DNA of 43,984 nt from Ferrithrix thermotolerans DSM 19514 (GTDB lineage Bacteria; Actinomycetota; Acidimicrobiia; Acidimicrobiales; Ilumatobacteraceae), in contig CAMASN010000024.1 in assembly GCA_945861025.1 (NCBI GenBank), positions 1-43,984 on the forward strand, in the 5' to 3' direction. Shown here one piece after another: positions 1 to 43,984 of this stretch. The notes under the pieces are model-generated. The model did no database searches. It worked only from the letters and a program-made list of their open reading frames with translations, and was not told where the DNA came from. Position 1 is the first letter of the stretch; each line of letters opens with the position of its first letter. The position numbers were made by a program, and so were the translations under genes.

Positions 1-171
1 CGCTACTCCCACCAACGCTTCACAGCAATGCTGCACACCTCGCTCGGCGTTACACCCTCACCCGAAACCGTCGCGATCACGAACGCAATCAACCAAGGAA
101 TGCCAGCCGCACAACTACTGCTACTCGCATGCCCAAACACCCCCCAACCTCGAATTCGCGCAACCCAATAA
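1..171 (+). CDS. C-terminal end of a BTAD-type transcriptional regulator (partial)
   Basis: An open frame runs from the first base to TAA at 169-171 and encodes 56 residues; its start lies outside the window. The segment FTAMLHTSLGVTPSPET, followed by a short helix, resembles the end of the bacterial transcriptional activator domain found in SARP/AfsR-like regulators, where an 'LGVxPSPET' turn is characteristic. After this the protein ends in a short tail rich in Leu and Pro. Only the domain end is visible, so the DNA-binding part and any ATPase part cannot be judged. The assignment rests on one short motif and is moderately sure. Confidence 0.5.
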   Translation, partial: RYSHQRFTAMLHTSLGVTPSPETVAITNAINQGMPAAQLLLLACPNTPQPRIRATQ

Positions 172-372
172 ACCCAACCACCAAAAATCGCTCACCGAAG
201 CGCCCATCACAACTTCTTCCTGACACCCGACGCTCACATCCATCCGGCTCAACAAGCGATCGACTCGACACCGATTTTTCATTCGGGACCGAGCAACGGA
301 AAACTTGCCCCGATTCACCCAACCGTGAAGAATTGAGCGAGTTACATTCGTATCCGAGAACAGGACACTCGC

Positions 373-1170
373 GTGAACGTCAGCACCGAAACCGTCTCCC
401 TCGACTACGCGACCGAGGCGGCCGTCGCCCGGGCAGTTGCTTCGATGCGCGACGCGTTGGTCGACCACACTGTGTTCGAGCAGATCCACGACACATCGAC
501 GTTGCGTACCTTCATGGAGGCCCACGTCTACGCCGTGTGGGACTTCATGTCCCTCGTGAAGCGCCTCCAACTCGACTTCACGTGCGTGACCCTTCCTTGG
601 ACGCCCCCAAAGCATCGCCATGCAGCGCGACTGATGAATGAGATCGTGACCGGAGAAGAGTCCGACATCGGACTCGACGGCCACGCGATCAGCCACTTCG
701 ACATGTACCTCAATGCCATGCAGGACGTCGGTGCGGACACCACTCAAATTCGAAGCTTCGTCGCCAATGTGCAAAGCCTTCCCGACTGGCAATCCGCAGT
801 AGCGGCGATGGAGGCACCGGCACACGTTCGCCAATTCGTCACCCACACCCTCACGGTGGCATGCACCGGGAGCACCGCCGAAGTAATGGGCGCATTCTTC
901 TACGGTCGAGAGGACGTCATCCCCGATATGTTCTCGCGACTGCTACGCGATTGGAAGATCGACGCAGCCAGCGTGCCGGCGCTCACGTACTACCTCGATC
1001 GCCACATTCAACTCGACGCCGACGAGCACGGGCCGGCGGCGAAGTTGATCGTGGATGACATGCTCACGGAGGACCCCTCGCTTACCTCGTCGATGATCGC
1101 CGGCGCACAGGCTGCAATCGCGTCTCGACTCGAGTTGTGGGATGGCGTCGAGCGCTCGCTGGTCGGGTGA
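373..1170 (+). CDS. DUF3050 family protein (heme-oxygenase-like fold)
   Basis: The protein has 265 residues and matches the DUF3050 pattern: an N-terminal stretch with 'HxVFEQIHD...LRTFMEAHVYAVWDFMSLVKRLQ', then 'LPWTPPKH', and later 'SHFDMYLNAM'. The family is mostly helical and is thought to share the heme-oxygenase/TenA fold, but its substrate is unknown. Conserved His and Glu residues in these motifs could bind metal; that is inference. The start is GTG at 373, preceded by a short AGGA-containing Shine-Dalgarno-like site at 362-366. It stands alone between the regulator fragment and a small unknown gene. Family call fairly sure, role unknown. Confidence 0.8.
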   Translation: MNVSTETVSLDYATEAAVARAVASMRDALVDHTVFEQIHDTSTLRTFMEAHVYAVWDFMSLVKRLQLDFTCVTLPWTPPKHRHAARLMNEIVTGEESDIGLDGHAISHFDMYLNAMQDVGADTTQIRSFVANVQSLPDWQSAVAAMEAPAHVRQFVTHTLTVACTGSTAEVMGAFFYGREDVIPDMFSRLLRDWKIDAASVPALTYYLDRHIQLDADEHGPAAKLIVDDMLTEDPSLTSSMIAGAQAAIASRLELWDGVERSLVG

Positions 1171-1423
1171 GCACTCGTATTCGTTGGTGACCGCCACGGT
1201 CTGCCGTGCGGCTCGAGACCTGCGGGCAGCCAAAGCCACCGCACCGCACCGCCGATAACAACGTGCCAACAATCATGAAAGCTATCTGCTGCGTCCGTTT
1301 GGGCGTTCATACGCTGACAAACCAGCCGTTACTCAGGCACCCTGCTGGTAGCTGAGCACCTCACGGGGCGTATGGTGCGAGGCGCTTCAATCTTGATGTC
1401 GCCCAACGGAACCGGGTACCGAT

Positions 1424-1756
1424 ATGGCATGGATCGTTCAGTTCACAGGGGTCACCGACGTGGTCGCATTTGCGAGCAGCTTCGAACACATGAAGGCCGC
1501 TCACAAAAACGTGTGTGCCGATGGCTCATCCTGCCGCCCACACGGAATCGCCACCCGGTTCATGCAGAGCAGCGAGGACCCCACCACGGTTCTCATCTCG
1601 GTTCACTACAAAGACCAAACACAGCAAGCGACAGTTGCTGCATGTCCAGTACGGGAACGACTCTTTTTCGGTCCCGACGGATTCAGCCAGCACTGGACTA
1701 CAAGAGAACCGATCGGCTTCTTCACCGATTTTTGGTCAGGCGACGAAAACCACTAG
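1424..1756 (+). CDS. Small hypothetical protein, possibly a ferredoxin-like alpha/beta barrel
   Basis: I do not recognise this 110-residue protein. The pattern is hydrophobic beta strand (WIVQFTGV), a helix starting 'VVAFASSFEHMKAAHK', another strand (TTVLISVHYKD), and a final aromatic-rich segment with 'GFFTDFW'. This layout resembles small dimeric alpha/beta-barrel proteins such as ABM-like domains, but the match is structural intuition only. It contains three cysteines in 'NVCADGSSC' and 'AACPV'. Codon use is somewhat less GC-rich than in neighbours. No good ribosome binding site or -10 box was found before ATG 1424, so the start, and to a lesser degree the gene, is uncertain. Confidence 0.45.
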   Translation: MAWIVQFTGVTDVVAFASSFEHMKAAHKNVCADGSSCRPHGIATRFMQSSEDPTTVLISVHYKDQTQQATVAACPVRERLFFGPDGFSQHWTTREPIGFFTDFWSGDENH

Positions 1757-1834
1757 CCCCATCGCTTCCAGCCCCCACGACCCGCCGCTGGTGCCGGTCG
1801 CCCAGGTCGCCGTCCGCCCGCAGCCCCCAAAGCC

Positions 1835-1890
1835 CGGTCGCCCCGGTCGCAGTCCCCTCAGTCGGTCGCCCCGGTCGCAGTCCCCTCAGC
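1835..1890. repeat. 28-bp tandem repeat, two near-perfect units
   Basis: The units 1835-1862 and 1863-1890 differ only at the last base; each begins CGGTCGCCCCGGTCGCAG. Degenerate fragments of the same unit precede it from about 1788 and a partial unit (CGATCGCC) follows. The array ends directly at the 79-bp palindromic repeat beginning at 1892. It lies between genes and has no spacers, so it is a minisatellite rather than a CRISPR array. Confidence 0.85.
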
Positions 1891-1891
1891 C

Positions 1892-1970
1892 GATCGCCGA
1901 TTTGTTGAAGACAACAGGTTGGGGGTTGACCAATTGTCTTCAACAAACCGTTTGTTGAAGCAAAGTGGTG
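1892..1970. repeat. 79-bp REP-like palindromic element, copy 1
   Basis: This is a near-identical copy (four mismatches in 79 positions) of 3491-3569. It holds three related arms. Arm A, 1901-1914, is TTTGTTGAAGACAA; arm A' at 1934-1947 is its perfect 14-bp inverted complement across a 19-nt loop; a third arm at 1950-1960 is perfectly complementary to 1938-1948 with a one-base turn. Arm A' can therefore pair with either neighbour, giving two mutually exclusive hairpins. The element lies between the small gene ending at 1756 and the membrane-protein gene starting at 2038. A bidirectional terminator or a REP/MITE-like mobile repeat are both possible. Confidence 0.85.
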
Positions 1971-2025
1971 CGGGTTCGTCGTTTCGGCGGGCACGGCCAA
2001 CTACGGGCCGGGTCGCTCGGCCAAG

Positions 2026-2031
2026 TACCTT
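2026..2031 (+). promoter_or_regulatory. -10 box (TACCTT) for a leaderless start at 2038
   Basis: TACCTT ends 6 nt before the ATG of the PQ-loop-like gene. No Shine-Dalgarno is present, so transcription would begin at or next to the start codon. Confidence 0.55.
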
Positions 2032-2037
2032 GCGCCG

Positions 2038-2646
2038 ATGAACTTGGTCGTCGCACTTGCACTGGTGGCGGTCTCATTCGGACCTGCCGCCTATGTACTG
2101 ATGCTCAGGCGCGCTATTCGCTGCCGTTGCGAGGCCGACGGCTACGCGCTCACACCAGTCGGATTTAACTGGCTGGTGAATGCCATGTGGTTACCACTTG
2201 CGGTGAATACCACTTGGGTAACCGCCGCCGCCCAAGGTGCATGTGTAGTCCTGGTGTTGGCGCTGCTGCTCTACGTTGCCAGGACCATAAGGGCCTCACG
2301 GTGGCTTCTCGCCGGTTGGGTCGCCGGCGGCATCGCGCTCACCGCAGTGGGCTTTGCCGCGCCAATCGCCACCGCTATCGCACTCATTCCGCTCGAGGCC
2401 ACCCAAATCGGTCTCGCAATCCGTGCCATCGTGCGCTCAAAAACTGCTGAAGCCGTATCGACCTCGAGTTGGGTCATGGAGTTCGCCTTCTACGGCGCAT
2501 TCATCGAGGAATCAATCCGCGGTGATGCAATGCACACCGCAGCGCTCGCTTGTTTTATGGCGTCGCTCTACGTCGTCGGCGCAGTGGTCACCTTCAACGC
2601 ACACCGTCGTGCGCCCGCAACCTTGGGCACAGCGACACCCGCATAA
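2038..2646 (+). CDS. PQ-loop/SWEET-like membrane protein
   Basis: The 202-residue protein has about six to seven hydrophobic segments. One comes at the very N-terminus (LVVALALVAVSFGPAAYVLML); others lie near residues 45-85, 90-125, 145-160 and 165-190. The second half contains 'ATAIALIPLEATQIGLAIRAI' followed by 'SKTAEAVSTSSW'. That layout (Pro, then Gln, then a basic loop and 'S-T-S' turn) resembles PQ-loop/SemiSWEET-type transporters, but the classical PQ dipeptide is replaced by P...TQ. It is not coupled to another gene. A transport role is inference; a plain integral membrane protein of unknown function is the alternative. Confidence 0.55.
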   Translation: MNLVVALALVAVSFGPAAYVLMLRRAIRCRCEADGYALTPVGFNWLVNAMWLPLAVNTTWVTAAAQGACVVLVLALLLYVARTIRASRWLLAGWVAGGIALTAVGFAAPIATAIALIPLEATQIGLAIRAIVRSKTAEAVSTSSWVMEFAFYGAFIEESIRGDAMHTAALACFMASLYVVGAVVTFNAHRRAPATLGTATPA

Positions 2647-2685
2647 CAACCAGCAGGTTCCCTTGCGGCTACAAGGCCTCGGGTG

Positions 2686-3270
2686 CTACTTCTTGACGGT
2701 GATAGTGCTGCGCATCCAAGGATGGATCATGCACTCGAACTTGTGCACGCCTAGACTTGAGACAGACAGCGTGAGGGTTCCGCCGGCAGGAACGAACGTG
2801 GCACCTACCGCAGCGGGCTCTGGGTTTATCGGCACAGCCAAAGGCGTGCCAGGTGGAAGCGAACTGTTCAACAGAGCCGTGGCGTTCGGATCAGGCAAGA
2901 TGATCGTTCCGAAGTTCACCACTTCGGTGAAGCTGTGCGTTTCTCCACCGCGGTTCTCGATGCGCAATGTGGAACCCGGCTTTACTGCTTTGATACTCGG
3001 CTGGAAGCGCCAACCGTGATGCCCTCCATCCGCCATCGAGGCAACAAACTCACCGAAGGTGGCGTCACCACCGCCGACACAAGTCCCTGGGCCAACAACT
3101 TCGTTGAAGGTGGCAGGGTCGCAATCGTCGCGCATGCGAACCCTCACTGAATCTCCGCCGCCTTTAGCGGAAGCGGGAACGGGGGTCACACCCGACACGA
3201 CGCCGGCAACGAGCACCACGGCGCCCACTGTCCGCGCAGCGGCTTTGAAAGAAAACGAACGATTGACCAT
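2686..3270 (-). CDS. Secreted cupredoxin (plastocyanin-like) protein
   Basis: The 194-residue protein starts at ATG 3270, chosen over an upstream in-frame ATG because AAAGGAG at 3280-3286 is correctly spaced. Residues 1 to about 35 form a signal peptide with a basic start, a hydrophobic core (TVGAVVLVAGVVSGV) and an A-S-A cleavage site. Blue-copper ligands are visible near the end: His in 'GGETHSF', then Cys, His and Met in 'KFECMIHPWM'. It is probably a single type-1 copper domain exported for electron transfer. A 6-bp perfect hairpin (3301-3316) lies in the likely 5' leader, and TATAGG at 3318-3323 may be the -10 box. No redox partner gene is adjacent. Confidence 0.85.
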   Translation of the reverse strand: MVNRSFSFKAAARTVGAVVLVAGVVSGVTPVPASAKGGGDSVRVRMRDDCDPATFNEVVGPGTCVGGGDATFGEFVASMADGGHHGWRFQPSIKAVKPGSTLRIENRGGETHSFTEVVNFGTIILPDPNATALLNSSLPPGTPLAVPINPEPAAVGATFVPAGGTLTLSVSSLGVHKFECMIHPWMRSTITVKK

Positions 3271-3490
3271 GGCGGTTTGCTCCTTTGAAAGGGTGCACAC
3301 ACGCTGACCCCAGCGTCCCTATATGTTCCCGATACGTAGCTAGGTCAGCCAACGCGCCCGCAATCTACGCCGGGAGGGGTATTAGGTCAACTGGACCAAG
3401 GTCGTAGGTCCTGCCGTCAGGGCGTGGGCTCGAGGCGCTTCGTGCGGTGGCGTAGTGCGTTGGGATCCTCGACAATGCGGAACCCACGCA

Positions 3491-3569
3491 GATCGCCGGT
3501 TTGTTGAAGACAACAGGTTGGGGGTTGACCAATTGTCTTCAACAAACGGTTTCTTGAAGCGAAGTGGTG
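3491..3569. repeat. 79-bp REP-like palindromic element, copy 2
   Basis: Same element as 1892-1970 with four substitutions. The 14-bp inverted repeat is intact (3500-3513 and 3533-3546), but the third arm (3549-3559) has one G-to-C change that breaks one pair of the alternative hairpin. The element lies downstream of the minus-strand dioxygenase gene and could act as its terminator. Tandem repeats follow it, whereas in copy 1 they precede it. Confidence 0.85.
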
Positions 3570-3573
3570 AGTG

Positions 3574-3660
3574 GGGCGCGGCGGGCGCGGCGGGCGCGGC
3601 GGGCGCGGCGGGCTCGGGCGATGGCGATGGCGATGGCGATGGCGATTGCGATGGCGATTG
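3574..3660. repeat. Compound microsatellite: GGGCGCGGC units, then GCGATG units
   Basis: Four exact 9-bp units (GGGCGCGGC, 3574-3609) and a degenerate fifth are followed by about seven 6-bp units of GCGATG type, two of them with a G-to-T change. It ends just before the stop codon of the dioxygenase gene at 3671. Such runs are prone to slippage and may vary between strains. Confidence 0.85.
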
Positions 3661-3670
3661 CGCCGGGCGT

Positions 3671-4588
3671 CTAGGCGCTTGCAGCGATGAGCTCGGCCAT
3701 GTCGGATGGCTCGAGGAACTCGTGAGGCGTGGCCGGCCCAAACGAGTAGAGGTACTCGTGACCCTTCCAATCCTTGGGTTGATACAGATCTTGCGCCGAG
3801 ATGCGATCGATGTCGGCGGTGTACTCGACAAACGTGCCGCCTGGCTCGCGCAAGTACCAGAACCAGTTGGACCCAATGGCATGGCGACCCAAGCCCCACA
3901 TGTGCCGCTGCGGATCGGTGTCGACCATGCGCTGACCGCTGCGAACAACATCGTCGACATCGTCCATCTCGAACGCGATGTGATGAGGAAACGCAACCGG
4001 GGCCGCTTGGATTGCGAAGTTGTGGTGCAGCTCGCTGCAGCGCGTGAACGCGATGATGCCCGGCACCTCGTCGCTGATCTCGAAGCCGATCACATCGGTG
4101 AAAAACCGCAACGTGGTTGGCTGATCGGGGGTGCCGTAGACAACGTGAGTGAGGTTCGATGGTTTCGCCGAATCACTGGCCATCACACTTGGTGCAGGCA
4201 CATCGAATCGCTCGACGCCCGCTGGACGATTGAACGAATGTGGTGACGCTGGAGCGCTGTACCGATCTGCAACTGAGACCTCGACCAGCAAGCCCGTGGC
4301 GGGCTCGATGAGCACGAGACGATCAGCGGTGTGCTCGACGATTGATCCCAAGCCGACCGACGCAACGCGACCCGCAATTCGCGACAAGTCGTCGGCATCT
4401 GAAGCCCCAACACCAAGTCGCTTGAGTTGGCGCGTTGGCGCCGAAACAAGTTGCAGTTGTTGGCCACCATCGCGAGTTAAATGCCATCCGCCCGTCGTTG
4501 CATCGAGCCCGAACTCGGTGAAGAACGCCGACGACGCCGCTACATCGGGAACGCCAAGGGTGATCGAAGTAAGGCGATGCAAGCCCAT
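3671..4588 (-). CDS. Type I extradiol ring-cleavage dioxygenase (VOC superfamily)
   Basis: The 305-residue protein has two VOC modules: an N-terminal one (about 5-110) and a catalytic C-terminal one (about 145-260). The Fe(II) facial triad is visible as His148 (LTHVVYG), His203 (PHHIAFE) and Glu255 (GTFVEYT). The family cleaves catechol-type rings next to the two hydroxyls, as in BphC, MhpB-type or 2,3-dihydroxyphenylpropionate pathways. ATG 4588 is used; an in-frame TTG directly before it is less likely. It is divergent from the flavin hydroxylase at 4720, which could supply its catecholic substrate. Which catechol is used cannot be told from sequence. It is only distantly similar to the second dioxygenase at 8392. 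Confidence 0.85.
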   Translation of the reverse strand: MGLHRLTSITLGVPDVAASSAFFTEFGLDATTGGWHLTRDGGQQLQLVSAPTRQLKRLGVGASDADDLSRIAGRVASVGLGSIVEHTADRLVLIEPATGLLVEVSVADRYSAPASPHSFNRPAGVERFDVPAPSVMASDSAKPSNLTHVVYGTPDQPTTLRFFTDVIGFEISDEVPGIIAFTRCSELHHNFAIQAAPVAFPHHIAFEMDDVDDVVRSGQRMVDTDPQRHMWGLGRHAIGSNWFWYLREPGGTFVEYTADIDRISAQDLYQPKDWKGHEYLYSFGPATPHEFLEPSDMAELIAASA

Positions 4589-4631
4589 CAAGTACGCCCG
4601 TTTTCCGTGAAAGCCCGCAACGCGAATCTGC

Positions 4632-4651
4632 TTGCGAAGAATGGTTGCGAA
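4632..4651. promoter_or_regulatory. Direct repeat TTGCGAA in a divergent promoter region
   Basis: TTGCGAA occurs at 4632-4638 and 4645-4651, 13 bp apart, between the divergent dioxygenase (start 4588) and hydroxylase (start 4720). It could be a regulator site, but the repeat is short and the MarR operator motif seen at 8355 is absent here. Confidence 0.25.
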
Positions 4652-4719
4652 ACTAGGGCATGTGATACAAAAAGGTCAACGCCATAGAGGCGCTGGGGGC
4701 CCAAAGATTGGAACGCCCA

Positions 4720-6177
4720 ATGACTGATGTTGATGTAGTGGTGGTCGGCGGCGGCCCCGTGGGCGTGATGACTGGCTTGCTGCTTGCGCAGCGCCGACTC
4801 TCGGTGCGGGTGCTCGAGCGAGCTACCGAAATCTACGATCTACCGCGCGCCATCGTGATGGACGACGAGATTCAGCGGGTGTTCCAACACGCCGGATTGC
4901 TCGACGGCCTCCGCGAGATCACCACCCCGATTCTTGGCGCCGAGTTCGTAACGCCACAAGGCGAACAACTCATCGGCATCGAGCTTCCCGTTGAACTTGA
5001 ATGGCCACTTGGATTGCACCCAACGGTCAGCTACTACCAGCCACAACTCGAAGCGTTTCTACGTGAGAGCGCTCGAGCCGCTGGGGTCGATCTCCGGCTC
5101 GGCATCGAGGTCGGCGAGGCGTCGCAAGACGAACACTCGGTAACCGTTCGGGCCACCACTCTCGCCGGCGACACCGAGTCGCATACGGGGCGTTGGCTTG
5201 TTGCCGCCGACGGCGCTTCAAGCCCAATCCGCAAGCAACTCGGCATCGACCTCGTCGACCAAGGCTTCGACCAAGGCTGGCTCGTGGTCGATGTTGAGCT
5301 CAGCCGAGATGTGCCAACACTCCCCCGGTTCGTGCAACAGATCTGCGACCCAGCTCGCTCCACCACGTTTGTGCCCGGCCACAAGAGCTTCCGTCGTTGG
5401 GAGTTTCGGCTGCTCGATGGCGAGACCCGCGACACCATGATCGATCCCGATCGCGTCTGGCAGTTGCTGCAACCGTGGCTTTCGTCCGCCGACGCCAGGC
5501 TCATTCGTGCAGCCGTGTATCGCTTTCACGCCGTAGTGGCATCACGACTGGGTGAGGGTCGCATCTTCCTCGCTGGCGATGCGTGCCACCAGACGCCACC
5601 ATTTCTTGGGCAAGGTTTGTGCGCCGGAATCCGCGATTCCGTGAACCTTGTGTGGAAGCTCGACCTCATCAAGCGTGGCTTGGCGGACGACGCGTTGCTG
5701 GCTACCTACGACGAAGAACGACTGCCACACGCGGCCGGCCTCGTGGCGCACGCCGCCGACACCGGCCGCCTGATCGATCAACTGTCGGGCCGCCAACCCG
5801 AAGGCGATGGGCTCGATGCCGCATATGGCGGCAGCCGCCCATTTCCGATTCTCGAACACGGCGTGCTCTACGGCACCCACCCGGCCATCGGCCGACAGTT
5901 GCCGCAACCAACCGTTGGTGGACGCCCGCTCGACGAACTGCTCGGCAACGACTTCGCGGTGATTGTCGACGATATGTCCACAGCCACGGGCATTTCAGCC
6001 GACTGGGCTGGCCTCGCCACGGTTGTCGAAGTACCCATCGCTACGTTGCCGAGCACGCTGCCCCGCGGCGGCGCCGTGATCGTGCGTCCCGATCATTACG
6101 TGGCCGCGATTGCACACAACGCAACCGAACTCGATGAGGCATCAGCGGCCCTGCTCGCGCTGATTCGTACGACGTAA
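4720..6177 (+). CDS. FAD-dependent aromatic hydroxylase (MhpA/PheA-like)
   Basis: The 485-residue protein is a class A flavoprotein monooxygenase. It begins with a Rossmann dinucleotide motif (VVVGGGPVGV), has the middle 'DGASSPIRKQLGI' motif, and carries the FAD-ribityl motif 'LAGDACHQTPPFLGQGLCAGIRD' near residue 290. Such enzymes use NAD(P)H and O2 to hydroxylate a phenolic ring, typically making a catechol; MhpA acts on 3-(3-hydroxyphenyl)propionate. ATG 4720 is preferred because it places the Rossmann motif close to the N-terminus; TTG 4708 is possible. It is divergent from one extradiol dioxygenase and convergent with the CoA ligase. The substrate is inferred to be a phenylpropanoid-type phenol and remains unproven. 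Confidence 0.85.
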   Translation: MTDVDVVVVGGGPVGVMTGLLLAQRRLSVRVLERATEIYDLPRAIVMDDEIQRVFQHAGLLDGLREITTPILGAEFVTPQGEQLIGIELPVELEWPLGLHPTVSYYQPQLEAFLRESARAAGVDLRLGIEVGEASQDEHSVTVRATTLAGDTESHTGRWLVAADGASSPIRKQLGIDLVDQGFDQGWLVVDVELSRDVPTLPRFVQQICDPARSTTFVPGHKSFRRWEFRLLDGETRDTMIDPDRVWQLLQPWLSSADARLIRAAVYRFHAVVASRLGEGRIFLAGDACHQTPPFLGQGLCAGIRDSVNLVWKLDLIKRGLADDALLATYDEERLPHAAGLVAHAADTGRLIDQLSGRQPEGDGLDAAYGGSRPFPILEHGVLYGTHPAIGRQLPQPTVGGRPLDELLGNDFAVIVDDMSTATGISADWAGLATVVEVPIATLPSTLPRGGAVIVRPDHYVAAIAHNATELDEASAALLALIRTT

Positions 6178-6192
6178 CAGCACCCGTGCCGA

Positions 6193-7740
6193 TTAGAGGG
6201 TGCGTAGTTCGCGTCGAAGAATCTTGCCCGACGCGCTCTTGGGGATGACATCGACGATCTGCAGCAAACGAACCTGCTTGTAGCTCACCAGATGCTCTTT
6301 CACGAGCGCTTGGATTTCTTCGAGCGTGATGGTCTCGCCCGGGCGAGGCACCACGAAGGCCTTGGGCAGTTCGCCTGCTTCGTCGTCGGGAACACCAATG
6401 ACAGCAACGTCGGCAACCTTGGGATGGGTGATAATCAAGGCCTCGAGCTCTGCGGGCGGCACCTGGAAGCCCTTGTACTTGATGAGCTCCTTCAGGCGAT
6501 CGACGATGCTCATGTGATGGTGTTCGTCGATGATGGCAACGTCGCCCGTGTGCAGCCATCCCTCGGCATCGATGGTCTCGGCAGTGGCCGAAGGATTGTT
6601 GAGATAACCCTGCATCACCTGAGGACCGCGAACCCATAACTCGCCGCGCTCGCCCACGCCGAGGTCTTGGCCGGTCTCGGGATCGACGATGCGACACTCG
6701 GTGTTCGGCAACGTGACGCCGCTGGTGCCGGGGCGATACTGGCCCTCGGGGGTGGCATGGCTCACTGGGCTGAGCTCTGTCATGCCGTAACCCTGCACGA
6801 TCTCGCAGCCGATGCGCGCCGCTGCCTCGGCAGCGATGTCGGCACCAAGTGGGGCGGCGCCCGAGAAAACCTGGGTGAGCGATGACAGATCGAAGTCGTC
6901 GACCACAGGAGATTTCGCAAGCCCCAGGATCATTGGCGGAACCGCAAAGAAGCGAGTGATCTTCAGGTTCTGCACCGCGCCGAGCGCCTCGACGAGGTCG
7001 AACCGCGGCATCGTGATGGCGGTAACTGCGTTGGCGAGCAGTTGGTTCATCAGCACTTGCATGCCGTAGATGTGGAAGAACGGCAGCGCAGCCAAAGCAA
7101 CGTCGTTTGCTGCGAACTGCATAGTGACCGAGCACTGCTCGATGTTCGCGACCAGGTTGTAGTGCGTGAGCATGACGCCCTTAGGGAGCCCTGTGGTGCC
7201 CGACGAGTACGGAAGCACAATCGTGTGGGTCGCAACATCGACAGGCACTTGCTCGATGGGATCACCGAACAGGTCGCCGAGCGGAGTAGCGCCGGCGCCC
7301 TCACCGATGACGACTACCTCAGTGACTGAGGTGCCTTTCGCTGCGGCAATTGCGGTCTCAAGAAAGGCTGGCACCGTGACGAGAATGGTGGCGCCTGCAT
7401 CGTTGAGTTGGAAGCGAACTTCGTCGGCGCCGTAGGTGGGGTTGATGGTGGTGACAGCGCCGCCGGCTACTGCAGCGCCATGAAACACCACGGCGTATTC
7501 GGGCAGGTTCGGGGCCATCAGGCCAAGCACAGAATGGGCACCGAAGCCACGAGCTTGCAGCCCGCCGGCAAGCGAATGAATCGCTTTGCTGAGCTCGGCG
7601 AACGTGTACGAGGTGGATCCAGAAATATCACGGATTGCCACGAGATCGGGCTTCGTTGCGGCATGGCGAAGCACGTGAGCGGTGATGGTTGTCGTCGGGA
7701 TCTCGACGTCGGGCAGCGGACTGGTGTGGATGATGGTCAT
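6193..7740 (-). CDS. 4-coumarate-CoA ligase-like acyl-CoA synthetase
   Basis: The 515-residue adenylate-forming enzyme shows the P-loop 'YSSGTTGLPKGVMLTH' (from about residue 178), the 'GYGMTE' motif, 'GWLHTGDVA', the hinge segment 'VDRLKELIKYKGFQVPPAELEA' and the catalytic lysine in 'KSASGKILRREL' near the C-terminus. The 'LIKYKGFQVPPAELE' signature is typical of 4CL and luciferase-like members, which activate aryl-propenoic acids or fatty acids to CoA thioesters. A GAGAGG ribosome binding site lies 6 nt before ATG. It lies directly downstream of the MarR gene on the same strand (63-nt gap), so it may belong to the same regulon. Aromatic rather than fatty substrates are inferred from the neighbours. 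Confidence 0.85.
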   Translation of the reverse strand: MTIIHTSPLPDVEIPTTTITAHVLRHAATKPDLVAIRDISGSTSYTFAELSKAIHSLAGGLQARGFGAHSVLGLMAPNLPEYAVVFHGAAVAGGAVTTINPTYGADEVRFQLNDAGATILVTVPAFLETAIAAAKGTSVTEVVVIGEGAGATPLGDLFGDPIEQVPVDVATHTIVLPYSSGTTGLPKGVMLTHYNLVANIEQCSVTMQFAANDVALAALPFFHIYGMQVLMNQLLANAVTAITMPRFDLVEALGAVQNLKITRFFAVPPMILGLAKSPVVDDFDLSSLTQVFSGAAPLGADIAAEAAARIGCEIVQGYGMTELSPVSHATPEGQYRPGTSGVTLPNTECRIVDPETGQDLGVGERGELWVRGPQVMQGYLNNPSATAETIDAEGWLHTGDVAIIDEHHHMSIVDRLKELIKYKGFQVPPAELEALIITHPKVADVAVIGVPDDEAGELPKAFVVPRPGETITLEEIQALVKEHLVSYKQVRLLQIVDVIPKSASGKILRRELRTL

Positions 7741-7803
7741 CGGTGGCCTCTCGGGTGCCTCAGAAGTTGGCGAGCAATGCAGTGAACAATAACCAAACAG
7801 GTG

Positions 7804-8328
7804 TTAACAGCAAAGCGGTGTGTCGACAGTGGCCGCGCTGTCGATATGCGCGATCAAGCGGTCGAGGGTTCGATCGAGCGCCTTATGCTCGCTGCCGACC
7901 AGCGCACCGAACAATCGGCCTTCGGCTTCGACAACGATCTCGATGGCTTTATCGGCGATGCGCTTGCCTTTCGGCGAGATGCGGATGAGCGCGCTGCGGC
8001 GATCTGCTGGGTCAGCGGTCCTGACGATGAGTTCCATGTTTTCTAGGCGCACCAAGCGATGAGTGAGGCCACTCGGCGACACCATCGCTGCCGCAGCAAT
8101 CTCCTTGGGGGTGAGCACTGCGCCACGGCCACGCCGGCGCAACGTGGCCAACACATCGAACTCGCCGACGTTGATTCCGAGGGCGGCCATGCGAACACTG
8201 ATCTCGTCGCCAACCTCACGCACCAAGGCGCCGATCTTGAGCGACGTAGACATCGCGGCGAACGCGAGATCGGGTCGCTCGGCCGACCACGTGTCAATGG
8301 TTTCTTCGATCAGGCGCTCAATTCCCAT
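7804..8328 (-). CDS. MarR family transcriptional repressor
   Basis: The 174-residue protein carries a winged-helix domain from about 40 to 145. The recognition region is 'LTPKEIAAAAMVSPSGLTHRLVRLE' and the wing is 'RTADPADRRSALIRISPKG', where the D-x-R-D/S-x-R signature is diagnostic for MarR. The N-terminal extension of about 35 residues is longer than usual. It is divergent from the dioxygenase at 8392 with a perfect palindrome between them, and precedes the CoA-ligase gene. MarR proteins beside 4CL-like ligases (CouR, HcaR types) usually respond to the aryl-CoA product; that role here is inferred. Confidence 0.9.
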   Translation of the reverse strand: MGIERLIEETIDTWSAERPDLAFAAMSTSLKIGALVREVGDEISVRMAALGINVGEFDVLATLRRRGRGAVLTPKEIAAAAMVSPSGLTHRLVRLENMELIVRTADPADRRSALIRISPKGKRIADKAIEIVVEAEGRLFGALVGSEHKALDRTLDRLIAHIDSAATVDTPLCC

Positions 8329-8334
8329 TACCCG

Positions 8335-8340
8335 ACTGTA
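8335..8340 (-). promoter_or_regulatory. -10 box (TACAGT) for the marR gene
   Basis: On the minus strand TACAGT ends 6 nt before ATG 8328 with no ribosome binding site, so the transcript is probably leaderless. The palindrome at 8355-8366 lies where its -35 region would be, so the gene is likely autoregulated. Confidence 0.55.
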
Positions 8341-8354
8341 GTCCTCAACAATCG

Positions 8355-8366
8355 TTTGATATCAAA
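8355..8366. promoter_or_regulatory. MarR-type operator, perfect palindrome TTTGATATCAAA
   Basis: This 12-bp perfect palindrome sits between the divergent marR and dioxygenase genes. Its TTGATA half reads as the -35 hexamer of the dioxygenase promoter, 18 bp before TACTAT. A TTGATATCAA core is a typical MarR-family operator. Binding here would block both promoters. No second copy was noticed upstream of the CoA ligase or of the first dioxygenase. Confidence 0.75.
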
Positions 8367-8379
8367 TAGTTCGATGTCG

Positions 8380-8385
8380 TACTAT
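8380..8385 (+). promoter_or_regulatory. -10 box (TACTAT) for the second dioxygenase operon
   Basis: TACTAT ends 6 nt before ATG 8392 and pairs with TTGATA at 8356-8361 (18-bp spacer). It supports ATG 8392 over the in-frame ATG 8374, which would lie upstream of the transcript start. Confidence 0.7.
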
Positions 8386-8391
8386 CTCGGC

Positions 8392-9321
8392 ATGACCAGC
8401 TCAATCATTTGCGTCAGCGACGTAGCGTTCCCCCGATTTCAAGCCCCCGATCTCGATCAGATGGAGGAGTTTCTGCACACCTTCGGAATGGTCACCGCGG
8501 TGCGCACAGACAATTCGCTATACATGCGCGGCACCGACAGTGACCACCATGTCCACGTCACTCATCAGGGACCTGCCGCATTTCTTGGCCTCGCGTTCAA
8601 CGCAACGCTCGCCGACCTGAACGTGTTGTCCTCCGCAACCGGTGTTCCCGTAGCAACATCGAACGAGCCCGGCGGCGGCATGGTCGTTCGGCTCACCGAC
8701 CCCGATGGGCGGCGCGTCGATGTGTTCGCCAACATGCAGCAACTTGAGCCACTCGCCGTACGCGAGCATGCGGCTCACAACAACGGCGCGCTTCGTCAAC
8801 GGGTCGACGATTTGCAGCGGGTCACTCCTGGCGCTTCGCAGGTGAAGCGGTTCGGCCACGCAGCAATCAAGACCACGTCTCTGAGCGCGCTGGCCGAGTG
8901 GTACGCAAACACACTCGGGCTGCTGATCTCTGATGACATCTATGTCGAGTCTCCCGACCAGCCAATGGGTCGGTTCATGCGCTGCAATGTGGGCGACGCC
9001 CCAACCGATCACCACACCTTGCTCATCTTGGAGACCGGCGAAGTTCGTCTCGGCCACTGCGCATGGGAAGTCGCCGACTTCGACGACTTGATGGCCGGCC
9101 GCGAGCCCCTGCTCGCCTCTGGCGCACAACACTATTGGGGCGTCGGCCGACACATTCTTGGCGGTCAGGTCTTCGATTATTGGAAGGACCCGCTCGGCTT
9201 CACCATCGAGCACTGGACCGACAGCGACCTGCTCACTGCCTCGGTTCCGCCGCAGGCGCACTCGATCTTCGAAGGCATCAACCAGTGGGGGCCTAACCCT
9301 CCAGCAGATCTGGACTTCTGA
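8392..9321 (+). CDS. Second extradiol dioxygenase (VOC superfamily)
   Basis: The 309-residue protein again has two VOC modules. The catalytic one shows the likely iron ligands His156 (RFGHAAIKT), His222 (RLGHCAWEV) and Glu273 (GFTIEHW). The start was placed at ATG 8392 from the -10 box spacing. It is the first gene of a run in which each next gene overlaps the last: its TGA overlaps the ATG of the SDR gene at 9321, and that gene overlaps the second hydroxylase. Paired with that hydroxylase, it probably opens the ring of a catecholic intermediate. Its exact substrate is unknown; a non-dioxygenase VOC enzyme is less likely given the intact triad. Confidence 0.8.
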   Translation: MTSSIICVSDVAFPRFQAPDLDQMEEFLHTFGMVTAVRTDNSLYMRGTDSDHHVHVTHQGPAAFLGLAFNATLADLNVLSSATGVPVATSNEPGGGMVVRLTDPDGRRVDVFANMQQLEPLAVREHAAHNNGALRQRVDDLQRVTPGASQVKRFGHAAIKTTSLSALAEWYANTLGLLISDDIYVESPDQPMGRFMRCNVGDAPTDHHTLLILETGEVRLGHCAWEVADFDDLMAGREPLLASGAQHYWGVGRHILGGQVFDYWKDPLGFTIEHWTDSDLLTASVPPQAHSIFEGINQWGPNPPADLDF

Positions 9322-10100
9322 TGGATCTCGGTATTGCAGGCCGCCACGCGATCGTGGCCGCATCAAGCACTGGTCTCGGATTCGCGTGCGCTCGTTCGCT
9401 CGCCAATGAAGGCGTCAACGTCACCATCAACGGTCGCGATGTCGACCGACTTCGGGCCGCAGTTGAGCAGTTGCGGGCCACCGCCCTTGGCGAGATCTCG
9501 CTTGTGGTCGGCGACATCACCCTCGACGACACTCGCGCAGCGTTGCTGCAGGCGTGTCCCGAGCCCGACATCGTGGTGACCAACAACGGCGGACCGCCAC
9601 CCGGACGCTTTCAAGACTGGGATCGCGACGCGTGGCACAACGCTATTGATAGCAACATGCTTGCGCCGCTGTTTCTCATTCGCGATGCGCTCGATGGCAT
9701 GGTGTCGCGCCGCTTTGGCCGCATCGTGAACATCACCTCCGCAATGGTGAAGAGTCCGCTGTCGCCGATGGGCCTGTCATCGGCGGCGCGCACCGGGCTC
9801 ATCTCGGTAGTCAAGGGATTGTCGAGAGACGTCGCTCCGGCCAACGTGACCATTAACAACATCCTGCCCGAGCGCATCAACACCAATCGTCAACTCACGA
9901 TGGCAACGCTCACAGCGCAACTCAAAGGCATCACGGTCGACGAGGCCTATGTAGAAATGGCGCAATCAATCGCCGCCAAACGACTCGGGCTCCCCGAAGA
10001 AGTGGGCGACGCGTGCGCGTACTTGTGCAGCGCCCAAGCGGGCTTCATCTCAGGCCAGAGCTTGCACCTTGATGGCGGCTCGTACCACGGGTTGTTCTGA
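9321..10100 (+). CDS. SDR-family oxidoreductase with atypical active site
   Basis: The 259-residue protein has the short-chain dehydrogenase fold. The cofactor loop is 'AASSTGLGFA' instead of the usual TGxxxGIG, 'NNGG' stands where NAG-like residues sit, and the C-terminal 'GQSLHLDGGSYHG' is typical. The catalytic stretch reads 'ITSAMVKSPLSPMGLSSAARTGL', so the usual Tyr-x3-Lys is missing. A BKR-like SDR subgroup with this same loss is known from domain databases. It overlaps both neighbours by one base (TGATG), so it is co-translated with the dioxygenase and hydroxylase. It may be a dehydrogenase with altered chemistry or a non-redox enzyme in the ring-cleavage pathway. Confidence 0.8.
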   Translation: MDLGIAGRHAIVAASSTGLGFACARSLANEGVNVTINGRDVDRLRAAVEQLRATALGEISLVVGDITLDDTRAALLQACPEPDIVVTNNGGPPPGRFQDWDRDAWHNAIDSNMLAPLFLIRDALDGMVSRRFGRIVNITSAMVKSPLSPMGLSSAARTGLISVVKGLSRDVAPANVTINNILPERINTNRQLTMATLTAQLKGITVDEAYVEMAQSIAAKRLGLPEEVGDACAYLCSAQAGFISGQSLHLDGGSYHGLF

Positions 10101-11641
10101 TGAGCGACACCACGCTCGACGCGCTCATCGTTGGCGCCGGCCCGGTTGGCTTGAGCACTGCGATGTTGCTCACCCGGATGGGTCATACGGTTCGGATCAT
10201 CGAGCGCCGCGATGGGCCCCAGCGCGCCCCCGCAGCACACGTGATCAACGCTCGCACCTTTGAAATCTGGCGTCAGCTCGGCATCGATGTCGATCACATT
10301 CGCGCCCACGCACAGTCCCCCGCCGCCGCCGGCCAAGTGCACTGGGTCACCAAGCTCGGCGGTGACGTGATCGGTTCGCTGCAATACGAGCAACAGGGCG
10401 ACGATCAGCTGTCCATCACCCCAACTCCGCTGCGCAATCTTTCACAGCATCAACTCGAGCCGCTGCTGCTCACCGAACTCGCAGCAATGGGCACGCAGGT
10501 CGAGTACTCAACAACATGGAGCTCCCTCAACAGCGCCACCAACGGCGATGTTGTGGTGTCCACCATCACCCGCGGCAGCGCGACCGAGGCGATCACGAGC
10601 CGCTGGTTGCTTGCGTGCGACGGCTCATCAAGCGCAGTGCGGCGGGCATGCGGCATCGAGATGGAAGGCCCCGACAACCTGCAGACCTTTTCGATGACGC
10701 ATTTCAAAGCCAACTTGCAGCCACTGGTGGCAGCAAACCCGGGCATTCTGCACTGGATCTGTGCGCCCGATTCCGGCGGCACGATGGTGTCTCACGGCGG
10801 CGACAACGAGTGGGTCTACATGGCCCCCATCGAGCCCGACGCCGACACGTCGGCCACCACAAATACAGATCTCGAGGCCGCTATTCGGACCGCATTGATC
10901 GACGGCTCAGACGACATCGAGATCGAGATTCTCAAGGCCTCGTCGTGGACCATGACCGCGCAACTCGCACAGCGCTATCGCAGCGGGCGTGTGTTCTTGC
11001 TGGGCGATTCGGCGCATCGCTTCCCTCCCTCGGGCGGCATGGGCCTGAACACCGGCGTTCAAGATGCACACAACCTCGCGTGGAAACTCAACGCAGTGAT
11101 GCGTGCATCGGCCGGCGATTCTCTTCTCGACACCTACGAGACCGAACGTCGAGTGATCGCGCAGCGCAACACCGATGCCAGCCTCGAGAACGCGTTCAAG
11201 ATGTTCGATGTGTTTGCGGCGTTGCCCACGGGCGACAGCGAGGCCATCAGCGCAGCCATCGCCAATCAGGCAACCCACTTCGACATGCTTGGCCTACAGA
11301 TGGGCTTCCGCTATGTACTCAACGAAGCAGTAGCGCCGTTAGAGCCGCTCAGCGAAGAGGTCATTCGCACCTATACGCCGTCGAGCGAGCCCGGCGGCCG
11401 GCTTCCCCACGGTTGGTTGCAGCGCAATGGTGTCACCATCTCATCGCTCGATCTGGTGCCGCTCGACCATCATGTCGTCATTGCTGGCAGCGACGCCGAA
11501 ACCACATCTGAGCTGCCAGTTCTCCGGGTCGGCACCGACTTCGCCGACCCCAACGACTGGTGGGCAACCGTGCTTGCGCTGGCGCCAACCGCAACGCTCG
11601 TTGTGCGACCCGATCAACATATTGCCGAACGCAATACCTGA
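10100..11641 (+). CDS. Second FAD-dependent aromatic hydroxylase
   Basis: The 513-residue class A flavoprotein monooxygenase has 'IVGAGPVGLSTAMLL' at the N-terminus, 'CDGSSSAVRRACGI' in the middle and the FAD motif 'LLGDSAHRFPPSGGMGLNTGVQDAHNLAWKL' region near residue 300. It belongs to the same broad family as the protein at 4720 but is clearly divergent from it. It is the last of three overlapping genes (dioxygenase, SDR, hydroxylase) under the MarR operator. It would hydroxylate a phenolic substrate with NAD(P)H and oxygen to feed the dioxygenase. The C-terminal thioredoxin-like extension common in this family is visible as a sheet-rich end. Confidence 0.85.
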   Translation: MSDTTLDALIVGAGPVGLSTAMLLTRMGHTVRIIERRDGPQRAPAAHVINARTFEIWRQLGIDVDHIRAHAQSPAAAGQVHWVTKLGGDVIGSLQYEQQGDDQLSITPTPLRNLSQHQLEPLLLTELAAMGTQVEYSTTWSSLNSATNGDVVVSTITRGSATEAITSRWLLACDGSSSAVRRACGIEMEGPDNLQTFSMTHFKANLQPLVAANPGILHWICAPDSGGTMVSHGGDNEWVYMAPIEPDADTSATTNTDLEAAIRTALIDGSDDIEIEILKASSWTMTAQLAQRYRSGRVFLLGDSAHRFPPSGGMGLNTGVQDAHNLAWKLNAVMRASAGDSLLDTYETERRVIAQRNTDASLENAFKMFDVFAALPTGDSEAISAAIANQATHFDMLGLQMGFRYVLNEAVAPLEPLSEEVIRTYTPSSEPGGRLPHGWLQRNGVTISSLDLVPLDHHVVIAGSDAETTSELPVLRVGTDFADPNDWWATVLALAPTATLVVRPDQHIAERNT

Positions 11642-11703
11642 CTCAACGGCGCATCGGGGTACGGTGAACTCACTGCTTGTAGCTCAGCGAATGGAGAAAT
11701 GAC

Positions 11704-13023
11704 ATGGTTGGTGGCGCACTGAAGATGGCCAATATGGACGACCTCGACCTGAGGATGTCCGAAGGGGTTCGCCCTCTGTATGAAGCGGTTATCGCCTTCA
11801 TCCGCGACGTCGTCGACCCAATTACCGAGGAGTACTACCGCCTCGGCGAGAACCGTGCCGATCGTTGGAGCTACGGCGATGGCCAACTCGAGTTGCTCGA
11901 AGGCGCCAAGGCCAAGGCTCGTGAACTTGGTCTGTGGAACTTCTTCTTACCCAATGCCGAGACCGGCCAAGGCCTCAGCAACCTCGATTACGCGTACATC
12001 GCCAACGAGCTCGGCAAGAACAGCCTCGCCTCAGAGTGCCTGAACTGTTCGGCTCCCGACACCGGCAACATGGAAGTCATCGAGCGCGTCGGTACACCCG
12101 AGCAAAAGAAGCAGTGGCTCGAGCCATTGCTCCGCGGCGAGATTCGTTCGGCCTATGCAATGACCGAGCCGGGCGTGATGAGCTCCGACGCCAAGCAGAT
12201 CCAGACCAGCGCCGTGCTCGATGGCGACGAGTGGCTGATCAACGGCGAGAAGTTCTACATCTCGGGCGCTGGCGATCCGCGCTGCAAGATCATGATCACG
12301 ATGGTGCGCACCAACCCCGATGCAGACACCTACAAGCAGCAGTCGCAGATTCTCATTCCGGTAGACACGCCCGGCGTCGAGATCGTGGGCCCAATGCTCG
12401 TGTTCGGCGCCGACGACGCGCCTCACGGCCACATGCACATCCGCTTCACCGATGTGCGCGTGCCCAAGTCAAACATCTTGCTCGGCGAAGGCCGCGGCTT
12501 TGAGATCTCGCAGCTTCGTCTTGGGCCTGGCCGTATCCACCACTGCATGCGCAGCATCGGTGCCGCCGAGCGCGCTATCGAGATGATGGTCGATCGCGGC
12601 CTGTCACGCGAAGGCTTCGGCAAGCGCCTGATCAACCTCGGCAAGAACATGGAGATCGTGTCGCGGGCACGCATCGACGTCGAGTCAATGCGCCTGATGG
12701 TGCTGCGTGCCGCCAAGGCAATGGACACCCTCGGTAACGCCGAGGCTCGTGTATGGGTTAGCGCCGTGAAGGCAATGGTTCCTGAGAAGTGCTGCGACAT
12801 CATCGACGAAGCCATCCAGATGCACGGTGCCGCTGGCATCTCGCAGTGGTTCCCACTGGCCGATATGTGGCACAGCCAGCGCACCTTGCGTCTGGCCGAC
12901 GGCCCCGACGAAGTGCACCACCAAGTGGTGTCACGCGCCGAAGTGAAGAACCGTGAGGCAGAGCGTTTGGCCAGCCTCAAGGGCGATCAGCGCTCCACAG
13001 GTGCTGCGTTCACCGGTCCGTGA
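11704..13023 (+). CDS. Acyl-CoA dehydrogenase, ACAD10/ACAD11-like
   Basis: The 439-residue flavoenzyme contains 'AYAMTEPGVMSSDAKQIQTSA' (FAD/substrate loop), 'INGEKFYISGAGD', 'RIHHCMRSIGAAERAIEMM' and the C-terminal 'QMHGAAGISQWFPLADMWHSQRTLRLADGPDEVH', a pattern typical of ACAD10/11-type proteins. It oxidises an acyl-CoA between C2 and C3 and passes electrons to ETF. GGAG lies about 9 nt before ATG 11704, so translation is Shine-Dalgarno-led. The 62-nt gap after the hydroxylase suggests the same transcript. A side-chain shortening role for an aryl- or alicyclic acyl-CoA is inferred from context. Confidence 0.88.
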   Translation: MVGGALKMANMDDLDLRMSEGVRPLYEAVIAFIRDVVDPITEEYYRLGENRADRWSYGDGQLELLEGAKAKARELGLWNFFLPNAETGQGLSNLDYAYIANELGKNSLASECLNCSAPDTGNMEVIERVGTPEQKKQWLEPLLRGEIRSAYAMTEPGVMSSDAKQIQTSAVLDGDEWLINGEKFYISGAGDPRCKIMITMVRTNPDADTYKQQSQILIPVDTPGVEIVGPMLVFGADDAPHGHMHIRFTDVRVPKSNILLGEGRGFEISQLRLGPGRIHHCMRSIGAAERAIEMMVDRGLSREGFGKRLINLGKNMEIVSRARIDVESMRLMVLRAAKAMDTLGNAEARVWVSAVKAMVPEKCCDIIDEAIQMHGAAGISQWFPLADMWHSQRTLRLADGPDEVHHQVVSRAEVKNREAERLASLKGDQRSTGAAFTGP

Positions 13024-13064
13024 AATAGCCAACGCCAACTGGTTATCGTCGAAGGCGTCTCCTT

Positions 13065-14000
13065 ATGTCGCCGTCTCCCGCCTCTCTTTCACCATCGTCT
13101 CGGCGCAACGCCTACATCTTGTTAGCGATGACCGTGGCGTTCGGAAGCATGGCGTTCACGCTCGTCAAGCTCGCCCTGAAAGAGATCTCCCCGCTGAACC
13201 TTGCCACTGGGCGGGTCGTTGTGTCGGCACTGGTGTTCACCGCGGTGATCCTGCGCTCGCCCCATCGGCGACGACCCATTGAGCGTGGCGATCGCGTACG
13301 AGTATTGCTGTGCGGCTTTGGAGGCTCTGCGGTCTTTCATCTGCTGTTCAGTTGGGGGCAACTCCACGTGTCGGTCGCCATCGCATCGGTGATCATGGCC
13401 ACCTTTCCTGTGATGGTCGCCATCGGCGAAGTTGCCTTCTTGCATCATCGTCTCAGGCGCCCTCAAGTGGCTGGTCTGGCGCTGGCAGCAGCCGGGTGCG
13501 CCGTGATTGGAGTCGCCGGCGGTGGCTCGCACACCGGATCAACCGTTACCGGCATGCTCGCCGTGATGTTGTCCACGCTCACATGGGCGGGGGTCACAGT
13601 TGCAACCCGCAGCATCGCCGATCGCTACGACCCGTGGTGGCTGAACACCCCCGGCACCGTGATGGGCGCCGTGTTCATTCTGATCATCGACATACCCGGC
13701 CTCCACGAATTCGCGAGCTTGTCGCTCAAGGCATGGATCGCCGTGATCTGGTTGGGGTCAGCGAGTTCGGCATTCATTTACTTTGCGATGGCGCGAGTGA
13801 TGACCGTGATCTCAGCAACAACGACGGCGTCCATCAGCACCGTGGTCACACCAACCAGCGTGATCGTTGCGTGGGCGATTCTGGGCAATGCGCCAGGGCC
13901 GACAGAGGTGATCGGCGGTCTCGTGGTGATCGCTGGCGTCGTGTTGGTTACCCAACGAGCAACAACGGAAGCGGTCGGCCTAGAGCCTGCACTCGCCTAG
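13065..14000 (+). CDS. EamA/DMT-family transporter
   Basis: The 311-residue protein has ten predicted membrane segments arranged as two EamA repeats: residues about 15-150 and 160-300. Typical features are 'FTLVKLALKEISPLNLATGRVV' in the first half and 'SSAFIYFAMARVMTVISATTTASISTVVTPTSVIVAWAILG' in the second. DMT proteins move small organic solutes, often amino acids or metabolites, outward. The short gap after the acyl-CoA dehydrogenase (41 nt) allows co-transcription. A link to export of pathway intermediates would be speculative. It converges on the F420-type gene with only six bases between stop codons. Confidence 0.85.
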   Translation: MSPSPASLSPSSRRNAYILLAMTVAFGSMAFTLVKLALKEISPLNLATGRVVVSALVFTAVILRSPHRRRPIERGDRVRVLLCGFGGSAVFHLLFSWGQLHVSVAIASVIMATFPVMVAIGEVAFLHHRLRRPQVAGLALAAAGCAVIGVAGGGSHTGSTVTGMLAVMLSTLTWAGVTVATRSIADRYDPWWLNTPGTVMGAVFILIIDIPGLHEFASLSLKAWIAVIWLGSASSAFIYFAMARVMTVISATTTASISTVVTPTSVIVAWAILGNAPGPTEVIGGLVVIAGVVLVTQRATTEAVGLEPALA

Positions 14001-14006
14001 GCGGGA

Positions 14007-14450
14007 TCAGCGGTTGGTGGTAACGAACACCGGAATGACTCGGTCGGTCTTGGCTTCGTAGTCGGCGTAACTCGGATACACCGCCACCGAGCGCTGCCAC
14101 CACAGGGCACGTTCTTCACCGAACACCTCGCGCACGGAGACGGCAACCGGAGTAGGTCCGTCTTGCACGAAAACCTCGTCGGGATCGGCAACCAAGTTCT
14201 GGTACCAACCTGGGTTGCTGGGCGCGCCACCCATTGAAGCCACAAGCGCGTACTGACCCTCGTGCTCAACACGCATGAGCGCAATCTTGCGTACGTTGCC
14301 GCTGCGGTGGCCACGCATTGCGACAACGATGATTGGGATACCGGTAGCGAACAATGAGTTGCCCTCGGTGCCGCCAGAAGCTTCATAGGCATCAATCTGG
14401 TCGCTGACCCATTTCAACCTGCTGGGGACATAGTCGCCTTCGATGCTCAT
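14007..14450 (-). CDS. Deazaflavin (F420)-dependent nitroreductase-family protein
   Basis: The 147-residue protein matches the DDN/Rv3547-like family: 'PIIVVAMRGHRSGNVRKIALMRVEH' followed by 'YALVASMGGAPSNPGWYQNLVADPDEVFVQDG', where 'GG...P.WY.NL...P.V' is the family signature. These split-barrel proteins use the deazaflavin F420 to reduce quinones or other acceptors. Its only visible promoter, TAGTCT, lies 6 nt before the ATG. The gene stands alone between convergent and divergent neighbours. Its physiological substrate cannot be told. Confidence 0.9.
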   Translation of the reverse strand: MSIEGDYVPSRLKWVSDQIDAYEASGGTEGNSLFATGIPIIVVAMRGHRSGNVRKIALMRVEHEGQYALVASMGGAPSNPGWYQNLVADPDEVFVQDGPTPVAVSVREVFGEERALWWQRSVAVYPSYADYEAKTDRVIPVFVTTNR

Positions 14451-14456
14451 GGCTCG

Positions 14457-14462
14457 AGACTA
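14457..14462 (-). promoter_or_regulatory. -10 box (TAGTCT) for the F420-type gene
   Basis: On the minus strand TAGTCT ends 6 nt before ATG 14450. There is no Shine-Dalgarno sequence, as expected for a leaderless message. Confidence 0.5.
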
Positions 14463-14540
14463 TTTGACGTCGAGTGGCACGCAGAAACGCAGCCACAGGT
14501 TCGGTCGCAGCCGCCTCGTTCAGCCACCTAGCCCGATCTG

Positions 14541-14546
14541 TAGGGT
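14541..14546 (+). promoter_or_regulatory. -10 box (TAGGGT) for the fucosidase gene
   Basis: TAGGGT ends 7 nt before ATG 14554. It decides the start: the longer in-frame version from 14443 would begin upstream of the presumed transcript start. Confidence 0.55.
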
Positions 14547-14553
14547 CGGCTGC

Positions 14554-15894
14554 ATGGGAGAGTTCACCGCCGATTTCGAGTCCTTACAGCAGCACGTCGT
14601 GCCTCAGTGGTTTGGCGAGGCCAAGTTTGGTGTGTTCGTTCACTACTACCCATCGTCGGTGCCGGCGTATGCGCCCATCAACGACGACCCGTTCACGTTG
14701 GCACGCGAGAAGGGTGCCTACATTGCTTTCACCGAGTGCCCATACTCAGAGTGGTACATGAACTCGTTGGCGTGCGAAGGCTCGTCGGTTCACCAGCACC
14801 ATCTCGCCACCTATGGCGACAAGCCCTACGACGAGTTCGTCGCTGAGTTCTACGAAGCATCGGCGGGCTGGCAACCACAGCGTTGGGCCGATCTGTTCGC
14901 CGCCGCCGGAGCGAAGTACTGCGTGATGGGCACCAAGCATCTCGATGGTGTGCTGCTGTGGCCGAGCAAGTTCACGAACCCGTACAAGGGCCCGGCCTGG
15001 ACCTCGCCACGCGACATTGTGGGCGATGCTTTCGATGCCATTCGCGCTGTCGGTATCCGCATGGGGATGTACTACTGCGGCGGCCTCGATCTCACCTTCC
15101 AAGGTCTCGGTTACAACAGTTGGGAAACCATCTTTGCTGCAGTTCCACAGAGCGACGAGTACCGCGACTATGCCCTCGGCCATTACTACGAGCTCATCGA
15201 GCGATACGCACCCGACCTCATCTGGAACGACGTGGGCTTCCCCGGTTTCGGCCAAGGTGCCGCGCAGTTAATGGCTGACTATTACAACGGCAATCCAAAC
15301 GGAATCGTCAACGATCGCTTCGACCCCATTGGCGTTGCTCTGGGTACCTCGCATGCCGACTACATCACGCCCGAATATGCGCTCGGCTTTATTCGCAACG
15401 ACAAGCCGTTCGAGTGGTGCCGCGGCATTGGCACGAGCTTCGGCTACAACCAGATTGAAGACGAGACCACATACATGTCGTCTCGCGAATTGATTCAGTT
15501 GCTCGTCAACGTGGTGGCCGATGGCGGCAACCTGTTGCTCAATGTTGGCCCTACGGCAAGCGGCGAGATTCCATTCGCGCAACAGCAACGTCTGCTCGAA
15601 ATTGGCCAGTGGCTCAAGGTAAACGGCGCAGCTATCTACTCCACAAAGCCACACGAAACCTCAACGCTGTCCACGAGCGAAGGCCATGTTGTACGAGTCA
15701 CCACTGGCGCCGAAGGCGAGTCATACGCAATCGTGATGGGTCAACCTTCGGGCCGTGAACTCGTCATCGCCGGCCTGCCCGAAGGAACCGTGCAACTGCT
15801 CGGCTACAGCGGTCTGCTGCACCGAGCAGGTGATCTCGTCGTGCTACCCATTCGCCCCGACGATCGCCCCGCTTTCGCTCTACGAATCGGCTAG
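14554..15894 (+). CDS. Alpha-L-fucosidase, glycoside hydrolase family 29
   Basis: The 446-residue protein opens with 'QWFGEAKFGVFVHYYPSSVPAY', the GH29 start motif. It continues with 'KYCVMGTKHLDGVLLWPSKFTN', has the nucleophile Asp226 in 'PDLIWNDVGFPG', and ends its catalytic domain with 'GGNLLLNVGPTASGEIP'. A small beta-sandwich follows (residues about 355-446). GH29 enzymes release terminal L-fucose from glycans with retention. There is no signal peptide, so it likely acts in the cytoplasm on imported fucosides, although no fucose-uptake genes lie nearby. Confidence 0.92.
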   Translation: MGEFTADFESLQQHVVPQWFGEAKFGVFVHYYPSSVPAYAPINDDPFTLAREKGAYIAFTECPYSEWYMNSLACEGSSVHQHHLATYGDKPYDEFVAEFYEASAGWQPQRWADLFAAAGAKYCVMGTKHLDGVLLWPSKFTNPYKGPAWTSPRDIVGDAFDAIRAVGIRMGMYYCGGLDLTFQGLGYNSWETIFAAVPQSDEYRDYALGHYYELIERYAPDLIWNDVGFPGFGQGAAQLMADYYNGNPNGIVNDRFDPIGVALGTSHADYITPEYALGFIRNDKPFEWCRGIGTSFGYNQIEDETTYMSSRELIQLLVNVVADGGNLLLNVGPTASGEIPFAQQQRLLEIGQWLKVNGAAIYSTKPHETSTLSTSEGHVVRVTTGAEGESYAIVMGQPSGRELVIAGLPEGTVQLLGYSGLLHRAGDLVVLPIRPDDRPAFALRIG

Positions 15895-15919
15895 CGCAAG
15901 CCGCGCCGCCACTGAAGCC

Positions 15920-16261
15920 TTAACCAAGATCGTCGACAGCAATCGCTGGCCGATGCATCACTGCGCTTGTTGGCGTAAACGTGAGGGTCACGTCGTGCAC
16001 CTGCACCGTGCCATCGACAATGAGGCTGTAGCCGTATGCATCAGCAGGCGGCCACACCATAGATACCGACGGACGAGCAGCCGCGTTGTCGGCAGTACGA
16101 CGACCCACTTCGGCGGTCAGCACCCCAGACTCGTGATCCCACGCCGGAGCAACCGCCACGGCGCGGGCGCTGCCCTGATCGGACACGGTGAGCAAATAGC
16201 ACCAGCCGATCTGACGCTCAATAGCTGCAGGAAGTTCGGCAAGAGACACGACAACACTCAT
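15920..16261 (-). CDS. Pyridoxamine-5'-phosphate-oxidase-like (split-barrel) small protein
   Basis: The 113-residue protein has the split-barrel flavin-binding pattern: 'WCYLLTVSDQGSARAVAVAPAWD', a strand 'VLTAEVGRRTADNAAARPSVSMVWPP', then 'YSLIVDGTVQV' and a C-terminal 'FTPTSAVMHRPA'. The 'RTADNAAARPSVSMV' segment resembles the FMN-phosphate-binding motif of PPOX-type proteins. A flavin or deazaflavin redox role is probable, but the substrate is unknown. It converges on the fucosidase (25-nt gap) and diverges from the peroxiredoxin. Confidence 0.7.
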   Translation of the reverse strand: MSVVVSLAELPAAIERQIGWCYLLTVSDQGSARAVAVAPAWDHESGVLTAEVGRRTADNAAARPSVSMVWPPADAYGYSLIVDGTVQVHDVTLTFTPTSAVMHRPAIAVDDLG

Positions 16262-16267
16262 CAGCTC

Positions 16268-16273
16268 ACCCTA
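16268..16273 (-). promoter_or_regulatory. -10 box (TAGGGT) for the PPOX-like gene
   Basis: On the minus strand TAGGGT ends 6 nt before ATG 16261. It is the same hexamer that precedes the fucosidase, and again no ribosome binding site is present. Confidence 0.5.
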
Positions 16274-16417
16274 CGGTCACCGCTCGGCAACCGAACCGGT
16301 ACTGCCGACTCCGTCAATTCTTGAGTGGATTAGTCGGGAATTGCCGTAGCGTGTCCCCCGAAGCACCGCTCGAGCCAATGCATGCCCGGGCCAACCACTC
16401 ACAGAGGAGACCCCACC

Positions 16418-17053
16418 ATGACTGTTCGTCTTGGCGATATCGCACCAAACTTCGACGCTCCAACAACTCAGGGCGACATCAACTTCCACGAATGGCTCGG
16501 CGACAGTTGGGGCGTGCTCTTCAGCCACCCCCGCGACTTCACGCCAGTGTGCACCACCGAGCTTGGCTACGTGGCCAAGATCAAGCCCGAGTTCGATAAG
16601 CGCAACGTGAAGGTCATCGGCCTCTCGGTCGACTCGGTTGAGAGCCACCTCAAGTGGGAAGGCGACATTGGCGAGACCCAGGGCACCCCAGTGAACTTCC
16701 CAATGATCGGCGACACCGACAAGACCGTTGCCAACTTGTACGACATGATCCACCCCAACGCCAACGACACGCAGACGGTGCGCTCGGTGTTCGTGATCGG
16801 CCCAGACAAGAAGGTCAAGCTGCAGATCACCTACCCAGCCTCAACCGGCCGCAACTTCGAAGAGATCCTTCGCGTGATCGATTCGTTGCAGCTCACAGCG
16901 CAGTACAAGGTTGCAACGCCAGCCAACTGGACCAACGGTGGCGATGTCATCATCGGCGCCGCCGTGTCAGACGACGAAGCCAAGCAGTTGTTCCCACAGG
17001 GTTGGACCACCGTGAAGCCATACCTGCGCGTTCTTCCCCAGCCCGGCAAGTGA
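16418..17053 (+). CDS. 1-Cys peroxiredoxin (Prx6-type)
   Basis: The 211-residue protein has the peroxiredoxin core with peroxidatic Cys45 in 'SHPRDFTPVCTTELG', preceded by the conserved His37. It continues with 'KVIGLSVDSVESHLKWEGDI' and 'FPMIGDTDKTVANLYDMIHP', and has a C-terminal domain ending 'GWTTVKPYLRVLPQPGK' typical of the Prx6 group. No second conserved cysteine is seen, so reduction needs an external thiol donor. A strong AGAGGAGA ribosome binding site lies 8 nt before ATG. It reduces hydrogen or organic peroxides in the cytoplasm. It converges on the operon that carries an AhpD-like selenoprotein, a possible reductant; that link is inference. Confidence 0.93.
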   Translation: MTVRLGDIAPNFDAPTTQGDINFHEWLGDSWGVLFSHPRDFTPVCTTELGYVAKIKPEFDKRNVKVIGLSVDSVESHLKWEGDIGETQGTPVNFPMIGDTDKTVANLYDMIHPNANDTQTVRSVFVIGPDKKVKLQITYPASTGRNFEEILRVIDSLQLTAQYKVATPANWTNGGDVIIGAAVSDDEAKQLFPQGWTTVKPYLRVLPQPGK

Positions 17054-17072
17054 CGCTGGCCGTTCGCGGCAA

Positions 17073-17564
17073 CTACAACAAATTGGCCTGAACCCAGGCA
17101 CGTACTGAAGGCGCCAGTCGGTCGAGATGATCGGCTGGCGCTTCACGTATCTGGGTCGCGCTGATGGGCACCGTGACCCGCTCGGCATCGACCACAACCG
17201 CTTGCGCATCGAACCGCCGGGCGAGTTCGGCGATATACGCATCACTGCTGAACACCACATGGGGTCCGATTTCGTGCGGCCAGCGCGACCGCAGCAACAG
17301 CATCCACTTGGCCCACAGCTCTTCGTTGTCGAAGTCGTTGTCGAGATCGTGAAGCACCTCGACAACCGCAACGCGCGGGTGCAGCTCGGCAAGCCACTGG
17401 GCGCGTAGATGGCCCGGCACAAGTTCGCCATCGCGCGTGTTCACGAACACGACCAACCGATCAGTGCGCTGCGCCGCCCAATCGATCATGAACGAATGAC
17501 CAAGGTGTGGCGGATTGAATCGACCGATGATCAGCCCCGTGGAATAACGCTCGTCATTCGACAT
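17073..17564 (-). CDS. Nicotinamide-nucleotide adenylyltransferase-like (NadR/NadM type)
   Basis: The 163-residue nucleotidyltransferase has the signature 'GLIIGRFNPPHLGHSFMIDWA' split by the HxGH ATP-binding site (residues 14-23) and the second phosphate-binding motif 'ISATQIRE' near residue 135. The length and motifs fit archaeal NadM or the N-terminal domain of NadR, which join NMN and ATP into NAD+. It is the last gene of a minus-strand operon, 6 nt after the AhpD-like selenoprotein gene. Another cytidylyl- or adenylyl-transfer reaction cannot be excluded. Confidence 0.8.
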   Translation of the reverse strand: MSNDERYSTGLIIGRFNPPHLGHSFMIDWAAQRTDRLVVFVNTRDGELVPGHLRAQWLAELHPRVAVVEVLHDLDNDFDNEELWAKWMLLLRSRWPHEIGPHVVFSSDAYIAELARRFDAQAVVVDAERVTVPISATQIREAPADHLDRLAPSVRAWVQANLL

Positions 17565-17570
17565 CGAGAT

Positions 17571-18098
17571 CTATTGCTCGCCGGGCGAACCAGGGGTTCG
17601 CAGCACCGTGATATCCATCTGCTCCGGCTCTGCACCCACTGCGATGAGCAACTTGCTGAAGCCATGAAATAGCGCGAGCCCGATGCCCATCTCAGCAATC
17701 TCGGCATCGGTGAACTGCGCAGAGATTGCCGCTTGCGAAGCTGCATCTGGCGGGCCTGCGGCGGCAAAGAACGCATCGCTGAACGCAAGCGCCGCCTTGT
17801 GCCGCGGCGTTAACGCGCTGGCCTGAAAGTCGTCGTCGACCATCTCGGCTATCTCTTCGGTAACTAGCTCTTGCTTCGCGACCGCGAAGCGAACGTTGCG
17901 TCAATACCCGCAATCAATCGTGCGCGCATTTCGCAGGCGCACCACTTCTTTGGTGGGTTGGTCGAGCACGCCGTGGCTCCAAAACTGCGAGTACAGCTTG
18001 GCGTAGATGCCCACAAGCTCTGGCTGGTGATACAACATGCCGCCGTACGAAGTGGTCTCTTCGCCGAACGCTGATGGCATGCGAGGTGACGTGGACAT
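17571..18098 (-). CDS. AhpD-like (carboxymuconolactone decarboxylase family) selenoprotein
   Basis: Read through an in-frame TGA at 17901-17903, this 176-codon frame makes a 175-residue AhpD-fold protein. Upstream of the TGA it reads 'RLRNARTIDCGY', downstream 'RNVRFAVAKQELVTEEIAE' and 'LTPRHKAALAFSDAFF'. This is the continuous family pattern R-N-A-x-x-x-x-C-x-x-C-R-N-V-R-F, with the TGA exactly at the second Cys (CxxU, Cys63 and Sec66). AhpD proteins use this pair to reduce peroxiredoxins or handle peroxides. A hairpin suited to be a SECIS lies just downstream. TGA is an ordinary stop elsewhere in the window, so the code is not reassigned. The gene starts 15 nt after the first AhpD-like gene, with a weak AAGG site. 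A recent nonsense mutation is the alternative. Confidence 0.8.
17873..17890 (-). promoter_or_regulatory. Putative bacterial SECIS hairpin
   Basis: In the mRNA, 10 nt after the UGA, GCUUCGCGGUCGCGAAGC folds into a perfect 7-bp stem with the tetraloop GGUC. The loop starts 17 nt after the UGA, and its first two bases are G. These fit the published bacterial SECIS rules (loop about 16-37 nt downstream, G within the first two loop bases). The GGUC loop resembles that of E. coli fdhF as I remember it. No bulged U is seen in the stem. Confidence 0.7.
17901..17903 (-). other. In-frame TGA, predicted selenocysteine codon
   Basis: TGA replaces the second cysteine codon of the CxxC motif in the AhpD-like gene. 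A single TGC or TGT would restore the canonical Cys form. The reading frame stays open for another 109 codons on the far side with full family similarity. Confidence 0.8.
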
Positions 18099-18113
18099 CT
18101 GTATCTGCCTTGC

Positions 18114-18488
18114 TCAGTCGGCCTGGTTGGGGGCGACGAGATCGAGTTTGGTGAAACCGTCGAGCAACGCGAGATGAAACAACAGTCCCATTTGCTCGGC
18201 GTGCGTGTAGTGATCGGAGAGCGCCGCAAACGTGGCGTCGTCGAGGCCATGCACATCGATGATGAACTGCTCGACAACTGCCAATGCTGCATGCTCGGCG
18301 GGCGTGAGGTCTGCGGGCAATGACTCGTGCCACGGAGCGCACAACAGTTGCTGCACCCGGATGCGGGCCAGCTCACCGGTGCGACCCGGCGCCGCTGCCG
18401 CAGCCTTGGCGGTGATTTCGTTCACGCGCTCGGCAAGCGGCGCGCGATGTTCGATCAGCGCTAACGCTGATGGCTGCAGCCAAGTCAT
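18114..18488 (-). CDS. AhpD-like protein lacking the CxxC motif
   Basis: This 124-residue protein is a divergent paralogue of its downstream neighbour. Shared features are 'LTPAEHAALAVVEQFIIDVHGL', compared with 'LTPRHKAALAFSDAFF', and 'HAEQMGLLFHLALLDGFTKL', compared with 'DAEIAEMGIGLALFHGFSKL'. In the active-site region it has only one cysteine (Cys50 in 'RVQQLLCAPWHE'), so it cannot form the usual redox disulfide. ATG 18488 overlaps the stop of the cyclase gene (ATGA), which fixes the start. It may form a heteromeric partner with the selenoprotein; this is inference from adjacency. Confidence 0.75.
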   Translation of the reverse strand: MTWLQPSALALIEHRAPLAERVNEITAKAAAAAPGRTGELARIRVQQLLCAPWHESLPADLTPAEHAALAVVEQFIIDVHGLDDATFAALSDHYTHAEQMGLLFHLALLDGFTKLDLVAPNQAD

Positions 18489-21400
18489 GCCACAGCCTCG
18501 CGCAGCGTCGGTAGCGCATCCACAACCGAGCGCCACCCAGGGCCAAGTGCGTCGACAACGCCAGCTCCACGTTCGTGCGCAACACCAAGCACATGTTGGT
18601 GAGCGCACAACGCAAGCGCGGTAGCCACCTGATCTTGCGTGGCAGTAGCCAACGACACAGCCCCCTCGAGCCACGTGCGAGCGGCGCCAGCATCGCCTTC
18701 GGATGCTGCCGAGGCAGCAGCAGCAACGCCGGCAATGACGCCGTCGAGATAGGTATGGCCGCCGACGTCAGACACCCGCGTGGCAGCCTCGATGGCCTCG
18801 CCTGAACGGCCCTGCAGCGCAGCCACCAGCGCAACCGCTGCCTGCATAAACGGATGAGCGTCGGGGCCGAGGGATACCTGAGCCAGCGTCGTATGGGCTT
18901 CGTCGTATCGACCCGTCTGAGCGAGGCCAACAGCCAAGACGACGCGCGATTCGTTGGGATCAGCAAAGGTTTCGTTGAGACGACGCACGGCTTCTTCTGC
19001 CAGCAACACGGTGGTCTTGCCATCGCCAGCGTGCATCGCAATGCCCGCCGCGGCAAGCAACGAAAACGCCGGTTGATCAAGATCGCCTGTCTGAGCCAAC
19101 AACGCCTCAGTGGTGCGCGACACGTTGGGGTCGCGCACCGCAACCTGCGTACGTCCCAGAACGGTGAGCGCCTGGCGCAAGCCAAATCCATCGCCAAGTC
19201 GTTTGAACTTATTGAGGGCCTGCTCGGCAAGTGCCGCCGCAGCCTCGATTTGTCCGGACCAGAGACGCAAGTTCGCGAGCAACGACATCATGATGCTCTC
19301 GGCCCATTCGTCGCCCCGCTCGCGAGCCTCGGCTCGAACTTGAGTGGCAAGCGCTTCAGCTTCGGGGAATCTGCGGTTATAAAAGTGAATGAACGCAAGA
19401 ACCCCATATGCCCAACCAAGGCCGGCGCGATCGCCAAGCTCGGTCATCGCCACGATCGAGTTGTTAATGCGTTCTTCGGCAAGATTGATGTCGCCACCAA
19501 GGAACGACATGAAGCCGCGGTGTTGCTCGATATTGCTGAGTCCGCGCCTATCGCCAAGTGACGTGTACAGGCCCTCGGCCTCGCCAAACAACCACTCGGC
19601 ATCGGCGAGCGAACCGCCGAACAACTCAAGGAATCCGCGGGCGCGAAGCGTGTCGGCCAACTGCTGCGGGTCGTCGAGCAAACGGAAGATCGCGACCGCT
19701 TCTCCCAACTGCCTCCGTGCGGTGGCCAAGTCTCCTTCGACTTGACTGATCACGCCGCGGGCGCGACGAACACACGCTTCGGTGGCTTGGTCGTGAGCCG
19801 CCATCGCTTCGGTGAGCATCGAATCAGACTCGACTCGAGCGCGCTCGAGCTGCCGGCGCCCAATCAAGGCATCAAGCCGACCGAGGCGTAATTCAGCACG
19901 TCGGCCACGCGTCTTGTCGGGAATCGCCAAGAGCTCAAGTAACTCAATGGCACGTGAGGAGTAGCGCACAATGAGGCGCAGGTTTCCCTGCTCGATCGCG
20001 CGCTTGGTGGCTGCTTCGAGCGCCACCAGGGCGCGTTCGTTGATGTCGGCTGGCACAAGATCGACTGGGCCGATTTCTGACACCAACTCGGCAGCCGCTG
20101 CAAGGTGGTGAGCGACCTCGTCGGGGCTGACGTGGCGCGACTCCATCACCATCGCGACACCCATGTGTCGCGCTGCCCGCACGGCCTTGGTGAGTGTCTG
20201 GTACGCAACCTCGCGCACCGAATCAGACCTGAACGACCAGCGTCTGCCATCGAGTTCGAGAAGACCGAGATCGGCCAAGGCGTCGAGCACACCCGGGCCC
20301 ATCTGTTGCCCCAAGGCGTCGCTGAATCGCTCGAGCGACTGAATGGCACCAGAGGGACCAAGCACCGCAGCGTTGTCGATAACGGCACGTTGGTCGGGCG
20401 GCAGTCGATCAAGGCGGGCAGCAACCACGGCACGTAGCGAGTCGGGCAGCGCGGCCACATCGCCGCCATCGGCTACCAAAACGGCCAACTCTTCGAGGAA
20501 CAGCGGGTTGCCACCGGACCGCTCGTAGATAGTAGAGATAACCGCTTCGTCGGCGTCGTCGCCGATGATTGCCCGGCACAAACGCGCGGCCGCTACTTGC
20601 CCGAGCGGTTCGAGCGGCAACCGAACAACAGCCGCACGCGTGCTCAGCGGTGGCCACACCAGTTCTGAGTCGGGACGATTGGTGGTGATCAGCACAAACG
20701 GGCTGCGCGCCAACGCAATGAGTAGGTGCTCGCACAACGCAAGAACCGCTGGGTCGGCCCAGTGCAAGTCGGTGATCGACAGCATCACCGGGCCACTACG
20801 CAACCTGGCTTCAAGCACTGCGGTGACAGCGCGAGTAATGCCATCTCGCGCTACAACGGGATCGACGTCGTCGAGTTTCGACGGAGCGCCCAGCAGATGC
20901 AACAAGGCCTCGGAGAGTTGGGTACGAGTTGCTGCATCGGCATCACTGAACAGTTCAGCCAAGAACGCGTCGGTAGTCTCACGCAGACTTCCGAAATAGG
21001 TAGATGCGTCGAGGTCGAAATGACCAAACAAAGCAGTTGCGATGGGCCACCACACGTTGGCCTCGCCGTACGGCACCGAGTAGCCCTCCATGATGAAAGC
21101 CGACTTGGCCTCGCGGGTCGACTCAAGCAGTTCGTCGACCATGCGACCCTTGCCGACGCCGCCCTCACCGTCGACAGCGACCAAGGCGGCCTGCGAGTTC
21201 GTAAGGGTGAAGTCGACCGCCGCTTGCATCAACGCAAGTTCGGTGGAGCGGCCCATCATCGGCACATCTCGACGTCGCACTCTGGCTCCGGGCTGCGCTA
21301 CTGCCGCGACTGCGAGCCACGCCGCTACAGGCGCCTCGCGCCCCTTAGCCGCCAGCTCGCCCTGAGAGGCGTAGGTGATGTTTGCTTCGGACAAGGCGTA

Positions 21401-21970
21401 GGTGGTCTCGCCAACGAGCACTCCCCCGGGAGGCGCCAACGATTGCAGTCGTGAGGCGGTGTTGACCACGTCGCCCATTGCGGTGTGATCGGTGCCAGCC
21501 ACAATGCCAACAAGTGCAACGCCGGTGTTGATGCCCACCCGCATCTGTAGTTCGCTTGGCGAATCGGAGGCGAAGCCCGATGACGCAAACGTGGCCAGAG
21601 ACTCCTGCATTCGCAAACCTGCCCGCACAGCGCGCTCAGCGTCGTCTTCGTGAGCGACCGGCACCCCAAACAGGGCAACGATGCCATCGCCCATCAACTT
21701 GTCGACGGTGCCTCCAAAGGCAGTGATGTCGGCAACGAGGCGCTCGAAGCACACGTCGATCAGGCGTTTCACTTGCTCTGGGTCAAGATTCTCGGAGAGA
21801 GACGTGAAACCCACGAGATCGGCGAACAGCACGGTGACGACACGCCGCTCTTCAGCTGTTGACGCTGCAAGCGCGAATCCACACGTTGGGCAAAAGCGGG
21901 AGCCGACAGCTACCGGATTTGCGCAGGAGGGGCACGAACTCACGCAAGGATCGTACGGCATGAGTTCCAT
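18485..21970 (-). CDS. Class III adenylate/guanylate cyclase with AAA ATPase and TPR regions
   Basis: The 1161-residue protein begins with a zinc ribbon (CPSC at 13-16, CPTC at 27-30), followed by a class III cyclase domain (about 42-215). Metal-binding Asp51 (FADLVGFTSLSE) and Asp95 (KLMGDG), Lys91 and the 'MGDVVNTASRL' motif (Asp167, Asn170, Arg174) are all present, so it should be active. A STAND/AAA-type ATPase module follows (about 235-510). Its P-loop 'GEGGVGKGR' has Gly where Ser or Thr is normal. The rest, from about 610, is helical TPR-like repeats. It heads the operon with the AhpD-like genes and NMN adenylyltransferase. ATG 21970 is chosen; ATG 21961 is possible. A signalling role that senses a ligand through the TPR part is likely. 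Confidence 0.9.
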   Translation of the reverse strand: MELMPYDPCVSSCPSCANPVAVGSRFCPTCGFALAASTAEERRVVTVLFADLVGFTSLSENLDPEQVKRLIDVCFERLVADITAFGGTVDKLMGDGIVALFGVPVAHEDDAERAVRAGLRMQESLATFASSGFASDSPSELQMRVGINTGVALVGIVAGTDHTAMGDVVNTASRLQSLAPPGGVLVGETTYALSEANITYASQGELAAKGREAPVAAWLAVAAVAQPGARVRRRDVPMMGRSTELALMQAAVDFTLTNSQAALVAVDGEGGVGKGRMVDELLESTREAKSAFIMEGYSVPYGEANVWWPIATALFGHFDLDASTYFGSLRETTDAFLAELFSDADAATRTQLSEALLHLLGAPSKLDDVDPVVARDGITRAVTAVLEARLRSGPVMLSITDLHWADPAVLALCEHLLIALARSPFVLITTNRPDSELVWPPLSTRAAVVRLPLEPLGQVAAARLCRAIIGDDADEAVISTIYERSGGNPLFLEELAVLVADGGDVAALPDSLRAVVAARLDRLPPDQRAVIDNAAVLGPSGAIQSLERFSDALGQQMGPGVLDALADLGLLELDGRRWSFRSDSVREVAYQTLTKAVRAARHMGVAMVMESRHVSPDEVAHHLAAAAELVSEIGPVDLVPADINERALVALEAATKRAIEQGNLRLIVRYSSRAIELLELLAIPDKTRGRRAELRLGRLDALIGRRQLERARVESDSMLTEAMAAHDQATEACVRRARGVISQVEGDLATARRQLGEAVAIFRLLDDPQQLADTLRARGFLELFGGSLADAEWLFGEAEGLYTSLGDRRGLSNIEQHRGFMSFLGGDINLAEERINNSIVAMTELGDRAGLGWAYGVLAFIHFYNRRFPEAEALATQVRAEARERGDEWAESIMMSLLANLRLWSGQIEAAAALAEQALNKFKRLGDGFGLRQALTVLGRTQVAVRDPNVSRTTEALLAQTGDLDQPAFSLLAAAGIAMHAGDGKTTVLLAEEAVRRLNETFADPNESRVVLAVGLAQTGRYDEAHTTLAQVSLGPDAHPFMQAAVALVAALQGRSGEAIEAATRVSDVGGHTYLDGVIAGVAAAASAASEGDAGAARTWLEGAVSLATATQDQVATALALCAHQHVLGVAHERGAGVVDALGPGWRSVVDALPTLREAVA

Positions 21971-21971
21971 T

Positions 21972-22066
21972 CCGCAGGTGCGAGTTTGAGCGATGCATCA
22001 AACGTGACAGGAGTCCGCAGCCAAACAGGCCAAATTAGAGCTGTACGCAGGGACTCCCACCTGCGG
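21972..22066. promoter_or_regulatory. Nested inverted repeats in a divergent promoter region
   Basis: Between the divergent cyclase and ABC-transporter genes, CCGCAGGTG (21972-21980) is repeated as CACCTGCGG (22058-22066), and GGAGTCC (22010-22016) as GGACTCC (22051-22057). A further GTTTGA...TCAAAC pair (21984-21989 and 21998-22003) surrounds GATGCATC. The outer arms lie immediately before the two start codons. One regulator acting on both genes is conceivable; no family is indicated. Confidence 0.4.
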
Positions 22067-22083
22067 TGCGGTAGAAAGATGGG

Positions 22084-22827
22084 ATGACTGATGCCACAAC
22101 CATCGCTGCCGCCGCCGGAGCCGTTGACGCCACCAAGATTTATGGTTCCGGCGATAGCGAAGTTCGGGCTCTTGATGGCGTCACCGTTCAGTTCGAGGCC
22201 GGCAAGTTCACGGCCATCATGGGACCATCGGGTTCCGGCAAAAGCACGCTGATGCATTCGCTGGCGGGCCTCGATGGCCTGACCTCTGGGTCGGTGTATA
22301 TCGGTTCCACAGCATTGGCCAGTTTGAAAGACAAAGAACTCACCGAGCTTCGTCGCCGCGAAGTTGGGTTCATTTTCCAGGCCTACAACTTGATCCCAAC
22401 GCTGTCGGCCGAAGAGAACATTCGCCTGCCACTGCTGCTCGGCAACTCAAAGGGCGACGAGGCATGGATCAATCGCGTTATCGACACGGTGGGTCTACGC
22501 GATCGGCTCAAGCATCGCCCCAGCGAGCTCTCGGGAGGCCAGCAACAGCGCGTAGCTGTTGCACGTGCCCTCGCCAGCAAGCCAACCATCATTTTCGCCG
22601 ACGAGCCCACCGGCAACCTCGATAGTCACACCGGTGCTGAGATCTTGTCGTTCATGCGCTTAGCCGTGAACGAACTCGGCCAGACCATCGTGATGGTCAC
22701 GCACGATCCAGTGGCTGCCGCGTACTCAGACCGAGTCATCTTCCTTGCTGACGGACGCATTGTCGACGAACTGCAGAATCCCACTGCGGGCGACGTGCTT
22801 GATCGCATGAAGCGCTTCGGCGACTGA
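22084..22827 (+). CDS. ABC transporter ATP-binding protein, MacB/LolD type
   Basis: The 247-residue ATPase has Walker A 'GPSGSGKST', the Q-loop '[21 protein letters not shown]', the signature '[15 protein letters not shown]', Walker B '[13 protein letters not shown]' and the H-loop 'VMVTHDP'. The '[11 protein letters not shown]' and 'TGNLDS' features are typical of the MacB/LolD/FtsE branch, which power extraction or export rather than uptake. Its stop is one base before the first permease ATG, so the three genes form an operon. The start codon lies shortly after a weak TAGAAA sequence. Confidence 0.93.
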
Positions 22828-22828
22828 G

Positions 22829-25372
22829 ATGTTTCGTATTGCGCTCAAGAACGTTCTCGCTCGAAAGGGTCGTTTGCTACTGACTGCGCTTGCTGTCATC
22901 GCAAGCTGCGCGTTTCTTAGCGGCGTCTTCGTGTTCAGCGACACGATCAACGCCAGCATCAACCGCATGTTCTCCATGGCCTACGAGAAGACCGATGCGT
23001 TCGTGCGATCCTCGAATGTCATTGAGGGCGACTTTGGGGTCGACGCGCGCGAGCGCTTGTCGGACACGATAATTGCAAAAGTCGCGGCTGTGCCTGGCGT
23101 CAGCGAAGCCGCTGGCGACATTCAGGGCTTCGCACGCATCGCCACAGCAGCAGGCAAGCCGCTCGGCATCGATGGTCCACCCAAGTACGGCGGGGTGCTC
23201 ACCGGTTCCCCAAGCACGCCTTGGAGAATCGCTGAAGGCAACGTGCCGCAAGGGTCAACCGAGGTCGCCATCGACCGCCGATCTGCCAATGAGGGCAAGA
23301 TCAAGCTCGGCGATTCAGTCACGATCACCGCAAAAAACGGTGTTCGACCATTCACCGTTGTAGCCGTCGTTACCTTCGGCACGGAAGACACCTCTGGTGG
23401 TGCAACATGGGCGCTCTTCGACCTCAACACCGCCGAAGAGTTCGTAGTTGGCGAGCCCGGCAAGATCGATTCAGTCATCGTGCGCGGCGACGGTTCGGTC
23501 TCCGATGTTCAACTCAAAGCCAACATCACCAAAGCTCTCGCGGGCGACACGGTAGAAGTACTCACCGGTGCCGAGATCACCACTGAAACCCAGAACACGG
23601 TGGCGAAGTTCTTCAACCTGTTCAGCACGGTTCTCACCATCTTCGCTGCCATTGCGCTGCTTGTCGGTAGCTTCGTGATCTACAACGTGTTCCGCATCAC
23701 GTCGGCGCAACGCAAACAAGAGAGCGCCCTCATGCGAGCTATCGGCGCGAGTCGTAGCCAAGTTGTTCGCTCGCTGTTCGTGGAAGCTGGCGTCGTTGGC
23801 ATCGTCGGCGCCGTACTCGGATTCCTTGGCGGGGTCGTGCTTGCCTCGCTCATTCTCAGCCTGCTCAAAGCAGTCGGGAACGGCCCCAGCGGTACAAAGC
23901 TCACCATCAATGTGGGTTCGTTTGTCATTACTTTCATCGTCGGCTTCCTCGTCACCATCTTGTGTGCCACGTTGCCCGCTATTCGGGCCGGCCGCGTGCC
24001 ACCGCTCGCTGCGCTACGCGATGTGAGCATCGACCGCTCGGGTCTCTCACGTCGTCGTGTCATCGTCGGCGCAATCCTCACGGTTGTTTCGGTCATCGGC
24101 ATTGTGCTTGGGCTCAACAGCTCAGCCGTGTGGCTCGCCCCTGGTGTGGGCTCGCTGTTCGCCGCCCTCATCGCCCTCGGGCCTATAGCCGTGGGTCCCA
24201 CCACACGCGCACTCCGCAAGCCGCTCAGCGCGATCCGTGGTGTCACCGGCGAAATCGCCGTTCGCAATGCGGCGCGCAGTCCAGAGCGCACGGCGCTCAC
24301 CGCTGCGGCGCTCGGCATCGGCCTCGCGTTGTTAGTTGCCGTGGCCACGCTGGGTTCATCGCTGCAGGGTTCCATTCGTCAAACGATCGGCGAACAGTTC
24401 ACGGGCAACTTCGCAATCAGCACCGGCGACGGTCAGGGGTTCGGTGGTCTGCCCACCACGCTTACCGACCAGCTCAACGAACTGCCCGAAGTCAGCGATG
24501 CAGTCGGATTGGGCATCGCTCAAATTCGAGTCGTCGAAAGCGGAAAGCCAAAAGCCAGAGGTGTTATTACTCTCGACCCCAAGCACGCTGTTGGCCTGTT
24601 CAACTTTGTGTTCACGCAAGGTGGCTGGGACGCTCTCAACAACACCACCATTTTGGTGTCAAAAGACAAAGCCGATCGCGACGGCCTCGCGGTAGGAAGC
24701 GAACTCTCAGTGTCGTTCCTCGACAAGTCCACACAGACCATCAAGGTCGCTGGCATCTTCGACAACAAGACCTTCGGCAACTTCATTGTCGATCGCACAT
24801 TGTTCCAGGGTCGCGGCGTCAGCCTGTTCGATGTGCAGATCTTCACACTCACCAAGGCCGGCGTGTCCGAAGCCAACGCTGCCGCAGCCATCAAGACAGT
24901 TACCGACAAGTACCCCACTGCCAAACTCCAGAGCCGGAGCGAATTCGTGCAGGCTCAGGTCGATCAGGTCAGCGGCATCCTCAACTTTGTCTATGCGCTA
25001 CTGCTCATGTCGGTGTTCATCGCAGTACTTGGCATCGTGCTCACGTTGCTGCTTGCAGTGTTCGAACGCCGTCGCGAACTCGGCCTCATGCGCGCCATCG
25101 GCATGACCCGCGGCCAAGTGCGCGGCAGCATCCGTTGGGAAGCCATCGTCACCGCAGTGCTTGGCGCGCTCATGGGCACCGGACTCGGCGTGGCACTTGG
25201 TTGGATCGTGGTGCGTGCGCTGCGATCCGAAGGCTTCACCGTTTTCAGCGTGTCGCCTGCATCAATCCTGTCGTTCGCAATTGCCGCAGTCATCTTCGCG
25301 ATCGTCGCTGCCTGGTGGCCTGCGCGCAAAGCAGCGAAGTCCGACATTCTCGCCGCAATCTCCACCACGTGA
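22829..25372 (+). CDS. ABC transporter permease with two FtsX domains (first)
   Basis: The 847-residue protein has an N-terminal anchor (LLLTALAVIASCAFLSGVFVF) and a large outside domain to about residue 270. Three membrane segments with the FtsX coupling motif 'RKQESALMRAIGASRSQVVRSLFVEAG' follow, then a middle membrane region (about 410-470), a second outside domain, and a C-terminal FtsX domain with 'RRRELGLMRAIGMTRGQVRGSIRWEA'. This is the full-length actinobacterial DUF214-type permease. It likely exports a lipophilic or peptide-like substrate together with the adjacent ATPase. The cargo cannot be told. Confidence 0.9.
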   Translation: MFRIALKNVLARKGRLLLTALAVIASCAFLSGVFVFSDTINASINRMFSMAYEKTDAFVRSSNVIEGDFGVDARERLSDTIIAKVAAVPGVSEAAGDIQGFARIATAAGKPLGIDGPPKYGGVLTGSPSTPWRIAEGNVPQGSTEVAIDRRSANEGKIKLGDSVTITAKNGVRPFTVVAVVTFGTEDTSGGATWALFDLNTAEEFVVGEPGKIDSVIVRGDGSVSDVQLKANITKALAGDTVEVLTGAEITTETQNTVAKFFNLFSTVLTIFAAIALLVGSFVIYNVFRITSAQRKQESALMRAIGASRSQVVRSLFVEAGVVGIVGAVLGFLGGVVLASLILSLLKAVGNGPSGTKLTINVGSFVITFIVGFLVTILCATLPAIRAGRVPPLAALRDVSIDRSGLSRRRVIVGAILTVVSVIGIVLGLNSSAVWLAPGVGSLFAALIALGPIAVGPTTRALRKPLSAIRGVTGEIAVRNAARSPERTALTAAALGIGLALLVAVATLGSSLQGSIRQTIGEQFTGNFAISTGDGQGFGGLPTTLTDQLNELPEVSDAVGLGIAQIRVVESGKPKARGVITLDPKHAVGLFNFVFTQGGWDALNNTTILVSKDKADRDGLAVGSELSVSFLDKSTQTIKVAGIFDNKTFGNFIVDRTLFQGRGVSLFDVQIFTLTKAGVSEANAAAAIKTVTDKYPTAKLQSRSEFVQAQVDQVSGILNFVYALLLMSVFIAVLGIVLTLLLAVFERRRELGLMRAIGMTRGQVRGSIRWEAIVTAVLGALMGTGLGVALGWIVVRALRSEGFTVFSVSPASILSFAIAAVIFAIVAAWWPARKAAKSDILAAISTT

Positions 25373-25411
25373 TCTTCGCCGAATTTTCTCTAGAGCGAGC
25401 CTGATTTGACC

Positions 25412-27958
25412 ATGCTGCGCCTCGCCCTCAGAAATGTCACCGCCCGGTTTGGGCGCATCCTGCTTACTGCGCTGGCAATCATCGTGAGCACAGCTTTTCT
25501 CTCGGGCACCTTCATGTTTCGCGACACGCTTGAGGGCACGTTCAACGCGCTGTTTGCCGAGTCGTACGAGAAGGTCGATGCGTACGTGCAGGCGGCCAAC
25601 ACGATCGAGACGGCGTTCGGGTTCGAGATCCGCGACAAGGTCACCTTCGATGCGGTAGCAATTGCAGCATCGGTTCCGGGCGTCACCGACGCGCAAGCCC
25701 TCGTGCAAGGTGACGCAGTCGTCATCGGAAAAGATTCAAAGCCGGTAGCGCGCATCTCTCGGGCAACCTCGGGCGGCACGCTGAACTCAGGCGACCTGTC
25801 ATTGTGGACAGTGACCAAGGGGCGCGCTCCTCGCGGCGCCAACGAAGTGGTGCTCGACGACCAAACCGCCGCCGACGGCAACTACGAGTTAGGCGATTCG
25901 GTGAAGGTGAACGCCGAGGCCGGCTCGCGGTCATTCACACTTGTTGGCCTTGCGCAATACAACAACGTCGCGACACCGGGTGATGCCACATGGGCATTGT
26001 TCGATGACAAGACCGCAATGGAGTTCGTCGCTAAGCCCGGCTTCATCGACGCCGTGCTGGTGCGCAGCGATGGCTCGCTGTCCGACACGGCACTGGCGCA
26101 ACGCATTCAAGAGGCGCTTGATGGCGTATCCACAACCACCGGCACCGAAGTGCTCACCGGCCCTCAAATCACTGCGCAAAGCCAAACCGAACTACAAAAG
26201 GGACTCGGCTTCTTCACCATCTTCCTATCGATCTTTTCGTTCATTGCCCTCGCTGTTGGCTGCTTCGTGATCTACAACGTGTTCTCGATTACTGCGGCAC
26301 AGCGTCGCCGCGAAAATGCGTTGCTTCGCGCCATCGGAGCCAGTCGCCGACAGGTGACCCGGATGATGTTGGTCGAGGCAACCGTCATCGGATTGTTCGG
26401 CTCGTTGGTAGGCCTGTTCGCCGGAGCCGGCCTTGCCGTTGGCATTCAGGTGGTACTCAACAAGCTCGGCCTCGGTGTGCCGTCGCGAGGCCTCATCGTC
26501 ACATCTGGCACCGTTCTCGTCACGGTGATTGCCGGCATTTTCACCACGCTGTTGGCAGCAGCCGTGCCCGCCATCGCTGCCGCTCGCATTCCACCCGTTG
26601 CGGCAATGACCGAATCGGCGTTCGAGCAACCGCGCAGCAACAAGCGACGAATCATCGTCGCCGCAACGTTTGTGGCGCTTGGCGTGGCAACCATCGCCGC
26701 CGTGCTTGCGGGCGCCGATTCGGTGTTGCTCGGTGTTGCCGTTGTCGCCATCTTCGTTGGCGTGCTACTGCTCGGACCAGTAATGGCCAATCCAATCTCG
26801 CGTGTGCTTGGCAGCCCCGTCGAGCGCCTTCGCGGAATCACCGGCGCTATGTCTCGAGCCAATGTTCAACGCAACCCTCGCCGCACGGCGCGCACTGCAG
26901 CGCCGGTGCTCATCGGCGTGGCTCTCGTTACCGGCGCCAGCGTGTTTGCAGCCTCGATCAAAGAGCAATTGCGCGATACCATCGGCGGGCAGTTTCTTGG
27001 CGAGTACGTGATCAACTCATCCAACGGTGGCTCGCTGAGTTTCAGCCAGGCATTCGTCGACACGCTCAACGAAATCCCCGAAGTAGGTGCCGCCACTGGC
27101 CTCGGATTCGCCCGTCTACAAAACGTCGACGACAACAAAGGGTTCTTCGCCACCACGGTGGATCCAGCCACAGCGCAGGACATTCTCGACTACAAATTCG
27201 TCGAGGGCTCGTTTGCAACGCTCACCCCGCGAGGATTGTTGATCAGCGCTGGCGAGGCCAAGCGATCCACCCTCGAGCTCGGCTCAACGGTGGCGCTACG
27301 CATCGGACAAACCGACATCACCGTGATCGTGCAAGGCATCTATGCCTCAAGCGATCTTGCGCAAGCGCGTGTTGTGCATCGCGATCTCCTCAACGGCACT
27401 TCGGTGAGCAACCAAGTCGGCTTTGTGTTCATGACTCGCACGCCCGGAGTCTCAGACAAAGACTTCCGTAAGGCTGTCGATGCATCGATCACGACCTACG
27501 GCATCGGCACTCTGCAAAACCGCGGCCAATTCATCGATGGTCGCAGCGACATCATCGACCGCAGTCTGTTCTTTATCTATGGCCTCCTGGCGCTGTCGGT
27601 GATCATCGCCATCTTCGGCATCGTGCTCACCATGCTGCTCGCCGTCTATGAACGACGACGAGAGATCGGTCTGCTGCGAGCCGTTGGCATGACCCAACGA
27701 CAGGTACGCACAACCGTGCGATGGGAGAGCGTGCTCACGTCACTGTATGGCGCGATCGTTGGCGTGATGCTCGGACTAATACTCGGCTTCATCGTCATTG
27801 TTGCGCTCCGCGATCAAGGTCTCTCGAAATTTGTGATTCCCACCACTGCAGTCACCGCAATCGTGCTGAGCGCATTTGTTGTCGGTGTGCTCGCCGCAGT
27901 CATACCCGCCTGGCGAGCAACCAAACTCGACCTCCTGAAAGCGATCGGTGCCGACTGA
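25412..27958 (+). CDS. ABC transporter permease with two FtsX domains (second)
   Basis: The 848-residue protein is a paralogue of the preceding permease with the same layout: anchor 'ILLTALAIIVSTAFLSGTFMF', FtsX motif 'RRRENALLRAIGASRRQVTRMMLVEA' and a C-terminal 'RRREIGLLRAVGMTQRQVRTTVRWES'. Shared stretches such as 'YEK.DAYVQAANTIE' and 'DATWALF' show a tandem duplication followed by divergence. ATG 25412 was taken rather than TTG 25406. The stop overlaps the start of the PPOX gene (TGATG). The two permeases probably form a heterodimer with the shared ATPase. Confidence 0.88.
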   Translation: MLRLALRNVTARFGRILLTALAIIVSTAFLSGTFMFRDTLEGTFNALFAESYEKVDAYVQAANTIETAFGFEIRDKVTFDAVAIAASVPGVTDAQALVQGDAVVIGKDSKPVARISRATSGGTLNSGDLSLWTVTKGRAPRGANEVVLDDQTAADGNYELGDSVKVNAEAGSRSFTLVGLAQYNNVATPGDATWALFDDKTAMEFVAKPGFIDAVLVRSDGSLSDTALAQRIQEALDGVSTTTGTEVLTGPQITAQSQTELQKGLGFFTIFLSIFSFIALAVGCFVIYNVFSITAAQRRRENALLRAIGASRRQVTRMMLVEATVIGLFGSLVGLFAGAGLAVGIQVVLNKLGLGVPSRGLIVTSGTVLVTVIAGIFTTLLAAAVPAIAAARIPPVAAMTESAFEQPRSNKRRIIVAATFVALGVATIAAVLAGADSVLLGVAVVAIFVGVLLLGPVMANPISRVLGSPVERLRGITGAMSRANVQRNPRRTARTAAPVLIGVALVTGASVFAASIKEQLRDTIGGQFLGEYVINSSNGGSLSFSQAFVDTLNEIPEVGAATGLGFARLQNVDDNKGFFATTVDPATAQDILDYKFVEGSFATLTPRGLLISAGEAKRSTLELGSTVALRIGQTDITVIVQGIYASSDLAQARVVHRDLLNGTSVSNQVGFVFMTRTPGVSDKDFRKAVDASITTYGIGTLQNRGQFIDGRSDIIDRSLFFIYGLLALSVIIAIFGIVLTMLLAVYERRREIGLLRAVGMTQRQVRTTVRWESVLTSLYGAIVGVMLGLILGFIVIVALRDQGLSKFVIPTTAVTAIVLSAFVVGVLAAVIPAWRATKLDLLKAIGAD

Positions 27959-28344
27959 TGATCGACCCAGCAGATCCCGGCGACGCCGTACTTGCGTTCC
28001 TCGCCGAACGCCACCTCGCCAGCCTCACCACAATGCGCGCCGACGGCAGCCCGCACGTGGTGCCTGTGGGCTTCAGTTACTCGCCAGCCGAGCGCTTGGT
28101 GCGTGTTATCACGTTCGCTCCATCAACCAAAGCGCGCAACGCCGCACGCGGCGGCAGGGCTGCCGTGTCGCAGGTAGACGGCGGGCGTTGGCTCACCCTC
28201 GAAGGCACCGTGAGTCTCGCAACCGACGACTCAAGCGTTGCAGCAGCCGTAGCAGGGTACGCTGCTCGGTATCGACAGCCCGGCGAACGCCTCGACCGGG
28301 TGGCCATCGAGATCACTGTCGACCGGATCATGGGTCGCGCTTGA
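27958..28344 (+). CDS. PPOX-class (F420-type) oxidoreductase
   Basis: The 128-residue split-barrel protein begins 'DAVLAFLAERHLASLTTMRADGSPHVVPVGFSY', continues 'ITFAPSTKARNAARGGRAAVSQVDGGRWLTLEGT' and ends 'VAIEITVDRIMGRA'. The 'L..K.RN.....A...V' pattern is the cofactor-phosphate-binding region of Rv1155-type F420 or flavin enzymes. ATG overlaps the stop of the permease gene, so it is part of the same transcript although its function looks unrelated to transport. Substrate unknown. Confidence 0.85.
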   Translation: MIDPADPGDAVLAFLAERHLASLTTMRADGSPHVVPVGFSYSPAERLVRVITFAPSTKARNAARGGRAAVSQVDGGRWLTLEGTVSLATDDSSVAAAVAGYAARYRQPGERLDRVAIEITVDRIMGRA

Positions 28345-28355
28345 GGACCATTGCC

Positions 28356-28826
28356 ATGACTGAACTTAAAGACATCCCCCTTGTTCTCAAGCTTGAGATA
28401 CAAGAGGGCACGCGCTTGTGTGTCGTGAACGCGCCCGCCGATTTTCGCGAAACACTTGGCGAGCTACCACTGGCTGTCGAATGGGCGAACCGGGTTCGCC
28501 CTCCACTCGACATCATCGTTGCCTTTCATCAGCGCCAAACAGGCCTCGTGAGCGGTTGGCCAACGCTCGTTGCCGCGATTGTTCCCGGAGGCTCAATCTG
28601 GATCGCTTGGCCCAAGAAGGCCAGCGGGATCGACACCGACATCACCGACGACAACGTACGTGACACCATCGCGCGCCGCGGCTGGGTCGATAACAAGGTG
28701 TGCGCCATTGATGACACATGGACTGCGCTGCGTTTCGTAGTGCGCAGGCCCGAACGTAAGAAGCGCACTGGCGGGCCGAACAAGCCAGCCAAACTTCGCG
28801 GCCCCAAGTCGGGTTCACACCGCTAA
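28356..28826 (+). CDS. DUF3052 family protein
   Basis: The 156-residue protein shows the DUF3052 pattern: 'VVNAPADFRETLGELP', then 'IVAFH', 'LVAAIVPGGSIWIAWPKKASGIDTDITDDNVRDTIARRGWVDNKVCAIDDTW'. The WPKK...D(L/I)T...(L/G)xVDxKVCAxDxxWS-like stretch is the family mark, with a basic tail. The function is not known. GAGGA lies about 9 nt upstream of ATG 28356. It follows the PPOX gene after 11 nt and probably ends this operon. Confidence 0.85.
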   Translation: MTELKDIPLVLKLEIQEGTRLCVVNAPADFRETLGELPLAVEWANRVRPPLDIIVAFHQRQTGLVSGWPTLVAAIVPGGSIWIAWPKKASGIDTDITDDNVRDTIARRGWVDNKVCAIDDTWTALRFVVRRPERKKRTGGPNKPAKLRGPKSGSHR

Positions 28827-28883
28827 GCCCGCGGCCAACTCAGCAGCGCAGTTCGCGCCTACGAAAACGCCGCTCGGCGCGGA

Positions 28884-28889
28884 TAGCGT
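28884..28889 (+). promoter_or_regulatory. -10 box (TAGCGT) for the DedA gene
   Basis: TAGCGT ends 8 nt before ATG 28898, in the 71-nt gap after the DUF3052 gene. No ribosome binding site is present. Confidence 0.5.
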
Positions 28890-28897
28890 GCGGTCGC

Positions 28898-29533
28898 ATG
28901 TTGGCAGCGTTGGAAGTGTTGGACGATCTCTTCAATGAACTCGAGAAGGTGTCCACTTCGCAGTGGTTCTACTTGATCATCTTCTTGATCGCGTTCCTCG
29001 ACTCGGTGTTTCCAGTGGTTCCCAGCGAGACGGCCGTCATCCTTGGCGGCATCGCCGCCGGCCAAGGTCATCTCAACCTTGCTGCCGTCATTTTTCTCGG
29101 TGCCACCGGTGCCGCGCTTGGCGACAACACCGCCTACGCGATCGGACATCGCTTCAGCGCCCCTATTCAGAGGTGGTACGCCAAAAAGGAAAAACGAGCA
29201 CGCAAGCTCCAATGGGCCAACGACCAACTCCGTCTTCGTGGAGGATCCTTGTTACTCACAGCGCGGTTCATCCCCGGCGGGCGCACCGTTGTCACCGTCA
29301 GCAGTGGCATCACGCGCCAACCGCGCCGCCGCTTCGCGATCTTCGTCACCCTCGCCTGTGTCGTGTGGGCCTCATACGCTGCTGTTCTCGGATTTGTGGC
29401 GGGCGAACAATTCAAAGACAGCCACACCAAGGCATTCGTGTTTGCCTTCATCGCCGCTGTGTCAGTCAGCGGCATGCTCGAGATCGTGCAGCACTTCCGC
29501 AAGAAGCGACGAGCCGCCGACCTACAGCCGTAA
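28898..29533 (+). CDS. DedA/VTT-domain membrane protein
   Basis: The 211-residue protein has the VTT (SNARE-associated) domain: 'FYLIIFLIAFLDSVFPVVPSETAVILGGIAAGQG', then 'GATGAALGDNTAYAIGH' and the basic hallmark 'LLLTARFIPGGRTVVTVSSGITRQPRRRF'. There are about four to five membrane segments. Family members flip phospholipids or carrier lipids such as undecaprenyl phosphate. The last part is basic and cytoplasmic. It stands alone on its transcript, followed by the ETF operon 51 nt later with its own promoter. Confidence 0.9.
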   Translation: MLAALEVLDDLFNELEKVSTSQWFYLIIFLIAFLDSVFPVVPSETAVILGGIAAGQGHLNLAAVIFLGATGAALGDNTAYAIGHRFSAPIQRWYAKKEKRARKLQWANDQLRLRGGSLLLTARFIPGGRTVVTVSSGITRQPRRRFAIFVTLACVVWASYAAVLGFVAGEQFKDSHTKAFVFAFIAAVSVSGMLEIVQHFRKKRRAADLQP

Positions 29534-29571
29534 TCTGCGCGTTCCGCTTTCGCTATCGGCCCCAAGCCTCG

Positions 29572-29577
29572 TAGCCT
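29572..29577 (+). promoter_or_regulatory. -10 box (TAGCCT) for the ETF/Fix operon
   Basis: TAGCCT ends 7 nt before ATG 29585. It would drive the overlapping ETF-alpha, FixC, FixX and ETF-beta genes as one leaderless transcript. Confidence 0.55.
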
Positions 29578-29584
29578 GCACTCG

Positions 29585-30502
29585 ATGCTTGCTGTCATTC
29601 CCGTTCGAGAAGGTGTGTTGCCCTTAGGCGGCCTTGAGACCATCGCCGAATGCGGTGGCCGTGCCCTTCTCATCGGCTCCGATACCTCAGCCGCAGCAGA
29701 CCTTTGCGCCGGCATCGCTACTGAAATCTGCGTCATCGAGACAGCTAGCTTTGCTCCCGGGACTTGGGCTCTCGCGTCGGCTCCTCATCTTGCCAACGAA
29801 CCACGCATTGTGTTGCCCGCCTCGCCCGACGGGCGCGATCTGGCCCCACGCATCGCGGCAACGCTGCAACGCAGCCTGTGGGCCGGAGCATTGTCGGTCA
29901 CTCCGCACCGCATCGAGTTGGCCCGTAATGGTGGACTCGTCGTGAACGACATTGCCCCGAATCACTCGTTTGTCGCCACGCTGCAACCCGGCGTACGCGG
30001 TATCGAGCAGTCCGCCCAAGCAGCAACAACTGCGGTGCCGGTCACCACGCTTGCGTTCGGCAACGGCTCGCCGTCGACCAGCGATGCGCACGTGCTCGAA
30101 GTGCTTCCTCCCGATGTCGCCACAATGGATCTGTCCGAGTCACCGCGCATCCTTGGCGGCGGCGCTGGCCTGCGATCAGCCGAAGCCTTTGCGCAGCTCG
30201 CATCAGTCGCTTCTCACCTCGACGCATCAATGGGCGCAACGCGAGTCATCACCGACCGAGGCTGGATCGGGCACGAACGCCAAATCGGCACCACCGGCGT
30301 GGTCGTCGATCCGCAGCTCTACATCGCATTCGGTATCAGCGGTGCCGTGCAGCACACCAGCGGTCTCGGGCAGCCCGAGCACATCATTAGCGTGAACCTC
30401 GATCCGCACTGTCCGATGATGCAGCTCGCCGATCTCGCCATCGTGAGCGACGCCAACGACGTTCTTGCTCAACTCCTCATCAAGCTCGATGCCAATGTCT
30501 GA
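29585..30502 (+). CDS. Electron transfer flavoprotein alpha subunit-like (EtfA/FixB)
   Basis: The 305-residue protein has the C-terminal FAD-binding domain of ETF-alpha: 'ILGGGAGLRSAEAFAQLASVASHL', 'TDRGWIGHERQIGTTGVVVDPQLYIAFGISGAVQHTSGLG' and 'ISVNLDPHCPMMQLADLAIVSD'. The N-terminal half is diverged from housekeeping ETF. It would form a heterodimer with the beta-like subunit at 32113 and pass electrons to the FixC-like quinone reductase. The stop overlaps the start region of the next gene. ETF pairs of this kind are known beside mycofactocin genes, which fits mftE and mftF downstream. Confidence 0.85.
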   Translation: MLAVIPVREGVLPLGGLETIAECGGRALLIGSDTSAAADLCAGIATEICVIETASFAPGTWALASAPHLANEPRIVLPASPDGRDLAPRIAATLQRSLWAGALSVTPHRIELARNGGLVVNDIAPNHSFVATLQPGVRGIEQSAQAATTAVPVTTLAFGNGSPSTSDAHVLEVLPPDVATMDLSESPRILGGGAGLRSAEAFAQLASVASHLDASMGATRVITDRGWIGHERQIGTTGVVVDPQLYIAFGISGAVQHTSGLGQPEHIISVNLDPHCPMMQLADLAIVSDANDVLAQLLIKLDANV

Positions 30503-31796
30503 TTTCGACGCAATCGTTGTGGGCGCTGGGCCCGCTGGGTCATGTGCAGCCATCGTGCTCGCCCGCGCCGGCAAGCGCGTCGCACTCATCGAGCGTGGTC
30601 CGTTCCCGGGCAGCAAGAATATGTATGGCGGCGTGATCTATCCCCGCATCCTCGATGAGCTCATCCCCGAGTGGTGGTTGCACGCTCCAATCCAACGCTG
30701 GATTACCCGTCGCTCTACGATGATCATGACCGAGACGCAGGCGCTCAACGTCGACTTCCGCACCCAAGCGTGGGGGCAACCGCCGTACAACGGCGCCACT
30801 GCGTACCGCCCCGACTTCGATCACTGGCTGGCCGATGTTGCGGTCGGGGCAGGCACCACCCTCATCTGCAGCACCACTGTCACCGGACTGCTGCACGATG
30901 CGAACGGTCACGTCAGCGGCGTAACCAGCGATCGACCCGATGGCGATCTCACCGCGCCAATCGTGATCGCATGTGACGGCGTCAACAGTTTCTTGGCGAA
31001 GCAAGAAGGCCTCTACGGCGCTGTCGATGCCGACAACTACACGCTCGGCGTGAAAGAGACGCTCAGCCTTCCCAAGCACGTGATCGACGAGCGATTCGGC
31101 GTGCGCGGCAACGAAGGCGTCGACATCGAAATCGTCGGCTGCACCGGATCCGTGAATGGCGGCGGGTTCATCTACACGAACCTCGACACCATCGCCATGG
31201 GCCTTGTGCTCAAGCTCTCAAAACTCACCGCACAACAGCAGCGTCCCGAGGAGATCCTCGCAACGCTCAAGCTGCATCCGGCCGTGGCCCCGCTCATCGA
31301 AGGTGCCGAGATCAAGGAATACTCGGCGCATCTCATTCCCAAGGCCGGCCTCAGCATGATCCCCTCACTCGCGGGCAACGGCATCATGGTGGCGGGCGAC
31401 GCTGCGGCATTGTGTCTCGCTGCGGGCATCTGGCTCGAGGGCGTCAACTTCGCATTCGCCAGCGGCATGTATGCCGGCGAGACTGCTGTCGAGGCCCTCA
31501 ATGCCGGCGACACATCGGCTGGCGGTCTGCGCGGCTACAAGCGTCGACTCGAGCAAACCTTTGTGCTCAAGGACCACAAGAAGCTGCGCAAGGTCCCCGC
31601 GCTCGTGCTGTCCGATCGCGTGCAGCACAGCTACCCGGGTATGGTCACCGCAATTGCCGAGCGAATGTTTCGGGTCGATAATCCAGATCCGAAACCGGGC
31701 CTTGGCCACATCGTCAAGCAAGAGCGCAAGAGCGCTGGCCTGAAATGGATGCACATGGTTCGCGACGCATGGATCGGCTTTAGGAGCTTCTGGTGA
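30495..31796 (+). CDS. FixC/ETF-quinone oxidoreductase-like flavoprotein
   Basis: The 433-residue protein starts 'FDAIVVGAGPAGSCAAIVLARAGKRVALIERG' and then has 'FPGSKNMYGGVIYPRILDELIP', the ETF-QO/FixC signature. The FAD end motif is 'GNGIMVAGDAAALCLAAGIWLEGVNFAFASGMYAGE'. It lacks the C-terminal ferredoxin domain of mitochondrial ETF-QO; that part is the separate gene at 31793, as in FixCX systems. It takes electrons from ETF and reduces quinone at the membrane. ATG 30495 was chosen; ATG 30489 is two codons upstream. Confidence 0.87.
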   Translation: MSDFDAIVVGAGPAGSCAAIVLARAGKRVALIERGPFPGSKNMYGGVIYPRILDELIPEWWLHAPIQRWITRRSTMIMTETQALNVDFRTQAWGQPPYNGATAYRPDFDHWLADVAVGAGTTLICSTTVTGLLHDANGHVSGVTSDRPDGDLTAPIVIACDGVNSFLAKQEGLYGAVDADNYTLGVKETLSLPKHVIDERFGVRGNEGVDIEIVGCTGSVNGGGFIYTNLDTIAMGLVLKLSKLTAQQQRPEEILATLKLHPAVAPLIEGAEIKEYSAHLIPKAGLSMIPSLAGNGIMVAGDAAALCLAAGIWLEGVNFAFASGMYAGETAVEALNAGDTSAGGLRGYKRRLEQTFVLKDHKKLRKVPALVLSDRVQHSYPGMVTAIAERMFRVDNPDPKPGLGHIVKQERKSAGLKWMHMVRDAWIGFRSFW

Positions 31797-32116
31797 CAAG
31801 TCCAGCCAACCGCATCAACCCAGACCCCACGTGGCCGACGATCTCATTCGAAGATCGCATCGCCACTGCCGCGTTTCATGTGCACCACAACGCGCACATC
31901 GTGGTCGATGGCGCCGTGTGCGCCGACTGCAGCACTCGTGAGTGCGTGGTGGCCTGCCCTGCAAAATTGTTCGTGCCAACCAGCGATGGTGGCATCTTGT
32001 TCAACTACGAACAGTGCTTCGAATGCGGCACCTGCTACCTCGTTTGTAATCGCGAAGGCGCTATCACCTGGAACTACCCCGAGGGCGGCCACGGCGTCGT
32101 CTTCAAACGCACATGA
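31793..32116 (+). CDS. FixX-like ferredoxin
   Basis: The 107-residue protein starts with GTG overlapping the FixC stop (GTGA), after TAGGAG at 31781-31786. It has two cysteine clusters, 'CADCSTRECVVACP' and 'CFECGTCYLVC'. The second supplies a 4Fe-4S site; the first is retained in FixX proteins as a partial motif. The end 'ITWNYPEGGHGVVFKRT' is diagnostic of FixX. It probably sits on the FixC-like protein as its iron-sulfur domain and carries electrons towards quinone. Confidence 0.88.
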   Translation: MTSPANRINPDPTWPTISFEDRIATAAFHVHHNAHIVVDGAVCADCSTRECVVACPAKLFVPTSDGGILFNYEQCFECGTCYLVCNREGAITWNYPEGGHGVVFKRT

Positions 32117-32940
32117 TCGCAGTCTGCCTCAAGTGGGTCGATCAGCGACCCGAGTTCGATCTGCTCGGCGTACCCGTGGCTCCCGACGTCCGCTTCGCCG
32201 GTGTGTCGGCGGCCGACCAAGCCGCGCTCGAGTGGGCGCTTCGCTGTCGCGACGCATGGGGCACAGCCAGCAACGAGCAAGTGCTCGCGCTCACGGTTGG
32301 CCCACCAGCAGCAGACACCGTGTTGCGCGATGCGCTCGCTGCCGGAGCCGACCGAGCCATCCGCATCGATCTACCGTTCGGCACGCCAAGCCGCGCTGTT
32401 GCCACGTGCCTTGCCGACCAACTCAGTGACGCCTCAATGGTCTGGTGCGGCGATTACTCACTCGACCGCGGCACAGGTTCGGTGCCAGCGTTTCTCGCTC
32501 ACGAGCTTGGCGCCGCACAAGCGCTCGGCCTCATCGCCATCGATCTGCGCTCGACCACCGACACCACTGCACTCCGGCGCGTCGATGGCGGACGACGCGA
32601 ACGCCTGGCGCTCGTCGGGCCGATCGTGGCCTCAGTAGAGGGTTCTACCGCCATGCTGCGCCGAGCCTCGATGCGCTCGATGCTGCGTCAGCATCAAGTC
32701 GAAATCATCGCTGGGCCAACGCAGCACACCATCGAAACTGTTGCCGCCCCAGCGCGCCCCTATCGGCCGCGGCCGCGAGTGATACCAATGCCAGCGGGTG
32801 CTTCGGCGCTCGATCGCATCCGCTCGATCACCGCCACCGATACTCCCGTGAGCCACGGCGAAACTGTCACGCTCGATCCCGCAGCAGCGGCTGATCGCAT
32901 CATCGAAGCCCTGTCCGAGTGGGGCTACCGCACCCGTTAG
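32113..32940 (+). CDS. Electron transfer flavoprotein beta subunit-like (EtfB/FixA)
   Basis: The 275-residue protein starts 'MIAVCLKWVDQRPEFD', like the ETF-beta opening 'KxxVCVKxVPD'. It has 'SAADQAALEWALR', 'LRDALAAGADRAIRIDLP', 'VWCGDYSLDRGTGSVPAFLAHELGAAQALGLIAI' and an unusual basic, proline-rich C-terminal region. The start codon overlaps the ferredoxin stop (ATGA). With the alpha-like protein it would bind FAD and AMP. It forms the last gene of the four-gene operon; its TAG stop is also part of the next promoter. Confidence 0.83.
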   Translation: MIAVCLKWVDQRPEFDLLGVPVAPDVRFAGVSAADQAALEWALRCRDAWGTASNEQVLALTVGPPAADTVLRDALAAGADRAIRIDLPFGTPSRAVATCLADQLSDASMVWCGDYSLDRGTGSVPAFLAHELGAAQALGLIAIDLRSTTDTTALRRVDGGRRERLALVGPIVASVEGSTAMLRRASMRSMLRQHQVEIIAGPTQHTIETVAAPARPYRPRPRVIPMPAGASALDRIRSITATDTPVSHGETVTLDPAAAADRIIEALSEWGYRTR

Positions 32941-32943
32941 TGT
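32938..32943 (+). promoter_or_regulatory. -10 box (TAGTGT) overlapping a stop codon
   Basis: TAGTGT ends 7 nt before ATG 32951. Its TAG is the stop codon of the ETF-beta gene, so the beta-propeller gene likely has its own leaderless transcript start despite the 10-nt intergenic gap. Confidence 0.5.
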
Positions 32944-32950
32944 CAGCCCG

Positions 32951-34483
32951 ATGATGGCAAGGTCACGCGCACGAATAGCCGCTGGCGTTGCGCTCGTTGC
33001 GATTGCAACACAAGGATGCGCGCAGAGTTCGATCACCATTCCGCCAAGCTCGGCGGTCGCCAACACCAATGCTCCCACAACCGAGGCCCCAAGCAGCACG
33101 ATTGCTTCAGCAACCACTGCGACCACGCAACCCCCTGTACTGGTCGATCCCAGCACCATTGGTCAGCCGTGGGGCGACACCGTGCAAGGCGTGCTCACCT
33201 TCAGAGGCAATCCAACCCGCTCGTACTACGGCACCGGCCCAATACCCACCAACCCCAAAGTGCTGTGGCGGTATCCGGCCAACGGCGTGAAGATGTGCGG
33301 GCCCAGCACCGAGTACGGCATCACCCGTGTGTGGTGCGGCACCGGTTGGACTGGTCAACCAGCGGTATTCGAACGCAACGGCCGCACATGGGTCGTGTTC
33401 GGTGCATACGACTACAAGATTCACTTTGTCGATGCAGCCACCGGGCTCGACATTATTGCGCCCTTTCAAACCGCCGATCTCGCCAAAGGCGCGGTCACGG
33501 TTGACCCCGATGGCTATCCACTGATCTACCAAGGCTCGCGCGACAACAAGTTTCGCATCATCAGCTTCGACGGCGACGAGGCCAAAGAGTTGTGGAGCAT
33601 CGACGGCCACACCAACGATGGCATTCACAACGACGACTGGGACGCGGCAGCGTTGGTCATCAACGATTACCTCATTGAGGGCGGCGAGAACGGCTGGCTC
33701 CACATCGCCAAACTCAACCGCGCCTATGCCGAAAATGGATCTGTCACCGTGAACCCCAGCATGGTCGCTCGCGTGCAGGGTTGGGACGCTCAACTGATCC
33801 AAGATCTCGGCCAGCAAGACCCCCGCCGAGTGAGCCTTGAGAGCAGCGTCGTGATGAGCGGCGACATTGCGTATGTCAACAGCAGCGGCGGCCTCGTGCA
33901 GGGTTGGGATCTCTCAAGCCTGCGCACTGGCGTGGGTCAGGTGCGTCGCGTGTTTCGCTTCTGGACGGGCGACGACAGCGACTCAACCATCGTGGCCGAC
34001 GAAAAAGGCTTTCTCTACGTAGGCGTCGAGGTGGACCGCAACACCAAACGCAGCCGAGATATGGGGCAACTTCTCAAGCTCGACCCTTCGAAACCCGACG
34101 ACCCGTTGGTGTGGGGCATCGATGTATATCGCGGCCCAGATAGCGGCACGTGGTCCACCCCGGTCTTATACAAGGACATCGTCATTTGGACCACCAAGCC
34201 GGGGCGCATCTATGCGCTCGACCGCGTTACTGGAGCCACCCGTTGGACGCTTGAGATCAACAGCTTCACGCTCAGCTCGCCGTCGGTCATCGACGACACA
34301 CTCCTGCAGGCCGATGGCGCGGGCGTCATTCGCGCGTGGGACATTCACGACACCGAGCTGCCACCAACGCTCAAATGGAAGATCGACATTGGCTCCAATG
34401 TCGAATCGTCAATGTCCATCTGGAAGGGCCGCATCTATGTGGGCTCGCGCGAGGGTTTCGAGTTCTGCGTGGGCGACGCGTAG
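32951..34483 (+). CDS. Exported PQQ-like beta-propeller protein, possible lipoprotein
   Basis: The 510-residue protein has an N-terminal signal (RIAAGVALVAIATQGCAQ) in which the Cys could be lipidated, although the lipobox is poor. A Ser/Thr/Pro linker follows, then a domain of repeated WD/PQQ-like blades: 'KIHFVDAATGLDI', 'GWLHIAKLNRAY', 'IVADEKGFLYVGVEV', 'GRIYALDRVTGATRWTLEI', 'GRIYVGSREGFEFCVG'. It resembles quinoprotein-type or BamB-like propellers but catalytic residues of PQQ dehydrogenases cannot be identified. It sits between the ETF operon and mftE. Its role in redox chemistry is inferred only from position. Confidence 0.8.
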   Translation: MMARSRARIAAGVALVAIATQGCAQSSITIPPSSAVANTNAPTTEAPSSTIASATTATTQPPVLVDPSTIGQPWGDTVQGVLTFRGNPTRSYYGTGPIPTNPKVLWRYPANGVKMCGPSTEYGITRVWCGTGWTGQPAVFERNGRTWVVFGAYDYKIHFVDAATGLDIIAPFQTADLAKGAVTVDPDGYPLIYQGSRDNKFRIISFDGDEAKELWSIDGHTNDGIHNDDWDAAALVINDYLIEGGENGWLHIAKLNRAYAENGSVTVNPSMVARVQGWDAQLIQDLGQQDPRRVSLESSVVMSGDIAYVNSSGGLVQGWDLSSLRTGVGQVRRVFRFWTGDDSDSTIVADEKGFLYVGVEVDRNTKRSRDMGQLLKLDPSKPDDPLVWGIDVYRGPDSGTWSTPVLYKDIVIWTTKPGRIYALDRVTGATRWTLEINSFTLSSPSVIDDTLLQADGAGVIRAWDIHDTELPPTLKWKIDIGSNVESSMSIWKGRIYVGSREGFEFCVGDA

Positions 34484-34495
34484 CGTCTCGTGGCA

Positions 34496-35206
34496 ATGAC
34501 CCCAAGCCAGCCTTCGGCCCACTCACCACTGCTGGGCGACGCGACATGGACTCAGCTCAGTCACGCCCGCGGACCGCTACCCATCGTGCTCCTACCCCTT
34601 GGCTCATGCGAGCAGCACGGTCCGCATCTGCCGCTCGACACCGACACTCGCATCGCGTGCGCGGTGGCCGATGGCGTTGCCTCGGCACTGCCGCAAGTAC
34701 TGGTGGCTCCAGCACTTGGCATCACCGCCAGCGGCGAACATCAGGGTTTCGCAGGCACCCTGTCAATCGGTAGCACCGCACTCGAAATGGTGATTATCGA
34801 ACTCGTGAGGTCCGCCGATTGGAGCGGCGGCGTCGCGCTGATCAACGGTCACGGCGGCAACCTCGACGCAATCAAACGCGCTGTCGCTGTGCTCACCGCC
34901 GAAGGTCGGCGAGTCACGTCGTGGTGGCCAAGCATCGAAGGCGCCGATGCTCACGCCGGTCGCACCGAGACGTCGTTGATGCTCCAAATCGCGCCGCATC
35001 TCGTTCGCACCGAGGCACTCGAGCCAGGCCGCACCGACGATCTACGCGATTTGCTGCCTGAGCTTCGTGCGGGCGGTGTCGCATCGGTGAGCCCCAACGG
35101 CGTGCTTGGCGACCCCACTGGCGCCAACAGCAGCGAAGGCGCCGCGTTGCTCAGCAAACTTGTCTCCGAAGCAACTACCCATGTCGCCAAGTGGCGGTCG
35201 TCGTGA
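34496..35206 (+). CDS. mftE: Mycofactocin system creatininase-family peptidase MftE
   Basis: The 236-residue protein has the creatininase metal motifs 'PLGSCEQHGPHLPLDTDT', 'GEHQGFAGTLSIG', 'LINGHGGNLDAI' and 'DAHAGRTETSLML'. MftE cleaves the modified precursor peptide MftA to release the Val-Tyr-derived core of mycofactocin. The identity as MftE rather than another amidohydrolase is supported by the overlapping glycosyltransferase gene of the MftF type. ATG 34496 was chosen; GTG 34490, two codons earlier, is possible. The metal ligands are all present, so the enzyme looks active. Confidence 0.83.
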   Translation: MTPSQPSAHSPLLGDATWTQLSHARGPLPIVLLPLGSCEQHGPHLPLDTDTRIACAVADGVASALPQVLVAPALGITASGEHQGFAGTLSIGSTALEMVIIELVRSADWSGGVALINGHGGNLDAIKRAVAVLTAEGRRVTSWWPSIEGADAHAGRTETSLMLQIAPHLVRTEALEPGRTDDLRDLLPELRAGGVASVSPNGVLGDPTGANSSEGAALLSKLVSEATTHVAKWRSS

Positions 35207-36591
35207 GATACAAGTTCGACGCATCGGTTCGTCGAGCAGGCGACGGCACCGTGCTCATCGGCGGATCACCGCTAAAACTGCTCCGTCTCACGAGCAAGGG
35301 CGGTGAATTGCTCGACTCCATCGAGCGGGGCGAGTCAGTGACGATCGACGCAGGCAATAACACCCTCATCAAGCGTTTGCTCGACGGCGGCATAGTGCAC
35401 CCCCGGCCCGATCATCTACCCACCTCAGACGCGCTCGCAGTCACTGTTGTGATCCCCGCGTTCAACACCCAAGCGTTCGACCTCAACCGGCTTGTGCAGC
35501 AGTGTCAGGCGCAGGCCGGCAATGGGTTGGCCGCAGTGTTCATCGTCGACGACGCATCACAGCCTCCACTTGGCGACATCTCGGGCGCCACCATCATCCG
35601 TAGAGAAACCAACGGCGGACCCGGCGCTGCGCGATCAACCGGCCTTGCACTGGTCACCACGCCCCTCGTTGCGTTTATCGATGCCGACGTAGACCTCGGC
35701 CTCGATTGGCTGCAACCGCTGCTCGATCATTTCGTCGACGACCGCGTGGCTCTCGTAGCCCCGCGCGTGGCCAGCATGCCCGGAGCTTCGCTTCTTGAGC
35801 AGTACGAAATGCTGCACTCCCCCCTCGACCTCGGGCCCACTCCCGCCCGTGTGCGTGCCGGCACACGCGTGAGTTACGTGCCATCGGCCGCTCTTGTGTG
35901 CCGGGTCGACGCACTACGCGAGGTGGGTGGCTTCGACACGGCGATGCGCGTTGGCGAAGACGTCGATCTGGTGTGGCGACTCGACGAAGCCGCGTACGGC
36001 GTGCGTTTCGAGCCCGCTGTCACCGTCACACATCGTCCACGCTCGTCGCTCAAGGCATGGGCCCGGCAGCGCTTCGATTACGGCACGTCAGCCGCTCCAC
36101 TCGCCAGTCGCCATGCAGGCTCGCTCGCGCCGGTTCGCGTAAGCGGGTGGAGCGCGGCAACATGGTTGGCAATGGCCACCGGATTTCCCATCGTGAGTGG
36201 CCTCATCGCAGCGGCCACCACAGCGCTCTTGGCCCGCAAACTGCGCACCATCCCCGATGGAAATCGCGAGGCCGTTCGGCTCGCTGGTCTTGGCCATGTG
36301 TTCGCCGGACGTTCAATGGCCTCAGCGGTTACCCGGGCGTGGTGGCCGCTCGCTGCTCTTGGGGCGCTGGTTTCAAAGCGAGCGCGCTACGCGGTGTTGG
36401 CCGCTGCAGTCGTGCCTGCATCGTTCGACTGGGTCAACAAACGGCCATCGATCGATCCGCTTCGTTATGTGGCGTTGCGCTTGCTCGACGACATGGCGTA
36501 CGGCGCTGGACTCACCACAGGCGCATTGAGAGAGCGTTCGCTTGAAGCACTGCGGCCCGACTTCACGTCGTGGCCTCGCAGCAAGAAATAG
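35203..36591 (+). CDS. mftF: Mycofactocin glycosyltransferase MftF
   Basis: The 462-residue protein begins with the MftF leader domain, 'YKFDASVRRAGDGTVLIGGSPLKLLRL', followed by a GT2 domain: 'VTVVIPAFNTQAF', 'VFIVDDAS', the DxD-type 'FIDADVDLG', and 'GEDVDLVWRLDEAAYGVRFEP' plus 'HRPRSSLKAWARQRFDYGTSAAPL'. The C-terminal third holds membrane segments. MftF adds beta-1,4-glucose units to premycofactocin. The GTG start at 35203 overlaps the mftE stop (GTGA); GTG 35191 is an alternative. The stop lies 9 nt from the convergent DUF4395 gene. Confidence 0.88.
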   Translation: MRYKFDASVRRAGDGTVLIGGSPLKLLRLTSKGGELLDSIERGESVTIDAGNNTLIKRLLDGGIVHPRPDHLPTSDALAVTVVIPAFNTQAFDLNRLVQQCQAQAGNGLAAVFIVDDASQPPLGDISGATIIRRETNGGPGAARSTGLALVTTPLVAFIDADVDLGLDWLQPLLDHFVDDRVALVAPRVASMPGASLLEQYEMLHSPLDLGPTPARVRAGTRVSYVPSAALVCRVDALREVGGFDTAMRVGEDVDLVWRLDEAAYGVRFEPAVTVTHRPRSSLKAWARQRFDYGTSAAPLASRHAGSLAPVRVSGWSAATWLAMATGFPIVSGLIAAATTALLARKLRTIPDGNREAVRLAGLGHVFAGRSMASAVTRAWWPLAALGALVSKRARYAVLAAAVVPASFDWVNKRPSIDPLRYVALRLLDDMAYGAGLTTGALRERSLEALRPDFTSWPRSKK

Positions 36592-36600
36592 GTGATCGAG

Positions 36601-37095
36601 CTAGACAGCCGACCCTGCGAAACGACGCGACAGGTCGTTACAGGATTCGCACACCTCAGCAGGAATGATGCCCCAACGCATCAGCCGATTGAAGATTGTG
36701 CAACCGAGGCAGAAGCCAAACACCGACTCGAGTGTGGCCGCCACGGCGATGGCCGCCACAAGTGCCACCGCTAGGCCGTGGTTGCCGAAACCCCATGCGA
36801 CGCTGGCGGCCACCGAGAGTGAAGCACCGATGCCCTGCGCGAAACGCTTGGGTGGGCCGGGCACAAGCTTGGCCTCGCCACCGATGAGTGGTGTGAGCAC
36901 ACGAGTAGACAACTGACCCAATGGGCTCAGCGTCGGGCCGGTGAGCACACGGGCAACAAAGCCGTAGGTGAGTGGAATGAGCATCCACCATTGCCGAAAA
37001 GCTACGAACGTCAGACACTGCAGCACGGCTCCACCAGCCACCAAACGGGCTGAGGTTTCGTTCACCGGATTAGGGAATCGAAAGAGAGTGCGCAT
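36601..37095 (-). CDS. DUF4395 family membrane protein
   Basis: The 164-residue protein opens 'FRFPNPVNETSARLVAGG' and has 'GPTLSPLGQLSTRVLTP', then 'PGPPKRFAQGIGASLSVAASVAW', all DUF4395 marks. Three to four membrane segments are visible. The C-terminal part contains 'FGFCLGCTIF' and 'VCESCND', cysteine pairs that could be redox-active. ATG 37095 is preferred because TATCGT is 7 nt upstream; the longer TTG version (37131) lacks support. Proteins of this family often occur beside thiol-redox genes, but none is near here. Confidence 0.85.
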   Translation of the reverse strand: MRTLFRFPNPVNETSARLVAGGAVLQCLTFVAFRQWWMLIPLTYGFVARVLTGPTLSPLGQLSTRVLTPLIGGEAKLVPGPPKRFAQGIGASLSVAASVAWGFGNHGLAVALVAAIAVAATLESVFGFCLGCTIFNRLMRWGIIPAEVCESCNDLSRRFAGSAV

Positions 37096-37102
37096 GAACG
37101 CG

Positions 37103-37108
37103 ACGATA
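37103..37108 (-). promoter_or_regulatory. -10 box (TATCGT) for the DUF4395 gene
   Basis: On the minus strand TATCGT ends 7 nt before ATG 37095. It decides the start over an in-frame upstream TTG. Confidence 0.5.
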
Positions 37109-37174
37109 TACCGGTAATCCCGATCAAACAACTCGGGAATTGCCCCGGTGCCCCTCGCTGGGGGCTGGCGGCAC

Positions 37175-37180
37175 TACCGT
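37175..37180 (+). promoter_or_regulatory. -10 box (TACCGT) for the racemase-like gene
   Basis: TACCGT ends 9 nt before ATG 37190, the longest spacing seen in the set together with that of the ROK gene. Confidence 0.4.
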
Positions 37181-37189
37181 CTGGACTCA

Positions 37190-38149
37190 ATGAGTCTTCG
37201 TCTCAGCGTTCAGCGTCGGGCGTGGCAGCAGTCTGTCGACGCTCAGGCAGCGCTCAGGCCGGGCCTGGTTCCCGTGGTGAAGGGCAACGGCTACGGCTTC
37301 GGGCGCACCACGCTGATGCCCATTGCGGGCGAGCTCAGCAACCAGATCGCCGTGGGCAGCGTGTACGAAGCCGACGATGTTCCCAACACCCATACGGCAA
37401 TCGTGCTCACTCCGCACGTCGGCCAACTGCCAACTCACCTGCCGCCGTCGGCAGTGCTCACGATGGCCGATGTCGACCACGTTTCGGCGGCCAAGGCCCA
37501 AGGCTGGACCGGCAACGTGGTCATCAAGTTGCAGTCGAGTATGGGTCGCTACGGAACCACCCCCGACAATTTGGCGTTACTTGAGCAGGCGATCCGCGAT
37601 GGTCAATGCACGCCGGTGGCCTACTCGCTGCACTTCCCGCTCGTTGGCACTGCAGCCGGTCACGCTCACGAAATCGAGCAGTGGCTGCCCCGGCTTAACC
37701 CTGAGCTGCCGATAAGCGTGAGCCACCTCGACATCGACGTATACACGCAGCTCATCGAACGCCACGCCAGTCGCGACTTTCAGATTCGTTGCGGCACGTC
37801 GTTGTGGCATGCTGAGCGCTCGCTGCTTTCGCTCACCACCGATGTCATCTCGTCGCGTGCGGTCAACGCTGGCGACATCGTTGGCTATCGCGGCACCACC
37901 ATCCCGGCCGATGGTCACCTCGTACTCGTTGGCGCTGGCTCGGCACATGGTGTGCACGCACTCGACGATGGCCGTAGCCCGTTCCACTTCAATCACCGTC
38001 GCCTCGTGCTGCTCGAGCCACCGCACATGCACACCTCAATGCTGTTCGTTGCACGCGAACTCGCTTGTCCCGGTCTGGGCGACCGCGTCGATGTGCAACG
38101 GCCGCTCATCAACACCGAGGTCGATGAACTGGAATGGGTCGATGACTGA
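37190..38149 (+). CDS. Alanine-racemase-like PLP protein without the catalytic tyrosine
   Basis: The 319-residue protein has the fold-type III PLP barrel with Lys in 'LVPVVKGNGYGFGR', and 'VVIKLQSSMGRYG' and 'SLHFPL' in the barrel. The C-terminal domain has 'AVNAGDIVGYRGTTIPADGHLVLVGAGSAHGVHALDDG'. In true alanine racemases this region reads GYADG and supplies the second catalytic base (Tyr); here it is GSAHG. The CMDQ-type motif is also absent. It may therefore bind PLP yet do other chemistry. Its end overlaps the next gene by eight bases, so the two are translated together. Confidence 0.8.
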   Translation: MSLRLSVQRRAWQQSVDAQAALRPGLVPVVKGNGYGFGRTTLMPIAGELSNQIAVGSVYEADDVPNTHTAIVLTPHVGQLPTHLPPSAVLTMADVDHVSAAKAQGWTGNVVIKLQSSMGRYGTTPDNLALLEQAIRDGQCTPVAYSLHFPLVGTAAGHAHEIEQWLPRLNPELPISVSHLDIDVYTQLIERHASRDFQIRCGTSLWHAERSLLSLTTDVISSRAVNAGDIVGYRGTTIPADGHLVLVGAGSAHGVHALDDGRSPFHFNHRRLVLLEPPHMHTSMLFVARELACPGLGDRVDVQRPLINTEVDELEWVDD

Positions 38150-39281
38150 CAAACGCATCACCGCGCTCGACGTCACCCGAGCCGTCGCCTTGGTGGGTGT
38201 CGTGATCTTGAACTACCACGGCTTCCTCAACGGCTCCGACGATGGCGTCAACCGTTCGTTTGGTGAGCGAATGTTCGACCCGTTGCAGGGTCCGCTCAGC
38301 ACTCGTTTTGCGGCCACGTTCGTGATGGTGGCTGGTATCGGAATCACGCTGCTGACCAACCGCAGTCGGCTATCGGGCGATCGGATAGCCATCCGCGAAG
38401 GCCGTTGGCGTCTCGCCCGACGCGGCCTGCTGCTGTATTCGTTCGGCTTCTTCGTCGAGTGGATCTGGCCTGGAACCATTCTGTTTTACTACGGCGCGCT
38501 CTTCATGGTGGGAGCGATGGTGTTCACGCTTCGGATGCGCTGGATTGCGTTGGTCGGCGCCGTCAGCGCGCTCCTTGGCGCAGGCGTTGCTTGGTTCAGT
38601 TACGAACACACGCGCACCGGTCACGACGTGTCATGGCTCGACCCCAAGATCACCTCACCGCGCAACCTGCTGCTGCGCACCTTCATTGGCTACACCCATC
38701 CGTTGTTCCCGTGGTTGGCCTTTCTGTGCGTCGGCATCATCGTTGGCCGGCTTCTTCCGTTCGCTGCGCAATTTCGGCTGCGCCTCGGTGTGCTCGGTGT
38801 AGCGCTCGTCGCAACCACCTATGCGCTCAGCCACTTCGGTCTCAAGCTGGCCGAATCAAACTCGACGGCCGGCATCCGACCAGTGCGCAGCTTCGCTCAA
38901 CGCGGAGTCGCTACCGATCGTTGGCAGGTGCTGCTCTCTACTCGCCCCTTCGATCGCGGTCTGCTCTACACCGCTGGCACCATCGGCTCAGCGCTGGTCG
39001 CATTCTGTGTGATCTCTGCAATCACTGAGCGCTCCCCCACCGCGTGGCTCACGCGACTGTTGCAACACGCCGGGCAGATGACCCTCACCATTTACGCATG
39101 CCACGTAATTGCATTCAACGTTGTGGTGCACTGGATGCACCTGGCCAGCGGAACCGGACTCGACACGGCGCTGATCCTGAGCCTCACCTTCTGGGTGTTC
39201 GCCATCGCCATCGGTGCATGGTGGCACCGGTTCTTCGGCATGGGGCCGCTCGAACGCATCTACCGAAGCTTCGGGGGCTAA
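38142..39281 (+). CDS. Membrane acyltransferase-like protein (DUF418/HGSNAT type)
   Basis: The 379-residue protein starts 'RITALDVTRAVALVGVVILNYHGFL', the mark of DUF418/heparan-glucosaminide acetyltransferase-like proteins, where the Asp and His of this first segment are conserved. About ten membrane segments follow, including 'YTHPLFPWLAFLCVGIIVGRLLPF' and the end 'WVFAIAIGAWWHRFFGMGPLERIYR'. Such proteins are thought to carry acyl groups across the membrane onto sugars or cell-wall components. The start overlaps the racemase-like gene. A joint role in modifying an envelope compound with an amino-acid-derived group is conjecture. Confidence 0.75.
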   Translation: MTDKRITALDVTRAVALVGVVILNYHGFLNGSDDGVNRSFGERMFDPLQGPLSTRFAATFVMVAGIGITLLTNRSRLSGDRIAIREGRWRLARRGLLLYSFGFFVEWIWPGTILFYYGALFMVGAMVFTLRMRWIALVGAVSALLGAGVAWFSYEHTRTGHDVSWLDPKITSPRNLLLRTFIGYTHPLFPWLAFLCVGIIVGRLLPFAAQFRLRLGVLGVALVATTYALSHFGLKLAESNSTAGIRPVRSFAQRGVATDRWQVLLSTRPFDRGLLYTAGTIGSALVAFCVISAITERSPTAWLTRLLQHAGQMTLTIYACHVIAFNVVVHWMHLASGTGLDTALILSLTFWVFAIAIGAWWHRFFGMGPLERIYRSFGG

Positions 39282-39284
39282 GGC

Positions 39285-40841
39285 TCAGATCTTGCGGCCA
39301 GTGCCTTCCCAAAACGGCGCACGCAGTTCGCGCTTCAACAGCTTGCCAGCGTCGCTACGTGGCATCTCGGCCACCACATCGATGTTCTTTGGCACCTTGT
39401 ATGCAGCCATCTTGGCTCGTACCAAGCCCTTGAGATCGCGGTCGAGTGCTGGCGTGTAACGGGTGTTTGGGGTGAGTTGCACAGCGGCTCTCACCTCTTC
39501 ACCGAACTCGTCGTTGGGCACGCCGAACACCGCTGCGTCGAGCACCGCTGGATGCCCAATGAGAATCGCCTCAATCTCAGCGGGATAAATGTTGACCCCT
39601 CCAGAGATGATCATGTCGATCTTGCGGTCGCTGAGAAACAGGTAGCCATCTTCATCGATGAAGCCAATGTCGCCGAGCGTGAAAAATCCAGGCTCGGGAT
39701 GGGCCTCGGCTGTTTTGCCAGGTTCATTGAGATACTCGAAATCGCTGCCCAGCAAGTTGCGAACATGAATAACGCCTTCGCTGCCGCGAGCCGCCTCAGT
39801 GCCATCATCGGCAACGATCTTGAGTTCGACAATGGGCATCGCCTTACCCACCGAACCTGGCTTGTCAATCCACTCCTGCGCCGAGATGATCGTGACGACA
39901 CCCCCTTCGGTTGCGCCGTAGTACTCGGAAACCTTGGCTCCGAACCAATCGATCATCGCCCGCTTCACCGAAGGCGCGCACGGAGCCGCCCCATGCAAGA
40001 CGAGTTGCAGCGCGTCGCCGCGGAACGCATCTTGCGCATCGGGGTTCACGCGCAGCAACCGAACGAACTGCGTGGGAACCAGATGCACGTTAGTGACGCC
40101 ATAGTCGTCGATGAGTTCGAGCGTCTCTTCAGGAATGAACTTGCGTTGCATCAGAACCGAGGTGCCGGCGATGAGCGGAAGGAACGAAAACGCCCATTGC
40201 GCCGAGTGATATTGCGGCCCGCACAGCAACGTGAGTCCGGGCGACGGAATACCAATCGAGGCCATCGCCCCTGCGCTGAGCTTCATAATTTCGGGAGGCG
40301 CACCAAGCGTGAACGCCGAGTTCTTCACACCCTTGGGTCGGCCTGTTGTGCCCGAGGTATAGAACATCACCCCGCCGAGCATCTGGTCATCGGGCTCTAC
40401 CGGATTCGCTGCGTCGAGCACTTCTTCGTACGAAGCAAATTCGGTGGTCGGCGTTGGCGACATGATGAGGCGGCACAGCGGCGCGGCATCGGGGGTCAAA
40501 GCCAACGCCAGAGTTGCTACAGCTTCAAGTTCGCCATCAACGATGAGCGCCCGCGAGCCGCTGTCGTTCAGCACGTATGCAATCTCGTCGGGAGCAAAGT
40601 GCCAATTGATCGGAACTGCGAGCCAACCGGCGCTCGCACAGGCCACATAAACCTCTTCAATTTCGCGGCGGTTGCCCGCAAGCAGAGCCACTCGATCGCC
40701 AGGCTGCACGCCGGCGCGCCGCAGCACATCGATCAAACGGTTCGAGCGTTCGTTGAGTTCGCCCCACGTGGTGTCGCCAACGGCATCGATAACCGCAACC
40801 CCGTCGGATCGATCCTGAAAGTCACTGAGCAGACGTACCAT
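39285..40841 (-). CDS. Acyl-CoA synthetase (FadD-like)
   Basis: The 518-residue adenylate-forming enzyme contains the P-loop 'FYTSGTTGRPKGVKNSAF', 'LVLHGAAPCAPSVKRAMIDWFG', 'YYGATEGG', 'FFTLGDIGFIDEDGYLFLSDRKIDMIISGGVNIYPAEIEA' and the catalytic lysine in 'MPRSDAGKLLKRELR'. It activates a carboxylic acid to its CoA thioester; a fatty or steroid side-chain acid is possible. It is not close to the 4CL-like enzyme at 6193. The gene converges on the acyltransferase-like gene with a 3-nt gap and has its own leaderless promoter. Confidence 0.9.
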   Translation of the reverse strand: MVRLLSDFQDRSDGVAVIDAVGDTTWGELNERSNRLIDVLRRAGVQPGDRVALLAGNRREIEEVYVACASAGWLAVPINWHFAPDEIAYVLNDSGSRALIVDGELEAVATLALALTPDAAPLCRLIMSPTPTTEFASYEEVLDAANPVEPDDQMLGGVMFYTSGTTGRPKGVKNSAFTLGAPPEIMKLSAGAMASIGIPSPGLTLLCGPQYHSAQWAFSFLPLIAGTSVLMQRKFIPEETLELIDDYGVTNVHLVPTQFVRLLRVNPDAQDAFRGDALQLVLHGAAPCAPSVKRAMIDWFGAKVSEYYGATEGGVVTIISAQEWIDKPGSVGKAMPIVELKIVADDGTEAARGSEGVIHVRNLLGSDFEYLNEPGKTAEAHPEPGFFTLGDIGFIDEDGYLFLSDRKIDMIISGGVNIYPAEIEAILIGHPAVLDAAVFGVPNDEFGEEVRAAVQLTPNTRYTPALDRDLKGLVRAKMAAYKVPKNIDVVAEMPRSDAGKLLKRELRAPFWEGTGRKI

Positions 40842-40847
40842 GCGACG

Positions 40848-40853
40848 AATGTA
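40848..40853 (-). promoter_or_regulatory. -10 box (TACATT) for the acyl-CoA synthetase gene
   Basis: On the minus strand TACATT ends 6 nt before ATG 40841. No ribosome binding site is seen. The box lies in the 39-nt gap after the ROK gene stop. Confidence 0.5.
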
Positions 40854-40880
40854 GCCCCGAGCAGCATGGCACCGGGTAGA

Positions 40881-41780
40881 TCAGCGAGCCGAGGCACCCC
40901 GCGCATTGCGGTGCATGCCGCGCATTCCAACGGCCCCGGCACCGATGAGGGGACCGCGGTCTTCGAGTCGCGCGGGCGTGATGCGCACCCCACGCGAAAA
41001 GCTGAGCTGGCAGTGCTCGGACAAGCTGTCTTGCGCAGCGTTGAAGAATGTGGCGCCGAAACCAAGCGCAACAGAACCGCCGACCACCACCAGATCGAGA
41101 TCGAGCGCATTGCACACTGAGGCAACGGCCCTGCCAACGAGTTTGCCCGTGCGCACCATGATGTCGTAGGTGGGCTCGGTGGGTGACCGACCCGTGATGG
41201 CTTCGATCGCAGGCCCCGAGGCCTCGGCCTCGAGGCAGCCACGCGCCCCGCACACACACCTTCGGCCGTTGGGCTCGACGATGACATGGCCAATGTGCCC
41301 AGCGTTGCCGGTGGCGCCGTCGAGCAGTTGGCCATCGATCACGATGCCGCCGCCGACGCCCGTTGAGACCACCATTGCCATGAAGTTCTTGCGGCCCACG
41401 GCAGCGCCGACCCAACCCTCGGCCAGCGCAAGCGCCTTGGCGTCGAGATCGCCATAGACCGGTAGCTGTGTAATCGCCTGCAAGCGGTCGCGCAACGGGT
41501 AATCACGCCACACCGCAATGTTCAGGGGCGACACGGTCGCGCAGTTTGGAGTGACTGGACCAGCCGACCCGACCCCGACCACTACCGGGCGAGCTTGGTG
41601 ATGTCCGACTGCGCGAGCAAGCTGCGACTCAACAATCTCGCGCAGTTGGGCGAACACGCCAGCCGCGTTGAGGCTGTGGTCAATCTCGACCCGTTCGAAG
41701 TCGATGAGTTCGCCCGCCATTGTCATCAAACCAGCAGCCATCTTGGTGCCACCGATGTCAATTGCGAGTACCACGTCCAT
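40881..41780 (-). CDS. ROK family sugar kinase
   Basis: The 299-residue protein has the ATP-phosphate motif 'AIDIGGTKMAAGLM' at the N-terminus, 'STGVGGGIVIDGQLLDGATGNAGHIGH' and the zinc-binding ROK signature 'CVCGARGCLEAEASG' with the upstream His. It likely phosphorylates glucose or another hexose (polyphosphate or ATP donor cannot be told). No DNA-binding domain is present, so it is a kinase and not a repressor. ATG 41780 gives the canonical length; the longer in-frame version has no support. Confidence 0.88.
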   Translation of the reverse strand: MDVVLAIDIGGTKMAAGLMTMAGELIDFERVEIDHSLNAAGVFAQLREIVESQLARAVGHHQARPVVVGVGSAGPVTPNCATVSPLNIAVWRDYPLRDRLQAITQLPVYGDLDAKALALAEGWVGAAVGRKNFMAMVVSTGVGGGIVIDGQLLDGATGNAGHIGHVIVEPNGRRCVCGARGCLEAEASGPAIEAITGRSPTEPTYDIMVRTGKLVGRAVASVCNALDLDLVVVGGSVALGFGATFFNAAQDSLSEHCQLSFSRGVRITPARLEDRGPLIGAGAVGMRGMHRNARGASAR

Positions 41781-41789
41781 CAGTTGCGA

Positions 41790-41795
41790 AGGGTA
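41790..41795 (-). promoter_or_regulatory. -10 box (TACCCT) for the ROK kinase gene
   Basis: On the minus strand TACCCT ends 9 nt before ATG 41780, in the 76-nt gap after the upstream PLP-enzyme gene. Confidence 0.4.
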
Positions 41796-41856
41796 GTGCC
41801 CATCGATCAAGGTAAGCCGATTCTTCAGCGCCCTGATCGCCTCTGGCGCAGTGGGC

Positions 41857-42858
41857 TCAGAGCGGCACGCCGCCATCGATGAAGACCGACGGAAGACCAC
41901 CGGTGTGGATGAACACCACATGGTCGTCCACTCCCCAACGGCCCTGGGCGACGTGGCCCATCAGACCGGCGAAGCCTTTTCCTGAGTACACGCGGTCGAG
42001 CACCCAGCCGCCAGTGCGCGCTGCCCACTGAATGGCCTGATCGGCGCCTTCGGTGGGTATGCCGTAGTCCTCACCGAGATAATCAGCATCAATCTCGACA
42101 TCGCTCGCCAGAACACCAGATTCGCCAACGAGTGCCAACGTTGCCGTGGCCAACGCAACAACGTCGGGCATGCCCATCAGCACACCCTTGGCTGCACCGA
42201 TGGCCACTACATCGGGGACATCGTTACCAAGGCTGCGCCACAGGGCTTTGCCTGCAAGCAGTCCAGCGTGGGTGCCGCCACTCGATGAGGTGAAAACGAT
42301 TGCGCTGGGAACGAACCCGCTTTCTTGACTCTGCAACATGATTTCGATGAACCCTGCGAGATACCCCAAGGCACCCACAGCGGTACTACCGCCCATGGGG
42401 ATCGAGTGCGGACGCAACCCATCGGCGGCGAGTTCTTCGGTCAGCACCTCGCGGGCGATCTCAAGCGCTCCCCAATGCGACGCTGCTGCGCCCGTGAAAT
42501 GTAGATGCGCTCCAAAGAGGTGCGAGAGCAGTTGATTGCCAACAAGCGTGTCGGGGCGATCGCCTGACAGCACCAGATGCGTTTCAAGCCCCAATCGGGC
42601 GCCTGCGGCGGCGGTCATCCGGCAATGGTTCGATTGCCCGGCACCCACTGTGATCAGGCAATTAGCGCCCTCGGCCATGGCATGGCCGCACAAATACTCG
42701 AGTTTGCGGGCCTTATTGCCCCCAGCCCCAAGGCCGGTGAGGTCATCGCGTTTGATCCACAATCGAGGGCCATCCTCGAACTGTGGGCCTTGCTCAAGGT
42801 GGGTCGGCAAGGTGGCAAGATTCGATCGGGGCAGGGTGGAGAGTCGACGCAGCGGCAT
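41857..42858 (-). CDS. D-cysteine desulfhydrase / ACC deaminase family PLP enzyme
   Basis: The 333-residue fold-type II PLP enzyme has the Schiff-base lysine in 'IKRDDLTGLGAGGNKARKLEYL', the 'VGAGQSNHCRMTAAAGARLGL' loop, 'FTSSSGGTHAGLLAG' for phosphate binding, and ends 'FIHTGGLPSVF'. These are the marks of the DcyD/ACC-deaminase group, which remove ammonia (and sulfide) from D-cysteine or ACC. Sequence alone does not separate the two activities. ATG 42858 is favoured by TACAGT 7 nt upstream over the TTG at 42888. Confidence 0.88.
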   Translation of the reverse strand: MPLRRLSTLPRSNLATLPTHLEQGPQFEDGPRLWIKRDDLTGLGAGGNKARKLEYLCGHAMAEGANCLITVGAGQSNHCRMTAAAGARLGLETHLVLSGDRPDTLVGNQLLSHLFGAHLHFTGAAASHWGALEIAREVLTEELAADGLRPHSIPMGGSTAVGALGYLAGFIEIMLQSQESGFVPSAIVFTSSSGGTHAGLLAGKALWRSLGNDVPDVVAIGAAKGVLMGMPDVVALATATLALVGESGVLASDVEIDADYLGEDYGIPTEGADQAIQWAARTGGWVLDRVYSGKGFAGLMGHVAQGRWGVDDHVVFIHTGGLPSVFIDGGVPL

Positions 42859-42865
42859 TGCTTTG

Positions 42866-42871
42866 ACTGTA
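42866..42871 (-). promoter_or_regulatory. -10 box (TACAGT) for the D-cysteine desulfhydrase gene
   Basis: On the minus strand TACAGT ends 7 nt before ATG 42858. It is the same hexamer as in the marR promoter. Confidence 0.5.
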
Positions 42872-42932
42872 CGTTGGCTGTCAACCAAACCGAACGCGCT
42901 CGAGCGGCGTGTCCTGAGCGGTGACTATCACA

Positions 42933-43433
42933 ATGATGAACGACATTCGAATGGTCGACGATCTCGAGTCTCTCTTTCGCGCCCATCACGGGCGTCTCGT
43001 TCGCGCTCTCACCGTGGCATGCGGCAACGAGCAAATCGCTGCCGATGCAGTGCAGGTGGCGTTCGTGAAAGCTCACCTGAAGTGGCGCTCAATCATGTCG
43101 TACGACGACCCCGTGGGCTGGATCCGCCGGGTCGCCATCAACAACATGCGCGACGAACATCGTCGTGAATCACGCAAGCAACGAGTCGTCGACCGCCTCG
43201 GTGCCGAGCCAGAAGTACAAGTACAAGCCCCCCAACTCGACGAAGTCGCGGTAATGCTCGCAGGCCTGCCGCGCCAGCAACGGTTGTCGCTTGCACTGTT
43301 CTATGTCGACGGCCTATCCGTCGCCGAGACAGCCGCAACGCTCGGGATTTCTGAGGGCGCAGTGAAGTTTCATTTGCATCAAGGCCGATCCACGTTGCGC
43401 GGGCAACTGGCTGAAGGAGTACACCATGAATGA
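42933..43433 (+). CDS. ECF-type (group 4) sigma factor
   Basis: The 166-residue protein has sigma region 2 ('LESLFRAHHGRLVRALTVACGNEQIAADAVQVAFVKAHLKW', then 'DDPVGWIRRVAINNMRDEHRRESRK') and region 4 ('MLAGLPRQQRLSLALFYVDGLSVAETAATLGISEGAVKFHLHQGRSTLR'). It resembles the SigE/SigM-like actinobacterial ECF group. Its end overlaps the next gene by eight bases, which is the usual layout for a sigma/anti-sigma pair. The start is uncertain: GTG 42921, ATG 42933 or 42936, or ATG 42951. Confidence 0.9.
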   Translation: MMNDIRMVDDLESLFRAHHGRLVRALTVACGNEQIAADAVQVAFVKAHLKWRSIMSYDDPVGWIRRVAINNMRDEHRRESRKQRVVDRLGAEPEVQVQAPQLDEVAVMLAGLPRQQRLSLALFYVDGLSVAETAATLGISEGAVKFHLHQGRSTLRGQLAEGVHHE

Positions 43434-43984
43434 ATTCGACGATTCGGTGCTGCGGGATCAACTGCAGCGACTCGGCGGCCACGGCCCCGACGAAGCCGGC
43501 GCATATCTGGCGCTACAACAGCGCGTAGGCGTCGCGAGGCGTCGCCGTGCCGCTGCCGTAGTTGGTGGCCTTGGGGTCACCCTCATGATTGGTTTTGCAG
43601 CGGCGGCGTACCAGCCGCCAACTAGCTCGCGCCTCGTACCCGCAAACGGTGGCAGCAACGACGCTCTTGTCACCGTGCCAACAAGTGTGAGCAACGGCGA
43701 CACCACGTCGTCGAGCACCGTCATCAGCACCCCGAACATCAACGGCAACACCGACAACACCGACAACACCGACTCAAGCGCGCCGCAGCCAGGTACCGAC
43801 TCAACCTCGCCAAGCCCTATCGACGAGCCCGCTACAACGGCGGCTACCGTGCCTCGCGGCAACGCCACTACGTCGGCCCCGGCCACCACGACTGCGCCTA
43901 CCGTTCCAGCCACTACAAGCACAGAGCCTTCGAGTACAGCGCCTTCGAGCACAGTGCCATCGACCAGTTCATCCGTGCCCACCA
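43426..43984 (+). CDS. Membrane protein with Ser/Thr-rich outside region, possible anti-sigma factor (partial)
   Basis: The frame opens at ATG 43426 after GAAGGAG (43413-43419) and remains open to the window end, giving 186 residues. A short cytoplasmic part (about 45 residues, basic 'ARRRRAAAVVGG') is followed by one membrane helix (VVGGLGVTLMIGFAAAAY). A long outside region very rich in Ser, Thr, Pro and Asn follows, with repeats such as 'NTDNTDNTD' and 'EPSSTAPSSTVPS'. The overlap with the sigma gene suggests it controls the sigma factor, although no zinc-binding anti-sigma motif is seen. The C-terminus is outside the window. Confidence 0.75.
   Translation, partial: MNEFDDSVLRDQLQRLGGHGPDEAGAYLALQQRVGVARRRRAAAVVGGLGVTLMIGFAAAAYQPPTSSRLVPANGGSNDALVTVPTSVSNGDTTSSSTVISTPNINGNTDNTDNTDSSAPQPGTDSTSPSPIDEPATTAATVPRGNATTSAPATTTAPTVPATTSTEPSSTAPSSTVPSTSSSVPT

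Follow-up and report, generated by a model that had tools for sequence, protein, structure and literature searches.

The locus analysed here raises the question of whether a TGA triplet inside an AhpD-like reading frame encodes selenocysteine (Sec) and, if so, in what company the resulting protein would act. The gene lies within a stretch of 43,984 nucleotides from an uncultured actinobacterium, which is referred to as the window. A sequence-only reading had proposed an AhpD-like selenoprotein, with the TGA at the second cysteine of the AhpD/CMD motif C-x-x-C; the coordinates that it gave for the gene proved correct, but it named no strand. Translation placed the gene on the minus strand, as a frame that opens with ATG, closes with TAG and is interrupted by only one TGA (Table 1), and the residues flanking this codon in the encoded protein are RLRNARTIDCGY-U-RNVRFAVAKQ. 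Translation of the plus strand of the same interval (17571-18098) gave no comparable frame. With the TGA read through, the Pfam CMD profile (PF02627) matched the window protein at 28.8 bits (cut-off 23) over residues 31-104, a match that crosses the TGA codon and agrees with the earlier statement that family similarity continues uninterrupted on both sides of it. The same profile matched 29 of 30 homologues at an E-value of 0.01. A plasmid search with the window selenoprotein returned no match.

Because 7 of the 12 genes checked around the locus end in TGA, this triplet is a normal stop in the genome. A recoded genome, which had been discounted from the start, was ruled out on these counts. 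The initial reading had also considered that resequencing might reveal TGC or TGT at this position. The identical TGA is present in two separate MAGs, L054 (Acidimicrobiaceae ZH-Jul18-164) and L055 (LacPavin), with proteins 94-97% identical, which makes a sequencing error unlikely.

Table 1. Features of the probable selenoprotein locus, in window coordinates
Feature	Position	Strand	Description
1-Cys peroxiredoxin	16382..17053	+	NF009668, 213.6 bits (cut-off 211); convergent; possible redox partner
NMN-adenylyltransferase-like protein (NadR N-terminal-domain type)	17073..17564	-	PF01467; TIGR01526 at 79.1 bits (cut-off 341, not reached)
AhpD/CMD-family selenoprotein gene	17571..18098	-	175 aa; probable Sec at residue 66, E51-x11-C63-G-Y-U66-x3-R70; stop TAG; Pfam CMD, codon column and invariant residues (30 sequences)
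SECIS-like hairpin	17873..17890	-	7-bp stem, loop GGUC, loop start 17 nt past the UGA; covariation
In-frame UGA	17901..17903	-	Probable Sec codon; TGA in 29/31 loci, TGT/TGC in the remaining two
Partner gene	18114..18488	-	Diverged paralogue of 124 aa lacking CxxC; AhpD fold predicted, active-site helix missing in the model
Class III nucleotide cyclase + AAA ATPase + TPR protein	18485..21970	-	Pfam PF00211, PF13191, PF13424; directly upstream of the partner

The probable Sec codon column across the order

We searched 298 genomes of the order with the window protein, and 84 of them gave a match at an E-value of 1e-5. The codon column was then read in 31 loci including the window, namely the best-scoring matches of the order together with L054 and L055, in each case with a tblastn match spanning the column; L049 was left out of the count, as its match does not reach that far. 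At position 66, TGA was found in 29 of the 31 loci, representing 12 families, and cysteine codons in the other two, TGT in L028 (genome G264) and TGC in L046 (G289). This alignment of homologues, one of the checks suggested at the outset, bears out the assignment of the TGA to the second cysteine of the motif. Across all 112 match rows from the 298 genomes, 75 contained TGA as the only internal stop, two contained both TGA and TAG, 35 were free of stops and none contained TAA.

The tree and the protein alignment comprise 30 sequences, with L050 left out; L030, which contains unknown residues, was dropped from alignment A5, and the L083 partner, which carries a long insert, from alignment A6. 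In the tree of 30 proteins, the cysteine-bearing L046 is surrounded by sequences from TGA loci (support 91/78); one or more exchanges between Sec and Cys are therefore probable.

Weaker CMD matches in the order often carry an in-frame TGA too, in part in genomes where no SelA match was found (9 of 63). AhpD-like selenoproteins seem to be abundant in the order, the codon-level reading having covered the best loci only.

A covarying hairpin at the SECIS position

Downstream of the UGA, the window can form the stem-loop GCUUCGC-GGUC-GCGAAGC (-14.6 kcal/mol). Using two stem offsets that were picked after seeing the data, we divided the TGA loci into group 1, comprising 17 loci with the loop at 17 nt, and group 2, comprising the other 12 with the loop at 24 nt. 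At least six of the seven pairs form in 17 of 17 rows of group 1, as compared to 21 of 1,377 control codons taken from the same genes at the same offset. Similarly, at least six pairs form in 11 of 12 rows of group 2 and at 12 of 929 control codons. The two Cys homologues form five and two of the seven pairs at the first offset and four and two at the second, neither of them getting to six.

Compensatory changes maintain the pairing of this stem-loop, which stands where bacterial SECIS elements are located. In group 1, both sides have changed in four of the seven pairs, pairing extends to 99.1% of cells and none of the five measures was reached by any of 500 shuffles; when the stem was slid along the sequence, at most 54% of cells were paired. 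In group 2, 92.9% of cells are paired, and no shuffle out of 500 equalled the 11 double-change cells or the covariation score. Of the five measures, two were not unusual, being matched by 30 and 138 of 500 shuffles, respectively.

Two other lines of evidence for a SECIS element were rejected. The stability of the window hairpin was nothing unusual relative to shuffled sequences (z -0.63, with 46 of 200 shuffles as good). The published bSECIS rule, as given in PMC13188914, comprises a loop of 3-9 nt, a stem of 4-16 bp, a G in the first two loop positions, a distance of 16-37 nt past the UGA and an energy of -7.5 or lower. The window (17 nt, GGUC) and 28 of the 29 TGA loci fall within this rule; it also admits both Cys homologues and 905 of 2,308 control codons. 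In view of this 39% background, the covariation and exact-offset tests were used instead. Rfam, applied to the window at the gathering score, gave no match.

Selenocysteine machinery in the genomes

A search for selA, selB, selC and selD had likewise been suggested. In the window's assembly (G000), profile searches detected selB (289.5 bits, cut-off 242) and selA (325.8 bits, cut-off 22.8), which adjoin each other on contig 28, with selA running past the contig end. The selD profile was matched at two contig ends, over profile positions 1-86 on contig 5 (C5:78939-79187) and 220-310 on contig 59 (C59:15941-16219), with both pieces scoring under the full-length cut-off. As control genomes also give sub-cut-off matches to this profile, further hallmarks were needed for selD. 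We read the two pieces as one gene split by an assembly gap, partly on the basis of SelD hallmarks.

A tRNA-Sec was not found in G000 with RF01852 (150 of 360 candidates scored), with a relative's tRNA as DNA query, with a model made from ten relatives' tRNAs (150 of 2,715 candidates scored), with a 26-base pattern allowing two mismatches (which has matches in 5 of 10 genomes) or with Rfam at the gathering score on ten loci of the assembly. The proposed gene set was hence recovered for selA and selB, in two truncated sub-cut-off pieces for selD, and not for the tRNA. Nor was a tRNA-Sec found in G298, the genome of L054 and the window's nearest relative. Across 14 chosen related genomes, a tRNA-Sec over the cut-off was present in ten, including G299 (the genome of L055) and G134 (a complete one-contig genome of the same family, holding locus L074), and was not found in G170, G070, G264 and G298. 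ARAGORN classified all ten of these relatives' tRNAs as tRNA-SeC with anticodon TCA. The flanks of the G299 tRNA-Sec are absent from G000 apart from two 31-base matches; therefore, either this region is missing in G000 or that G299 contig is foreign. Genome G214 has two tRNA-Sec-like matches over the cut-off (C110:56-147 and C137:39045-39123), the second being shorter and located on the same contig as selA.

Of the 27 genomes with a strong match carrying TGA (the top 31 rows of the order-wide match list), 26 have SelA, versus 157 of the 271 others (Fisher p 1.8e-5, kinship ignored). The one exception, G170, is 83% complete. When any TGA-bearing match was counted, SelA was present in 54 of 63 genomes and lacking a match in nine. 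As for the two Cys genomes, G289 is among the 183 with SelA and G264 is outside this set. The selenoprotein gene lies near selA in L083 (2713-9871, G051) and L082 (G093). In L083, about 7 kb read in one direction hold the partner, the selenoprotein, an ABC ATPase, two permease-like ORFs, selA and a selB-like ORF, the permeases and selB being assigned by eye.

Selenocysteine weighed against a stop and against ordinary read-through

If the TGA were a genuine stop, the locus would encode a 65-residue protein or be a pseudogene, or else the triplet would be a sequencing error. Translation table 11 does yield a 65-aa ORF and a separate 90-aa ORF in the downstream part; standard gene calling splits such selenoprotein genes in this manner, so that further ones have probably escaped notice. 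However, the TGA is retained throughout most of the loci, in-frame similarity carries on downstream of it, the CMD match runs across it, and the codons past it have dN/dS values of 0.18 (versus L054) and 0.22 (versus L055), indicating purifying selection. The comparison with L025 gave 0.75 over codons 67-116 (50 codons), which counts against our preferred explanation. Based on the conservation of the TGA and the downstream purifying selection, we rejected the short protein, the pseudogene and the sequencing error, and regard this group of explanations as extremely improbable. Reading of the UGA by a near-cognate ordinary tRNA, for example one for Cys or Trp, would not involve Sec and would fit the failure to find a tRNA-Sec in G000. 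Against it stand selA and selB in the same genome, the tRNA-Sec of G134 and G299, and a stem that covaries at the SECIS position and that the Cys homologues form less well or not at all at the same offset, which together render such read-through highly improbable. The selenocysteine reading, in turn, is supported by the exchange of Cys and TGA at one column, the covarying SECIS-like stem, selA and selB, the selD pieces and the co-occurrence with SelA. The UGA at 17901-17903 thus very probably codes for selenocysteine, as judged from comparative sequence data.

A partner protein without CxxC accompanies the probable selenoprotein

The partner gene starts within the cyclase stop (ATGA) and ends 15 bp before the selenoprotein gene. 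For the window's own partner, Pfam returned nothing credible, only DUF6431 at an E-value of 0.3, which is why its fold was predicted. The resulting model (pLDDT 86, pTM 0.76) has PA0269 as its best solved match, with a TM of 0.72 on the query, a Foldseek E-value of 0.007 and a probability of 1.00; by E-value, the Foldseek matches are weak, the best being 0.007 and 0.003. The CMD profile matches 3 of 10 partner homologues, at best with 3.5e-9. The window partner is under purifying selection, with dN/dS values of 0.06 and 0.10 versus L054 and L055, respectively.

We searched the 31 loci for a partner with a partner profile, covering 1.5 kb upstream where the sequence allows as well as C-terminal extensions. 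A partner is present in 29 of them: 20 have it in tandem (upstream, at most 94 bp away), eight as a C-terminal fusion and one as an N-terminal fusion (L028; the N-terminal arrangement is that of L028/L077). The profile had been built with 11 tandem and 8 fused partners, and nine tandem partners as well as L028 are independent of it. As to the two misses, a partner ORF (107.6 bits) corresponding to L041 lies 2.7 kb upstream in L082, and locus L050 stops 41 residues past the U. The partners of L076, L085 and L086 are of about full length and also devoid of CxxC.

A profile restricted to the fused C-terminal domains matched all 11 tandem partners tested (E-values 6e-16 to 4e-6). With this profile, the Sec-half or Cys-half domains of L028 and L033 outscored some partners; partner and active half are therefore related, and the fused-domain profile separates them poorly. 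In the tree of 30 proteins, the C-terminal fusions form one clade (97/98) that lies beside the window's family at weaker support (84/82). The fusion in both domain arrangements, along with the tight tandem spacing, is a pattern classically associated with chains that bind each other and suggests that these two do so. From fusion and adjacency, we infer that partner and selenoprotein form a heteromer.

The cyclase operon as a family-level association in the sampled neighbourhoods

The NMN-adenylyltransferase (NMNAT)-like gene begins 6 bp past the selenoprotein stop. It is separated by 19 bp from the peroxiredoxin gene, the product of which has its sole cysteine at residue 57. The genes for the cyclase, the partner, the selenoprotein, the NMNAT-like protein, the peroxiredoxin and a PNPOx-like protein are kept in L054, in L055, the locus of which begins inside the cyclase (partial), and in G134 (L074, 43-81% identity). 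The operon with a cyclase and an NMN adenylyltransferase that the sequence-only reading had described is hence real, but the partner gene located between cyclase and selenoprotein had been missed. In 12 neighbourhoods from other families, spanning 0.6-9 kb per side (0.6 kb upstream for L075), no match to the cyclase (tblastn, E-value 1e-3), the NMNAT-like protein or the peroxiredoxin was found. On the sampled neighbourhoods, the cyclase/NMNAT-like operon is a family-level association; the partner, not the cyclase, is the general one, conserved across families. The cyclase protein shows sub-cut-off zinc-ribbon matches at its N-terminus.

Active site and proposed mechanism

In canonical AhpD of the Mtb type, the active-site motif is E-x11-C-x2-C-x3-H, with the histidine acting as proton relay. 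Going by this spacing, R70 presumably occupies the place of the relay histidine. PMC4674687 is in line with this placement. Eleven positions are invariant in the 30 sequences, that is E51, R54, R56, A58, C63, Sec/Cys66, R70, A74, D108, E136 and G155. The family departs from the canonical motif: E51 and C63 are kept, the second cysteine is U in 28 of 30 sequences, and the histidine is replaced by Arg70 in all 30. As both Cys homologues also have the arginine, Arg70 is not an adaptation specific to Sec.

Our preferred explanation, to which we assign a probability of roughly 0.75, is that the UGA encodes Sec in an AhpD/CMD-fold oxidoreductase (Cys63-Gly-Tyr-Sec66) that acts as a heteromer with the partner lacking CxxC, divided into catalytic and structural or regulatory halves in a Sestrin-like manner. 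Starting from what was computed, namely the TGA/Cys column, the covarying stem, selA and selB, the gene pairing and fusion and the predicted folds, we infer Sec insertion, the heteromer, the substrate and the redox partners. Decoding of the UGA would pair Sec66 with Cys63, and the selenoprotein would assemble with the AhpD-fold partner encoded upstream, or form a single chain with it where the two are fused, one half being catalytic and the other structural or regulatory. The Sec66 selenolate would attack a peroxide or disulfide substrate, Cys63 would resolve the Sec66 adduct into a selenenylsulfide, and a cellular dithiol donor would re-reduce the Cys63-Sec66 pair. The invariant Arg70 could stabilise the selenolate. 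A candidate for the electron acceptor, within the window's family, is the 1-Cys peroxiredoxin encoded convergently.

Other functions are conceivable for the same fold. It might drive a different thiol- or selenol-dependent reaction rather than act as a peroxidase, for instance reductive dehalogenation of the type carried out by the debrominase Bmp8. Bmp8 structures do appear among the matches, and arginine replaces the relay histidine in all 30 aligned sequences (alignment A4); the Bmp8 structures rank, however, below proteins of the PA0269 and Atu0492 types, and the convergent neighbour in the window, L054, L055 and L074 is a 1-Cys peroxiredoxin, so that we consider such a reaction unlikely. 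Alternatively, the pair could serve as a redox sensor for the upstream cyclase, with Cys-Sec oxidation relayed via the partner and the cyclic-nucleotide level reporting peroxide stress. The tight order cyclase-partner-AhpD(U)-NMNAT in the window, with the ATGA overlap and the two short gaps, would fit such a sensor, as would the conservation of this arrangement in L054, in L055 and, with a selenoprotein identity of 55%, in G134 (L074). Yet the neighbourhoods from other families retain the partner where no cyclase match was found; coupling to the cyclase is therefore unlikely to be the core function, and we have similar doubts about this proposal. The heteromeric oxidoreductase remains the explanation that we favour.

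A Sestrin-like architecture in predicted structures

Sestrins, which are stress proteins of animals, combine two AhpD-like halves in one chain, and we compared them with the predicted structures. The model of the fused homologue from G057 (312 aa; pLDDT 88, pTM 0.88) aligned with human Sestrin2 along both halves (264 residues, model positions 9..305, Z 22.7, rmsd 3.4); single AhpD chains came next (Z 10-12), and unrelated chains scored about 3. This top rank may simply reflect the presence of two AhpD halves per chain; according to PMC11429811, joining an AhpD dimer in silico into one chain likewise gives a structure resembling Sestrin2.

The same source describes the active-site helix as missing from Sestrin-C. 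In the model of the window partner, helix 37-49 is followed by a loop and helix 63-81, with the active-site helix missing, and in the inactive half of the G057 fusion, helix 213-226 is followed by a short helix (230-234) and helix 245-260. The Sec half is modelled with helices 60-64, 68-72 and 77-83 at the equivalent place. With the helix lost in one model and shortened in the other, helix loss would thus also occur in bacteria. On these models, we read the pair as a two-subunit selenoenzyme of Sestrin-like architecture.

Classing the system as a Sestrin was rejected on two grounds. The DDYDY motif, the electronegative hinge of the inactive half in Sestrins, is absent from both loops read, CAPWHESLPADLT in the window partner and HGVRWALDAPTPVTGAAD in the G057 fusion. 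In addition, no Sestrin was among the 24 PDB sequences matched at E-values up to 10, with a profile limited to the active half (166 positions). GATOR2 binding and leucine sensing belong to the eukaryotic proteins and form no part of the present proposal.

A broader proposal would see here a bacterial, Sec-using counterpart of Sestrin, in which an active Cys-Sec AhpD half is joined by a second half, devoid of CxxC and of the helix, for ligand sensing or client docking, the two being encoded by adjacent genes mostly and by one chain elsewhere. It could represent a living intermediate towards the two-faced architecture of Sestrin or have evolved independently, and in the window's family its redox state would feed into the cyclic-nucleotide cyclase and the 1-Cys peroxiredoxin. 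We put this forward as a speculative idea, conceivable but doubtful as a whole.

Comparison with known systems

That AhpD-like selenoproteins had been reported from metagenomic surveys, as the first reading stated, holds true. CMD-domain or AhpD-like CxxU selenoproteins are described from the Sargasso Sea in 2005 (PMC1088965), AhpD-like 1 and 2 selenoproteins from the GOS survey in 2008 (PMC2398784), and such selenoproteins under PF02627, TIGR01926, NF041238 and NF041047 in a 2026 catalogue (PMC13188914). The GOS survey also gives one case of neighbouring Prx-like and AhpD-like selenoprotein genes in its reads (PMC2398784). With these proteins, as far as they are described in the three sources, the window protein shares the CMD fold family, Sec as the second residue of CxxU and a SECIS-like hairpin downstream; it differs in having arginine in place of the relay histidine and an AhpD-fold partner without CxxC. 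The window protein stays below the NCBIfam cut-offs (NF041047, 26.3 against 110; TIGR01926, 25.6 against 81.8; NF053654, 18.8 against 310). NF041238 does not match it at an E-value of 1 and matches 2 of the 30 members at 0.01. A literature search covering the titles and abstract beginnings of open-licence papers found no report of an inactive protein paired with or fused to an AhpD selenoprotein, and none of a selenoprotein from Acidimicrobiia.

The nearest solved relative is PA0269/AhpD of Pseudomonas aeruginosa (2ijc, 2o4d, 7xw1), by sequence for the Sec half and by fold for the partner. PA0269 itself has, in contrast, CxxC followed by histidine in the alignment, and no Sec.

Like human Sestrin2, the fused homologues have two AhpD-like halves per chain with an active-site cysteine in only one of them. 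By model, the inactive half resembles that of Sestrins (as described in PMC11429811) in that its active-site helix is missing (window partner) or shortened (G057 fusion). Unlike Sestrins, the system is bacterial, its halves are two genes in the window, and Sec66 stands where Sestrin2 has Leu128, the position of the second cysteine according to PMC4674687; moreover, the loop of the window partner is without DDYDY, and the active-half profile gave no match at the sequence level.

The tie between a Sec protein and an AhpD-fold partner without active site extends over 14 families of one order, giving a bacterial two-part system of Sestrin shape. The fusions in both domain arrangements make its quaternary structure testable and suggest studying such proteins as pairs. 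The CxxU AhpD/CMD selenoprotein part is an addition to a kind known since 2005; what is new is the CxxC-less partner, together with its fusion in both domain arrangements and the Sestrin-like architecture with Sec. The bi-domain AhpD proteins of Corynebacterium ureicelerivorans and Comamonas aquatica, as presented in PMC11429811, likewise carry the cysteine pair in one half and none in the other. There, the half without cysteines is N-terminal and, in the Corynebacterium protein, keeps its helix-turn-helix, whereas the family described here uses Sec and has its partner encoded mostly by a gene of its own, with many partners shorter at the active-site helix.
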